Below, in pieces: positions 1-64,000 of a stretch of DNA of 64,000 bases (positions are counted from its first letter, which is position 1; each line of letters starts with the position of its first letter). Source of the stretch: Strigamia acuminata (Eukaryota; Arthropoda; Chilopoda; Geophilomorpha; Linotaeniidae). The stretch is from NCBI GenBank assembly GCA_949358305.1, contig OX442321.1, positions 5,977,605 to 6,041,604 of the forward strand. The letters are read 5' to 3'. The notes beneath the pieces were generated by a model, which ran no database searches, was not told the DNA's origin, and saw nothing but the letters and a program-made list of their open reading frames with translations. Both the position numbers and the translations under genes were made by a program.

Positions 1-481
1 ACCTTTCCAAGCCGAATGCACTTCTACTTTCCATAGATTGGATGCACCTGGTGTTACTATCTGTTACACACACCGCCCCTAAATTGCACCATTTCGCGGG
101 TGTTAAAAATCGTGCAGCACGAGCACAGATTTCTCCTTCCATTTCTTCCATTCTTTTTCTCTAAATATATTATCCAAGCTTCGGGCGCCATGTCGGCACA
201 CTGGGCAAATTACAGCCCTTATGACTGACTGTTTTATTGCATGACTTAATTAGCTTACAATTCAATGATCGGTTACAACCGTGCCCGGCCGAATTATTGA
301 CCATCAGACCACTTTTGCACAGTGTCGCGATCGATTCGCCGCCGTCTAGCTCCAGCGTGGCAATAAACAACACGAAACAGGCTTAAAATCTACAATTGCG
401 TGTCGCTTGATGACCAAAACCCAACATTTCACAAACGCACACAACGAACCTGCCGAAGAGCCCGAATTTAAACACAACACC
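1..481. other. Non-coding AT-rich flank, no gene seen
   Basis: No reading frame here looks like a protein and no RNA gene was recognised. The segment is mixed-composition unique sequence that ends where the foldback element begins. Confidence 0.5.
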
Positions 482-1171
482 GATACAATGATGTCCTAAC
501 TCCTATTGGTTGAGCCAAAGTACGCCTAACTGTGGACCAGAGATGTGCATTGGCGTAAAAACCGTACCCGTTACTCGCCCGTTACCCGTCTCCAATAAAA
601 TTCTGTACCCGTACCCGGGTCATCCCCACACCCTACCCTACCCGTACCCATACCCAAACTTACTGATCGATTGCGATGAAATCATCGATCGCAAAAACAT
701 TAAATCGTCCAACTTGGACGGGTCCAGCCAGTTTTGCTTCTTTGTCATACGACGTTAGCACCAAGTCGTGGTGCTAACATCGTAAATTAAATATGTACAA
801 CACCTAACCGACGGGTACGGTAATGGTTAGGGTACCCAATGCACATCTCTGCTGTGGACTGTGCTCTACTACCCGCAAACGTAGTTCTGTTTGTTTTCAA
901 TAAATTTCAGCGTAAAAAATGATTAGAATGATGGATTTTATTTATTTGGTAATAAAATATTTACTTTATTTGCTAAAATAAGCTTTTTCCCCTTTTAATC
1001 AATCAATGTTAGCATAGTTTGTTGGTTTCTTTTGGCAGGTAAACAAAGGTTTAGTTCTTTATTGGTTGTTTTGCCTAGTTAGATTACAATTCTGGCGTTA
1101 TGGGCTATACTTTTTGTGCCACTACACCAGTGAGACGGCTCAACCAATAGGAGTTAGGACCACGTTGTATC
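482..1171. mobile_element. Foldback / MITE-like element with inverted ends
   Basis: Positions 482-514 (containing TCCTAACTCCTATTGGTTGA) recur in reverse complement at 1137-1171, matching over about 33 bp with a few mismatches near the outer edge. The interior has no coding capacity. A separate hAT-type element (538-851) sits inside, so this is the older insertion. I could not find a confident target duplication outside the inverted ends, so the superfamily is unassigned. Confidence 0.6.
538..851. mobile_element. Non-autonomous hAT-type element (314 bp)
   Basis: The element starts CAGAGATGTGCATTGG and ends CCAATGCACATCTCTG, a perfect 16-bp terminal inverted repeat. It is flanked by the 8-bp direct repeat CTGTGGAC at 530-537 and 852-859. 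An 8-bp duplication with ends starting CAGAG is typical of hAT transposons. The interior carries pyrimidine-rich TACCCG/TACCCA repeats near the left end and GGGTACGG-type sequence near the right end, so the termini are partly self-complementary well inside the TIR. There is no transposase, so it would have to be moved in trans. Confidence 0.88.
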
Positions 1172-2379
1172 AGTTTGGCATATAAATAACAATTAGAAAA
1201 AGCCTCCCGAGTCTTGATGCACAGGCCCAAGGCACAACACTGAAACCACATTAACGGACAATGAATCAAAACTCGGTCTGCACAAAGTAACCATTACTCT
1301 CAAAATCATTCCTCATCTGATTGGCCGCAGATGAATCGTTCAAACGCTTCTGTGAGCCGCCGTCAACCGAGCCCACCTCAAAGCAGTTCAACCCCAATTG
1401 GATCTAATAGGGCCATGCAAAATTTTGCCAAACAAGAGCCCATTGTGCGTGTTCAATCTTTTTTCTACGGTATTCCCAGGAGGCCCCACCAATACGGTCC
1501 AAATTGGGCCCGACGACGACCGACAAAAGAATGGGCGGACTTCTATTGTGTCTTGATGCTAAATTCATATTGCGCATCCCATTCTGCATGCAGTTAATTC
1601 CAGTCGTTATTTAGCAGTGTTAAGCCTAATATTAGGCCTAATAACGTTAAAGTAAAGTAAATAAACTCATTAACAAAAGTAATTTACAGCATGGTGGCGG
1701 AATATCGTTGCTTTATTTTCTTTGTGTGCAATAAGCTTGACAATCGCTATGTCAGATGTCGTGCGCAGAATGTGATGCGCAGTGTAAAACCTTGAAAAGT
1801 TTAACTTTATTCTTTTCGCTTATTGTACCTGATGTTTCCAACGATTCAGCAACAAAGTCAGGGACGGATCTTCAAAAATCTAAAAAAAAAAAACACTTAT
1901 TAGTGAGTTTGCGGTTGCCAATTGTTCCTTATAATTATGAGTTACAAGCTCTCTTTATGTATAATAAATATAAATACATCGTTATAACATTTTTGCTTAT
2001 ATTGCTTATACGGAAATCCGGCCCTGAAGAAAATTTACGTCAGAATGATGAAAAGCCAATAGGTGTGTTAAATTCCAATGTGAAGAGCCACTTATTCTCC
2101 TTAAACGTCTTATAAAAGGCGGAAATGACGATTCTTTCACGAGTCACTAATGCATGAGCAGTTATATTACCGGTGTGGCCATTTTGGAAATTATCCAAAG
2201 CTACCAATGCGCATTTAGGTTGATGAATCACCGTAATGTGTTCATTCACGAGTGACTTATGAAAAGAGGGGAAAAAAAATAGAAAAGTGACTTCTTCTTT
2301 TACAAATTGAGCGCACCTAATGGCTGCCGATTTACCAGTCATCCCTGAATGCCAAAAACCACGCCATCTTTAATTTTCC

Positions 2380-2413
<34 letters not shown>

Positions 2414-3559
2414 CTGCGCATGTGCAAAACCCAACTCACTTAATCCCACTACGACTAATATTTTAATATTCCAAAAAAAAAATAAATGATCGATTAGATT
2501 ACCCGATAACCGTGATATTTCAATTTGAGTGAGATTTACATTTCATTATAGCTCCCACATCCCATCAAATATTCATTCCCGGGCTTTATTTACCATATCT
2601 AATCTAAAACACCAAAAAAAAAATAACAAAAAAAACCTAAAATCGTATATTTACTCAATAAAGAACTGAATATTTACACAACAAAACTCAAACAGTATAA
2701 ATTACAACTTTTATCAATAACTCAGACCCAAAAAAAAAAATCCCGAGGTAAACATTGCATGAAAATGAGTTACGCCGAGCAAAAAAAACCTCAACAAACA
2801 TACAAAATCCATTTGGGACCTCGGATACAAAAAGTAAAAAAAAAAATTCATCGTCGCATGATGAATTTGTTCGATCGACCTCCGAGCATTCGAGCTTCGA
2901 ACATCGCCGCCCCCAACATTCGAAACTCGTGAAAAAGTGGAGGTAACACAACACAAACCCGAGGTGTTGTTGCAACGGTGGCGCGCTCCTCTCCGCCTCC
3001 CGAGGGGCGTCAGCCGTGATTTCTGCGTACGACAGGTTTGATTAGGAACGCGACGGGGGATCTGGCACCAGCCTCGCTGCTGGAGGGTCTCCGCCCACGG
3101 CTTTTACTCGTTCTCCCCCCACCGTGAGCAATTATGGCTGCCTTCCATCTCGGGCCCCTTCGCCTCTTTCTCTCTCGGCGTGGCAATCATGATGGACGTT
3201 CACACGGATGACTTGCACGACAATTAATGATCTTAGACCCCCTCGCTGCTGGTCGTGTTGAATAAAGATGGCCACCAAAGGGGACAGGCACAACACCTCA
3301 GACCTGCTCATCGTTTGTCACTCGAATTTTTTTTTTTTTTTTTTTTTTTTACGCTCCCCCTCGACTTAATCTGCAACTTATTACCGTTTTTGACCTCTTA
3401 AAAACATACTTTCGTCAGCTTCACGGCTGCCAGTTGCAGGGGAAAGTCAATGTGGTCAGAGCCGGCCTTCGCACTTGCGTTACTGTTACATCTTAGTGGG
3501 TCTAGTTACCATTATCGTTACGTTACCGTTGCATTTTACAATTTATAGTTTGGAAATAA
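1172..3559. other. Non-coding block with poly(A), poly(T) and one CpG-rich patch
   Basis: No gene is supported. The block includes an A26 tract at 2387-2412 and a T24 tract at 3327-3350. A clearly GC- and CpG-richer patch at about 2955-3300 contains CTCGCTGCTGG twice, which could be regulatory DNA or an unrecognised exon. The open frames around 2688-2975 run through short homopolymers on both strands and look accidental. Confidence 0.5.
1905..1951. repeat. 47-bp dispersed repeat, copy A
   Basis: This stretch, beginning GAGTTTGCGGTTGCCAATTG, is repeated without mismatch at 30045-30091. Its first ten bases are also the outer end of the inverted-repeat element at 47254-47737. It is probably one end of the same broad MITE family, but the second end of this copy was not found. 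Confidence 0.6.
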
Positions 3560-3890
3560 AATTTGGAGAATTTTTATCTGAAAAATGCAAATTTAGGTCC
3601 GAAAATGCATTTCTTAGGCAGAAATTTGGTAAAAATTGAAAAATTTTATCAGAAAAATGCAAATTTAGGTCCAAAAAATGCCAATTTAGATCCAAAAATG
3701 CATTTCTTTGGCAGAAAATTGGTAAAAATTGCAAATTTTCAACAGAAAAATGCAAATTTAGATCTAAAAATGCATTTCTTAAGCAGAAATTTGGTAAAAG
3801 TTGCAAATTTTCATCAGAAAAATGCAAATTTAGGTCCGAAAATGCATTTCTTAGGCAGAAAATTGGTAAAAATTGCAAATATATGCCTAA
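3560..3890. repeat. Tandem repeat, 72-bp unit, about four copies
   Basis: The units contain GAAAAATGCAAATTTAGG then AAAATGCATTTCTTAGGCAG, and start near 3576, 3648, 3741 and 3813. The second copy has an internal 21-bp duplication. Because 72 is divisible by 3 and the unit lacks stops, both strands show long but meaningless open frames. Confidence 0.85.
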
Positions 3891-6659
3891 AAACACATTT
3901 TTAAGTTCGAAAATCACCATTCTAAGTGTAACGTTTTTGTTAATAGTATCGGGATTAGCAATTCGTTATTATTCCTAAAATAAATAACGAATTTGCGTTA
4001 CGTTACGTTGTCCTCCTTAATCGTCATGAAGAAACGCTTTTAACGTAAGTGATCATAACATTAAAAATTGGACAATTTATTTGGTCAACTCAAGTGCGTG
4101 GGATGGGACCCAATGTGGCTGCGCGGATAAATAAACTCGAGTATTTATTTGGGATATTTTCGAATTCTTGATGAAAAAAATATCGATTTTTTTATTTAAA
4201 TATTTATTTAATTTTTTTTTTATTAAAAAAAAAAATTAAATTACAAATTTCTGCCTTTCAAACCGCATATTGGAAGGTTAGTAATGGTTACATGAATGTT
4301 GTATTTGCATGAAAATCGATGTGGAAATCTCTAACTACGGATTCTTTTCGCTAAAAGAAGGAAAACGAGCGTGCGAAAAATATTAATAAACATCAGCGTC
4401 TTTTCATTTGTCAATTTAATCAGATAAATGTGTTAAATATTTGATTAAAATTCGCCTTAAGATGCAATGAAAATTTGTCTGCACTTTGCTTTGGTGCCAA
4501 TCAATAATTCGTTTCCAAGGCAACTTGAGCATTCCGTGAACATTAACAACCCGACGCAACAACTTAAGTTTAAATAAGTGTTAGGTCATTCCCGAACCCC
4601 CACCACCTGCATTCTCCATTAATAATTCAACAACAAAAACTAAAAAAAAAAAAAAAAAAATTAAACATCCGCCATTTTGAATTTTTCAAATTTTTAATTA
4701 AATTTTATCCAAAAAAAAAAAAATAATAATAAATAAAAAAAAATAAAAAAATAATTTTTTTTTCTTTCAAAATGGAGTTACAAAACGTATGCTCCGCCCG
4801 CCCAACCCTTCGCGAAAGCGCCGTAACTTTTTTTAAGCGCCATAAACGCCATTTCGGTTATTTCTTTTTTTTTAAAACTTTGTATAATCGTACATTAAAG
4901 AGCGGGAGGGAAAAAATTGGTCGTGTCTTATTTAATCTGAGTTGTAAAATGGCACCAAAGTCGTTAAATTTTGATGGAAAACGCATCCATTTTATCATTT
5001 GATAGGGAAATTCGCATCCACCTCTAGCGCGCATGCTCCCTCCCAAATTAATGATGGCCTCCAGGAAATGATGGATCATAAAGTGTGGATTTCGTTATCG
5101 CTCAAAGACACCACTGGATAAAAGAATTGATAGGCAAAACTTGCTACAGTGTGAACACAAAGGCAAAATGATGAGACTGCTCTTTAGTAACCATTGAAAA
5201 ATAAATGGAAAATGATTCACAAAATTTTAAAAACAAATAAAAATTCAATATAAAATAATAATAATTATTTTTTTGATTTCTCCAAAGGTTATTGTACTAA
5301 TTGTACAGAGTTTTATCGATTTTTTTTCCCTCCTCATCCTCCAAATTGCCGATTTCCAACCTTCCATACAAATTCACAAAAATCTAATTAAAAACGTGTT
5401 TGACCCAAATTCAGATCAATGGCCAATTAAAATACTCAACTTTTAGCTAAATCTTCTTTTAAAATTCCAAAAAAAATATAATAAATAAAAAAAATTTAAT
5501 TTCCTGCAATAAACTCACCACAATGACTCAAATTACCGCGAAAAATGAAAAATTCAAAAATCCCTAATCACATTGTGCCACTAATCAACCCAATCCACAT
5601 GATTGATTCCCACTCCCAACTTAATTGTAATTGTATAAAATTGCTCCACAATTTCCAAAGAACTCACAATCGTGCTGTTGCCACAGAAACCCAACCACAT
5701 TTCCATTCCCCGCACCCCCCAAGCCCCAACCAACCAAAAAAAAAAATCCCCCGCCCCAAAATGGCTCCTCCTAGAGCCCCTACCCTTTAAACAAAACGTC
5801 CTAATTCCACCTTAACCATCAAAAAAGGCGCAAAAGAGTGAAAACTCAATGACAACTTGTGGCAACAAGACGAGATTTATCACCCCAAGATGACACTTGG
5901 CACCTTGGGAAATGGTACCCTTTCAAAGAGACAGTTGTGTCTGTCACTCAGGGGTGCTTATTGGTACCACATGTGGCCAGACAGCTTCGCAGCCCCTCTC
6001 AGAGCCCCGCGGAGTGAGTAAAGTGTTCACTTTGAGAGAGAGAGAGACCCGCCGCTCGCGCTTTCCCTTTTCTCTTTTCATTTGCCTTTTCTAAAGAATC
6101 ATTTGCGCGTATTTAAAAGTGTCGTCCTCACTTTTATCGCAACCATGGCAACTCGACTCGATTTCGGGCTGATTAATAAAAAATAAAGCCGTTAGAGCAC
6201 GTAGCGGGCGCTCAAAAACGCTTCCCCACGGTGCCGTGTCCAATTAGAGCGACGGATTTTATTTTTAGTCGCGCTAATTTTATTCGCAGCAAGCAAAATG
6301 ACAAGTGAGGTGACAAGAGATCGTGTTTCGCCTTGTTTGTTGCCATGACAACCGACTAATGGCTGGAATTTGCTATTTTCCCACCCCTCCGACAATCTCG
6401 AGGGAAATAAATGAAATATGCATCCAATTTCAAACCTCGGCGCTGGAAGGAAGGGCGAAGGGAGAAAAAACGAGAGAGCGGGAGAAATTTGCAAACAATT
6501 GGTGATCGCAAACAACACTGCCCTGGAGAACTGTCGTGCTTCACCGCAAGCGGCCTTGGTCTGTGTCTCTTTCAACATCCCCCACGAAACCCCTCACGTG
6601 TCAAAAAAATGCGAGAAGTAAATGACGTGCGCAGACGCCGTGAGTGCAGGCGACATGTC
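3891..6659. other. Non-coding AT-rich block
   Basis: No gene is supported. The direct repeat ACGTTAC-type sequence flanks the preceding minisatellite on both sides (about 3517-3533 and 3995-4012). Poly(A)/poly(T) islands occur near 4200 and 4640-4760. A GC-richer unique patch at about 5880-6090 includes a short GA microsatellite. Open frames at 6192-6740 overlap on both strands with no recognisable product. Confidence 0.45.
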
Positions 6660-7090
6660 ATGAAAAAAAAAATGCATATATGCACTTATTACGTCGAAAA
6701 TATATTTTTTATACGACGTGTATGCACTTTTTGTGCTTAAATAAGCATTTTTTACGATGTAAATGTACTCTTTTGCATAAATTTGCAGTGTTTACTCATA
6801 AATACATATTTTTAATGAGCTAAATACGCTTATAACGTGTTAAAATCGATTTTCTACGGTATAAATGTACTTTTTACGTGTAAAAATGGATTTTCAACGG
6901 TGAAAATGCAATTATTATGCATAAATATCGTTTTTTACTACATAATTATACATTTTGACGACATAATGTACATTTTTACGATTTAAATACACATTTTTAC
7001 GATTTAAATGCACATTTTTGCGAAATAAAAGCACATTTTTACGTATATTTTTGCACAATGTGTGAAAAAATGTATTTTTTTGCACACATG
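6660..7090. repeat. Degenerate minisatellite, period about 21 bp
   Basis: A short unit of the form ACGATTTAAATGCACATTTTT is repeated with many substitutions; the clearest copies lie at 6955-7045. It belongs to the same sequence style (A-run, ATGCA, T-run) as the arrays at 3.6, 11.7 and 44.7 kb. Confidence 0.65.
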
Positions 7091-7885
7091 CTGAACCATT
7101 TTTTGTTGCCTTCACCCAGCGAAGGATATGACGTCAAAACGGACACCTGCACACATAAATAGCGATTTGTGCCTGGCTGACTAACCGGAACTCGTTGTAC
7201 AGCAATCCACAGTCAAAATTCCTCGTGTATTAGTCCTGTATAATTTGCACATTCAACTGACCACTGCTCCGGGTTGTTACTCCAAACTAATCGAATAAAT
7301 TATGAAACTAAAAATAATTAAACACGAACATAAATTACAGGTAATTATATGTTTATTTAGCCGAAATTATTACAAACCTGTTTTCTTGACCGTTTAAAAC
7401 AACTTTAACGTTCGCTCAGGGGTCATCAATCCGAAAACAGAAACACAGGAAAACGACACCTAAAATCAACAAAATAGCTTAATTTAAAAAAAATATATAA
7501 AAATAAACAACTTTATTTCCATCATACCAGGAGGCCCCATATTGCTTTAAACAAGCCCCTCATTTGGCTAACGGGTTCAACAGAGTTATTTCAGCTAATG
7601 GCCGACAAATTAAAATTGTCTCGTGCAATGCTGTATAAGGCAGTTAACGATAATGATGGCAAAATGATAAATTTCTCGTCCCATGGCGTGACACGGGCAT
7701 ATACTCTCACATCGCACTCAGTTAGATCGTGTCGTTAGCATAATTTTATCCGTCACGGGTTATTTTTCACGAAAAATCGTCGAAAATTGAGACAACTTGA
7801 ATGAACATTGGCCGCCATCTTCGCGCTCTCGATGCATTGTGGGATTGTTTTACTTAGCAACTAAGATGGCGGCATAACTATTTCA
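7091..7885. other. Non-coding block with an inverted GCCGCCATCTT pair
   Basis: No gene is seen. GCCGCCATCTT at 7811-7821 and its perfect complement AAGATGGCGGC at 7863-7873 form an 11-bp inverted repeat. Each arm contains the CCAT core recognised by YY1/Pleiohomeotic-type factors in animals. Binding is only an inference. Confidence 0.4.
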
Positions 7886-8000
7886 AATAAAATACCGATT
7901 TTTACCCATTTCATTCCAAAAAATCAAATAAGGTACCGATTTTTAGCCATTTAATTCCAAAAAATCAAATAAAAAACCTATTTTTACCCATTATCCTAAA
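7886..8000. repeat. Tandem repeat, 41-bp unit, about three copies
   Basis: The unit is AAATAA followed by ACCGATTTTTA(C/G)CCATTT and ATTCCAAAAAATC. Three successive copies diverge slightly, the last being the most degenerate. Confidence 0.75.
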
Positions 8001-8728
8001 AAGTCGTTTTTGGTGCCCATATGGCATTAGTCACGGTGCAGTAGTCAGTCGCCACTTGCAATTGCACAGCAGTAATACAATTTATAACCCAGATGGCGTT
8101 TTTATCAAACAATCCACGTGGACATCTGTCATTTCACAGTTTTTCATTATATTTGTAAAGAAAAAATTCCTGTAATAAAATAAAATTAAGAGACGTCAGA
8201 TGTTTTCCAGCTCCAGATTTTGCTATTTTATTGCAAGCTGTTTTACCTTGGCTTTTACCATTATATCTTTTCCCCCAAATGGGAGGGTAAAAATGGGGGG
8301 AAAAGAAATGGAAAATGGGGTGACATGTGATGAATGGATGGAATGGTGTAACCCCATTTTCAAAATTTTAACAATTTTTGGCAATTGTAACATCACCTTG
8401 CGTCTCCCTTTCACGCTTCCAAATCGGTCAATTTAATTCGGGAACCCCAAACTGAGCTTAATTAAAACATGACTCAACTGAATGGCAACAAATTTACTCT
8501 CCTTCGCCTTGTTTATTCAATATTAAACTCCCAATCCGCAAAAGCAGCTCTTTTAATTTACACACGTATTAATTCAATTTAGAAATATTTATTCACAACT
8601 ACAATTACCAATTATTCCTAAAGTAAACCTGTGCAAACAAACCTTCATCGATGCAAATGTGCACGGGAAACAGCAAAATGACATCGAAATAATACTCAAA
8701 ACGAATAACTTTATCCATCTCTTTAGAA
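8001..8728. other. Non-coding block
   Basis: AT-rich sequence without a recognisable gene. The frames at 8200-8436 overlap on opposite strands and contain no family motif. Confidence 0.4.
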
Positions 8729-9002
8729 ATTACTAATTTCATTTAAAAGTCGCAAATTCCATTTAAAAATTGTGGATTTTATCAATTTCAGGCGTTATAA
8801 GCCACAAATCCCATTAAACAATGACGAATTTTATCCATTTGTGACGTCATAACTCATTAAATCCATTCAAAACGGTGAATTTTATCCCTTTGTGACGTCA
8901 TAACTCATTAAATCCATTCAAAATGGTGAATTTTATCCCTTTGTGACGTCATAACTCATTAAATCCATTCAAAACGGTGAATTTAATCCATTTGTGACGT
9001 CA
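8729..9002. repeat. 51-bp tandem repeat, each unit carrying a TGACGTCA site
   Basis: Four exact TGACGTCA palindromes lie at 8842-8849, 8893-8900, 8944-8951 and 8995-9002, spaced by exactly 51 bp. The units between them (TAACTCATTAAATCCATTCA, then GGTGAATTTTATCC) are nearly identical. Two older, more diverged units precede them from about 8729. TGACGTCA is the canonical CREB/ATF binding site, so the array is potentially a multimerised enhancer-like element. That function is inferred. Confidence 0.85.
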
Positions 9003-10149
9003 CCACGATAAAAACACCATTTCCACTGCAATTCCCCTTTAACAAGCACAAAAAAAGCATGAAAGCAGCACTTCAGCGTACAATTTTGACCCTCCCAAAA
9101 CATTTCTTTTGGCATCCGAAGCGTTGTAGACACGCACCGAATGTAAAAATTCGCTTGACAGATCTGACTTTTCCTTTTTTCAAAGCCGGTTACCTACAAA
9201 CACCTTTCTGCGAACTACAAAAGGGAGGCAAGAACAACACTGAGCACAGTCAGGGGTCTGGTACAGTAGGCCTGCAGTAGGACCACTCGTGAGTCAGCCT
9301 CAATAAATTTGAGCGTCTCCTCGCCGAACCCATTCAACGGCCTTCTGCTGGCGTGGCCATGCCTGTCACGCGCATAAAAGTGTGTGCCCAAGAGTGAGTC
9401 CCGTGAGGTCGGACGTCCCGCCTTTCGCTTCAAAAGGGCCCCTGCCATCTGTTGTTCACAGCCCTCCTTTTTGAGCGTGTTTTAAGGCCAGGTTTTCTAC
9501 TTAACCAAGAACCCATCAGCGTTTAACACACCGACTTTCGACTTTGCCTTCTTTCTCCAGATCTCCACACACTTCTTTTCACGCGTTTTGTTGTCACCAG
9601 ACGTCGTGTTTCGAATAAATCTTCACTAAATCCCTCTTTTATCTGCGCTAAACTGGTTGGGGAGTTTAATTACTGATCAATTTCATTAAACCTCGGTTTA
9701 AATCATCGCCATCGTTGGTTTTAGCGCCGTAAAAATGCGTTTAAATGGGAGAGTGGAGCGCCGTTTGTTCATCGGCTTTATACATGGAATGATTATTAAA
9801 AGTTAAATTCCTCGAGTTGGTGATAGAATCTCGTCACGCCTTTTGCGGAAATATGGGTCAACGTTTATGAGTAATTACAAAATGTTGGGTGTTCGCTTGG
9901 CCATACGTTTCCTTCAATTTATCGCCGTCTCTCGTTGGGACTATGATTTGTGATTCAATAAAGAACACAATGGAGTCGAGTCATGTCTGAAAATTCATCA
10001 CCGATTCAAATTCAATTCATTTCTGCCACTTGTCTCGTCAATCATACATACACTCTACATGTCCAGCTCGAGTGTTGTCCAGTTTATTCACACGTTATAC
10101 CTGGATAAAATCCATAACTTTTACACTTCAAGTTCCAAGTCACGACGTT
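9003..10149. other. Non-coding block with GC-richer patch
   Basis: No gene is assigned. The stretch 9240-9450 is CpG-richer than its surroundings and has a 77-codon minus-strand frame with no recognisable domain. It may be a conserved non-coding element or an unrecognised exon. Confidence 0.4.
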
Positions 10150-10560
10150 TCGCCATGTTGTTTTTTATAAAACGCGAAAAAAACGAAATTTATGGAGATT
10201 CCTAGAAATTCGTAATTTGTAACGTTGAAAAATGTTTCCAAAAAAAAAATAGGTGATTTATCTTTTACATTTTAGCAAAAATTAAATCGATTTTTAAAAT
10301 TAATTTCGAAAAATCACGGTTGAGCCAAGTTGGTTTTTAGAAAACGTGAAGAAAAATCACGGTTGGGCCAAGTTGGTTTTTATAAAACGTGAAAAAAAAC
10401 GGTAATTCATAATTTGAACCGTTAAAAAACATTCCCAAAACCAAATAAAACATTTATTTTCCATATTTCAGCAGAAATTAATCGATTATTTTAAAACCTC
10501 ACTATAGCTAACACTTGAGCCAAATTGGTTTTTATAAAACGTGAAAAACGGAAATTCCCA
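10150..10560. repeat. Degenerate repeat cluster (GTTGGTTTTTATAAAACGTGAA)
   Basis: Four imperfect copies of a unit containing TTTTATAAAACGTGAAAAA, three of them preceded by GAGCCAAGTTGG-like sequence, occur near 10160, 10330, 10375 and 10530. The spacing is irregular, so it is either a decayed tandem array or several insertions of one short element. Confidence 0.55.
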
Positions 10561-11639
10561 ATTCGCTACGAAAATAAATCAAAACAAAAAATATTTTTTT
10601 TCCAAAAAAAAAAAAAAAAAAAAAAAAACAATTTATTTTTAATTTCAAACGGTACATAAAATTTACACACAACACATGTTACAACAAATTCTTACACAAA
10701 CATTAAAATGATTTATTTAATTCCCAAGGTCTGTCCCGGTGCCATAAAAAGCCCCATCGTCAGTTCTATCGTCTCATTTGTTATTTACTTTTTTACACCG
10801 ACAGAAAAGCAAAAAGAAAAAAGAAGAAAAGAACTTCCCTAACTCCTTTTTTTTCCTCCTTCGATTTCTTTCTGAATGACATTCAATTCAATCGGCATCG
10901 TAGACAAAACCCCACAGCGCTCATCCATTTCCGTCACGGTCGGGCCTTCTCATTCATCACCACGACCACACATTTCACAGAGGGACAGTTGAGAGCAGGC
11001 CTCTTCTAAATTATGACACCCCTTTAACCCACCAGCTGGCGCTGACTGCAACTTGCGCGAGTCAATGCGCTCTGCTCTGCTCAGTTTGCGACCATTTTGT
11101 TTTCCTTTCTCCTTTAATTTTTCTATTAGTGGGAATATTTTTTTGTGTCTTGAGAGTAAACTCTTCTCTTCCTCGAATATGACATGACGTTAAGAAAATT
11201 TTCATGCACGAGGCACGTAACAGAAAGGCAATGAAAGACACCAGGGGGCCAATTATTATTTCCTTAATACTTCCTTTACATGTTATCCTATGGTAATTAG
11301 GTTTATGTCTCAGAATAGGTTGCTTGGAAAAAACGCACACCGAGTAAAATAGATGAATTCTCTAATTTGATTTACTTCCTCATCCCCAAGATGCCATACA
11401 AAATTCATAACACTAAGAAAACAAAATGGATGGTAAGACGTTAGAACAACGACCAGGAGAGTTTAAAGATTATTCTCACTCTTTAAATTACTTTTTTTTA
11501 AAGGCGTCTATTTTCTTTAATGAGACTAAAGTGTAATTTTATGTCTATAAAGTAGTTTTTGTTTATAAACTATTTTTTTGTCTACAATTTTTTTTTTGTG
11601 TACAATATTTTTTTTATCTATAAATTATTTTTTGAGTTT
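10561..11639. other. Non-coding block with long poly(A)
   Basis: A long A-rich tract occupies about 10600-10628. No protein or RNA gene is recognised. The 92-codon minus-strand frame near 11.1-11.3 kb has no recognised homology. Confidence 0.4.
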
Positions 11640-12030
11640 AAAATGTGTATTTTTGTAATTAATTAAATTTTTGCATCTAAAAATGGCATTTTTGATTAAA
11701 AAATGTATTTTTAGGCCTAAAAAATGTATTTTGTTTTTTTGGGGCTAACAAAATATATTTTTACATTCGAAAAGTGCACTTTTTTCTATGAACCCTGCAT
11801 TTTTGTCTACGAAACCGCATTTTTGTCTACGAAACTGCATTTTTGTACATTTTTGTACGTTTTTGTGCATTTTTTAACCGAAAACGTGCATTTCAATACC
11901 GAAAACGTGCATTTCAATACCGAAAACCTGAATTTTCAACCCGAAAATGGCATTTTTGCATCTAAAAAGTACATTTTTGCAACTAATAATTGCATTTCTG
12001 CATCTAACAAGTGAATTCAAGCGATTAAAA
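11640..12030. repeat. Degenerate minisatellite (AAAAATGCATTTTTNGNC-like unit)
   Basis: Short units of about 18-21 bp with the pattern CATTTTTG.CTACGAAA or AAAATGCATTTTTA repeat across the interval. They are clearest at 11790-11960, with CGAAAACGTGCATTTCAATAC twice in succession. Confidence 0.65.
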
Positions 12031-15000
12031 ATGCATTTTTACACGAACTTTGCTTCTGCTTTTAAGTGACTCCCACAAATTGCAATTAACCCAAAAACTA
12101 GCTCCATAAATGAAAGAAAAACTTTGCAATTTGTGCACTGTCTTCCCACCACGACACATCATAAAAAATTCAGCAATCATGAAGCCTAATCATATACAGG
12201 CAAGAACACTCACAAAAAACCATATAAATAAATAAATAAATGTAATAAATGTAATTACCCGAGAAATTAAACTTCCCTAACTTTATTGAACAAATTTGAT
12301 TTATAACTTTCCTTAATGCAATTAACCCCCCCCCCCCCCCCCCAAAAAAAAAAAAAATTAAAATTTTTTTTTTTAAAAAAAAAAATAAAAATTCCAAAAT
12401 GGCGCCAATCCCGAGCTAAGAAGCCATTTTTCTTAGCCTCCTTACGCTTCCTCCTCATTTTTATTTTCTCCACTCCAGCTCGAGCTGTTTGCATTGCACT
12501 TTTCATAAATTACTCGGCGCCCTTTAGTTTTTCCTCCGTGCAGCTGCGTGTCGAATAACTCACACGCCATCAATCTTCACCAGGTCCCTTTAATAACCCT
12601 TGTCGCCATTTTGTTTTCTCTTTTTCGCGCTGATGATCTTGAAAATTTTATTTTAAGCTCACATGATTAACTCCAAGTGGCAAAAAACAAGAAAAAAAAC
12701 ATCACGCCAGCCGTACTAAATTTCTAAATTAAGCACATAAACAAATTAAGCGAAGCGTCATTCTCTCCTATGCTCTTTTATTTCCCAAATTCCCCCCCAC
12801 TTAATCGCCTTTACACATTCAAACTCATTTCCCATCTCTTATCAACACTTCCCAACACCCAAACATAAATAAATTTAACCCAACTCGCCATTTTGCTTCT
12901 AAATCTCATTCGCAAACCAATCCGTTACAACATTTCACCCAACCTTGAACCGGCATTCCGTAACCCCACCCTTGTGCATCATAAAATAAAAATTCCCAGT
13001 AAATAAAAATAAAATTTATTTTTTTATTTTTCATTTATATTTTTCATTAAAAAATCCGCCACTTGTTTAACTTGATTTGATGAAGTTGAAATTTCAATTT
13101 CAACAAGAGTCAAAAACCGCGCATGACCACAAAAATGCTCATAAACTCGCGCTCCATTGCATTAAACGAACGAGATTCCACTTTAAGGCAACAATCTCAT
13201 AATCAACAATTGCGATGACCGTGGGCACACAGTAGCCCGGTAATTTGGCAGTGCACCCAACACACCCTTGCCTGCAGTCAACGCCAGCAGGAATTCAAAA
13301 TCCTAATTACTTCAACCTCGTAATAATATTCCTCTCTCGCTCTCTCTCCTCCTTCTCTCTCTCTCTTCAAAATGGAAACAAAGAAAAATAAATTACAACT
13401 CCGGCAAAAACCCATCAACAACAAACTTCAACTTCCCCCATCCATCAACTCCCGAAAAATTAAACTTTCAACTGAAAATAAAATTTTAAAAACCTAAATA
13501 AATAAATAAATAAACGAATGACCTTTAATTAAACTTCTGCGATGGGATAGAAATATAAAAAAATAAATTAAAAAAAATAAAAAAATCTACTCAAGGCCAT
13601 CAACGAATAACGAGAGAAAAATACACATAATTTATTATCATACTATAATGAATATTATTTAAGAAGTTAAATTAAATACATCTTTTTTTGCTAATTACCT
13701 AACATTACATTTTTCATACACACAACACCAAAAAGCGCCCTCTGCAAGCAAAAAACAAAATTAATTGCAGCAAAATAATTCATGACAACCAACACATAAA
13801 AACCCAAAAAAACCACAAAAATATAAATAAAAATAAATTCATTTCCCCTTTTTGGCTTTTTCCCTTTTTCTTGGCCAAATAATCACCCCCAATTCCTCAC
13901 ACCAGCTTCTGGTTTTCATTACCACCTTTTAACCACCCCTCTCTCCCCCTTCACATCCTCCGAGAAAAAGAGGGAGTCAACCAAGAAGTCAACTCCAAAA
14001 TTGCATTCCAACACAAAAAGCAAATCTGTCCAGGAAATCCTAATTACAGCTTGCAGCGCAGCTACTTTGTCCATGCAAGACCAAATTGAGGGGCCTTGAG
14101 CACACTGCATTGCATTTTGGCGCTTTTTTTCTAACTCCAATGTCTTTTTTCTTCTTCTTCCCCATCCTACTCACTCTTTTAGGCTTTTGTAGGCACGGAG
14201 GGAGAATATTATGTAGAGAAAAAAAGGCGAAAGACGAAGTGCAAGCAACTGCCATTGATTAGCAGATGGCGGCCATCAGTCATGTGATCATATGACAGGA
14301 AGAAGTTGGTGGAAGACATTCTCAGCTGGCGTTGGAGCGGAAAATGGCATTAGCAGGCAGGTTCTTTTACTGTTTTGCTAGATCGAATGACCCTCCCATT
14401 TCATAACGCATGCGTGAGAACGACTGGTTTGTTTGGCTCTTGCTTCATATGTGCAAACAAAGGAGGATAGATCGGAACTTTGTGTGTTTTGTCAAGTGGT
14501 CGTGTATGCAATCGAGTTAAGTGGGTGGATGTCATCAATCTCACTGCAGTAGAGAAATCAAGCAACACAAAAATCAACAGTTTTGTTGTTTTTTTGTTTT
14601 TTCTCTCAATCAAAGGATCAAGTGACTTTAAAATGATAAAAAAATAAACAAGGGAATATTAGATAAGGTTACCAATAGACATTAAGTTGTAAGGCTCCCA
14701 AGAGGCAAAACCACAGACTAGATGCCCAAAGGCTGTGGTTGTTGGGGGACCCAAAGAACATTAGGTGGAAATATTTTTTAAAAAAAAGTTATTGGGATGT
14801 GTTATCTTTGTTGTATCACTAGTGTTGTGCATTGTTGTTGTTTTTTATTGTTTAATTTTTTTAAATTTTTAAAAAAAAAATGTAATTAAACAAGAATTTC
14901 ACTTCTGTGCTGTTGGTGTTACTGGACAACATGGAAAAGAGAAAACTAGTCAAATAAATCTGCAAGAAAAGTACTGACCACAATTGCAACAGTTGACAAG

Positions 15001-15856
15001 AGCATTGTGGTAAACCACACTCAAACAGTATAAATTAAATAATGTCAACTGATGCTAACTTGGCAGCCATTGTTACCAAAACCACTAAACATATTAAAAG
15101 AAACAATATCAAAATCAGAAAATCTAAAACAAGATTTAGAGTTTTCAAATACACAAAAGAAGATTTAAAAAAAAAAAAAGTGAATAAATATAACTATATA
15201 GATGAAAAAAAATTCCATTTCATATTTGAAAAAAACACACTTGACATTGAAGCACACCTTAAAAGTAAGAAAATCACAGCATGAAGTCCAACAACAGGTT
15301 GTAACTTGCTCCACAACAACATCTATAGAATAACCATTACAATAATAAGTGTCATTTGTGATGATGAGGGGGCACAGGTTTGGAAGGTCAGTGTAATTGA
15401 GGTAAAAACACGAGTGTTTACAAATTGTTGAATAATACATTTATATTTTTACACTTTATGTATTTATTATTTTAAATTTATCAATTTTTGCAACCCTTTC
15501 ATAGTTATCTTAGAGTTTCCAATCAAGTTCCACACAGCCACCTCTGCAATAATTTCTTGTAAAACTGTTTTGCTCGCAACATTGTCATTACCTTGTATTG
15601 TTACTGGTGTTGCACCTCAACAGGCAACACAACATATCAACAGTAGACTGATAAATAGATTAAATATATAGGAAAAAGCCAAGAGCATTATAGAAACACA
15701 AATATCATTAATACCTTGGATGATGCTGAATTATCCAAAATCCCCGTCGAAAATGTGTTGAACAAAAAAGATGAGTTCCAAAACAAATCAGAACAATATA
15801 CAAGTGTGACTTTATTCAGAACAATAAAGCGAGATATACAATGCAATATAATCCAA
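12031..15856. other. Non-coding AT-rich block with homopolymers
   Basis: A C18 run at 12326-12343 is followed directly by an A14 run, a striking homopolymer junction that may be prone to assembly error. A CT-rich microsatellite lies near 13331-13372. The open frames at 15042-15284 are lysine-rich, AT-driven and unrecognised. No gene is supported. Confidence 0.45.
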
Positions 15857-16376
15857 GGGTTTACTTTAGAATATGGCCCGCTTCAGAATGGGCCCTAAAA
15901 TTTGGTTAACTACCAAATAAACCATGCTAAGTCCGAAAATGACACTCAAAAGTGTCGGAAATTAAGTTATCTATTAAGAAAATGCTGAGTAAAAGCTCTC
16001 GTTTACATCAGCCAAAGAGCTCTGGTCGCCATTGTTGCTCGATTATCTTGTTGCTCGATTTTACCTGTCTGGTTCGCATAAAAAAACAGATAAGGTGAGG
16101 TCCGCGGGAGGGGGGGGGGTCAAATAAAGGCGCTGGCCCCCCCTTGAAAGAAAAAAAACACGCAATTCTTTCCAAAAGTACCTGCCGCTTCGAGTGGAAA
16201 TGGCGGCCACACCGCCTCTTGGCTTATGCATGGCTGATGCTTGCCAGATAGCCAGATAACCAAAAGGCTTAATTTCCGACACTTTTAAGTGTCATTTTTG
16301 GTATCAGCGTACCTTTTTTGGTAAGTAACGGAATTTTGGGCCCATTCCGAAGCGGGCCATATTCTAAAGTAACTCC
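15857..16376. mobile_element. Long-inverted-repeat MITE (520 bp) with 8-bp duplication
   Basis: The left end, starting GGGTTTACTTTAGAATATGG, recurs in reverse complement at the right end (GGAGTTACTTTAG...). The two arms can be aligned for roughly 100-110 bp, with the shared internal sequence AAAAGTGTCGGAAATTAAG. The element is bracketed by the direct repeat TAATCCAA at 15849-15856 and 16377-16384. There is no transposase. An 8-bp duplication with ends starting GG fits Merlin-like elements better than hAT; that class assignment is tentative. Confidence 0.82.
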
Positions 16377-16384
16377 TAATCCAA

Positions 16385-18639
16385 ATTGTCTTAATCTTGA
16401 TACGCAAAATATTCTAGCAACTTTAGAAATAACTGAAGCATCAACTGACTTCGTCTTCACTTTATTTCCTGTATAAAAAAAATTAAAGATAAAAAAAAAA
16501 TAAAAAATATTAAGAAAAAAACCAATAGCAATTTATGTAAAATTATTTCAACACAAACATCAAACTAAGCTTCCGTAAAATACCAACAGAGCAGCGGATT
16601 CCTCAATAATCTTCCCACATGGCAAATTTCCAGTATGCTATGCAAGTCTTTAAACTACTCTCTTGGAAGCTCCAGTCACATTCACACACAAAAAAGGAAA
16701 GAAATGAAGTCAACTCAACCAATTGCAATCCGAAAAGAATAGCTTTCAGCAACACCCAATTGAAGATGAAGCACTTCCATCTTCATTCTTCAAACCAATT
16801 TTCAGCATTTATTTTATCCATATCTTGAAAAAAGATCAGGGGGAAGAAGAAGAAAAAAAACTACTTCCCTTTATAGCATTTTCCATTAAACCAGAGTTCC
16901 GTCTTTTCCTAATTCCAGTTCAACGTTCAACCACCCAGAAGCAAATTAAGTCAAATTAGTAGTCTTCCCTCCCCCAAACTTTTCCTATACGGGCCAAAAG
17001 GACATGTGACAAGTCTTTTCCACTTGGCCAATCTTGGCATTCTTCAGCAAAAGCTAACTATAGAAACTTATAGCGCATTTTATAATTGTCTTGTCCTCTC
17101 ACTGTCTTCTGCACCACTGATTTCGCTATCCGAGGTCATTGCACCGTCCTATTATTTTCAGCCTCGTTGAGTCTAATAGATAGTTACAAAAAATTTGCTA
17201 ATTTGCAAAAACACACTAAATAAGCAGTCTAGCCCAATATATTTACGCTAACATCGCCAGTTACTCTAATGTTTGCCCAAGCAGAGCTGTTAGCGCTGAA
17301 CCCGTTGATATCACGCGTATAACTTATTGAAATTGAAATCTATCGATTATAGTGTCATCTAGTGTTTAATTTCTACTTATTATGTATCTGTATTCGAGAT
17401 TAAAACTTTAGTATTACGTTACATTTGATATCACAGTTGACTTAGCACATACACCACAAGACCAATGTCTCTGAATGTTCAAACATAGTGTTTAAACCTT
17501 AGTAGAAGCCTTCAATGTAAGTTTTAGCAACATCCAAGCAATTACTTATATCTACATCGATATACCAGGGGTTGACACACATAACAATTCTTATTATACA
17601 TAAGTAGAACGTCGCCGTTACGAACAGTGTTACGAAAAACTTTGAACACTACTGATTTTATTTATGCAAAATAACATCATTTATTTGTTGGTGTTATACA
17701 ATTCCGTGTGTACAAACATTCTACTCACATTTTCCGTCTAAAATCTATATGGACGATCGATCCCCGATCATAAATATTCTTTTTCTTCCTACCTAGGGCA
17801 TTAGGTTGGCGACCGGTCTCTTTAAAAGTAGATTTTTTTCCTTCTTATTGAGAGAGACGAATTTTAATCTTCTAAGATGGCAGGTGCCTGGCACTTGTGT
17901 CACTACTCACAAGAAATTACTCCTTTCATTCATTTTCTCCATACTAACTTTATTAAAAGAGAAAAAAAAAATAAGCTTTTGCTACTTTTAATAATATCCT
18001 CTTCCATACCGGCTTTCATCAACATTACACCATTTTCTTTTATCTCAATTTACTCAAACTTTTATCACACTTGGTCTTCGCTAACAACTGTTGACGGCTA
18101 AAAATTTAAAAACACGCCAAAATCAAAATCAATTTTCTCTTTTAAAATGTAATTCTATTATATGATTTGACATTTCTCTTCCAATCTTTTATTGGGGAAA
18201 TTTATTGTTGAAACTTTTTGTTAAAAAAAAAATACATTTTTCTTTGTCCTAAATATAAAATTAATTTTTCAGTTTTGGTTCATGTTGTCCAAACTTTGCT
18301 GTGCTATAATGTTTTATTCATTGAGAGTCACATTAAGGGCATTTAATTAAATTCTTGACTACATTAATATTTACAATGCAACTACATAAGGAATAACAAA
18401 ACAAGGGACCTTATGGGAATCTATCAATGTGCTGCTCACCACAAAGCTCATGACAGCTTAATCTCAACAGGTCATATTTAATTTGCATTAAGAGTAAAAT
18501 GTTACTTGAAAAATAACATTAAAGTCATTAAAAGGCACAAATGATTAAATGTTAAAATTTAATAGCTCTAAATAAATGTTTAAAAAGACAAAACAAGCAA
18601 ATTACACGTTTAAATAAACAAAACCCAAGCAAACTTTTG
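16385..18639. other. Non-coding block
   Basis: No gene is recognised. Overlapping plus-strand frames at 16619-16959 and 17806-18101 are short and low in complexity. The rest is unique AT-rich sequence. Confidence 0.4.
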
Positions 18640-18930
18640 AGTTAAAAAAGACTAAACACGTTAAAAATGACAGAATACACCTTAAAAATCGTCAAATAAA
18701 TCTTAAAAATCGTCAAATACACCACAAAAATTGACAAATACGTCCTGAAAATCGTCAAATACACCTTGAAGTGTCAAAATAAACCTTTAAAACGGCTCAA
18801 AATAACAAAATAAACCTTAAAAATCGTCAAATATATATCAAAATGTCAAAATACACCTCGAAAACAACAAAAAACACCTTGAAAACAGCACAATACAAAC
18901 TGAAATTGCATTAAATCTTCTGGAAATTGA
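18640..18930. repeat. Degenerate short tandem repeat (AAAATCGTCAAATA)
   Basis: The words ACACCTTAAAAATCGTCAAATA and AAATCGTCAAATACACC recur about ten times with substitutions and small indels at roughly 20-24 bp spacing. Confidence 0.65.
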
Positions 18931-19930
18931 CAAATAAATCGCCAAACAACCAAAAAAAAAAATCAAACATTCCTTTAAATAATTAAATTATCAACACACA
19001 ATTAAACAAAAAAAAACCATTCAGATACCTAAGTATATTTTTTTATTTAAAAATTCATTGGCCGAACAAGGCAACAAATAATACCGGTAATTATCGATTA
19101 TTAAAATAAAAACCCCTAATCGTGCATCACTATAATCACATGCAAGAACGAAAAAAAAACCATGCATCTAAACATAACTTTAGACAAAGAAATGAGTTCA
19201 CGTACCAGTATTTGAAAAACGATAATTTCCACCAGAGGTTTTAAGTTAGCACTTAAATCTCGGCGGTGCGTGGCATAGTTGACAGTCAGCCATCAGTCGA
19301 TGCTATGGATCATGACAGGATATAATTTCATAGTTTCAACTCCACTGTCGGCCAGATTCGATTTAATTAGCCGATTAAAGCACCGAGTGCGTATTGCATC
19401 TCCGCTTGCAATGAAATATAATTCGACTAATCGATATATTTTTTTTTATTTTCTGGATAATTCGCATTTTTATTTTTTTTATTTTTTTAAAAATATGAAT
19501 TTTTCAGCCGTGTCAGAAAAAGGGCCATATTTTACAATCTTCTGCACATGGTTTCAAGCTTATGATAAGATTTGCATGGGAATTTTTGCACATGGCGCAT
19601 GGCTCAATATGTTGCAGCACGAGTGGTTCAAAGCAACCAAAGTGTTTGGATAATAAACTCGAGTAAAGTTAGCGACAACAACGGAGAGATATCAACCAAG
19701 GTAGATATGTCGATGCAACAATTTTGACAAAAAAAATATTTTTTTTTTTAAAAAAAAAATAACAATATTTAAATATTCACGAGTTTTGCGTTCACGCCTC
19801 TTCCTGATCCCAAAGCTATATGCAAATGTGATGGTTTTTTATTTATTTTATTATTGAGATTCACTGAAACATTTTCCGGCGAGAATTTTCCTTGTGAATT
19901 TCAAAAAAAAAATAAAAAAACAATAATTAT
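18931..19930. other. Non-coding block
   Basis: AT-rich sequence. A 124-codon plus-strand frame at 19279-19653 runs through a poly(T) tract and has no recognised domain, so it is not called a gene. Confidence 0.4.
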
Positions 19931-20109
19931 TATGTTTACATGTACCCAGTTATCTGGATAAGTGAAAATGCGAATTTTACTTTTCTGGAAAACTGATCCT
20001 TTAAACGAAAGTTTTCCAGAAAATACAGACTTTATTCGGAAAACTAAATTCCCGTTGTACGAGGTAGATTTCGGACGTTTTGCGCATTGAAAACTGCATG
20101 TAAACACCC
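19931..20109. mobile_element. MITE fragment related to the innermost element at 61.5-62.1 kb
   Basis: The sequence starts TATGTTTACATGTACCCAGT and continues with ATCTGGATAAGTGAAAA and TTTTACTTTTCTGGAAAACTG. It aligns base by base, with substitutions, to the reverse complement of about 61880-62068, including the shared TTTTGCGCATTG and ATGTAAACACCC at the far end. Only about 180 bp of the roughly 525-bp element is present, so this is either a truncated copy or a shorter deletion derivative that ends in its own ATGTAAACA sequence. Confidence 0.75.
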
Positions 20110-21818
20110 GTGCATGCGAAAATTAAAAACTACGATCAGAAAATCGTCGAATCATCGAAGTAACGATACATTAAATCGACGTACCAACGACACTTACATG
20201 GAAGCATTACATATTAGACTTCTAAACCCCTTCTACACTTTTCTGTATAGTAATATATCTGTCCGTCTGTCCCTAAATTAAACACCAAAATAAAATCACA
20301 CAAATAAGATCGATTTTTGCTAATAAAAAGTCAACCGTTAATCCGATCGAAAAGTAATGGCTTCCCTGCCGAACTTGCAATTATTCTAATGCTTCAAGGT
20401 GAAGTCCACACCACCAAAAAGCACAATTGTGTTCAAACAAGTGTTCCATAATTCATTTACTGAATTAAAAAAAATATTTAATCACTATTTACACAATAAT
20501 CCCCCCAAAAAAATCCAAAAAACAAACACGTTCCTCGTTACTCTGTTCATAGAAACCCAGAAACCGTCTAAACAGAAACTTTGAATGCACCTAATGTAAT
20601 CGTCTTTTATTTCCTTACTCCTCATTCTTCCGCTTTGAAATGTCCCTAGAGTCGTCAAACATGTTTCATGTGTGACCCATTTTTCTAGCTATAATAAGGA
20701 TTTCGGACTGCAGTTATGCTCGACTGACATCATCTCCCAATACCGGAAGTCACGAATGCAAAAAAATGCAATTTTTTTTCACAAAAAAAACACCAAACAA
20801 ATTAAAAGTGAACCGAACCAACCTCGTTTTATTTATTCCTGCCACCACCAGTCGTCCAACATTACCCTTGTCGACCCTTTGTTTACTCCGGTCCATTTGA
20901 TGAAATTGCCGCCGTTTAATTTTAAAATCGATGCACACTCACCACCAGTCCAACGCACAGTTGCTTCTGCCGTTTAATGGACACGTTTAATTGGTTAGTC
21001 GTGGATTACAGCTGATAAAAACTAGTTATAACGAATTAATTAATCGACAAAGGTAATTCGGTCGACTCGGGCGTTGACGCTCTCGCGCCTGGGTAATTTC
21101 ACTATCACGGCTGTGCAGATAATTGACTGTGATTGATTAATGAATACCAATGATTATTAACGAACGGCCAGTGGCAGGGCTTCTGGAATGGTTCGTATTC
21201 CACGCTGATGTGAGATTATTTTTCACAATTAAATGTATTTGTTTGTAGGCAAAGGATTAAGTTTTGTCGTTGCGTGCAATTTTCTTGTGTATTTTTGTTT
21301 TGCTGCCTATTCTATTCCGAATCAAAAGAAAACTTTTCGAGATGGTAATGGATGAAAAGAAGCTTGCAGGAAGTCACTAAGGATCTGTTTTTTACCTCAA
21401 AACATCTTTAGTCTCGTGTATGAGTCTGAATGGATGAAAAGCCTGTGCATTTATGATGGAGAAAGTAAAGAAAAGAAGAGAAAGACGACGCAGAAAAAAA
21501 ATGAAAAATGACAGGTAAGAAGTGTCTAAGAAAAAAAAATAAAAAAAATAAAAAGTCCAAAAAAAAAATAATTTAAAGAATAAAGAAATGAAATATGCAA
21601 CGGAAAAGAGAAAAATCAAAAAAATATATTTATTATAAAAAAAAAAAAAAAATCGGATTATCAAATAATTCAAAGTGAAAAGAGAGATCAGCAAGAAAAA
21701 CAAAAGATTAATGCCTAAAAAAAAATAAAAAAAATAACATTGTTCTATATATACCAACCGAGATTTAATCTCTTTCTTTTGTCCATGAAATTTCCTCCAT
21801 ATTTCATTTCCACACACC

Positions 21819-21851
<33 letters not shown>

Positions 21852-24849
21852 TCATCAACAGCAATTTAATAAACACGAAAAAACCGACGCATTTCATCAT
21901 TGGCGCAGCTCCGCAGCATTCATTCCACTTTCACATCCACTTATTACCTATCCAACTCGAAAAAACAAAAAAACCAAAAAGAAAAAAGCCATTTGCTTCA
22001 CATTTACACCTCGTGTTGCACATTTGTGACAAGCCACCGATCAAGCCGATAGAGCAAGAACCATTTGTCGGCGACGGCTATGGGTTTTAATCAAATGAGT
22101 GTGCATGTCGGTGAAGTGAACCATCAGGGGCCAAATGCCACTCACCTGACACCCTAATTATTTTGTCAATTGAGGATAGCAGATGGCGTGCAGGTGGGAA
22201 GAAGTCATTACTCAAGCTCCGTTGCAATTACACGAGGGAAGCCTCGCACTAAACGCCGAAAAATTCATCAACTAACTCCTAATCCGCGCCCATTAATTCC
22301 CACTGCTTAAAATTTTTATCACCTAACCAACAAAAGCTGCCTCGCATTAAAACCCGCGCACTAATTTCAATTTAATCTCCCCAATTTCGCCGTAAAAAGC
22401 CCAAAACCTCACTCATCAACAACCCAAATCCCCCTTTCAAGTCCCCCTTGCACATAATCTTCCTCTGTCTGTATCCCTCAGCCCAAAGCCCACTCTCGAC
22501 CAGAGATATTGACCCTATCAGCCATTGTAGCTCTCTTCAACGTCCTCCCCCACCTTTCTTCTTCAATTCCAACCTCCATCTGTTGTCTCATCAACCCCCC
22601 TCTCTTATGTCTACTTTTTAGTCTGCAACTCTGACCCACACTCGAGCCCTCTTGTGGTGTGGGTTGCAATGACCTCAAAATTGGCCAAATGTTACATTTG
22701 CCCCTCTTATCTTCTTCCCATCTGCCATGTTTTATTAAAACTAATATCAATACAAGCGGCGAAAACAAAAATAGATATAGAAAGAGATATTATTTTTATT
22801 ATCTTTGGTGGGAGAGAGAAAAAAAAATATGATTAAACCCTGAGTCAATAAATTTCTTTTTTGAAAAAAAAAAAAAAAAAAAAAAAATGTTTACCACTTG
22901 TGCCATGCCAAGTAGTAAATCACTTAGCACTAACCAATTTCATTTTTTTTTTGTTCTATTTTCTTTTTCTTCTTCAGCAATTGCAATAAAAACCTTTTCC
23001 ATTTTGAAAAGTGCACTGTCAGCACTATGACTCATTTCAGCCTCTTTTACAGCCATTTGCAAAGCAATGCTTAAGTTCCCGAGTGAAATTCCAGCAAGGA
23101 ATGAAAGAATACACACATATATGTATTTATGAAATATAAAAAAAAATAAAAATAAAACTGTAAATTAACACGCACATTGGCAATGTCAAGCCGCATTAAA
23201 AAACACTTAGAACAGATTGGCACGGCGCCTCGGCGAAACCATAAGCTCCAACGGCGAGAAATTCAAATTCGAAACGATAAAACAAAAACAAAAAACGCGA
23301 CACAAAACTTCTTCGTAAAAATAAAAATCGAACGATTACGAAAAGTTAACCCTAACCAGGAGGATCAACATAAACACATCTGTATTGTATGCTTGCAACG
23401 GATTGGTTTTTCGATTCATCCAAGTCGGACAAAGGCGTTTGTTCGTCCATTTGCAATAAAGTCCCGAAAATTTTCAAAGTCCAAATCGAAGTGAAATCGT
23501 TTTAATTCACTAGCCCTGCTTTGTCATTCGATCAGATCGAACTTACGGCAAGACGAGCTCAGTAAAACTGACGATAATCTGTCCGTTCACGCTGTCTTAA
23601 GCGATTTGAACGGAAGTCACGTGGTCCGTCGGTGTCGCCCTCTAGTTTTTTCGACGTTTCTTCCGGTTCGAACAACGATTTTAACGAGATCTGATCTTCG
23701 TCACTTATGAATCTTTCCTTGCATGGTTTTTTCGATTGTTTTAGTTTTTATTATAACATAACTTTTATTAGTCAATTTCATATCCAATGTTCTCTAATTG
23801 GTTTATTATTATTATTATCCAACAAACGTTTTCCGAACAAATCCGGATAACTTTGATCCAGGGTTGACACAAAATTAAGCAAAAAGCAAACACGTCTCAA
23901 TTGCGCAAGAAAAACAAAACGAAGGTGGCAAATCATCAACATCTCTTCGGGCAAACCGTCATTTCCTTTCATCATAATCAAAAGAAGACTATTGACTTAG
24001 CCGGTGCTCTATTGGCAAATTCTTTGATGTTCCGACGAGATATCCGAAGCAAAAATAATTAATTAGCGAGAATTACTGCAAAGAAAAAAAAGTGGTCACA
24101 AAAGAGAAAAACAGCTTTCAATTTCGATTCCAAAGGACGGGGAACATGTGCGAGCAATTTGTCAATGAGTTTATGCAATAAACAAGAGAGTTTTCAACGC
24201 GGGGGAAAGGGAAAGTTGATAATATACAATTTCCAGAAATTCCCTAAAGGAGGCTTGTGATATCAAAACTGTTAATAAATTTTGACAAGTTGAAAGCGAA
24301 AGAAAAAAAGTGTGTGTGAAGAATTTTTCAGGGAAAGTGTTGTCTAAATAAATAAATAAACCGTATTTTGTGTATACGTAGAATTTTAAAACTGTCTTAA
24401 AGCTGCTGCGATGGGACATCGACTGAGTTTCAATGGGTCCAGCTGGGTTTTGTTTTCAGTTCAAAGGTAAATAACTTCCTGTCCTTTGTGTTTGGTTTTT
24501 TTTCTGTGCATTATAAGTAGACGGATGTGACGTAGTCAACGGGGGGTTTGGGGCGTGGGTTTAAGAAAGTTTTTATTGCGCATGTTCAATGTGTTCAATA
24601 TGTTGTGTGTTTGTTGGTTTGAGGTGGTTGGAAGTGTTGAAATGCGCTCGTTGTGCTAGTTATGTGGATTTGCTGTGTAAACGCACTAATGCGCCAACGT
24701 AAATAAACCCTCTGAGTAATTAGTTAATTACACAAATTAAATTAATCGCAGATTCCCAACGCTGAATAAAGTTGCAAACAACCAACAATCTTTCAAATAG
24801 GCCATTTATATTGCTGTTTTCAACACCTCAAGTCCCATTGGCAAGATTC
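20110..24849. other. Non-coding block, poly(A)-rich
   Basis: Long A tracts occur at 21819-21847 and about 22865-22887. The 142-codon frame at 21392-21820 translates strand-asymmetric A-rich DNA and is artefactual. A CpG-richer unique patch at about 23480-23720, with a CACGTG E-box, could be a promoter or exon. The frame at 23177-23494 is basic and unrecognised. E-box words (CACCTG, CAGGTG) occur near 22140-22200. Confidence 0.4.
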
Positions 24850-25350
24850 TGAGATTATCGCAAAATTCGTCGTGTGATTCCGTTAGATTATCGCGAGATT
24901 AGTGATTAATTTCCGTGAGATTATCGCGAGATTAGTAATAAAATTCCGTGAGATTATCGCGAGATTAGTGATAAAATTTCGTGAGATTATCGCGAGATTA
25001 GTGATAAAATTTCGTTAGATTATCGCGAGATTAGTGATAAAATTCCGTGAGATTATCGCGAGATTAGTGATAAAATTTCGTGACATTATCGCGATATTAA
25101 TGATAAAATTTCGTGAGATTACCGCGATATTAATCATAATATTTCGTGAAATTATCGCGAGATTATTGATAAAATTTCGTGAGATTATCGCTAGATTTGT
25201 CATGACATTCCGTCAGATCGTCACGAGATTTGTCATGAAATTCCGTGAGATTGACACGATTTTTCAAGAGATTATGTGAAATTCCATAAAATTATCACGA
25301 GATTTATCATGAGATTCCGTGAGATTATCACGATATTTGTCATCAGATTG
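24850..25350. repeat. 33-bp tandem repeat with TCGCGA core, about 14-15 copies
   Basis: The unit reads GAGATTATCGCGAGATTAGT then GATAAAATTTCGT (33 bp). Copies are best conserved at 24890-25090 and decay towards the right edge, where CGCGA becomes CACGA. The period is a multiple of three and both strands lack stops, which explains overlapping open frames on both strands. There are no spacers of unique sequence, so it is a satellite array and not CRISPR. Confidence 0.9.
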
Positions 25351-28188
25351 GACAAAATTTAAAAAAAAAATTGAAATTAAAATTTGCAAAAGTAGATCAA
25401 ATAAAATGTTATTTGTCACTCATCGGTCGACAAAATTAATTCCAACATTTGTTCATTTAAAACCCGTTTCCACGACATTCCCACCAATAATTCCGTTTCC
25501 AGGCGACGGCGAGCGACGGAATCACATTAAATACAACCCAAACAAGCCTAATTAATCCAAAATCTAAATTTATTCATCAAAACATCAAACAATATTTTAA
25601 AAACACCATCAACTCCATCTCATAACAACCCACCTCTGAATATCTCTGAATATTAACAACCAAAAGCCTCAAACTAAACAAACTGTCCACTCCACGACTC
25701 CACTCACTCAATTAAAATTTCCTAAACGAAACAAGCAATAAAAGACAAACCTTGAATATTTATTATTGCCTCCACATAATGACTGTTATTATTTTCTCAT
25801 TTAATGTCCCCATTAAAATAATAATCACTTTAAATTTTGGAAAAAGGAAACCATCAATTCAAACTGTTGACACGAACGATACATCCATTCGAGATGTTTT
25901 AGATATTCATTTCCATTTCACAACAACAACAACAACAAACACAACAATAACAACAAAACAAACAAAAATAAAAATCGGCGCACAATTTCCCTTAATTTTT
26001 CGCAAATTATTGCAACCAATTAATTCGCAAAAACATTTAAAAATTCATAAAAATCTCTCCCAATTACAAAATGGCAAAAATTCCACTCTCATCTCAACAA
26101 ACCAAACCAACCATATTTGGCTTCTGCTAATTTCATCAACGAAGATCCCATTAGCAAACTCCTAGTCCCAGACTAATGAGATCCATGAAAGATTCATGGC
26201 GCAAACTCAGCCCCTAGGACCCACATCCAACATATTTCTCACCCGGCTGACGTCACGGCGCTAATTAATTGCAAAGGTTCACAATTAATTGAAACTAGAC
26301 ATTAAAATTTCCATTTTCCTCCAAAACAAATAAAATAAATATTTTTTTAAAAATCGCACGTCAACTTTAAAAAGGAAAAATAAATAAATGCGCTTCTCGT
26401 CGACTGTATCATGTACAGTGTAAACAGAAAGTCCATCCTTTTAAGCGGGTAATGTATAGCCTTGCAACGATTGCTAAAAACTAATGTCAGCCATGTTACA
26501 AGTGAAATGACAGGAGAATGATCTAGGGTTCAAATCCGGCGAAATTCCTGGCAGATGTTCACCGGAGATATGAAAAGATGCATTTTACATCAACGGGGGA
26601 TTTGACTATATGTCAATTTGACAAGTTGAAGTGTAACGTGTTCTTCCTATGTGAATTACACTCCTCCATTTTGGATTTTTTTTTTTTTTTTTTATATTTT
26701 TATTTTTATTTTTTATTTTTTAGTTTTCAAACTTCAATTCTCCCCTCTCTACCTGTCAACATCACTTCCAAATCACTTTATATATCTTCACATTTATCCC
26801 CCATTCTTTAATCCTCTCTTTCATCACTACATTTTCAAATATTTAGAGCTTTTCTAAAATTTGATACCAAAATTTCGATTTTGATAAAAATCTTTTTTTT
26901 TTGTTTAACGAAATGCATAGAATTTATCACATTTATTATTTAAATGTCAAAAATCATTAAATTTTGTATAAAATATTCCAAAAAGTTAAAAAAAATATAA
27001 AAAATGTATAACTTAACCATCAGAATATATGGAAATGCTTAGAATTAAAATTCCTGAAATAATGCAACAAAAAAAAAATAATAATGCAAAGAAAAAATAA
27101 ATTTTCCTCTTTTTATATTTTTTTTCCTTCAAAAATCTATCAGCAAAACCAGAAGAAGAGATGGTTGGATTATCGCTCTCACAAATCCACCGCCCAGCTC
27201 TCGAGGTTCCGTGAGATTTTTCAATTTTTCATTTTTCCCTCCCATCATGTTGAGTGGTGTTATCGTTAATCCAACAACCCAAATGTATCATTTTAAAAGT
27301 CGGCTAAATGACGTAATTCCGTGTTATCGCTGCAATTCCGACCTTCCACGACTCGCTGCACTTTTGACAAATGACATTACAAAAATTAAAAACAAAAAAA
27401 AAAAACAAAAAAAAAAAACACTAATAATAACTCGCAATCCAATTGCACAATCAAATAAAATTCACCCCCAAAAAAAATCCAAATCAATAAAAAAGAAAAA
27501 AAAATAGGAAAAATGAAAAAGAAAACAGTTCAAACAGGAATCGACTATACACTTGAAATCCTCTTATCCATGTTCAAAGTGAAAAATCAAGAAATCAGAA
27601 GTGACATCAACTTTTTTCCCCTTCTTGCACGGCTTGACTGCCCTGCCCATCACGCTGCACAGAGAGCACTGAGCATGAGATAGTTTCCTCCACCATCTTT
27701 TATTCATGTACAGAGATTTTCTGCTTCCGCTTTTGACAGCCTGTCAGCCCAACAGACTTCTTCTTTTCTAAATAATGTTAGTTGAATCGAATTAAATCCC
27801 AATACAGTACGTTTAATTAGCATTAAATCGCACGCTTCCCCAATAAACATGCATCACGTTTACCCCAAAATCCACACGCAATTAACTCCAAGATTTAGTT
27901 TGTCGTTCCAAATGCTTTTAGAAAATTTCTCACACTTTATGCTAAATTTTTCATATCAAATTACCTCCCTTTTGATTGCATTGAATAATTAAAATTCTCT
28001 TTTAAGCCTTAAATATGAAGAGTAAAACGATTTTTTAATTAAAGGTTTCAACCGTCTAAATAACACCGGGTTTTAAATTCCATATATTTAAAAAAAAATC
28101 ATTTCCAGTGCATTTTAAAATTTTAATTCCGTTTACCTGAATGCAAATTAACTCGGCGAGGATACACGCAATATTAAAAATTAAGAAA

Positions 28189-28219
<31 letters not shown>

Positions 28220-28236
28220 ATGATGTAGTGAGTCAA
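25351..28236. other. Non-coding block with microsatellites
   Basis: A CAA-rich microsatellite near 25921-25965, a T tract near 26680-26700 and an (AAAT)n microsatellite at about 28186-28222 are the recognisable items. TGACGTCA occurs once near 26249. No gene is supported. Confidence 0.4.
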
Positions 28237-28580
28237 TTATCCGAACTTCAGTTATGCAAACGACCGATTATCCGAACAGCAATGATCAATTTACAGTATA
28301 CAATTTACGTAAACAGGTGTATACGAAGTTAACGTACAAAAACGTATACTGTATACTGTACGGTATGCGAAGTATGGATAATTAAATTTCTGGTTTGGAT
28401 ATTTCACATTTCAGTTATATTTCCAACATATTTCCTGTGTTGTATAATGTTGTATAATTAGATTAGTATAATTTTAATTTTACTTCATAATTACTAGCAA
28501 AATTTGTAATTTTTCTTACAAGTACAATACTACGCGAACCAAACGTCCGATTATGCTAACAAATCAGTTTTACGAACACC
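28237..28580. mobile_element. Possible pogo/Tigger-like remnant
   Basis: The left part has repeated ATTATCCGAAC words (28244-28285), and the right part has CCGATTATGCTAAC and TTTTACGAACACC. Repeats of ATTATCCGAAC at element ends are characteristic of pogo/Tigger-type Tc1-mariner transposons. The two ends are only weakly complementary and no clean TA duplication is visible, so this is a decayed copy at best. A related scrap, CTTATCCAAACAGCAATGATC, occurs near 30713. Confidence 0.4.
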
Positions 28581-30044
28581 TATGTCTCCCAATTAGTTCA
28601 AATAATCAACACACTTCCATAAATAAATAAATAAATAAAATAAAAATACCTTATGATCTTAAAGCAGCTTAATCCAATTACCACAAACATTCCATTTTTT
28701 TACAGCTCTAAATCAAGATGACATGACAAACCTCCAAAATAAAAAAAAAATAAAAAAAATAAAAAACACAAATAAATTCAACAAAAAACTTTTATACTCT
28801 TCCATAAACTCCACCAAACACACAAAAAAACCACAAAAACCCCCCACCCAACCCAACCCAAACCACCCTAAACCACGACCTTGCAGCAAAGACCTAATCC
28901 ACCACCCAAACCACCTTAATGAACTATTACAGACCACACACAAACCCAACAAAATCCCCATTATTCCCCCCCCCACAACAAAACCCCAATCAAAACTTCC
29001 AAATCTCAAACCCCCAAAAAAATAACCCCCACCCAAACCCCCCCAAAAAAAAAATTTTATTTAAAAAAAAAAAATTGAAAAAATTACATTTTAAAGCCAC
29101 AAAACCAACCCCACTAAACATTTCTTCACTCGGTTCAAGGATACGTCGAATCCCGTCTGCCACCTGTGGGCCCTGCCCCCCATCATCCTCCAATGGAACC
29201 ACATTCCTGCAGCTCCACACAACAACCTCTGCACACTAAATAAGAAAAAGCCTGACCGGAAACATTACTCGTTTTTTTCTCTCTCCGCAGCTCTCGTTTT
29301 TATACCAAACATTTTACTCGTCTCCCCTTCTCTTTCTTTTTTTCTCGCCCGTTCTTTTTAATATTTTCTCCTTCTTCTCCTTTCCGCCTTAATTAGGATG
29401 AGAACATGAGCCGGAGAAAATTCCAGCGTGAGTTATTAACTTGTTCATCAAAAAAATCCTAAGGTAAACGACTTAAAGACCATGTCGTGTCTAACACGCT
29501 TCACTACCAAACCACTCAGCTATCAACTCGCATCGTAAAAACTTCACTTTTAATTTCACCTTTTTACCATTTTACAGTTAGGCTTAAGGGTCAATGCCGC
29601 GCCGTCTTTTGTCATTCTCTCTGATCGACTTTGAACGTAATCGCGTGGCATGGTGGCGAAATGTTCAATTAATTTATTTCCCCACCAGAGGCTTTCTTAT
29701 TAATCTCCGACCATTTCGCGATCCCAATCTCAATTCTCTTCTTTTTTTTTCTCTTTACACGTGCAATAATAATAATCACGTCGCAGCACATTGTCTCATA
29801 AAAATGCTACACTTTTTGATTATTGTTATTTTTTATTGAGAACAACGGTATTGCAGGGGGACGTTGCGCAGATGTTCGCTTAGATAATTACAACAGTTGT
29901 ATAAAAAAAATTTATACAATAGTTTCAATTATTATTCCCTGTCAGGGAAATCTGTTACTACAATCGGTAAATGGAGCAAGAACTAGACAAAGCAACTACC
30001 GGCCATCAGAAATACCGTATTAAGAGCCGCGGCTCTTATTCAGA
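28581..30044. other. Non-coding block with strand-asymmetric A/C tract
   Basis: From about 28780 to 29050 the plus strand is almost only A and C, so the minus strand is G/T-rich and gives a glycine/phenylalanine-rich pseudo-frame. A G-quadruplex-type motif lies inside (28840-28860, minus strand). The remainder is unique sequence with no gene recognised. Confidence 0.45.
28840..28860 (-). other. G-quadruplex-forming motif
   Basis: On the minus strand this reads as three GGG runs separated by TT, then T, then a run of six G. Four G-runs with 1-2 nt loops meet the usual pattern for a stable intramolecular quadruplex. Confidence 0.7.
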
Positions 30045-30100
30045 GAGTTTGCGGTTGCCAATTGTTCCTTATAATTATGAGTTACAAGCTCATAATTATA
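30045..30100. repeat. 47-bp dispersed repeat copy B with perfect hairpin
   Basis: Positions 30045-30091 match 1905-1951 without a difference. In this copy the right part extends into a perfect 13-bp hairpin: TTATAATTATGAG, a 7-nt loop, then CTCATAATTATAA. Confidence 0.65.
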
Positions 30101-32199
30101 AAAATGGACTTATAACATAACGTCAGCAATTACAATTTCAGTTTTATTTGTAGCCTACATTTAATAACGCATTCTGTTACTCCATCATTTCCTTTTAGGT
30201 TTTTGCACACATCTAATTCTTGTAAGTGTGGTCCAGTGTGTACACAAAGGGTCTTTTGAGCGGTCTGCAGTTTGGGTGGTCGGTCTAATGACTCCCCATT
30301 AGTAGGTGGTGTTTTCATGCTGATGGTTTTCTTCTTTTCTTTTCTTGTAACAACTTTTTAGTGTTTTTAAAAATTTTTTTATTTTCTTTTTTGATATTAA
30401 CACCTGGAAATATAAACCGTCTTCAAGTTCTGTATTCAACCATTTTTGCACCTGTTGAAATTGCTCGCTACACCGAGTTAGAAATTCACTAACGCTTGTT
30501 CTAAGTGTACATGATATACCAAGTGAATTAACTTTCCTTTATAATTTAAAATATAAAGCAAAATTAATTTTTATGTCATGAATATAAATTGCCTGTCTTG
30601 TTTGTTAAATGCTCCCTGCAAATGAAGAAGAATGATTCGTATATGATAAGTATTAAAGTGCAGCTTTGATTAAAAGTGTAAATGAAGAAACGATAATTAG
30701 TAATTACTCCGCTTATCCAAACAGCAATGATCGATATTTTTATCGATATTTTATCGATTTTTTATTAATTTTTTAATTTTCATATACAGTACAGTAGGCG
30801 CGTTAAAATATCACAAATATCACAAATTGGTAGCAGAGGGTGGTTTCGATTTAACTCGTTCAAAGTAAATCTTGAGACTGCGCAGTTCTGACTTCCACCG
30901 CCGATCTATTCGATATCAAAATGACCACCAGAAAAACGTGTGGATTATGAGAATCGGTTTTTCGAAAATCAATTTATTCAATTTTGAATAATTCAGATTT
31001 AAAAAATAACCCGAAAAAATAGAATATTCAATTGTTTATGTAAAAAAAATTGAGTCAAGAAGTAAAGAGATATAAAAAACACATATTCCTCTTGAAATTA
31101 CCACAACAGTTACCTAGAAAAAAAAAAAAAAGTCTAAATGCATATTTCAATACGAAAAGGCATCATTTAGTCCAAACGACCTCTCTGCAATCGTTCATCA
31201 ACCCCAATTTCAATTAATAACTAAAACCATCGCCCTTCAATATTTAAACACCCCTAAGAGGTGCAAATTTACAACCAACCACTTGCACAAATACTAAAAT
31301 AAATCTCTCAAGGTCTAATTACATTCACAAGATGTACACCTTCACTGCCACTCGCATTAATAAATTATCTTATCTACAAAACCCACTCGATTAAACGACC
31401 AATCAAAAAAACAAATATTTAAAATAAACAAAAACAAAAAATGAATTTTTCATTTTGGGTGCACAAAACACTTTCTTTCACCTTGAAAACAAATGCCAGG
31501 CTTTAAGCGCGAGAAGCCAAGATGGAAACGGGTGACGCAGACATATGTTTTCATTGGGCGGCTATTGAATTGAAGATGGGGAGGAAACCTGGCCGGAATG
31601 TGGCGAATATAAATCAGCGGACGAGTAAAGGGCAAATCAGGCGAGGGAAAACTCTCGAATTGAGCAGCGCCACCTTGTGCATTTGACACCCACATATTAC
31701 CACAGCGGATGGGTATACTCCAACTCGACGAGGAGTCATTTACTCTTCCCGTGATTGAGTGCTCGAGAAGATAACGGGCAGCCAACTCAGCTCAAATAGA
31801 TGACTGATATTTATTTTGCAGTCGAAGCCCAGCAACAGTGGGCTACACCAATTGGATACAGACGAGCTTTTCTCCTTATGCCATTCATCATATTTGCCAA
31901 AAGGTGGCTACAGAGCCTCGCTGCAATATTTTTTTTATTATTATCATAATTCAATACAAGTTTTAAAGTTATGCTAAGTGTTTTTATTTTTTTTTATTTT
32001 TTATATTTCTTATGAAAATGATGATTGACCAATAATTCATTTCGTGAAGCCATTATTGGTGTTTTTGGTAGTAAATCACACATTTTCATATGGAAGTGTC
32101 TATTGACAGAAGAAACAGGGCCGGATTTAGGCACTGCAGAAACCCTAAGCACAAAAAAAGTTTAATTTTAAAATATCTAAAAAATAGACTTATTATTAT
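30101..32199. other. Non-coding block
   Basis: No gene is assigned. A minus-strand frame of 111 codons at 31450-31785 lies in slightly GC-richer sequence without a recognisable domain. A hAT-like terminus, CAGGGCCGGATTTAGGCA, occurs at about 32117, but its matching right end was not found. Confidence 0.4.
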
Positions 32200-32301
32200 C
32201 TCTTTATACATGGAAACTGAGAAATATGCATCAGAGAAGTCAATTTTGATCATATAGAAATCTTGACCCACTAGGGCGAGAGCAGTATGAATCCCCTCCA
32301 T
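32200..32301 (-). pseudogene. Reverse transcriptase fragment, DIRS-like
   Basis: A minus-strand reading frame contains a peptide of the form MEGIHT...MIKIDFSDAYFSVSM. The block KIDxxDAYFSVxM around the first catalytic aspartate is the hallmark of reverse transcriptases of DIRS/Ngaro-type elements and is also close to gypsy RTs. Similarity fades after about 34 residues, and the downstream catalytic motif (YxDD) is absent, so this is a small remnant. It does not reflect a working gene. The assignment rests on recognising the motif; a protein search would settle whether DIRS or gypsy is closer. Confidence 0.6.
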
Positions 32302-33931
32302 TTTAAAATGCTGATATAATATACATTATATTTCCGATTTAAATATATTCATTCCAATCAAAAACATCAAAATCATTATAAAATTTTTACATGAGAAATT
32401 ATGGGATTTTTTTCGAGGGCCCATAATAAGTGGGGCCCATAAGCCAAATGCTTATTTTGCTTAACCATTAATTTTCATTGCTTTCATTGATTTTAATGAT
32501 AATATTCTGAAAAGTGAAAAACAACTGCAAGAAGAGCTCCCCAGACAATAAATCAAGCCCAGAGAAAACTGTCCAGTCCATGATTGAGTCCAGTTGTCTT
32601 GGGTTTGATCTCCAGCAGTTTTGCCAGCAGTCGTCAGCACAATGCATGTCTGAGCCACTTAACTTAAACTGAATTTACAATGCTCAATTTTAATAGTCGA
32701 CCCAAGTTTTATTTAATCAGGCCCCTTGCTGTGGTTCTCACCGATTAAACTTGCGGGAATGAAATTGGAAACGGTGAGAGGCAAAATGCCCGCAACACCA
32801 TATCTGTAATCTGTTGGCAAATCTTGCCCAAGCTCCAAGGTGAACAGCATCTAGTCGATAGAACAATTTAGACATAGACAGTCGGATTCTGGCCAGATCT
32901 CAACATAGATTTCTCATTTACCAATACCAATACCTTGCAGCAATTCAGCCCGTTTCATTCAATAATTACAAAACGACTCACAAGTCATGTCCAGACTAAT
33001 ATTATATCCATAATGGAGGAGTGAGTGAGCACTAAGTAGTGCCAGAGATTAAATAGATAAATAGCTTTTTTATCTGTAGTAGTTCCCTCACTTGGCATAA
33101 ATTGTTGTTAATAGGAAGGGCGCCATTGCCAAAAGATTGAATTCCAAACATTTCCTTTCTTTTCCCAAGTCTGGCTGAAAAAATCCCCAGACAAAAATTT
33201 TATAATTGAATAGAAATGCTCCGATGCTAAATTTCCATCCGAAGAAATAAAACACTTTCCGTTGCAATTGCCTGTCAGATTTTCGTTTTATGCTTTCTTT
33301 ATTAAATCTCCAAGTGACAGTTTATAAAATTTGTTGCATCAAAAAAAAATATTTATTGAATTATTTTGGCATCATGTTTTGATCAAATTCTAAATACACT
33401 GAACCAGGTATACAAAAATCCCAATCTTCAAAAGTCTCGCAAATCTTTGTTTTGAGTAAGTCAAATTGAATCTGCCAGCTAAGTTGTTTGTTTGCTTATT
33501 CATATTTAATGATGTGGTTTATAGTGCATCAGTGCGAATAAAAATTAAATGATGGCATCAAAACAAAGCCATTTAGAGTTGATTGTAAATCAAAAAGCAG
33601 ACACAAGCATCCGATAAAACCATTTTCCCAATTAAAACTGTCGCCTTAAATTCATAACCCGCTATGTTAAAGGTTGTCACGTCCTCACGTCTTAATGTTT
33701 GACGCCTTCCCATAAACACATCGTAATAGCGAGTTATAAAAAGTCAACTACAAATTTTAGTTCTTTAGACACAGCCAGGCATAAGAGTACTCGAGCACGA
33801 CTTTTATTATGCTCAAAAATACGTTCGGCCTTTTCGTCTGCAATAGACCTTTGGAAAAATGAGGTCAGTTGATTCGATCATGTGATCGTAACAATGGTCA
33901 GAAAAATTCTACAGACTTGATCTATCTACGT
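32302..33931. other. Non-coding block
   Basis: The sequence contains GGGCCC words near 32417-32440, of the type seen at 36.9 and 38.8-39.2 kb. A 25-bp segment at 33844-33868 is repeated inverted at 42433-42457. No gene is seen. Confidence 0.4.
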
Positions 33932-34169
33932 CAGCGGTCGGCAACTGGCGGCCCGCGGAAGGTCGAAACTTGGACCGCCAGATATTTTTTATTATATATA
34001 TTTTTGGTATTTTTGTTGTTTTTTGGTGTTTTTTTCATTTTTTTGTTTTTATTTTGGTGTTTTTGGTGTTTTTTGTTCTTTTTGTTTTATTTTGTTGTCT
34101 TTTTCTGGACTTCGAAAAAAAATTTTCACTAGTATCTGGTCCCCACTCAAAATTACTTGCCGACCCCTG
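33932..34169. mobile_element. Non-autonomous hAT-type element (238 bp)
   Basis: The ends are CAGCGGTCGGCAA and TTGCCGACCCCTG, an imperfect 13-bp inverted repeat with one mismatch. The flanks are ATCTACGT (33924-33931) and ATCTATGT (34170-34177), an 8-bp duplication with one substitution. The CAGNGGTCGGCAA...GCGGCCCGCGG start is a widespread hAT signature in animals. The interior is a T-rich TTTTTGGTGTTTTTT-type simple repeat with no transposase. Confidence 0.85.
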
Positions 34170-34177
34170 ATCTATGT

Positions 34178-36400
34178 CCTTGGTCATTACACCAGTTGAA
34201 TTTTCCCCAGTATCAATACACTGCAAATACGTTATAATTAACAAATAACATCATCCATGATGAACATAAATCACCATGACAACAGAGCAATAATTTACAA
34301 CAAAGGTAAAAAAACAAACAGTAGTGTAAATTAACGTAAGAATTGAGCAATTGAACAACGACTAAAATAGCTAAACCTAATGCAATAAAAGGTAAGCCTT
34401 TTCTTGCTTGGTTATGCCAGCGAGTGTTATTAATACACTGCAAGTACGTTATGATATTCTTTATTAAATTCATCAATTAAATAATTAGTTTACGGTTCTT
34501 ACGACAAGTCTTGCCAATTTTTATTTCATTATTTCATTAATCAAGAACGAAAGTTTGAGTTTCAAGGGTCATCAGATATCGTAACCGCATTGATTCTAAT
34601 GCTTTCCGGCGAACACAAGACCGGTGGTTTGACTCCCAGTCATGAATCAATTTTGTTATCAATTCTGCTGCGTATTGTTGAGAACCAAAGCCGTCCTAAG
34701 CTATCTCACAACCCCTGGCATTTATTGACTTGCAACTTTGCGGCCCCCCTTTTAAAGCTCAAAATACTAACAATACTACAAAATACCAAATCACTGAGTA
34801 AAATTATTTAAAAAAAACACTTTAATTAAAGCTTCAAATGCGCCAGACAGCTGGGAAACTTGCCAACATTTCAAAATTCTCAGAATGCCAATCTCTCAAT
34901 CTTAATCTCTGTTTTGGTCAACTAATAAGAATCAACAAAACAGGCCCCTTTGGGTTGTTAGACAAAAACATTAATTTGTATTCACATCAACGTGAAAGAA
35001 AAAACAGCCAATAAATTTGCTGTAATGAACTACCCGGACAAAAACTTAATAAACAAACATATCAACGTATATGGTCATTTCAAACTGAATCTCTAATTCG
35101 CCCATTTAAACGACCGGCCATCTGTCGCCCACTGTCTCCACTTTTTTTTTCATACATTTTATTTTATTCCAAATTTACATATAAAAAAGTGATGTCATTT
35201 CAAGCACTAAAGGGGGATGCAAAAAAAGTTGTGATCACACCAGGTCTTAAACATATTAAACATCTATTTTTTGCAACTTGTCGTGTTCTGACAATAACGC
35301 TTCTGCAGAATGGAATAAATGAATACAAACGACCACTTCGTCACTGTATTTTACTGACATTCAACGCATTACTCCAGACAAGTACTCTCTCACTTTGATC
35401 CATGCTGTTATATTCACTTGTGCTTTTACAACAGCTTCCGGTGCAATTGTTAACAGATGCCCCAGCATTTCCGGTGCAAATCAATCCCAAGTTCCCAACC
35501 ACAGAGCAAACTGACCACCAAAACCATTAGTTCAGCAACAAATTAATATAAAGTTACCATATATCCAAATAACTTGGAGGGGGGCGTGTGCCCCTCCTAT
35601 TCATAAAAATGGGTGCCAAAATTGTGTCGTTGGGGGACGAGCCAATAAATTCTCTTTTCTTACGGCGGACATGCATTTACAGCCGGTTTTTCGCCCTAAT
35701 TAAAATTTAATGACGTCACGGACACATTTCTAATCTTTTAAAACTCCTTTCTTCCCAATTTTATCAAACTAATCTCAAAATTCACACACCAAAAACCATT
35801 ATTCAATTGTGTTCTTTTTTTTATCTTGTAAATCTTGTAATCCAGATTCACATCAACCGATTAATGTTTTTTCCTCATCTTTTTCTCATTAAATTCTCCG
35901 AATATTTAGAAAAAAAAAAAAAAAAAAATGACCCTTTAAAAAAATCCATAATTCAACTCATTTTCCATCGTTTCTGCAGCCGTCCGATTATCTGCAACAT
36001 TCAAAATCCTTTGCCAAACATTTAAACTAATTTACAACTGGAAAATGAAATGTTCCCCCCATAAATATGAGACAGGTATGTTGGCATCCTCCTCCCTAAA
36101 GGGATGATCATTTCATATACTACAGCTGCACAACGGCTTCCAAACTTGATTTGTTACTTCTTTCCCTATTCGAACCTTGCGATTAAACAGACGCGCGCTT
36201 TAGGGCTCCGACTTAAATTAATCAAATTGAAAATAACGTTCAATTTTAAGCGCCTCTCAAAGCACAACGTCCTGCTAACTCTATTTTCTACATAAAACCA
36301 CTACAATTATTAAAATACACAACACCGCCTCCCATTAGTCCAAGTTTAATTCTGAGCCCCCTTTACCCCCCCATCACCCCTTTCTAACCCTTTCTTAGAG
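34178..36400. other. Non-coding block with a 27-bp direct repeat
   Basis: AATACACTGCAAATACGTTA at about 34207 recurs as AATACACTGCAAGTACGTTA at about 34431, with similar sequence continuing a few bases. No gene is recognised. A GGAGGGGGGCGTGTGCCCCTCC-type hairpin lies near 35577, and a TGACGTCA site near 35711. Confidence 0.4.
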
Positions 36401-36809
36401 CTAGGTTCACACTTGTGTCCACACTAGACGCAACGCAAGAAAACTGACGCAACGCAAACTGCTTGCGTCCAAAAATTCTTGACGTTGACGCTAATTCCTG
36501 CTTCAACTCCGCAAAGCATTATTACTAACAATGATAGTGAACAGAAAAAGGCTTAGTTTAGGTCTAAAGTTGAAGTTAGCGACACAATGCAATCACGATC
36601 GACTCCAACTCTCGTCGATTCACGTCCGGTTGGCGAGACTTTGCCACATGCAAACAGGCCGCTATTTTCGGATTCTGCAGCTAGTTCTAGAACTAGATCC
36701 AATTCCAGGTTTCATTGAAAACATCTGATTGGCCAGACGCAACATCCATTGTTTCAGCTCTGTTCACACGTGCCCTACAGTGTGAACACACTCTGCGTTG
36801 CGTTTAGGT
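36401..36809. mobile_element. MITE copy (CGCAACGCAA family), right end truncated
   Basis: The left end CTAGGTTCACACTTGTG is the complement of the right end of the copy at 61424-62425. The body matches that copy almost base for base (CGCAAGAAAACTGACGCAAC, AAATTCTTGACGTTGACGC, GGCGAGACTTTGCCACATGC). A hairpin GTTCACAC...GTGTGAAC is present in both near the right end. This copy stops after GCGTTGCGTTTAGG and runs into GGGGTCC/GGGCCCC sequence, so about 60 bp including the right TIR is missing. It has no coding sequence. Compared with the other copy it is uninterrupted and gives the approximate empty site for the element nested there. Confidence 0.85.
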
Positions 36810-38765
36810 ATTTTCTTTGATTGGGGGTCCTGCAAAAACAATTTTTTTTTAAGTTTTTAATCTTTAAAATTACTTTTCACTAAAAAATTTGTCTTCTTCT
36901 TTTATTTAAAAAGACAATAGGGGCCCCAAATAGTCAATAATCAATTTCAGAGGGGGCCCCATGCATTTTCGAGGAATATTTTTGGGTTTTGTTCCGTTTT
37001 TGAAAAAATACAGAAATCAAATCTAGTGACATATTGCAGATAGGGGTTATAATGGCTGCAGACTTTAGCGATTTTCTCCATAAAGCTGCCAATCAATCAG
37101 CTGGAAAACTTTGCGGCTGCCAACAGGATGTCGAAAACTCTTACTCTACTCATTGTACAAATGCGGCCAATACCAGCTGACAAATCAAAAATGGAGCCAA
37201 CCGCGCGTCGTTTTCATCAAAACTTTGCATCTGATTTCGATTGTAATTTCCTTTTCCATTAAAGAGTTTAAAAAGCAAATCTAATTGATTCGTACCGTCA
37301 TTTTCAATCAAATAAAAAAGTTCAAAAGAATTTTTCAAAAAATAAAAATAAAAATAAAAATTTAACAAACAAAAAAAATAAATTTAAAAAATATTCTTGA
37401 ATTTTTTTTTTAAATTCTAACAAATTAAGCCTAGTTTGCAATCGCTATAAAATGACTTACACCAAAGAGGATTAAAACGAAGCAAAAAAAAACTAAAAAG
37501 TTGTTTTCCCATCGCCAGGCGTGATAAATTGGAAATAGACGGCAAGTGGAGGATATCATTGATTATTTGTAAACTTTTTACAAAAAAATTTCCAAAAAAA
37601 AAAAAAAAAAAAATCAAAAATCGATCTAAAAATCACTAATCGATATTAACTTGACGTATTAAATATACCTAAAACAAAATCAATAATATTTTTACTCTCC
37701 TCAAATTTATCACACTAACCCAAACATAATTCCTCCAAAATCGACTAATATAACCCCAATAACCCAACATTAATTTTTTAACTAAAAAAAAAAATCGATA
37801 AACCAATATTTCACAAACACCAACACACTAAAAACGCCAAAAACAATAAAACATCGACTGCAAAATCGATTAAAATCAATACCAAACTCAACCCCCCTTC
37901 ATACTTGTAAAATCCCAATATAGATTAAACCAAAAATCGATCTTCCCCCCCCTAAAAAAAAACCCCCCCAATCACTAATAAACCAAACAAATCAAAATTT
38001 TCCCCACCAAAATAACATATCATTACCTAAATTGATTAGCCCATGCATATGTAAACCCGAGGCCACACGCTTTTTAATCACCCAAACTCCTAATTCATTT
38101 AAATGTAACTTAGCTAGCAGTCAAGCCATAATTGAAATTAATTATCGACTCGTAATAATTGCTACATCTTCGACATTCGCCTTCGGCTCGGCTCGAAAAA
38201 GTACAAATCATTTTTAAGTCTCACTTAGCGGCGTGTCGGCACGCGCACGCGCGATTTCTAATATTGATAACGCATTAATTCGGCCCGTTTTGATCAAATA
38301 TTCACCCGCGCCGATTTTGTGCAAATCCGCTTTATCAATTTACGAGACATGTTGTAGCTTAATAATTCGCCGCGTCTGCCATTACACATTCTTTGCCAGC
38401 GCTCCAATTGCCAAACTATTACTAACGAGTGTACACATGCATTATACAATGTGACATATAAAGCTCGTTTTTTACACGCCATCCCCATCAATCTCGCTGC
38501 GCCTCTCTTGGGTTTATCTTTGCAGCATGAGCCCGAGTCGTGTCCTCTGAATACCAAATAGGCGCCGACCGGTAGGTGAGGTCGCAGCTGACAGACATGC
38601 TTAGCCCACCGGGCTAGAAGACCTGTCACGTCGCCCTTTCCCCTTAACTGCCTTAAACAACACGACATTATCGAAGAGTTTGTAACAAAATATCCAATTC
38701 GTACACAACCGCACACAAGATGCGAACAATCTGCATCATTGTCATTTCCACGCACTGCAGGCACT
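36810..38765. other. Non-coding block
   Basis: GGGGCCCC words occur at 36915-36965. Several A-rich and C-rich tracts follow, and a region at about 38000-38700 is richer in CpG. The 176-codon minus-strand frame at 38294-38824 is the longest outside the transposons. It has no recognisable domain and runs into the GGGCCC repeat, so it is not called a gene. Confidence 0.4.
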
Positions 38766-39175
38766 CCCCAAGGGCCCCAATAAATTTGGGCCCCATTATA
38801 GTTCATCGGTTGACCAAAAAACAAACCAAAATAAAAGAAAAAGTTTTATGCCCATTTGATGCCAGGTGGGGCCCGGGCCCCATTTTTCTAGGGACCCCGG
38901 GCCCCAAATTTCTAGGAGCCCCAGTACAGTTCATCGGTTTACCAAAAAACAAACCAAAATAAAATAAAAAGTTTCCGAATTTTATGCCCAGAGCCCCACT
39001 TTTCTAGGGACTCCGGGGCCCATGTTTCTAGGGACTCCAGGGCCCATGTTTCTAAAAGCCCAATTTCAGTTGATTAGATTACCAAAAAAAAAAAAAATTG
39101 TAAAAAAAAAAATTGCGATTTAAATGCCAATTTCATGTCTTGCGGGGGCCCGGGGCCCCAAGCATAATTCGCATC
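38766..39175. repeat. Tandem array of about three 140-bp units rich in GGGCCC
   Basis: Each unit contains CAGTTCATCGGTTTACC-like sequence, an ACCAAAAAACAAACCAAAAT stretch, and several TTTCTAGGGACTCCGGGGCCC-like blocks. The third unit is the most degenerate. The many self-complementary GGGCCC sites make the region highly foldable. Similar words at 32.4 and 36.9 kb indicate a dispersed family. Confidence 0.7.
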
Positions 39176-39632
39176 TTGTATGTCCTTTTCTTATCAATTT
39201 ATTTGTCATGGTGCAGAATTGATCTTTGTGTAAACGCATCTGCGGGTAGGAACGGCTCACCCGTTTCCATCAGAACCTAGTCAGAGACCTGCTGAGAATC
39301 TCAGTTGTTTTCTGATTAAGGTGCTGTTTCTACGGCAAGATCATTTGCCACCCACCTACAACTCGGTGTGTCGTCAAGAAAGTCGTCCCATGGTCTAATA
39401 ATACACAGAACCTGCACCGTGCATTGTCCGTTCATAGTACCTAAGACAATTAACAACAAGACTTCCCATCTAAACTCTTTCCACATTCAAGAGGAGCCCT
39501 GGAAGCTTGGCTCCCATTGGCCGAGCCATTGCACTTGTGTATTGGTACAGAAAAAAGAACCAAAACTCCAGAAATGCATTATACAGAAGTACAGACATTG
39601 CAATCGATTTCCTATTGTTTGGAAATTGCATT
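39176..39632. other. Non-coding block
   Basis: Unique sequence between the GGGCCC array and the copia remnant. Overlapping frames at 39368-39695 have no recognised homology. Confidence 0.4.
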
Positions 39633-40085
39633 TTAATTAAAAACAACATAAAACTTTATTTCAGGTCCCACACTCCAACTAACGTCACTCGTTAATTCCA
39701 GCGTTTTGCGAACCCGATCGTAAAAAATTCCATAGTGTCGTGTCCCCTTCACATACAGCAAAACTCTTTTCAATGCGTTCATGTGCATCTCCGTCGGACA
39801 CGTCGATAAAAAACTCACCACATAGGCCAAGTCCGGTCTTGTCCCCAACATCAGGTACATCAGCGAACCCATCATGTCCTGGTATGCAGCACAGTCCACT
39901 CTTTTGGATTGCTTTCAAGCATCTAGATCTTGATCTCTTGGCATGGGATTCATCTCGGCTGCGCCGTTTTCCATTCCATACCTCTTAATGTGCTCGGGAT
40001 TGCCTGCTCTATTTGGTGATCAAATAAAACCGTTCACTGACACCGTAAAGTGGCTTTCGCAAAAAAGAAGCGACTTCTCCTCTTA
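39633..40085 (-). pseudogene. Ty1/copia polyprotein remnant (RT C-terminal region)
   Basis: Minus-strand translation gives three blocks in the right order for copia pol. First is LRKPLYG (about 40039-40059), corresponding to the LxKALYGLKQ motif. Next is PEHIKRYGMENG (about 39980-40010), the kRFgMe motif. Last is YQDMMGSLMYL...TRPDLAYVVSFLS...HMNALKRVLLYVKGTRHYGI (39690-39890), the conserved stretch leading to RNase H. The first block is in a different frame, the YVDD catalytic region between the first two is deleted, and a TGA interrupts the frame just before YQDMMGS. It is therefore a dead, internally deleted copy with no LTRs found nearby. In intact elements this protein reverse-transcribes the element RNA. 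Confidence 0.85.
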
Positions 40086-42318
40086 CGAATTGATTGGACA
40101 TTTTTGTCTGCAACTGTGTCGGATCAGTTCTAGCACTGAAGACGACCCGAACAAGTTGAACGACCTCTGCTACAAGACAAATTGTAAAAATATTCCAAAC
40201 AAACATAAACATATTGCAAAAAAAACATTAATCAACTGTGAATGATGAACATTTCTTTGAGTTAGAGGTCTGAATAACTCGTCAGTTTTAAATGACGACA
40301 AATTAATTCAGCACTATACATCAATTTCATTCATAACTATCCGAAAATCAGAATCGGTTGACATTCGATTGACCCAATCAATCACGCCGCGCCATAAGTT
40401 AACACCGTTAATTTCATCTTTCAAATATTTCAGTAATAATGTGTTGTTTACAACCGGACCATTATCCTCCAATGATATATCTACGACCTGTACGCAATAA
40501 ATAAGCTCCGGCAACACCGCAGCAATTGATCGCACAATGTTGTATTACATTTACATTTCATTTTCTTCCCATCGAGAGAACGCACGAGAACCAAGTTGCT
40601 CTTCATCAATGGAAGCAACAATTAAAGGGAGAACTATAAACAAAATAACTGTAGTATTTGGTGGTGATGCAAATAAATCGCCGCCATAAATTAGTTGCAC
40701 ACTATTTATTCTTTATTTTTCACTAAAAGTGATTTTATTCCACACTACTTTTTTCCGCACTATTTCAACTGAATTTTTCACTGAAAGTTCTTTATTTCGC
40801 ACTACTATTAAAAAATGTCCGGTTGACATTTTTTAGTTCTGGTAACGTTTTATGAATGTTTAGGCACCGTTTTTCATATATAACGACCTGGTTAACACTA
40901 TTAATTGTATTGCAACAATGACTTCAACATCAGTCTGCACTTAAATCGCACATCTTGTCCATAGATAGTAAAATAAGACCAGGGTTTAGCCTGAAAACAT
41001 GGCAGACAGCCTCTACGTCTTCCATTTCTCTAACAGAAGATGGAAATCCTTTATTGTTCAAACCTGATCAACCGTTGCTAGGAGAAAATATGGAAGCTGC
41101 ATGATGCCTTATACATTGTATTGACAACAATACAATGTAAATCTCTAGCTGCTCAAACCTGCACAATTCCTTGTGGTGCAAATACACCGCAGTAACAGAT
41201 CTTTACAACATGTAACTTCGAAAAATTCAAAATGGCTCAGCAACATCTTTTGACCTCTAAATGTCCTTGACAATGTTTCCAAATAAATTCTACACTACGT
41301 ATAGTGCAAAATAACTCCTCTTGCACCAATTTATTGACCCGATATCATCCAAATACACAATTTTAAATTTTTCCAATATTAAACTTAAACCTTGCCATAT
41401 CGAAAGTTTACTCAGCGTGAATTTAAAGCCCTAATGAAATATTCAACATGGAATTAAAATAACAGATGAAAGCAAAACAAAAATTTCGCCTAGAGATAAA
41501 CAGGCCCAATGTTGCTTTATGCATAGATTGGGTATATATAACTAAAACATTTTACTACCAAATCAAGCATCATCTCGTCCAATTTGCACAGAATTAAACT
41601 TAAACATCGTCGCATTTTTTTGCCCCCGCGCTAAAAAAAGGGAAAAGTGCAAGATTCCAACTACATTGATATCGATCGAGGGCCTCACGGGTCCCAATTC
41701 CGATACGACACCACAGATGTTGGAAATTTTCCCCTCCCTTCGTTTCCATGTTGACCGTGCAGCTGCTTCGATGACTTGCCCAAGAAATCAAACGTTGCCA
41801 AATCAACTTTTTTTTTCTTCTCCCTTTAACATGCTCATGTTGTTACATTGGTGACCAAAATCCTTAATGAAACATCTGCGTTCACGCTTAAATTATTTTA
41901 ATTTTTTTGCTCTTCTCTCCCTCTCTAATCAGTTTCTGCAAAACCAATTGGGAATCCACAAGCCTAAATTTAAAAAAAAATTACAGGCGACCCCAGAAAA
42001 AGAGAGCGTTAAGTGAAATCAGCGCTAAGCGAAGCAAGCGTATGGAAAAGTTTAGTTAACATTATAATGGAAAAATAAGACAGTAAGCACTAAGCATATT
42101 CATGAAGTATTTATATTTTTTAAAGCAGTTTAAATGTGAAATTTAACATGTAAAATCATTTCAACTTTAAAACCGAGAATGACGTCAAGAAAAGGCAATG
42201 CAGTGCAAGCCAAATAACGTATTTTCTGGAACTACAACTCTGAACTACATTGCAAACAACTGTTGTGGTTTGATAACATGCTTTATTTTGAGGTCTTTGT
42301 TACACTGTAGCTACAATA
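40086..42318. other. Non-coding block
   Basis: No gene is recognised. A minus-strand frame at 40314-40535 is unidentified. A small hairpin (ACATTGTATTG...CAATACAATGT) lies near 41113-41141. Confidence 0.4.
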
Positions 42319-42455
42319 GACCATTGGAAAATTATGACATAATGCAGTTTGGCCCGTCCACAAAAAGAAAGCTACAAATTAACAATGTTATAATGTTATT
42401 TCGCATTGGTTTTTCTCATATGATCATATCACCTGACCTCATTTTTCCAAAGGTC
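42319..42455. mobile_element. Small TA-flanked inverted-repeat element (137 bp)
   Basis: Outer ends GACCATTGGAAAAT and ATTTTTCCAAAGGTC are imperfect complements, each bordered by TA (42317-42318 and 42456-42457). This is consistent with a mariner/Tc1-type MITE. The right arm, 25 bp from CTGACCTCATTTTTCCAAAG, also occurs inverted at 33844-33868. Confidence 0.6.
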
Positions 42456-42600
42456 TATTTCTTATTGTTGTCATCAATATTATAAAGTTCATAGATGTCA
42501 CTTTGTTAATTTTACTTATAATCTCACAAGGAGACTGCAGGAGTGTGTAATCCACAATTGTTTAATTTTTTTAAAAATAAAGTATTGTTATTATCTAAAC

Positions 42601-43126
42601 CATGAATTCTCAAACTTTTTAGCATTGTGACCCATTTTTAAGAAAGACGATCTTCCGCGCCCCACTTCATCTTCGGTACTTTAAATTTTTTCAAAATGAA
42701 CTACGACAGAGGTTGTTACTATTTTTCAATCCTACAAAATTTATCACTTTGGGGAATTACAGTAGCTACAACCCCCCATTTTTGGGAGATTTGGCTGGTT
42801 TTTGTAGAATTTTGGGTGGTTTTTGTAGAATTTTGGGTGGTTTTTGTAGAATTTTGGGTGGTTTTTGTAGAGTTTTGGGTGGTTTTCGTAGATTTTGAGA
42901 TTTTTGTGAGGTTTTTGTGAAGATTTTAGAAGATTTTGTAGCTTTTGCTAGCCTGCGATGTATTGCAACCAACTACAGGCAGTAAGTTGGAATTGGAATT
43001 GGCAAAAATTGAAAAAAAAAATTGAATAAAAAAAATTTGGTCACGAACATTTTGTGCGACAAAGTGGTTGAACATCTTTGCGCCCCACCAAAAATCAGCT
43101 CGCGCCCCACAGTTTGAGAAACGTTG
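42601..43126. mobile_element. Non-autonomous hAT-type element (526 bp) carrying a 21-bp minisatellite
   Basis: It is flanked by perfect 8-bp duplications ATCTAAAC at 42593-42600 and 43127-43134. The ends CATGAATTCTCAAACTTTTT and GCCCCACAGTTTGAGAAACG-TTG are imperfect inverted repeats of the TTCTCAAACTnTTT type used by Charlie-like hAT elements, with GACCC/GCGCCCC sequence just inside both ends. Between about 42790 and 42930 is a minisatellite of a 21-bp unit (TTTTTGTAGAATTTTGGGTGG), four good copies plus degraded ones. The minisatellite creates long open frames on both strands that are not genes. No transposase is present. Confidence 0.88.
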
Positions 43127-43134
43127 ATCTAAAC

Positions 43135-44483
43135 AGTTAATACTTTATTTAAATGCACCTCCATAGTTCTACAACGCACACTTTCTTTGCAATAATAATA
43201 AAGTGATCTGTATTGCTACCAATAGCCTATTGCTGTATTTGTACGCCAGGGAAATACGTTTCAAAATTTTTAGCCACAAAGAAAAAAAGTTGGAATCCCT
43301 GGCAGAAAAATATGGAAAGTGTTAGTAAACACCAGCAACACTGAATTATAAGAACATGACTCAAAAGGATTAACCAAAAAACAAAAAAAAAAAAAAAAAT
43401 TTGCACTTGACTCAACTGGAATACAAAATTTATAAATCAATAACAGAGTTCACTAAACAAACTATTACTCTGTAATTAACAAACTTTATGTAATCAAACA
43501 ACCAGACCCAAAACTCATACTTATATCCCCTCATCCGACCAACCAAGCAAAACTAATGCATTTATTTTTCTCTTAATTACAACATCAGAAAATAACAAAA
43601 TTAATAATAAATACGAGTCAACCAAAGCCAGTAAGTACCCTGGAAAGAAAACATTATCATCCAGCATTGGGGACCAACAAAGAAGCAAAACCCATAAATA
43701 TTATATTCACTTTGAATGGGAATTGCCAATACTGTCTGTACACAATCCCGCCATGCTGAATGTCAAATCGGATCGATAAATTTCAAATTAGAGACACAAT
43801 CAAATATTCCACTACACAGATTAAATAAAGCAATTCCGAAGGACGATATTTGTCAAACTCCAAAGGGCAAAAACAGAAAACAAAAGAAGATAAACAAGAA
43901 AATCCATCTACGCTATATCCAAATCTTAGGTCATCGTCGTCGAACGTCATCTGTTAAGAAAATCAATTTTCCTCCTTCGCGGGAAAGATTAAAGGCAAAA
44001 ATCTCATAAGAAATTGACGAAATAGTTGAGTGACTAACTTCCATCGAACAAATTGACCGTCAAGAAGAAACATCAAACTTTCACATTCATTACTTTTTCA
44101 TTTGCATCAATTTTTTATCAAAGGCCCGTGGCACTGAATAACAAAACTTGGACCGAAACCCTATCTAAAAATTCTACATTATTAACGCGGTGAGGAACAA
44201 GCCGCGACTTGCCGCTGCCGATACAAATTCCATTCCGTGTCGCATCCGCACACATCAACATATGAGTAATGCCCACACATGTTCCAGGATCAATCTGAGG
44301 GATCTTACTCCGACTTGTGACACTAAGCGCGTTATTTTTCAAGCCTTAGCTAATATGTCGCTCAAAGTGACCGGTCTTATCTCATAATATGGACAAATAA
44401 CACGAGACTTAACACTAATGTGTTTTTGAGTCATCAATACATTCAGAGAGCCTCAATACAGCTAAAGACATGGCAGGGATCAA
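43135..44483. other. Non-coding block
   Basis: AT-rich sequence with an A tract near 43380-43400. The frames at 43716-44009 and 44118-44387 overlap or are unrecognised. Confidence 0.4.
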
Positions 44484-44915
44484 CAGGGGCGGATACAGGA
44501 GGGAGACATAACAACCACCATCTTGAGCAATGAAAAAATTCATTTTTTGGACCAAAAATTTATTTTTAGGCTCAAGAATTTATTTTTAGGCTCAAGAATT
44601 CATTTTTAGGCTCAAAAATGCATTTTTTAGCTCAAAAATGCATTTTTTAGCTCAAAAATGCATTTTTTAGCTCAAAAATTCATTTATAAACTCAAAAATT
44701 CATTTTTAGACTCAAAAATTCGTTTTTAAGCTCAAAAATTCATTTATAAGCTCAAAAATTCATTTATAAGCTCAAAACTTCATTTTTAGATTCAAAAATT
44801 CGTTTTTAGGCTCAAAAATTCGTTTTTAAGCTCAAAAATTCATTTTTAAGCACAAAAATTCATTTTCAGGTTCAAAAATTTATTTTTAGGCCAAAATAAA
44901 CCATTTTAGACCAAA
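44484..44915. mobile_element. hAT-like end followed by a 20-bp minisatellite
   Basis: The sequence begins CAGGGGCGGATACAGGAGGG, a common hAT terminus. From about 44530 it runs through some nineteen copies of a 20-bp unit (CTCAAAAATTCATTTTTAGG and variants with TGCATTTTTT). I could not find the complementary right end, so the element may be truncated or its end too diverged to see. The array itself is certain; the link to a transposon is inferred. Confidence 0.6.
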
Positions 44916-45689
44916 GAATCTAACTTCTCTGAGTAAAAAATTGAACCAAAACAGCCACTCCATTGTATGTTTTCTAGGTGTGCCCTTGCAGCTTAAAGTG
45001 GCTTACAGAATGGTGTTCATATCGGAAATGATGGAATGTCAAGTGAACTCAAGCTTCCGTATGGTATTGAAAAGGAAACATGCCTTTTTCCAAGTTAGGC
45101 AAAATTCCTACATGGCAAAATGTTGCGTGAAATAATGTGTGGCTGAATTGCGGTAACAGGTAAAAGCATGGATATTTATTCCGGAGAATGTCCACAAAAA
45201 GACTGCCAGAATTGGATATTCACACAGCATGAATATTACGAACAAAAGCATCACATCGCATTTAGATAGATGCGATGTTTAATATATACAGTATATAGAT
45301 GCGATGTTAAATCGATCATCCGTGCTACTGGAGATACAGTGCATGACAAAACTTCGCATAAATGATTAAAAAGTAAACAATTTTCAAAATACATCCAAAC
45401 TAACAATAGACTTCCATTTTAATCATGCTGAAATATTGTTACAATAAGTACAAGAGTGATATCTTGCAATGCCATGTTATTTTTCCCCTGGCGGCAGCTT
45501 TTTTCTTCATTTGGTTACAAATAAACATGAAGACATTTCTGCTCATCGTTGATTGGTTGTAAAGCCGAAAGAGTACAGTACTCTTAGTAACGACTAAGCT
45601 AGCATTGCATTTGCACTGAAAACTGGAGAAACCACAGTTAAAGGTTAGTGCACATGTACTTGCCCTAGGAACGCCGCCTTAAATCTACT
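44916..45689. other. Non-coding block
   Basis: No gene is recognised. The word TAGATGCGATGTT recurs around 45265-45310. Confidence 0.4.
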
Positions 45690-45775
45690 CGTATGTCGCC
45701 CATCCAAGTACTAACCAGGCTCCAATGCTGCTTAACTTCTGTGTTCAAATGGAAACAGGTGATCAGCTTGGTAAG
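45690..45775 (-). pseudogene. 5S rRNA-derived sequence (pseudogene or 5S-type SINE head)
   Basis: On the minus strand the core reads GAAGTTAAGCAGCATTGGAG then CCTGGTTAGTACTTGGATGG and GCGAC. This matches the A-box/intermediate-element/C-box internal promoter region of eukaryotic 5S rRNA closely. Upstream, TACCAAGCTGATCACC and TTGAACACAGAAG align to the 5S 5-prime half with more differences. The last roughly 25-30 nucleotides of 5S (GGGAATACCG-like helix) are missing: after GCGACAT the sequence becomes unrelated. So this is a truncated, diverged copy. It may be a dispersed 5S pseudogene or the head of a 5S-derived SINE; the window shows no A-rich tail or LINE-like tail that would decide. Confidence 0.75.
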
Positions 45776-47253
45776 CCGTTCCCATCCATATCACTTCTCC
45801 CGTGTTTAAAGAGGCCGCACAACATTTTAAACAAATTAACATTTAAATTAAACCAACATCAGGATTTTGTTAATGTCTGCCAAGTCTTACCTCCAGTCCA
45901 AGTCCACCATGTTTACTCTCTGAGATGGATTAGAAGGCAGTGTGATTTGGATGTAAGGACAAAACCATTTCTGTGCATTTTAAGCCATTGAATTTAATTC
46001 ATTTTAAACTTTTTGACCTAACTGTCGTCTTCAGGCAGTTTAAGTCTATTGCCAACAGTAATGGGATAAAAATGGCTGCAAAGCCCTGAAGTAGACCCAG
46101 AAGCTCAATTTCTGTGTCCTTAAACATGGGTAGTTTGAATTAATGTTATTTTTAACATATTTACTTGAGAAAACAATTCAGCAGGCTTATTTACCATTTG
46201 TTTATCTTTTATTGTGGATTTTAATTGCTAACTAAATTCAGCACTTGACATTAATGGCAAAACCAATTACATTTACATCCCTAATTTATAGACAGTCAAC
46301 AGTTTATTACATCCCATAAAAATCCATTTGTTTCACCAACTGTAAGGTAAGTTTTTGTTTTATTTATAAAAAATAAGCCATTTTGTGAGGTACTAAAGTG
46401 TAAATAGTAAATAAAAACCAATTTATAAACAAACAAGGGCACTAGGACTATGGGGAAATTTAGAATCAACCATTTTCATCAATATTTATAATTAACCTGC
46501 AATAAAAACTAATTAATTTCTGGCAAAGCTCTCTCTTGATCCATTGGAAATCCAAGACACTACTTAAAGCCGACTGGATCTGCGTGTGCAAATGATCCCA
46601 GAAATAATTTTTTAAGCAATAAATATATATTTTTTTCTTTTAAAAATATATACATTTTCTTTTTTAATTAAAAAAATTTTACCATAAAAAAAAAATTTGT
46701 TTTTCTCAAACTATTCACATTATAGAGAAAAAAAGTTTCTCGAATTTTCTACTACTGTAAATGATGTTTCCAAAAGGTCAATTGACTACCAAATTAAATT
46801 GATACAATTTGAATTTTAAACCACACTTAAAGGCGATCCTGTGCTACAAACTACCGAGCATAAAAACGAACCAATTCTGTATTTTACAGTCGATTTTTTC
46901 TGCAATTCTACTTTTTCCACTGCAATAGACAAAAATATTGATAAACATACCAAAAAAATTGAAATATTTCTTTTCTAAATTTTTTTTAAAGAAATACCTA
47001 CATGGTACATACAATAAAATTTAATTAAATTTGGCAAATATAATTCCATGACAACACAATAAATAAACGCTTATTCAAAGCACATGTTCCAATGCCTGTG
47101 GCAACTGAACAAATTCAAATTGAAGAACCTTGTAAAGAAAATTCAAATTTAAAACCAAATGAAGACAGCCAACAGGCAATGCAACAATACAGACAAACAA
47201 GACACACGATAATTTATTAAAATTTTATACTAATGATAAAAACTTATAATATA
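45776..47253. other. Non-coding block
   Basis: Unique AT-rich DNA; no gene is seen. Confidence 0.4.
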
Positions 47254-47737
47254 GAGTTTGCGGCAGGTACTTTTCCCTTATAAAAACTCCCGTTAAGCCT
47301 ATAAGTATAGTGGAAAACTTATAACTCTACCGAAGCTTACACTATAACTGAAAATAGCGTAGCCAATCTGGTAGTTTTCCACTATTTACGTCACTAACTA
47401 AAAATCTGGATTAGCATTGACCTGTTTCGCCGCCATTTTGAATTCTCCGCTTCATTCACGCACATGTAACGGTTTATCTAATTGTTTGTGCTTTAAATTC
47501 TTGTAAATTCACAATAATAAAGTTGCAGCATTGTATTGCAACAGTTAAAAACATGAATTCTCTCTTTTTATGCGAATGAGACATTACTAGTTTCGGTAAT
47601 CAGTAATCATGTATAAGGTTAACTCCAATTTTATAACGATAACTTAAAACTTCAACCGCAACCCACTTTTACCTTACACTAAATATAGTGTAAAAAATGT
47701 CACAATTGTAAGGGAAAAGTACCTGCTGCAAACTCTC
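47254..47737. mobile_element. MITE with long terminal inverted repeats (about 484 bp)
   Basis: The left end starts GAGTTTGCGGCAGGTACTTT and its complement is present at the right end (about 47709-47735), matching over 27 bp with one mismatch. The right side has two extra bases before the flank. TAATATA occurs directly outside both ends, so a 7-bp (possibly 8-bp) duplication is likely. Further inner complementarity exists around TATAGTGGAAAAC and TAGTTTTCCACTAT. No coding sequence is present. Two 47-bp fragments at 1905 and 30045 share the GAGTTTGCGG start. Confidence 0.78.
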
Positions 47738-48484
47738 TAATATATATTCCCTCTGTCCCAAATTATGGTTTACATTTCTACAAAAAATGTTTGATTATCG
47801 TTAACTATTAGGCCTAAATTATAGTGCACATACGCATTTCAAAATACATTGCAATATAATTTGAACAACATGAGAAAATGCTTAAAATAATCCAATTAAT
47901 TCAATTTGAAAATCAAAAAAAAAAATTTTAAAACTTTAAATTTTCACAGATTTTTCTTCTTTCCCATCTTTCGCCCCAAACTCCGTCTGAAAAGAAAATC
48001 CACTATTCGAGTCAAATATTCCCGACGGAATCGGTTTTTCAGCATGAAAAAAAAACCTAGTTCACGCAAACACTAATTTCTCTCGACAATTTTTGCAGTA
48101 ATTGATTTCATTAGCATAAAATTTACTGACATGGAAACCCTTAGGGGTATTCATTAACCATTTTAATTTAAGCCTAAACATGTCATTACATCAAAATAAA
48201 ATAAAAAAATATTTTTATCACAAATTTCAGCATAAATCACAACAAATTCCGATAAATGTCCACACCTAAAGCAAACCAGAGGCGCATCCCAACTTATAAC
48301 TTGGGGGACCCTGGGCACTGGTACCAAAATTGAACCAAATTTTACCTAATTTTTATTTCATTCTTAGGCCCCGCGTGAGTGCTCAACGAGTCTCTGTCAA
48401 TCCCAAGAAGAGTGACACCGTATTTATATTAAGACGAATAAACTCAATTACACAGCCGTAGTTTCTACAAAAGAATCGACTTCC
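47738..48484. other. Non-coding flank of the LTR element
   Basis: AT-rich sequence. A hAT-like terminus, CAGAGGCGCATCCCAACTTA, lies at about 48279 without a recognised partner. The retrotransposon interrupts the sequence at 48488. Confidence 0.4.
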
Positions 48485-48488
48485 ATTC

Positions 48489-49308
48489 TGTCGCGTCCTA
48501 CTTGGTATAGGTTTAAATAGCGCTAACGTGTAATACTTTACCTGTGATCAATTATGTAAATACCCAAATGAATACCAAATGTATGTAAATAAACAGGTAA
48601 TTTATTCACCAGGCTTTATGCCTTTAAAATACACTCAGTAATAATTCTAGAGTCGACGTGGTCAGCGTCGAACAAAGGATTTCTCAAGATGGCGTCGTCG
48701 ATTCCGCGTGGTCGGCGGAACAAAGGCGGCGTCTCGAGTTGTCGTTAATTCGTCACGGATTCGTCTTCACGGACGCGGTGGAATGCTCTTTCGAGTCTTC
48801 TATCCGTGCCTGTTGTCTAGGGTTTGTTTAGCGTCGCAGAGGCCTCGTCTAGGAACTTTGGGGTTCCCTACAAAGCACTCGGACACTTACTTCGGCGAAT
48901 AATCGTCTGGGCGATTATTCTGGGTGATTTCACAAGGGCTATTCTCGTGCTTTCGCAGGAATAGCTCGCAAGTGACTTCGTGAGAGTTACAGTTTGCACT
49001 TTACTCAGCGATCCTCGATCAATCCTAACTTGTAGTTGAAGTTGGCCTGACGGTGAGGTAGTTGCTGTGTTCTTGGTGTCGTTTGTGTAAGTTCTGTCTT
49101 TAGGCGGGAAACACAGCCTTTTATGCAGTGGGGTGAAGGGCCGGCGATCAACCAATGGGGGCTGACCACCAGCCGCTTCCTCCCCCTCGGGGCACACACC
49201 TGCCATGGGGAGGTGGAGCCAACTCGGGGGGGAACGACTCTTTAATCATAGTGACTCATAGGACAAGTATCCGCCCTGGGGGGACACTTATCCAACTGGG
49301 TCACCACA
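48489..49308 (-). repeat. 3-prime LTR (820 bp)
   Basis: In element orientation it runs TGTGGTGACCC...GCGACA, i.e. TG...CA ends. The copy at 60133-60952 has the same length and sequence as far as I can read. A minus-strand AATAAA at 48601-48606 is the likely poly(A) signal for element transcripts. Confidence 0.96.
48601..48606 (-). promoter_or_regulatory. Polyadenylation signal AATAAA in the 3-prime LTR
   Basis: AATAAA on the minus strand inside the 3-prime LTR, followed by T-rich sequence, is well placed to end the genomic RNA roughly 500 nt after the predicted start position within the LTR. Confidence 0.55.
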
Positions 49309-49320
49309 CGTCCCTCCTCC
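49309..49320 (-). other. Polypurine tract
   Basis: GGAGGAGGGACG on the minus strand abuts the TG start of the 3-prime LTR, the expected site for plus-strand priming. It lies 35 bp after the stop codon of the third gene. Confidence 0.85.
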
Positions 49321-49355
49321 AGCTTCGATCTCGGATCGGAGCGATCTCAATTTTC

Positions 49356-52142
49356 TCATCGCTCTCCTCTGCGAAGAGCCGGCAGCACTCCTCTGCATGG
49401 GCGGAGGATCACGGGTGGCACTGCCGGTGGCGGCGGTGGTAAATCCGGGGGCAGAGAGGTTGTCAGATCCGCAGGATTTTGTCGCTCGTTGATGAAGTAC
49501 TGCGGGTGACTGCCGGCTGGCTCGCCAACCAACCCCGTACGCTCATGGATCCAAATCCGGGTAGACGCGGGGAATCGATCGGGGACGAGTCGGATCCTTC
49601 GCGACTCGGCGCTCGATCCGGGTTTCCTGTGGGCCCGTAGGATACGGCGATGGAAGACGGCGTCCATGGTGGATCGGGCTTCTCTGTTTAGCCATTTGAG
49701 GATTGATTCGCCGTGATCGTCGGAGTCAATGATGCGTTGTCGCGTGAACTCCGACATCTGAAGGAAGGGGTATTCCACTCCCAGCCTCAAATAAAGCTGC
49801 GCTGCTGGGGGCGGCGGAGGCGATGGTGGGAGCGGAATCTCCATTGGGCTCTCCAACGGTGGCGTAGCCGGCTCTGCAGAGAGAGCGGCCAGCCCTGCCG
49901 CTGGTGGTGAAGGAGAGGGCAGCGGAGGAGTTCGGGGTCCTCGCTTGGAACGCTTCGGAATCAATATGGGTCGATTCGCGTGTCGCTTCTCCTTCGGGAA
50001 TACCGGCTTTGGGGTCGGTATGTATGGTTGGACCGCCGCCTCTGGGGGGGCGGTCTCGATGGCCTGTGGAAGGCTCGCCGCCGTTCCCGGTATCTCCGGA
50101 ACCTCCCGAATTGTTCGCAACAAGGAAGGGTGGACTCCGGGGTTCCGGTAGCGGAATGCTAACGAACGCATCTTTGAAAACTGTAGGCCTGGGTTTTCCG
50201 TATTTCTGGCCAGGTCGAAGCGCAGCGAGGCGGGCTCAGGAGTCCATCCGGCCCATACCTGGTACAACGCCCGAGGAAGGTGAACTCCCTCACGGTCGAC
50301 GATTGTCCAGGCCGCCATAGCTTGCCGACTGTCCAAGAAGACGCCCAGGGATAGCAGCTGGGCCAGTACGTTCGTCACAGCCAAATTCAAACTGCTCCGA
50401 TGGCAGGGGTGAGCGCGGTCCGGATTGTCACTGAATTGTTGTGACAACGTCCGCATCTGTTCGATCGCCCAGTTGATGTGGTGAGTTTGGGCGGCGTCGG
50501 CCTGTCGTATGGCCAACTCGGCAATCGCGGGGTTCTCGTATTCGGCCAGATATTCTTGTAACTCGCTGAGTGGGGGATAGGCCGCTTCACGCCGGCATCT
50601 GGCGTCCATCTCCCGCTGCGCGTACCACTCGGCGTTGCGATGAGGATGGTACACTCGTGGCGTCGGGGGTGACGGTGGACGGCCCATCCCTGGTAGGTCG
50701 TCGTATCTGACCCGTTTGGGAGTTGGATCTCCCACCGGAATCATCCGGGGAGGGGTCCACGTGGTCACTGCTGGGTTTGTACCCTCGAGGAGTGGCGGCC
50801 ATCGCGATTGCACCTGTGGGGGCACAAGCGCGGTGGGCACAGCCGGTGTTGAGCCCGACGGCCGGTTGGCCGCGTATCCTCGGAAGGCGTTCTTCAATGC
50901 CATGGCCAGATCTTGTTTCGTGACCGGTCCATCCTTGTCCGACTCTTCTTGGGATATTTGTTCTTCCGTCAATTCTCCCAAATCAATCTCTGCCTGGAGC
51001 CTGGACGGCCCAGCCGCGGATCCGAGACTTCGGGGTTCGGACCTTTTTGCGGCGGCCATCTCTCGCTCTTTCTCCAATCCTTTCGCGATCAGAGACCGCG
51101 CACGCGTCTTCTGTCGTACTTTACGCTTCCGATTCCTCCTGGTGTTGGCTGCGACGGATCTTCGTTGGACCGTCCTCTGGGGGACGTCCGTCGGGGAATC
51201 AGGTCTCTGGTGTGTTGAGACGGTTCGTCGCGACGAGGATTGATCTGACGACTGTGTGGTAATCGCCATAAACAACGAGGATCTTTTCTTTCCTCGATCT
51301 TGGTGTGTCTCGGTCCTCGCAGCCCAGTGGGCGGAAGATTCGACCGTTCGCTCAGCCCGCGCGTCGTCTGGCGAGGCAGGCTCGAGCGTTACTACTCGGC
51401 GACACTCCGAGCGCACGACAACTCGAGTTCGGGAACTGGAGCTGCTCGAGCGGCTGCGGTAGTCGCGACTCGTTGACGGGCCGGCCTCTGTTGGGGAGAC
51501 GGCCTGTCTTCTTCGTGCGGGTCCGCGTGGGGCGGACTCCGCCGGACGCTTCGATCTTCTGTGATGGCGGCGACTTCCCAGGATACCAGCGTGGTATAAC
51601 TGCCACATCTCAGACTGCGTGGCCGTAAAATTCGCCGGTGGTATCCATCTGGGTGTCAAATGGTCTTCTTCGATGTCGCGAAGCCATCTACGGATTTCTT
51701 CGGGGGAGAAACCGTTTCTCTCGAGAACTCGGGTTACTCCGTGAGTCTCGGTGCGCTTTAAGCGTTCGATCTCGTCGTCCACTATTTTCTGGCGGGCTGC
51801 CAAGGTCGGGGCCTCGCTCCACCTGTGGGAGGTGTGCAGCTCGGCCACCGTGCCTGGGTAAGCCTCTTCCAGGTACCCGGAGTAAACGGGGCTCGGCGGA
51901 TCCGCATCGGGTGGGATCCGCGGCCCCACTCGCTCCCTCATCTCCTTCGTCATGCACTCGACCAGCGTTTTCGATCGCTCGAATTTTTCCTCGAGGGTCC
52001 TGGAGTACATCAATCGGATTTTCCAGGCGCTGGTCTCTGCAGGATAGGCCTGCCGCAGGTAAATCGGCAGGGCTCCGCGAAAGATGTTGTTGGCGGTTGA
52101 CACCGTCGAAGGCAGGGCGTCCCACGATTCTAGCGGGTCGAC
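49356..52142 (-). CDS. Third gene, main exon: Arg/Ser- and Pro-rich protein of unknown function in the env position
   Basis: The frame is open for 928 codons from the acceptor TTATTCAG|GTCGAC; in-frame TGA lies just upstream and no ATG is nearby, so splicing supplies the start. The 560-nt intron is 52143-52702, and with the first exon the product is about 967 residues. Numbering from 52103, residues 1-175 look folded and mainly helical, with two YLxxAYP motifs (residues 15-21 and 77-83). Residues 176-235 are Arg/Ser-rich (SRSSSSSSRTR). A basic NLS-like cluster TRRNRKRKVRQKTRAR is at 321-336. A second ordered part spans about 490-670. Pro-rich tracts lie at 694-765 and 884-900. I see no signal peptide, furin site, fusion peptide or membrane segment, so it is not a normal Env. 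I do not recognise a family. It could be an accessory, RNA-binding or nuclear factor, a diverged Gag-like duplication, or a captured gene. Confidence 0.8.
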   Translation of the reverse strand, partial: VDPLESWDALPSTVSTANNIFRGALPIYLRQAYPAETSAWKIRLMYSRTLEEKFERSKTLVECMTKEMRERVGPRIPPDADPPSPVYSGYLEEAYPGTVAELHTSHRWSEAPTLAARQKIVDDEIERLKRTETHGVTRVLERNGFSPEEIRRWLRDIEEDHLTPRWIPPANFTATQSEMWQLYHAGILGSRRHHRRSKRPAESAPRGPARRRQAVSPTEAGPSTSRDYRSRSSSSSSRTRVVVRSECRRVVTLEPASPDDARAERTVESSAHWAARTETHQDRGKKRSSLFMAITTQSSDQSSSRRTVSTHQRPDSPTDVPQRTVQRRSVAANTRRNRKRKVRQKTRARSLIAKGLEKEREMAAAKRSEPRSLGSAAGPSRLQAEIDLGELTEEQISQEESDKDGPVTKQDLAMALKNAFRGYAANRPSGSTPAVPTALVPPQVQSRWPPLLEGTNPAVTTWTPPRMIPVGDPTPKRVRYDDLPGMGRPPSPPTPRVYHPHRNAEWYAQREMDARCRREAAYPPLSELQEYLAEYENPAIAELAIRQADAAQTHHINWAIEQMRTLSQQFSDNPDRAHPCHRSSLNLAVTNVLAQLLSLGVFLDSRQAMAAWTIVDREGVHLPRALYQVWAGWTPEPASLRFDLARNTENPGLQFSKMRSLAFRYRNPGVHPSLLRTIREVPEIPGTAASLPQAIETAPPEAAVQPYIPTPKPVFPKEKRHANRPILIPKRSKRGPRTPPLPSPSPPAAGLAALSAEPATPPLESPMEIPLPPSPPPPPAAQLYLRLGVEYPFLQMSEFTRQRIIDSDDHGESILKWLNREARSTMDAVFHRRILRAHRKPGSSAESRRIRLVPDRFPASTRIWIHERTGLVGEPAGSHPQYFINERQNPADLTTSLPPDLPPPPPAVPPVILRPCRGVLPALRRGER

Positions 52143-52702
52143 CTGAATAATTTTAGATCACAAGATTAATATAATAAATCCCAGTTTAACGATGGGGATC
52201 AGAAATATGCTCAAGATCGACGGTGGCAGCAACTCCTTTCTTTTGTTGCGGCCGTCGGTCTTATTTTCTTGTTTCGCAGTTCTGCGATGATCTCCGCCGT
52301 CGTAGCGCTGATCCAACACTACCTTTGAACTCAGGTGATCCGCTTTTTAGGAAGGGGTCGCAGGCAAAACCGATCGTTAAATTCTTAATATTACGTTAAA
52401 CTTTTTATTTTAACTCTAATCGTATTTTAATTTATTACGATGTTTAATTTTAAAAGAAAGAAAACCTTTAGTTTTGGTTTTGGTTTGCCACGACGCCATT
52501 CCGCGAACACTTCCTTTGTTCTAGTTTTTTGGCGGCCTTGACTCCGAGGTGAATCTGGGTCCACTCTCGGGTTTTTAGCCAGCCTTAAATCAATAATAAA
52601 ACAGAAAGAAATATATCAGTCACAAGTCACGCTCCAATCTGGGTTGGATGCAACAGATTCAAAGAATTATGTGATTTCTCTGGGGAAATCACACTAATTT
52701 AC

Positions 52703-52819
52703 CTGCAACGGCGGTTGTTCGTCCCAATTCTCATCGTCTTCTGCATTTACGATTAGGCCGTCGCTCTCGTCTCTCGACGATGCGCTCGGCTCTAATCGTG
52801 GGTTGCGTCGATCGGCCAT
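52703..52819 (-). CDS. Third gene, predicted first coding exon (39 codons)
   Basis: An ATG at 52817-52819 in good context (GAA ATG G) opens a 39-codon frame. It is acidic towards its end (NAEDDENWDEQ) and finishes at CAG|GTAAAT, a near-consensus splice donor at 52702-52703. Two codons later the unspliced frame hits TAG, so without splicing only a 41-residue peptide would be made. The exon ends in phase 0, matching the acceptor at 52142-52143. Any upstream non-coding exon or promoter could not be identified. It may be spliced from the LTR-initiated RNA, in which case a further donor near the gag leader would be expected. Confidence 0.68.
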
Positions 52820-53199
52820 TTCAATTTAGGAAAATGAAGTTTTGTTTGAGAGGTCTTTGTCTTTCTCTTTGGGGGAGAAGCAAAAACACGTCTCGTCGTG
52901 TTAAAAACAGTCGGAAACTGGGCCTATCGACGCTGAGAATTGTGGGTCTCGAACGCGTCTCGTATTTTGCGAGATCCGCCGTGCTGGCAATGACGCTACG
53001 GGGTCGACCGCGTGGTTTCATTGTCACGTGGTCGCCCGATACGTCATAACTTCTCGTCTGTTAGTGGTGACTGCGACAATTCGTTGCGAAGTTTGGACTT
53101 AGCCAAATTTTCGCGTTTCAACATGTGCAGCAGCTCTCGTAAGTAAATCTTTTTATTTTACAAGGCCTCCGCTCCATGTTATCACATTTTCTTTTATTT
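52820..53199 (-). other. Spacer between pol and the third gene
   Basis: About 380 bp without a convincing frame in element orientation. It is GC-richer and CpG-rich, includes a CACGTG E-box near 53024, and could hold an internal promoter or an upstream non-coding exon. I see no decisive signal. Confidence 0.4.
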
Positions 53200-56100
53200 T
53201 TAGTTCTTCCCCACGACTTTGCCGTCCCGAATGAACGGATTATTGCTTCGTCGTGGTCGAAGGTTGATTTTCGACGTGCTCGTAGATCGTGACTCTACTT
53301 GCTCGTTCATCTCCGATGTGTTGGCATTTTTCTCATTATTAATTTTTTTATTTTCCATTTCAGAAGTACATTCTTCTGCTTCCTCCCTCTCCGAAATTGC
53401 TTGCTCCGGCTGTGCTGGAGCCTCGTCGGCCGGAGATTCGGCGTCGAAGAATTCATCCTCGTCCTCCGCTATATTTTCAGCTTCATTTGTTTTTTGGAAC
53501 GTGTCGACCACGGTGCCCCCTTGGCCGCTGTGTGTCTGACCTTCCAGCCAGATTTCTTGGGGAAACTCTGGCAGATATGGCCTTAAATCTCGGCCATGTA
53601 TCGACTGAAAATTTTTGTTGTCCTCTAAGCGGCGTAGTTGGTATGCGTTGCCGCCGTGTTCGGCCACAATTACATAGGGACCGTCCCTCTTGTCGGCTAA
53701 ACCTGCGGCGATGCCCCTCGCTGCATTGGACAACGTGTGTGCCTCCTTCCACACTAGATCATTCACTTTAAAGTTCGCGAAAGCGAGATCGCCTTCTTTA
53801 TCTGCGATTCTTTCTCTCATGTTGAAAATATGCGCCATCATATGCTGGTATGTGTCGGATATAGTCTGTTCCAACCGGCACACGTACTCGTGTGGGCTCG
53901 ATGGGTCTAATACGTTAACAGCTTCGGCAACGCGTGGGTCCCATGGCATCCTTAATTCGCGGGCGAAGTTGAGGTACGCCGGTGAGAATTCGCGTGTTCT
54001 TGACACGGTTGAGCGAATGCTGAAAGCGATTTCTCGCAGGTATTCGTCCCATCGATTGTGAATGTCGGTGAATACTGTCAGCGCATATTTTATATCTTTA
54101 TTTAATCTCTCGACTGGGTTTGTCTGAGGATTATATGTGGAGGTGTTCGATGCATCCATTTTAAATTTCCTACAGAAGTCCTTACATATTCTTGATCGGA
54201 ATTGGGGGCCGTTATCCGAAATGAGTTTTCTGGGAAACCCAAATCGCATTGCCACGTCGTAAAGGCACTCGACTATGTTTTCAGCCGAGGGCTTCGCGAG
54301 GGCGTACAGCTCCGGCCATCGGGTGGCCACGTCCATAATTACGAGAATATACATGTTCTTGTTTCCCGTTGTGGGCTTGGGGCCCATCAAGTCTATGCTT
54401 AAGCAGTCAAACGGTGCGTAGGGTCCGAGAGACATGGCGTTTCTGGCTACTTTATCTCGCGGTCTGCATGCTTGGCACCGGGGGCAGTGTCGGATAAATT
54501 TCGTTATCTTTTGCCGCGCGCCCGGCCAGAAGAAAAGTTGCTTTACTCGATAAAGGGTTCTCGCTATGCCGGAATGGCTGGCGAGCGGGTGTCCGTGCAT
54601 CAGCCACAACAGTCGGTTGTGCAGTGATGCCGGTACGACCACTTTCACCGAGTTTCCCGCTCCACTGAGGTCATCTTGAAATGTCGGGTGGTATTTTACC
54701 AGGAGTTCATCATCTATGAGGTAGCTTGTTGCTTCTTTGACGAACTGTTTCCGGCGGTGTGGGTTTGTCATCCCTTCCGGAAATTCGCCGTTCAGCAAAT
54801 ATTGTGTTATAATTTGACATTTTGTGTCTGCTGCCTGGTGTTCGACGAACTCACGTCTCGTGGGTGGAGCATATTGCGTTTTTTCTTCAATTTTTGCTGT
54901 GAAGGCGCGTAGTAGTGTTTTGTGGGTTTCTCCGGGGGGCGGAGGTTGAATTGCGGACGTTGAATCGCTCGTCCCAGCTGGCTGGTACGTTCGAGTCCAA
55001 AAACCACAAAACGTTCTATCTTCGGGCTCCATCACCGGCAGTTCGTTTGCTTTTCGTAAGCGCCATATTCTGCGTGGAGTTGGGCAGTACAAGAGGTGGG
55101 TGTCGTCCTCGCCGTCGTCGTCTGGTCCCTGGGGGTCAGAGGCTGGGGCTCTTGAGAGGGCGTCGGCCACATGATTGTACTTCCCGGGGCGGTACGTAAT
55201 TGTTATATCGCACGCCATTAACTCCAGTTGCCATCTTGCGAGTCGGCCGGAAGGTTCCTTGAGCTTCATCAACCAGCTTAGTGCCTGGTGATCTGTCTGA
55301 ACCTCGAAGTTCGTGTACTCCAGATAGTCGCGAAATTTTCGAACTGCCCAAATTACGGCTAGGCATTCTAGTTCCGTTGCCGTGTAATTTTTCTCCGCGC
55401 CCTGTATTTTCCTGCTTATAAACATACAGGGTACTTCTTGCGAGATTCCGTTGTACACGTGGGTCTGCAGAAGGGCTGCACCCAGTCCGATTTTACTCGC
55501 GTCGGTGTGCAACACGAACGGTCGGTTTAGGTCCGGCAATGGCATCTTTTCGACGTCAGCCAGCATTTGCTTGATAGTGCTAAATGCGGCCTCGCACTGG
55601 ACCGTCCACTCAAACTCTTTATCCGTTCGTAAGAGATCCGTTATAGGCGCGGCCACCTCAGCCAGACCAGAGAGTAGTCGGCCGAAGAAATTGACCATGC
55701 CCATGAATCTTTGGACACCTTTTATATCTTCGGGGGCGGGGAATCCGTTTATTGCTTTGACCTTTTCGGGGTCAATCGCGATTCCCTCGACTCCTATTCG
55801 ATATCCTAGGAAGGCAAGCTCTTTTCTGCAAAACTTGCTCTTCCCTGGATGGATGTGGAGTCCCGCCTTGGCTAGGCGAGAGACCACTCTGTCGATGTGG
55901 TCTATATGCTCTTCGAATGTGTCCGACGTTATTATTATGTCGTCGAGATACGCCCACACGAAGTCGTGAAGCATATCTCCCAACACGCTTTCGATCAATT
56001 TCTGGAACGTGCTCGGGGCGTTTACAAGCCCGAACGGCATCACGTTGAACATTAATCTTCCTATCGGGGAGTAGAAAGCCGTTTTTAGTTTGTCTTCTGG

Positions 56101-57342
56101 TTTTAGCTCCACTTGCCAATACCCCTTTGACAGATCCATCGTGGTTACCCACTTGAACGGGCTCAGTTCCCGGAGGATCGAGTCTATAGACGGCATCTGA
56201 ATCGGGTCTATAACTGTTATCGCATTCAGGGGGCGATAATCAATGCATAGTCGAGGCTCCGAGCCTGGACGCATTACCAGGACGATCCGCATCGCGTATT
56301 CGCCCAGCGCTTGAGTTACTATGCCCTTGTCGAGCATGTCTTGGCACATCTGCGTCACAATGTCTCTTTTCTGGGGGTTCATCCCCTTGTAAGGCACTCG
56401 AATCGGCTTGTCTGTGGTTAAGACTATTTCGTGGGTTGCTTCCGTCGTTCGACCAGGTGTCTTGGTCAGAATTCTTTCATGTTTTCGAAGCACTCGCCTT
56501 AGTAGCGATGCCTCGTTAACACGCAGTGCTGCCTCCTCGACCAGTGTGTCCACGACGTTACTCCTCTGTAATTCCAGAGTGAAGGCTGCGAAATCGTAAT
56601 CTTGGACGAATTTTCGCAATCCTCTTCCGTATTCCTCTTTGTCCTTGGCTTCGTCCAGTAATTTTTGGGGAACTACGGGGACTGGCCGTTCTCCCTCGGG
56701 ACTTATCCAGTTCCATGAACGGGTTATCGGGTTTGGCTGAATTTTCAGTTTTGCCATGATATCCATCCCTAAGAGGAATACTTTGTCGTGGGATGGCAAG
56801 ACTATGAAGGGGTGGGACAGGTTCCCCCCCTTCCAGTCGATCATGATGCGAACTACGCCCCTCGGCTTGACGTAGCCGTTGGCGGTGAGCAATTCTACGT
56901 TCGCGTTCACTTGTGCCACCTTTTTTTCAATATCCAAGTCCTTTACTATATCTTCGGATATGAATGAACGATCTGCTCCTGAATCCAGCAGACCGAACAA
57001 TTTTTGGTTTTCGATCTCCACTGGCAGCATACACAGAGTTTCGCAATGTGTTTTCGTGACATTGCAGTGAAAAACGCGTAATGTTTGGGGCTCAACCTCC
57101 AGATTGAACGGGAGGTCCGTCCAATCTATGTCGACCTCCGGCTTCGTTCTCACTTGCATACTTGTCAGCGTCACTGTTTCTTCCTTCTTCGGAATGGTCT
57201 GCATGCGATCTTTGATCTGTGCTTCTGCCAAGGCATGACCTGCGGGTCCAGTGTGATATTTCTTCTTTTTAATTTCCGCGGCTGGCGCAGACGAAGCTGA
57301 ATTTATTTCGGCGACGCCTGCGCTTGGGAGTTTTTTGCTAGA
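53200..57342 (-). CDS. pol: Pol polyprotein: protease, reverse transcriptase, RNase H, integrase
   Basis: Pol copies the RNA and integrates the DNA. It has no ATG near its start and is made by -1 frameshifting; the frame is open from 57342. Counting residues from 57231, the aspartic protease has DSGAD at 83-87. RT has TMDLSKGYWQ (catalytic D366) and YLDD at 428-431. RNase H carries D577, E620, D647 and D690. Integrase has an HHCC zinc finger (H879, H886, C916, C919) and the DDE triad D947, D1006 (DNGPQF) and E1041 (NPVERLNKD). A GPY-type module (DGPYVIV) and IHGRDLRPY follow near 1184-1220. The last roughly 100 residues are an acidic then basic tail without a recognised chromodomain. The order PR-RT-RH-IN is diagnostic of Ty3/gypsy. 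All catalytic residues are intact, which suggests a functional enzyme set. The stop is followed by about 380 nt before the next exon. Confidence 0.95.
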   Translation of the reverse strand, partial: SSKKLPSAGVAEINSASSAPAAEIKKKKYHTGPAGHALAEAQIKDRMQTIPKKEETVTLTSMQVRTKPEVDIDWTDLPFNLEVEPQTLRVFHCNVTKTHCETLCMLPVEIENQKLFGLLDSGADRSFISEDIVKDLDIEKKVAQVNANVELLTANGYVKPRGVVRIMIDWKGGNLSHPFIVLPSHDKVFLLGMDIMAKLKIQPNPITRSWNWISPEGERPVPVVPQKLLDEAKDKEEYGRGLRKFVQDYDFAAFTLELQRSNVVDTLVEEAALRVNEASLLRRVLRKHERILTKTPGRTTEATHEIVLTTDKPIRVPYKGMNPQKRDIVTQMCQDMLDKGIVTQALGEYAMRIVLVMRPGSEPRLCIDYRPLNAITVIDPIQMPSIDSILRELSPFKWVTTMDLSKGYWQVELKPEDKLKTAFYSPIGRLMFNVMPFGLVNAPSTFQKLIESVLGDMLHDFVWAYLDDIIITSDTFEEHIDHIDRVVSRLAKAGLHIHPGKSKFCRKELAFLGYRIGVEGIAIDPEKVKAINGFPAPEDIKGVQRFMGMVNFFGRLLSGLAEVAAPITDLLRTDKEFEWTVQCEAAFSTIKQMLADVEKMPLPDLNRPFVLHTDASKIGLGAALLQTHVYNGISQEVPCMFISRKIQGAEKNYTATELECLAVIWAVRKFRDYLEYTNFEVQTDHQALSWLMKLKEPSGRLARWQLELMACDITITYRPGKYNHVADALSRAPASDPQGPDDDGEDDTHLLYCPTPRRIWRLRKANELPVMEPEDRTFCGFWTRTYQPAGTSDSTSAIQPPPPGETHKTLLRAFTAKIEEKTQYAPPTRREFVEHQAADTKCQIITQYLLNGEFPEGMTNPHRRKQFVKEATSYLIDDELLVKYHPTFQDDLSGAGNSVKVVVPASLHNRLLWLMHGHPLASHSGIARTLYRVKQLFFWPGARQKITKFIRHCPRCQACRPRDKVARNAMSLGPYAPFDCLSIDLMGPKPTTGNKNMYILVIMDVATRWPELYALAKPSAENIVECLYDVAMRFGFPRKLISDNGPQFRSRICKDFCRKFKMDASNTSTYNPQTNPVERLNKDIKYALTVFTDIHNRWDEYLREIAFSIRSTVSRTREFSPAYLNFARELRMPWDPRVAEAVNVLDPSSPHEYVCRLEQTISDTYQHMMAHIFNMRERIADKEGDLAFANFKVNDLVWKEAHTLSNAARGIAAGLADKRDGPYVIVAEHGGNAYQLRRLEDNKNFQSIHGRDLRPYLPEFPQEIWLEGQTHSGQGGTVVDTFQKTNEAENIAEDEDEFFDAESPADEAPAQPEQAISEREEAEECTSEMENKKINNEKNANTSEMNEQVESRSTSTSKINLRPRRSNNPFIRDGKVVGKN
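57285..57336 (-). promoter_or_regulatory. Programmed -1 ribosomal frameshift signal between gag and pol
   Basis: The minus strand has the slippery heptamer A AAA AAC (57330-57336), in the correct phase with gag codons GCA AAA AAC. A 6-nt spacer (TCCCAA) follows, then a 9-bp stem GCGCAGGCG / CGTCTGCGC (57315-57323 with 57285-57293, one G-U pair) enclosing a 21-nt loop that contains the gag TAA. The pol frame is exactly -1 relative to gag and is open from 57342, so slipping here yields Gag-Pol. A pseudoknot was not evident. Confidence 0.88.
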
Positions 57343-60038
57343 TTAGTATTTAACTCCATCATCATTTTCATCAAGGTTTGCATGATGCCTTTTTCTTTGA
57401 CGGTTTTTTCGCATTTGTCGGAGTAGTGACCGTATTCTCCGCAGCTGTAACATTTGATGTTACTTTTATCCCCTGTGGGAGTGAATCCCGGTTTTTTCGG
57501 GACGAAGGGCGTCGGGAATCGTCTTTTTCCTCCCAATGCCCCTCTCGCTTTTGTTGCCTGCACGTGTGCTCTGAATTGTGCGATTGCTAAGGCCCGGTGT
57601 GCATGGTGCAAATAGGGACCTTGATCGTCGCATCCCGTCGACAAGTTTTCGAGGTGCTCATTTAGGGCTTCCTCGTCGCTTGATGCTGGCTCCTCTTCTT
57701 TAGCCGTGGCGAGAGGTGTTGTCTCTTCGACTTTCTCCATCTGGGTGGAGTCCGTCGAGGTCACCTGCATCGCCGTTGCTGCCGGTGCTTTCTTTGGGGC
57801 AGCTATCGGGTTGGCTGGAAGAATACTGCCTGCTTTAGGCGTCAGCATTCGTCCGAAGGATGCTTCGGTGAGACTCATTATGCCGCTCAAATATTCACTT
57901 GGCCTCATTAATTTCTCTGAGGTCTTGTGACGTTCGGCGCTCGTCTGCAACCGTTTCTCGTGCGCGTCAGCTTCCTCCGGGGGCAGAGTGGCGTAATACC
58001 GCTGTTCTATTTCTAACGTGTTTGTTAGAAGATAGTTACTGACATCTTGGTAATCGCCAGTGCGGGGTGCACGCATGTCTAGCAGAATTCTTTGCGAGTG
58101 GGCCGATAATCCTCCGTAAAAGATCATCGTAAAACCAGCGGGGTTTATTTCGTACGGCGCTCTTGCAAACAGGAGTTTCGCTCGGGCGTCGTAGTCGGCT
58201 AATGTTTCTCCTGGGGCTTGTCGTAGACCCCGTAATTTGTTACTGATCTCGTCTGGAGTCTCGCCGTATCGGAGATCGAAACGGACGAGAAAATCGTCCC
58301 AGGTTGGGTTTTTCAGTCCCTGGTACCATTCTCGAGCTGACCCCGTAGTTAGCTCCACTAGCCCGTGGGTTAGCATGTCGGCGACGGTGGCTTTTGTCGC
58401 TTTCTTGATACGCATTACTTCGTCCAGGAAGCGGTCTCCGGCCTTCCACGAACCGTCAAATCGCGTTTGAATATAGTGTTGCCAGCGGATGTTACCCGTG
58501 GCTTCACTGCTTGGTTCGTTTCGTACGCCATATTTGCGCTTAACCCTCTCTCCAGCGCGATTATGTTCGTCGCCTGGATGGCCTAGATCGATTCCTTCTC
58601 TTCTGAAAGAGTTCAGCAGGGCTCGGCCTAGCTCAGACATTGTGTAATGTCGGCCAGATGAGTCCTGAAAGTTCCCTTCCTCTGAACGAGGGTTGGAGCT
58701 CCGGGAAGAGCGGTCTGAAGCATTCGGCCGGTTCGACCGGTGCCCATCGCTGCCTTCTTGACTCCTTCCTGTAGACGGTCGACTCGGATGGTCGTCGTCC
58801 GACGAATCGGAGGGCTCGGAGGGATCTCCTTGGGGGTGAAACCTCGGCCCTCTCGGTGGGGTCTCTCCGCCAGCCTTCTTCTGTTTCGAGCCTCCGGATG
58901 GCGGCGGCTCCCCTCCGTCGTTGTTCTCGTAAAAAGAATGCCATCTGTTTTCCTCGCTTTCGGGGCGTTCCCGATTTTTATTTGCGTTTTTCTTTTCGAG
59001 TAACGCGTCGATGGCTGCTCCCGTCTCGGATCTTTTTGAGGGGTGACGGTCCTTTGTTTTTGGGACCGACTCGTCTCTCTTTTGAGATTTCCCCCTTTTC
59101 GCCGTTTTTGCCGGCTTTGTTGCACCTTCTACTGTTGCGTTCCATTCTTTTCGAATTTTAGCTTCTCGTTCTTCCCTCATTTTTTGGACCAGTTTTTCTG
59201 TTCTCTCGGTGGTTCTTCTTTCGCGTTGCTCCCTTTCTTCCTCTTCCTTCCAGAGTTCTCGCCGCTCTGCGCTCAGTCTTCGTTGGCGATTAGTCGCTTC
59301 TTGTCTGGCTTCTTCGCGGGCCTTCTCTCTGGATTGGTGAAGTGCCCGGTTGGGGTCTGGCGCGAAACCTCCGGTGTCACTGGGCGTTACCTGGGGCATG
59401 GGCGTCTCCGCTGCTGGTCTTGCGACCGGCGTCGGGGCTTGTGCCGCGCAGATAGCGTCAGTGAGTAGAGTAATCGATTCCCAGACTGACGTTCCTACTG
59501 GAATGTCTATCATCGCTTTCAGTTGGGCAGCTTGCCGTGTCAACCGAATTAGGTGAGATACCTCGAAGGAAACAACCGCAGGACTCGCCGTAACTCGGGG
59601 GGTTATCGGGGTCCCGCCGTCGTTTTTTCGTGGGGTTTGCTCCACGGACGTCTGAGCCGTGGGTGGCGATGGGTTCGTGCCGACCGTGACCGTTATTTTC
59701 GGAGCTTCATTCGTCTCCTCGGTCATCAATATCGATACTCGTCCTGGCGATACGTCGCGAATTTCTTCTCGATTTTCTATGGCTTCCGGATCGGTATCCT
59801 CGAAGGGTTGCATATTCAAGGGAACCCGCTCTCGCTCTGGCCCGTCTAGGGCCGCGAGCGATGCAGCTTGCTCCTCTTTCTGCGCCTTCGCTCTCCTTTT
59901 ATTCGCTCGGGCTTTCGCCTTTGCGGACATTTCAGGGACGGGACCATCCGATCTCAGGTGGTAGTCGGAGGTCCTTTTTCCCTTCTCGGGCATTCTCTGC
60001 TCGGTTTCAGACGTGGATTGCTCGTCTTTGTCTGACAT
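57303..60038 (-). CDS. gag: Gag polyprotein of the Ty3/gypsy element
   Basis: Gag builds the virus-like particle that packages the element RNA. The 911-residue product begins at an ATG 72 nt after the primer binding site. Residues 1-515 are an unusually long, charged and probably disordered region, including a Glu/Arg-rich likely coiled coil (about 235-300) and Pro/Ser-rich stretches. Residues about 518-690 form the capsid-like retrotransposon Gag domain (WQHYIQTRF...REWYQGL...WDDFLVRFDLRYG...YDARAKLLF). A CCHC zinc knuckle CYSCGEYGHYSDKC is at 863-876 and would bind RNA. Most gypsy Gags are 300-500 residues, so the N-terminal extension is notable. Translation ends at TAA inside the loop of a frameshift stem. 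A -1 shift just before the stop fuses Gag to Pol. Confidence 0.93.
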   Translation of the reverse strand: MSDKDEQSTSETEQRMPEKGKRTSDYHLRSDGPVPEMSAKAKARANKRRAKAQKEEQAASLAALDGPERERVPLNMQPFEDTDPEAIENREEIRDVSPGRVSILMTEETNEAPKITVTVGTNPSPPTAQTSVEQTPRKNDGGTPITPRVTASPAVVSFEVSHLIRLTRQAAQLKAMIDIPVGTSVWESITLLTDAICAAQAPTPVARPAAETPMPQVTPSDTGGFAPDPNRALHQSREKAREEARQEATNRQRRLSAERRELWKEEEEREQRERRTTERTEKLVQKMREEREAKIRKEWNATVEGATKPAKTAKRGKSQKRDESVPKTKDRHPSKRSETGAAIDALLEKKNANKNRERPESEENRWHSFYENNDGGEPPPSGGSKQKKAGGETPPRGPRFHPQGDPSEPSDSSDDDHPSRPSTGRSQEGSDGHRSNRPNASDRSSRSSNPRSEEGNFQDSSGRHYTMSELGRALLNSFRREGIDLGHPGDEHNRAGERVKRKYGVRNEPSSEATGNIRWQHYIQTRFDGSWKAGDRFLDEVMRIKKATKATVADMLTHGLVELTTGSAREWYQGLKNPTWDDFLVRFDLRYGETPDEISNKLRGLRQAPGETLADYDARAKLLFARAPYEINPAGFTMIFYGGLSAHSQRILLDMRAPRTGDYQDVSNYLLTNTLEIEQRYYATLPPEEADAHEKRLQTSAERHKTSEKLMRPSEYLSGIMSLTEASFGRMLTPKAGSILPANPIAAPKKAPAATAMQVTSTDSTQMEKVEETTPLATAKEEEPASSDEEALNEHLENLSTGCDDQGPYLHHAHRALAIAQFRAHVQATKARGALGGKRRFPTPFVPKKPGFTPTGDKSNIKCYSCGEYGHYSDKCEKTVKEKGIMQTLMKMMMELNTNLAKNSQAQASPK

Positions 60039-60110
60039 TTTCTTTCGGTAATTCTACGATTTGGGTTATCTTATTGAGAGATCACAAGTTCAGATTTGAG
60101 ATTTATTTCT

Positions 60111-60130
60111 AAATCCCGGACAGGCCCCCA
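60111..60130 (-). other. Primer binding site, tRNA-Pro-like
   Basis: The minus strand reads TGGGGGCCTGTCCGGGATTT, starting two bases after the LTR. The complement ends in a discriminator C plus CCA and carries a normal T-arm (AAATCCCGG). This matches the 3-prime end of animal tRNA-Pro except for a CT/TC swap in the acceptor stem (18 of 20). First-strand synthesis would prime here. tRNA-Pro priming is uncommon among gypsy elements as I know them. Confidence 0.75.
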
Positions 60131-60132
60131 CG

Positions 60133-60952
60133 TGTCGCGTCCTACTTGGTATAGGTTTAAATAGCGCTAACGTGTAATACTTTACCTGTGATCAATTATG
60201 TAAATACCCAAATGAATACCAAATGTATGTAAATAAACAGGTAATTTATTCACCAGGCTTTATGCCTTTAAAATACACTCAGTAATAATTCTAGAGTCGA
60301 CGTGGTCAGCGTCGAACAAAGGATTTCTCAAGATGGCGTCGTCGATTCCGCGTGGTCGGCGGAACAAAGGCGGCGTCTCGAGTTGTCGTTAATTCGTCAC
60401 GGATTCGTCTTCACGGACGCGGTGGAATGCTCTTTCGAGTCTTCTATCCGTGCCTGTTGTCTAGGGTTTGTTTAGCGTCGCAGAGGCCTCGTCTAGGAAC
60501 TTTGGGGTTCCCTACAAAGCACTCGGACACTTACTTCGGCGAATAATCGTCTGGGCGATTATTCTGGGTGATTTCACAAGGGCTATTCTCGTGCTTTCGC
60601 AGGAATAGCTCGCAAGTGACTTCGTGAGAGTTACAGTTTGCACTTTACTCAGCGATCCTCGATCAATCCTAACTTGTAGTTGAAGTTGGCCTGACGGTGA
60701 GGTAGTTGCTGTGTTCTTGGTGTCGTTTGTGTAAGTTCTGTCTTTAGGCGGGAAACACAGCCTTTTATGCAGTGGGGTGAAGGGCCGGCGATCAACCAAT
60801 GGGGGCTGACCACCAGCCGCTTCCTCCCCCTCGGGGCACACACCTGCCATGGGGAGGTGGAGCCAACTCGGGGGGGAACGACTCTTTAATCATAGTGACT
60901 CATAGGACAAGTATCCGCCCTGGGGGGACACTTATCCAACTGGGTCACCACA
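60133..60952 (-). repeat. 5-prime LTR (820 bp)
   Basis: Identical partner of 48489-49308. In element orientation it supplies the promoter: an ATTGG (inverted CCAAT) box at 60796-60800 and a CATAAAAGG TATA-like box at 60761-60769. Transcription is expected to start some 25-30 bp downstream, near 60735. The LTR ends ...CGCGACA two bases before the primer binding site. Confidence 0.96.
60761..60769 (-). promoter_or_regulatory. TATA-like box in the 5-prime LTR
   Basis: CATAAAAGG on the minus strand, with an inverted CCAAT box about 30 bp upstream. This is the usual layout of an RNA polymerase II promoter inside U3. The start site itself cannot be seen. Confidence 0.6.
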
Positions 60953-60956
60953 ATTC

Positions 60957-61322
60957 CGACAAAAAATAAATGGAAAAACCCGAGTTTTCAATTTATTGTT
61001 TTTGGTTAAAATGGAAATTAGAATCTTCTATCTAAATACAGAAGTGCAGTACAAATTTCCTCATTAGATTTTTTTTTTCATTTGCCATACTTTGTCCCAA
61101 TCATTCTGGCAAAAAAGTTCCACAAACGCATAATTTACTAAGTTTACGTGGACACATTTTTCCAGACAAATGAAAAAATCGAAATAAAATATTAAGGTAA
61201 ATACGGAACCGTATTGACGCATTTTTAAGGGTAGTACGTTCGTATACTAAGCCGCATATTCGATGTAAAACGAAATGAAACAAACTTCATTTGAATAAAG
61301 TGAATATTTATTTATGTGAAAA
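60957..61322. other. Non-coding block right of the LTR element
   Basis: AT-rich sequence with no gene. Before the retrotransposon inserted at ATTC it was continuous with sequence ending at 48488. Confidence 0.45.
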
Positions 61323-61423
61323 TACAGGGGGCGCTGTCATAACAGCGTCATAAAATAACAGGGTATTTTAGGTGCAATACAGGGAAGTGAACATAGCAAA
61401 GGGCTTGCCCTAAAATGCGAATT

Positions 61424-62425
61424 TGTTCACACTAGACACATCGCAAGAAAACTGACGCAACGCAAGCTGCTTGCGTCCAAAAATTCTTGACGTTGACGCC
61501 AATTCCTGCTTCAACTCTGCAAAGCATTATTACTAACAATTACCATGTTTACATGTTGCCAGTTATCTAGATAAGTAAAAATGCAAATTTTTACTTATCT
61601 AGAAAACTGCATGCGTTTACAAAGAATCAGTTTTCCAAAAAATGTGACGTCATATGACGTATTTAACTCTCTGTTATGGTTAAACTTGCGCATTAATCAT
61701 CCACAATGCACTGTGCACAAACAATATGTCTTTCCGCCAACCTCGGAAAATATTGGTTTCTTTCGTTGGTGTTTCCCATGTAACAATATTCATTCTAACA
61801 TTGCGAGCACTGTGCTCGCTCCATTTTGCCGCCATGTTGCATTACAGCGTTGTTGTGACGTCAGCTTATTTAGATAAGCAATGAGTGGGTGTTTACATTG
61901 CAAATGGCAATGCGCAAAACACCCAAAATCTACCTCAAACAAGTGGATTTTAGTTTTCCAGATAAGTTTGACTTTTCTGGAAAACTGATTTGTTTACATG
62001 ATCAGTTTTCTAGAAAAGTAAAATTCGCGTTTTCACTTATCTAGATAAGTGAGTACATGTAAACATGGTAAGTGATAGTGAACAGAAAAAAGCTTAGTTT
62101 AGGTCTAAAGTTGAAGTTAGCGACACAACGCAAGGAAAGGTCTTGCGGCCATCCAATCACGATCTACTCCAACTCTCGTCGATTCACGTCTGGTTGGCGA
62201 GACTTTGCCACATGCAAACAGGCCGCCATTTTCAAATTCTGCAACTAATTCCAGAACTAGATCCAATTCCAGGTTTCATTGAAATCATCTGATTGACCAG
62301 ACGCAACATCAATTGTTTCAGCTCTGTTCACACGTGCCCTACAGTGTGAACACACTATGCGTTGCGTTTGACTAACTTTTCCTTGCGTTGCGTTGCGTCT
62401 AGAGTAAACACAAGTGTGAACCTAG
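61424..62425. mobile_element. MITE copy (CGCAACGCAA family), itself interrupted
   Basis: The right end CACAAGTGTGAACCTAG is the complement of the left end of the 36401 copy, and the body aligns to that copy on both sides of a 526-bp insertion. The left TIR has a small deletion and reads GTTCACACTAGACACATCGC. It retains the right terminus lost in the other copy (TTGCGTTGCGTTGCGTCTAG). The break relative to the uninterrupted copy falls after ACTAACAAT, where the inner element begins. Confidence 0.85.
61543..62068. mobile_element. Innermost MITE (CCATGTTTACATG ends, 526 bp)
   Basis: The left end CCATGTTTACATG is matched by CATGTAAACATGG at the right, with TA outside both (61541-61542 and 62069-62070). 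Further in, TTATCTAGATAAGT and TTTCTAGAAAACTG recur inverted, so each arm is complementary for about 70 bp with changes. The centre is unique-looking sequence with two TGACGTCA sites and CGCCATGTTGC. A shorter relative is at 19931-20109. No transposase is present. The uninterrupted sister sequence at 36.5 kb confirms that this piece is an insertion. Confidence 0.85.
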
Positions 62426-62545
62426 CTTTAAAAGCGCGTCAATACAGTAAATTGAAAAAGTGTTGGGTCTAATTGTGGAGTGTTTAAACTCCATCTCTTT
62501 CGTCGTTATTTTATGACGCGTCTGCCTTCCGCAGCGCCCCCTGTA

Positions 62546-63689
62546 CAATTTGTTTAATAAATTCACTTATGTTAATTTCCACCATAAGACATGGCTGCTT
62601 TTTAATCAATCATCACTTTATCATTCGCATCCAAAAAACCCAAATCCAAATCTTCCCTTTTCCACAAAACTGTGACCATGTAAACTGTGTAATTGACATC
62701 TATCAAACCGCATCATCATCATCATCTTTCCCCCCACCGCAACTCCATAATGGCCAACAAACCACTAGAAAAAGAACAAGACCAGGGCCACAAAAACACG
62801 GCACCCGAGTGTCGTATGTTGGTGGTCACATTCTGCCCCAGAGCAGTCATCCGCGATCAAAACAGAGAGACTTCTTGTGTCATCCATCGAAGGTCGAGCC
62901 AGTCTATAAGTGTGGACCTTGCATGTGCTGGCCACCCTTATCGAGCCCATCAATTTCAATCCAATTTGCAGTTGGTGCTATTGCGACAACCGCCCTTCCA
63001 TCTCATCCACTTTGACGTTGGGCTGCGAGCCAAAAACCGTTGGCAAACCCCGTGGCTGACATATTACCATTGCAAATCAGTTGGGGTCCGTGAGGTGAGC
63101 TTAATCGGTATCAGCCGATAACGTTTCACCCCGAGTTCACTTTTTTTTTATCGCACCAACCTGTCATTGCCAATAAATCTTTGCCGGCATTACTTTTCCA
63201 TCGACTTGGATCCACACTTGTTCCTAACTACATTTCCGCACTTCTTGTTGTCTTTGGGCCCCGTCCAACAGCCCTTATGTGTTCTTGTAATGGATTCAGC
63301 TGGATTGTTTTGTGATGGTGTTGGATTGGAAAGCACGGACTAGAAGACGACCATGTTGAGTGGGCTTGTTTGCATAAGTGTGTTTTTAATCGAGTGACCA
63401 CGTAGGTGGCGCTGCAATCGGCAGCGTCATAAATTATCATAAACAAAAATGGAGTACGAGATACTCCATCATTCCCCCAATTGTGAAACAAGGGTAAACA
63501 ATTAAAACATTGAAAGTTGAAATAAGACATGGAATGTAATATATTAACAATAAACAATTTAAAAAGATGGAAGATTAAACATGTAATAAAAACAAATAAA
63601 AGTGGAAGGAATTTTTACATAAAAAAAGGATTTACTAAATTATAACATTTGCGGATGCTGATGCGGTTGAGCGGATGCTGGATGCGGAA
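62546..63689. other. Non-coding block with GC-richer patch
   Basis: The interval 62750-63110 is less AT-rich and open in several frames on both strands, with no recognised protein. It is a candidate for an exon or conserved element only. No other feature was identified. Confidence 0.35.
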
Positions 63690-63775
63690 ATGGAAGCCGG
63701 AACGTATGGAACGATGGCCGAAACGTGTAGAACAGTAGCAGGAACGTGTGGAACGATAGCCGGAATGCGCGGCGT
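63690..63775. repeat. Short tandem repeat, about 21-bp unit
   Basis: The unit GCCGGAACGTGTGGAACGATA and variants are repeated about four times. It lies just downstream, in minus orientation, of the truncated Gag-like frame and may belong to the same retroelement. Confidence 0.6.
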
Positions 63776-63873
63776 GGAAGCGGGAACGCACATGAAAGTT
63801 TGAAATGGGGGGAAGGGAAAATCGTGGAGATTCTCCCCCCACTCCGATGATTTGGAGTGTTTCCGGAGTGGAA

Positions 63874-64000
63874 TTAATAAAATGCGAGCTCCAAAGGAGG
63901 CTCGGTGGATTGGTAGTGGACTGGTTGTGGAGTAGCAGTAGCGGGTCTGCCGGCGGACATGCAAGCGGACTTGATGTGGCCTTTTTTTCCGCAGCCGTAA
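63874..64000 (-). CDS. C-terminal end of a Gag-like nucleocapsid protein, cut by the window edge
   Basis: The minus-strand frame entering from the right edge gives YGCGKKGHIKSAC and then about 28 further residues, including a Pro/Gln/Thr-rich stretch, before TAA at 63874-63876. CGKKGHIKSAC fits the C-x4-H-x4-C part of a CCHC zinc knuckle; the first cysteine would lie two residues further right, outside the window. Such knuckles near a protein C-terminus are typical of retrotransposon Gag. A host CCHC protein is possible but less likely. It differs in sequence from the Gag of the 48-61 kb element, so it marks a second retroelement whose 5-prime part lies beyond this window. Confidence 0.65.
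   Translation of the reverse strand, partial: YGCGKKGHIKSACMSAGRPATATPQPVHYQSTEPPLELAFY

Follow-up and report, generated by a model that had tools for sequence, protein, structure and literature searches.

In the insect errantiviruses, the gypsy elements that carry env, a third gene occupies the env slot and is expressed from spliced RNA. The mechanism by which a non-retroviral LTR element retains and exports its unspliced genomic RNA has been worked out in few cases. The Ty3/gypsy element Cer1 of C. elegans encodes in its env slot CERV, which is described as a nuclear product of spliced RNA required for genomic RNA export (PMC10309623). The same account gives CERV 517 amino acids, three exons that share the gag frame, a Cys-rich loop, a candidate NES and a G-protein-like domain (PMC10309623). 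The bdelloid LTR elements Juno, Vesta and TelKA are reported to carry varied ORF3s, some of them non-Env in the env slot, which include a GDSL esterase, a DEDDy exonuclease, short TM proteins and one paramyxovirus-like Env (PMC5408684). The insect gypsy-type 412/MDG1 elements are described as Env-less, with an accessory frame, sORF2, that encodes a short transmembrane protein (PMC11952523).

The window analysed here, a stretch of 64,000 nucleotides from contig OX442321.1 of Strigamia acuminata (GCA_949358305.1), contains a complete-looking Ty3/gypsy-type element of 12.46 kb on the minus strand (60952–48489), with the third gene in its env slot. The 5′ LTR (60133..60952, minus strand; 820 nt, TG...CA) is an exact repeat of the 3′ LTR (48489..49308, minus strand), the two being identical at 820/820 positions, and the flank letters give a target-site duplication, ATTC, at 48485..48488 with its second copy at 60953–60956. 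An identical LTR pair with ATTC at both flanks indicates a recent-looking insertion, and the element is apparently young and multi-copy. A TATA-like ATAAAA at 60768 and an AATAAA at 60250 were read from the letters of the 5′ LTR. The site following this LTR presumably resembles a tRNA-Pro primer site; a gene pattern for the matching tRNA found 0 places, leaving this primer unconfirmed. GC content was 0.47–0.61 in 2-kb windows across the element and 0.29–0.44 in the remaining windows.

Translation gave a gag gene of 911 codons (57303..60038, minus strand; stop codon 57305–57303), in which a single CCHC knuckle was spotted by eye. The pol open frame (53200..57342, minus strand) has 1380 codons, and the Pfam positions of its domains follow the gypsy order protease-RT-RNase H-integrase; with the TG...CA LTRs and the short target-site duplication, this order agrees with a Metaviridae (Ty3/gypsy) element. 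The gag-pol overlap contains A AAA AAC at 57336–57330, which we take to be a −1 frameshift heptamer by the usual rule. Relatives of pol showed 29–37% identity among the best 20 alignments and, in another search, up to 46% across about half of the searched region; the best listed named relatives came from many arthropods, as well as from fish, frog, algae and grass. The host genome also gave at least 54 matches to PF00379, an arthropod cuticle family; all 54 listed lie above the family cut-off, vs none in 14 control genomes, which makes an arthropod host likely. IMG/VR yielded no confirmed relative of pol or of the third gene.

Exon 1 of the third gene (52703..52819, minus strand) has 39 codons with its own ATG at 52819 and ends in CAG at 52703, immediately before an intron of 560 nt in phase 0 (52143..52702, minus strand) that runs from GTAAAT to TTATTCAG. 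Exon 2 (49356..52142, minus strand) comprises 928 codons (52142–49359) and a stop; its stop-to-stop frame extends over 52157–49356 and holds 933 codons, of which 928 lie downstream of the acceptor, TTATTCAG followed by G. This arrangement of a 928-codon frame behind an acceptor, joined to a 39-codon ATG exon, had been proposed in a first-pass annotation of the window, and its coordinates, lengths and phase were confirmed. The intron is AT-rich, with a GC content of 0.39 vs 0.56 in exon 1 and 0.61 in exon 2. Between pol and exon 1 lies a spacer (52820..53199, minus strand) of strongly folding RNA, in which an acceptor-like AAAG has 52867 as its last position. Simulating 49309–53199 500 times with a first-order Markov model gave a longest stop-free stretch of 200 codons on average and of 430 at most, so that the 933-codon frame, longer than in any simulation, is not due to chance; simulation and selection together rule out a chance open frame.

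Copies of the gene were sought in the 237.5 Mb of the host genome. All 49 whole-gene matches scored, from 2731 first-look candidates, showed 97–100% identity, with 933 codons open in 48 and 922 in one. For a 107-aa segment, the 150 matches scored from 1000 first-look candidates were likewise all at 96–100% identity, and when the rows were counted by eye 132 of these copies had 933 open codons, one had 942 and 17 had fewer; with only part of the candidates scored, the copy totals are lower bounds, and the matches listed may leave out more divergent copies. The window copy was aligned with 27 others, its own re-fetched sequence (L004) being left out of the counts, and two subfamilies were set by likeness to the window copy rather than by a tree.

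Compared with 19 second-subfamily copies (without L041, which has a broken flank), exon 2 of the window copy gave dS values of 0.12–0.24 and dN/dS values of 0.09–0.14; with L041 included (20 copies), dN/dS was 0.119 overall. By part, dN/dS was 0.195 in the N-part, 0.211 in the RS/basic segment, 0.140 in the Pro linker, 0.065 in the middle, 0.181 in the Pro-rich part, 0.048 in the C-terminal part and 0.007 in the tail. Among second-subfamily pairs with at least 15 silent differences (182 of 190), the median was 0.093 (range 0.053–0.261). The absence of indels in exon 2 is a biased observation, as the copies were picked via protein matches and nearly all have full 933-codon frames. The conservation of the frame, on which the first-pass annotation had made its reading depend, held among the copies scored: dN/dS was around 0.1, and 132 of the 150 copies retain the 933-codon frame.

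Exon 1, the spacer and the intron played no part in the choice of copies. Across 48 copies, the variants of exon 1 read in its ATG frame comprised 3 replacements and 6 silent changes (binomial P 0.0044, variants treated as independent); no indel was present, where the spacer/intron rate would predict 3.0 (P 0.05), with 12 indel events counted in the 560 nt of the intron and 12 in the 380 nt of the spacer. The in-frame ratio of exon 1 was 0.13, against values of 2.3 and 3.0 for the two alternative frames; three of six intron/spacer frames also fell below 1 (0.44–0.55), so that exon 1, with so few variants, gives a suggestive result but not, by itself, a decisive one. Among the first 27 copies, L051 has exon 1 interrupted by a stop. 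The exon 1 ATG and the intron acceptor are conserved in 48/48 copies, and the donor reads CAGGTAAAT in 47/48 and CAGGTAAAG in 1/48, with GT in 48/48. Furthermore, the first Met of exon 2 is codon 45, and the preceding codons 1–44 carry 6 variants that replace an amino acid and 10 that are silent (P 0.0027). These codons are constrained, yet only five codons separate the upstream stop from the acceptor, and hence coding sequence must come from upstream. Taken together, selection on the exons and the conserved splice sites support a two-exon gene.

Exon 2 looks mosaic when the window copy is set against the second subfamily. Silent divergence was 0.17 over exon 2 and up to 0.38 in its C-terminal part, vs 0.033 at the pol 3′ end, and the all-site difference was 0.3–2.4% in LTR windows and 0.3–4.0% in intron windows. 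With a strongly constrained protein flanked by near-identical neighbours, the most economical explanation is recombination with a diverged lineage. Two degenerate patterns for such a sister lineage gave 1 place (L059) and 0 in the host genome, and by these patterns none was seen there.

The state of the intron in the genomic copies was assessed by pattern searches. An 18-letter donor pattern with at most one mismatch occurred at 162 places in the genome (reversed control, 0), and a spliced-junction pattern, the end of exon 1 within 24 nt of the start of exon 2, occurred at 0; in 28 copies, the first 12 letters of the junction pattern were present in 26 and the first 13 of its last 14 letters in 27. 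With 162 exon 1/intron borders and 0 spliced junctions, the RNA that was reverse-transcribed was unspliced at the third-gene intron, and an intron-bearing element of this kind must therefore solve the retention and export of its copied RNA.

RNA folding was scanned in 88 windows of 280 nt along the element, with 40 shuffles each. The most negative window (z −6.70) lies over the 3′ part of the spacer and exon 1, and the whole intron and the spacer gave z values of −5.02 and −4.70. Folding was high along the element in general, with a mean z of −2.61, 34 of the 88 windows at or below −3 and an LTR window at −6.48. The tested structures contained 0 covarying double changes. Single changes kept or broke pairing in proportions of 9/18 in the spacer, 14/10 in the intron and 7/12 in a coding control, and the kept changes exceeded expectation no more than in that control. 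Since strong folding is found here without covariation, no function is claimed for an RNA element.

Splicing further upstream was also considered. Excision of the third-gene intron alone keeps the 5′ end of the RNA, so that its removal may be coupled with loss of the 5′ part; the stretch of ∼730 nt that leads from the TATA-like box up to the gag ATG contains no other ATG, and the 47 nt before exon 1 contain none either. A candidate donor, CAGGTAAAG, lies in U5 (60180..60188, minus strand) and is present in 28/28 3′ LTR copies. It agrees with the consensus at 7 of 9 letters, short of the cut-off of 8 of 9 used, and is thus not included among the donor-like 9-mers of at least 8 of 9, which number 3 on the sense and 3 on the antisense strand. 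The acceptor-like site at 52867 reads AAAG in 46/48 copies. Judging from these letters, splicing from the donor-like site in U5 to the acceptor-like site at 52867 could remove the 5′ part and so yield a subgenomic RNA.

The exon 2 protein comprises a helical N-part, an RS/basic segment, Pro linkers, a helical middle, a Pro-rich part and a conserved C-terminal part. It is RS-, Arg- and Pro-rich, with 24 RS/SR and 19 SP/TP sites, and has an NLS-like basic run at residues 333–347 (at motif level) and five scattered cysteines (63, 247, 516, 580 and 916). AlphaFold2 run without relatives predicted helices and no strands at low confidence (pLDDT 41 for the whole protein, 55 for the middle part). A fold search with open-frame residues 500–690, from a weak model, gave no match at E 0.001 in the PDB or BFVD. 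No Pfam family, whether Env, GDSL, DEDDy or other, was matched in profile searches run up to E 1, and NCBIfam and PDB sequences gave 0 matches; relaxing the PDB threshold to E 10 for the N-terminal and the middle part again gave 0. A search of 5.8 billion proteins, which sees only those sharing 5-residue words, produced 0 matches at E 0.001 among 7990 scored, and residues 1–205 alone matched 0 of 691 scored proteins at E 1. A lone PHROGs match at E 0.25 was dismissed. The first-pass annotation had not recognised this protein, and no Env or host gene family emerged from the profile and sequence searches run; among the open-licence papers listed, none recognisably describes this third gene.

Our tentative reading, possible rather than probable, is that the third gene encodes a CERV/Rev-like nuclear protein that regulates the RNA of the element itself. 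Full-length RNA would start in the 5′ LTR, and a fraction would be spliced; this may join the donor-like site in U5 to the acceptor-like site that precedes exon 1. Splicing across the 560-nt intron, supported by selection on both exons and by the kept splice sites, would then yield a product with an RS/basic middle and many SP/TP sites that, judging by its motifs, may enter the nucleus. There it might bind unspliced genomic RNA, perhaps via the spacer/intron structure, and the bound RNA would escape splicing and leave the nucleus for Gag-Pol synthesis and packaging. The selected two-exon gene, the unspliced copied RNA, the lack of convincing Env features and the lack of a match to any other family speak for this role, as do the basic cluster at 333–347, the RS/SR and SP/TP sites, the top folding window over the spacer and exon 1 and the CERV precedent. 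Against it stand the lack of any match to CERV or another protein, the absence of the CERV NES pattern and the scattered cysteines, together with folding that is widespread and without covariation support, donor-like sites equally numerous on both strands, and poor models. Somewhat doubtful is the wider proposal of a Rev/CERV-type system that arose independently in an arthropod gypsy element, in which a large nuclear protein, rich in RS and translated from doubly spliced RNA, acts on RNA structures confined to unspliced transcripts, and in which recombination swaps the gene between lineages. If the protein is CERV-like, an arthropod element would have gained Rev-like control by way of an unrelated protein, and at least 150 closely similar copies within one genome are available to study it.

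Rather unlikely, in our judgement, is that the protein assists Gag or the integration complex as a non-enzymatic partner, in RNA coating, nuclear entry or chromatin tethering. The long basic/RS segment and the predicted helical parts would suit such a partner, and constraint peaks in the C-terminal part (dN/dS 0.048) and the tail (0.007), as for a binding domain; however, the exon 2 frame showed nothing beyond chance against gag or pol (best E 0.26, over a basic stretch), and a structural role would not obviously require its own spliced RNA. A captured host gene, or a silencing suppressor acting for example on the piRNA pathway, seems unlikely: no relative was found among the proteins scored and the degenerate patterns gave 1 and 0 host places, although host-genome searches fill with element copies that could mask a distant host parent, and other elements have acquired non-Env third genes, as reported for the bdelloid GDSL and DEDDy ORF3s (PMC5408684).

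That the protein is a highly divergent Env, or a membrane or fusion factor standing in for Env in cell-to-cell spread, we regard as decidedly unlikely. Its position in the env slot, a single borderline hydrophobic segment at exon 2 residues 585–603 (mean Kyte-Doolittle 1.75), four R-x-[KR]-R motifs and one N-glycosylation motif would fit, and Env-less spread has a described precedent in 412-type elements via sORF2 (PMC11952523). Yet exon 1 is acidic, as read from its sequence, and without a hydrophobic start (best 12-mer KD −0.29), the protein is RS-, Arg- and Pro-rich, and residues 585–603 are placed, at low confidence, mostly within a predicted helix of a helical region. Moreover, with frames overlapping gag, pol and exon 2 excluded, no membrane-like, sORF2-like ATG frame of at least 25 codons with a maximum KD above 0.51 was found in the leader and 5′ LTR (60000–60952), the spacer and intron (52100–53300) or the 3′ end (48489–49400). 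The first-pass annotation had reported no signal peptide, membrane span or cleavage site; by the simple hydropathy and motif scans used here, rather than trained predictors, the lack of a hydrophobic start stood, while the borderline segment and the R-x-[KR]-R motifs qualify the remainder. An Env identity is not supported by the sequence, which offers no convincing Env features, and the proposal of a non-Env accessory protein is supported as far as a selected, two-exon gene without a relative found is concerned, while the nuclear or RNA-binding role suggested for it is a possibility. Finally, a real long frame to which exon 1 is not joined, starting at exon 2 codon 45 or otherwise, would agree with the lack of a spliced genomic copy but is very improbable, given that codons 1–44 are constrained (P 0.0027), that exon 1 is constrained only in the frame that joins in phase and that the acceptor follows the upstream stop by just five codons.

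Set beside the known systems, the third gene is unlike errantivirus env in having no convincing Env features, and unlike sORF2 in being large, basic and Pro-rich. From the bdelloid ORF3s described it differs in matching no Pfam family and in having neither a GDSL nor a DEDDy domain. CERV of Cer1 is the closest analogue by layout, a likeness of layout and not homology: no similarity to CERV appeared at E 0.001 among the 7990 scored proteins, and the CERV NES pattern had 0 matches in the third gene, which also has no Cys cluster. Unlike CERV, the predicted product has 39 + 928 aa; its exon 1 begins with a separate ATG downstream of pol, and no exon shared with gag was found. Both, however, are large non-Env frames between pol and the 3′ LTR behind a TTTCAG-like acceptor, and both have an NLS-like cluster and no homologue found outside their own lineage; CERV is joined by splicing to upstream coding exons, as kept sites and selection predict for the third gene. 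Whatever its function, the gene extends the range of known env-slot products by a large, selected non-Env protein, a caution that position in that slot is insufficient for naming third genes Env, and the CERV precedent makes the arrangement less unprecedented than the first-pass annotation had suggested.

Silent divergence between the two element subfamilies, the groups of genomic copies sorted by likeness to the window copy, is high within exon 2 of the third gene (window 51257–49458), whereas the two remain near-identical in the LTR, at the 3′ end of pol and over most of the third-gene intron. Exon 2 thus looks mosaic in its sequence, and the juxtaposition of a divergent exon with near-identical LTR, intron and pol 3′ segments suggests that different element lineages have recombined.

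Elsewhere in the element, the R-U5 region and leader (60767–60039) run for ∼730 nt without any ATG, the next being that of gag. The gag–pol overlap contains a slippery heptamer, A AAA AAC (57336–57330), compatible, as a motif, with −1 frameshifting between gag and pol. Strong RNA folding is predicted in the interior of pol (56052–55633; z −5.75 and −5.44).

The window also holds a 5S rRNA-like match on the minus strand (45665–45784, 50.4 bits), a tandem array of 20-nt AT-rich units (44534–44933) and a Copia-like pol fragment (39636–39914), the last identified by eye in translation.

The host genome also harbours several further gypsy families (G000, loci L009–L038) whose pol frames are long and open and whose copies there are near-identical. 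The RT portions of these families share only ∼35–44% identity with the window element.
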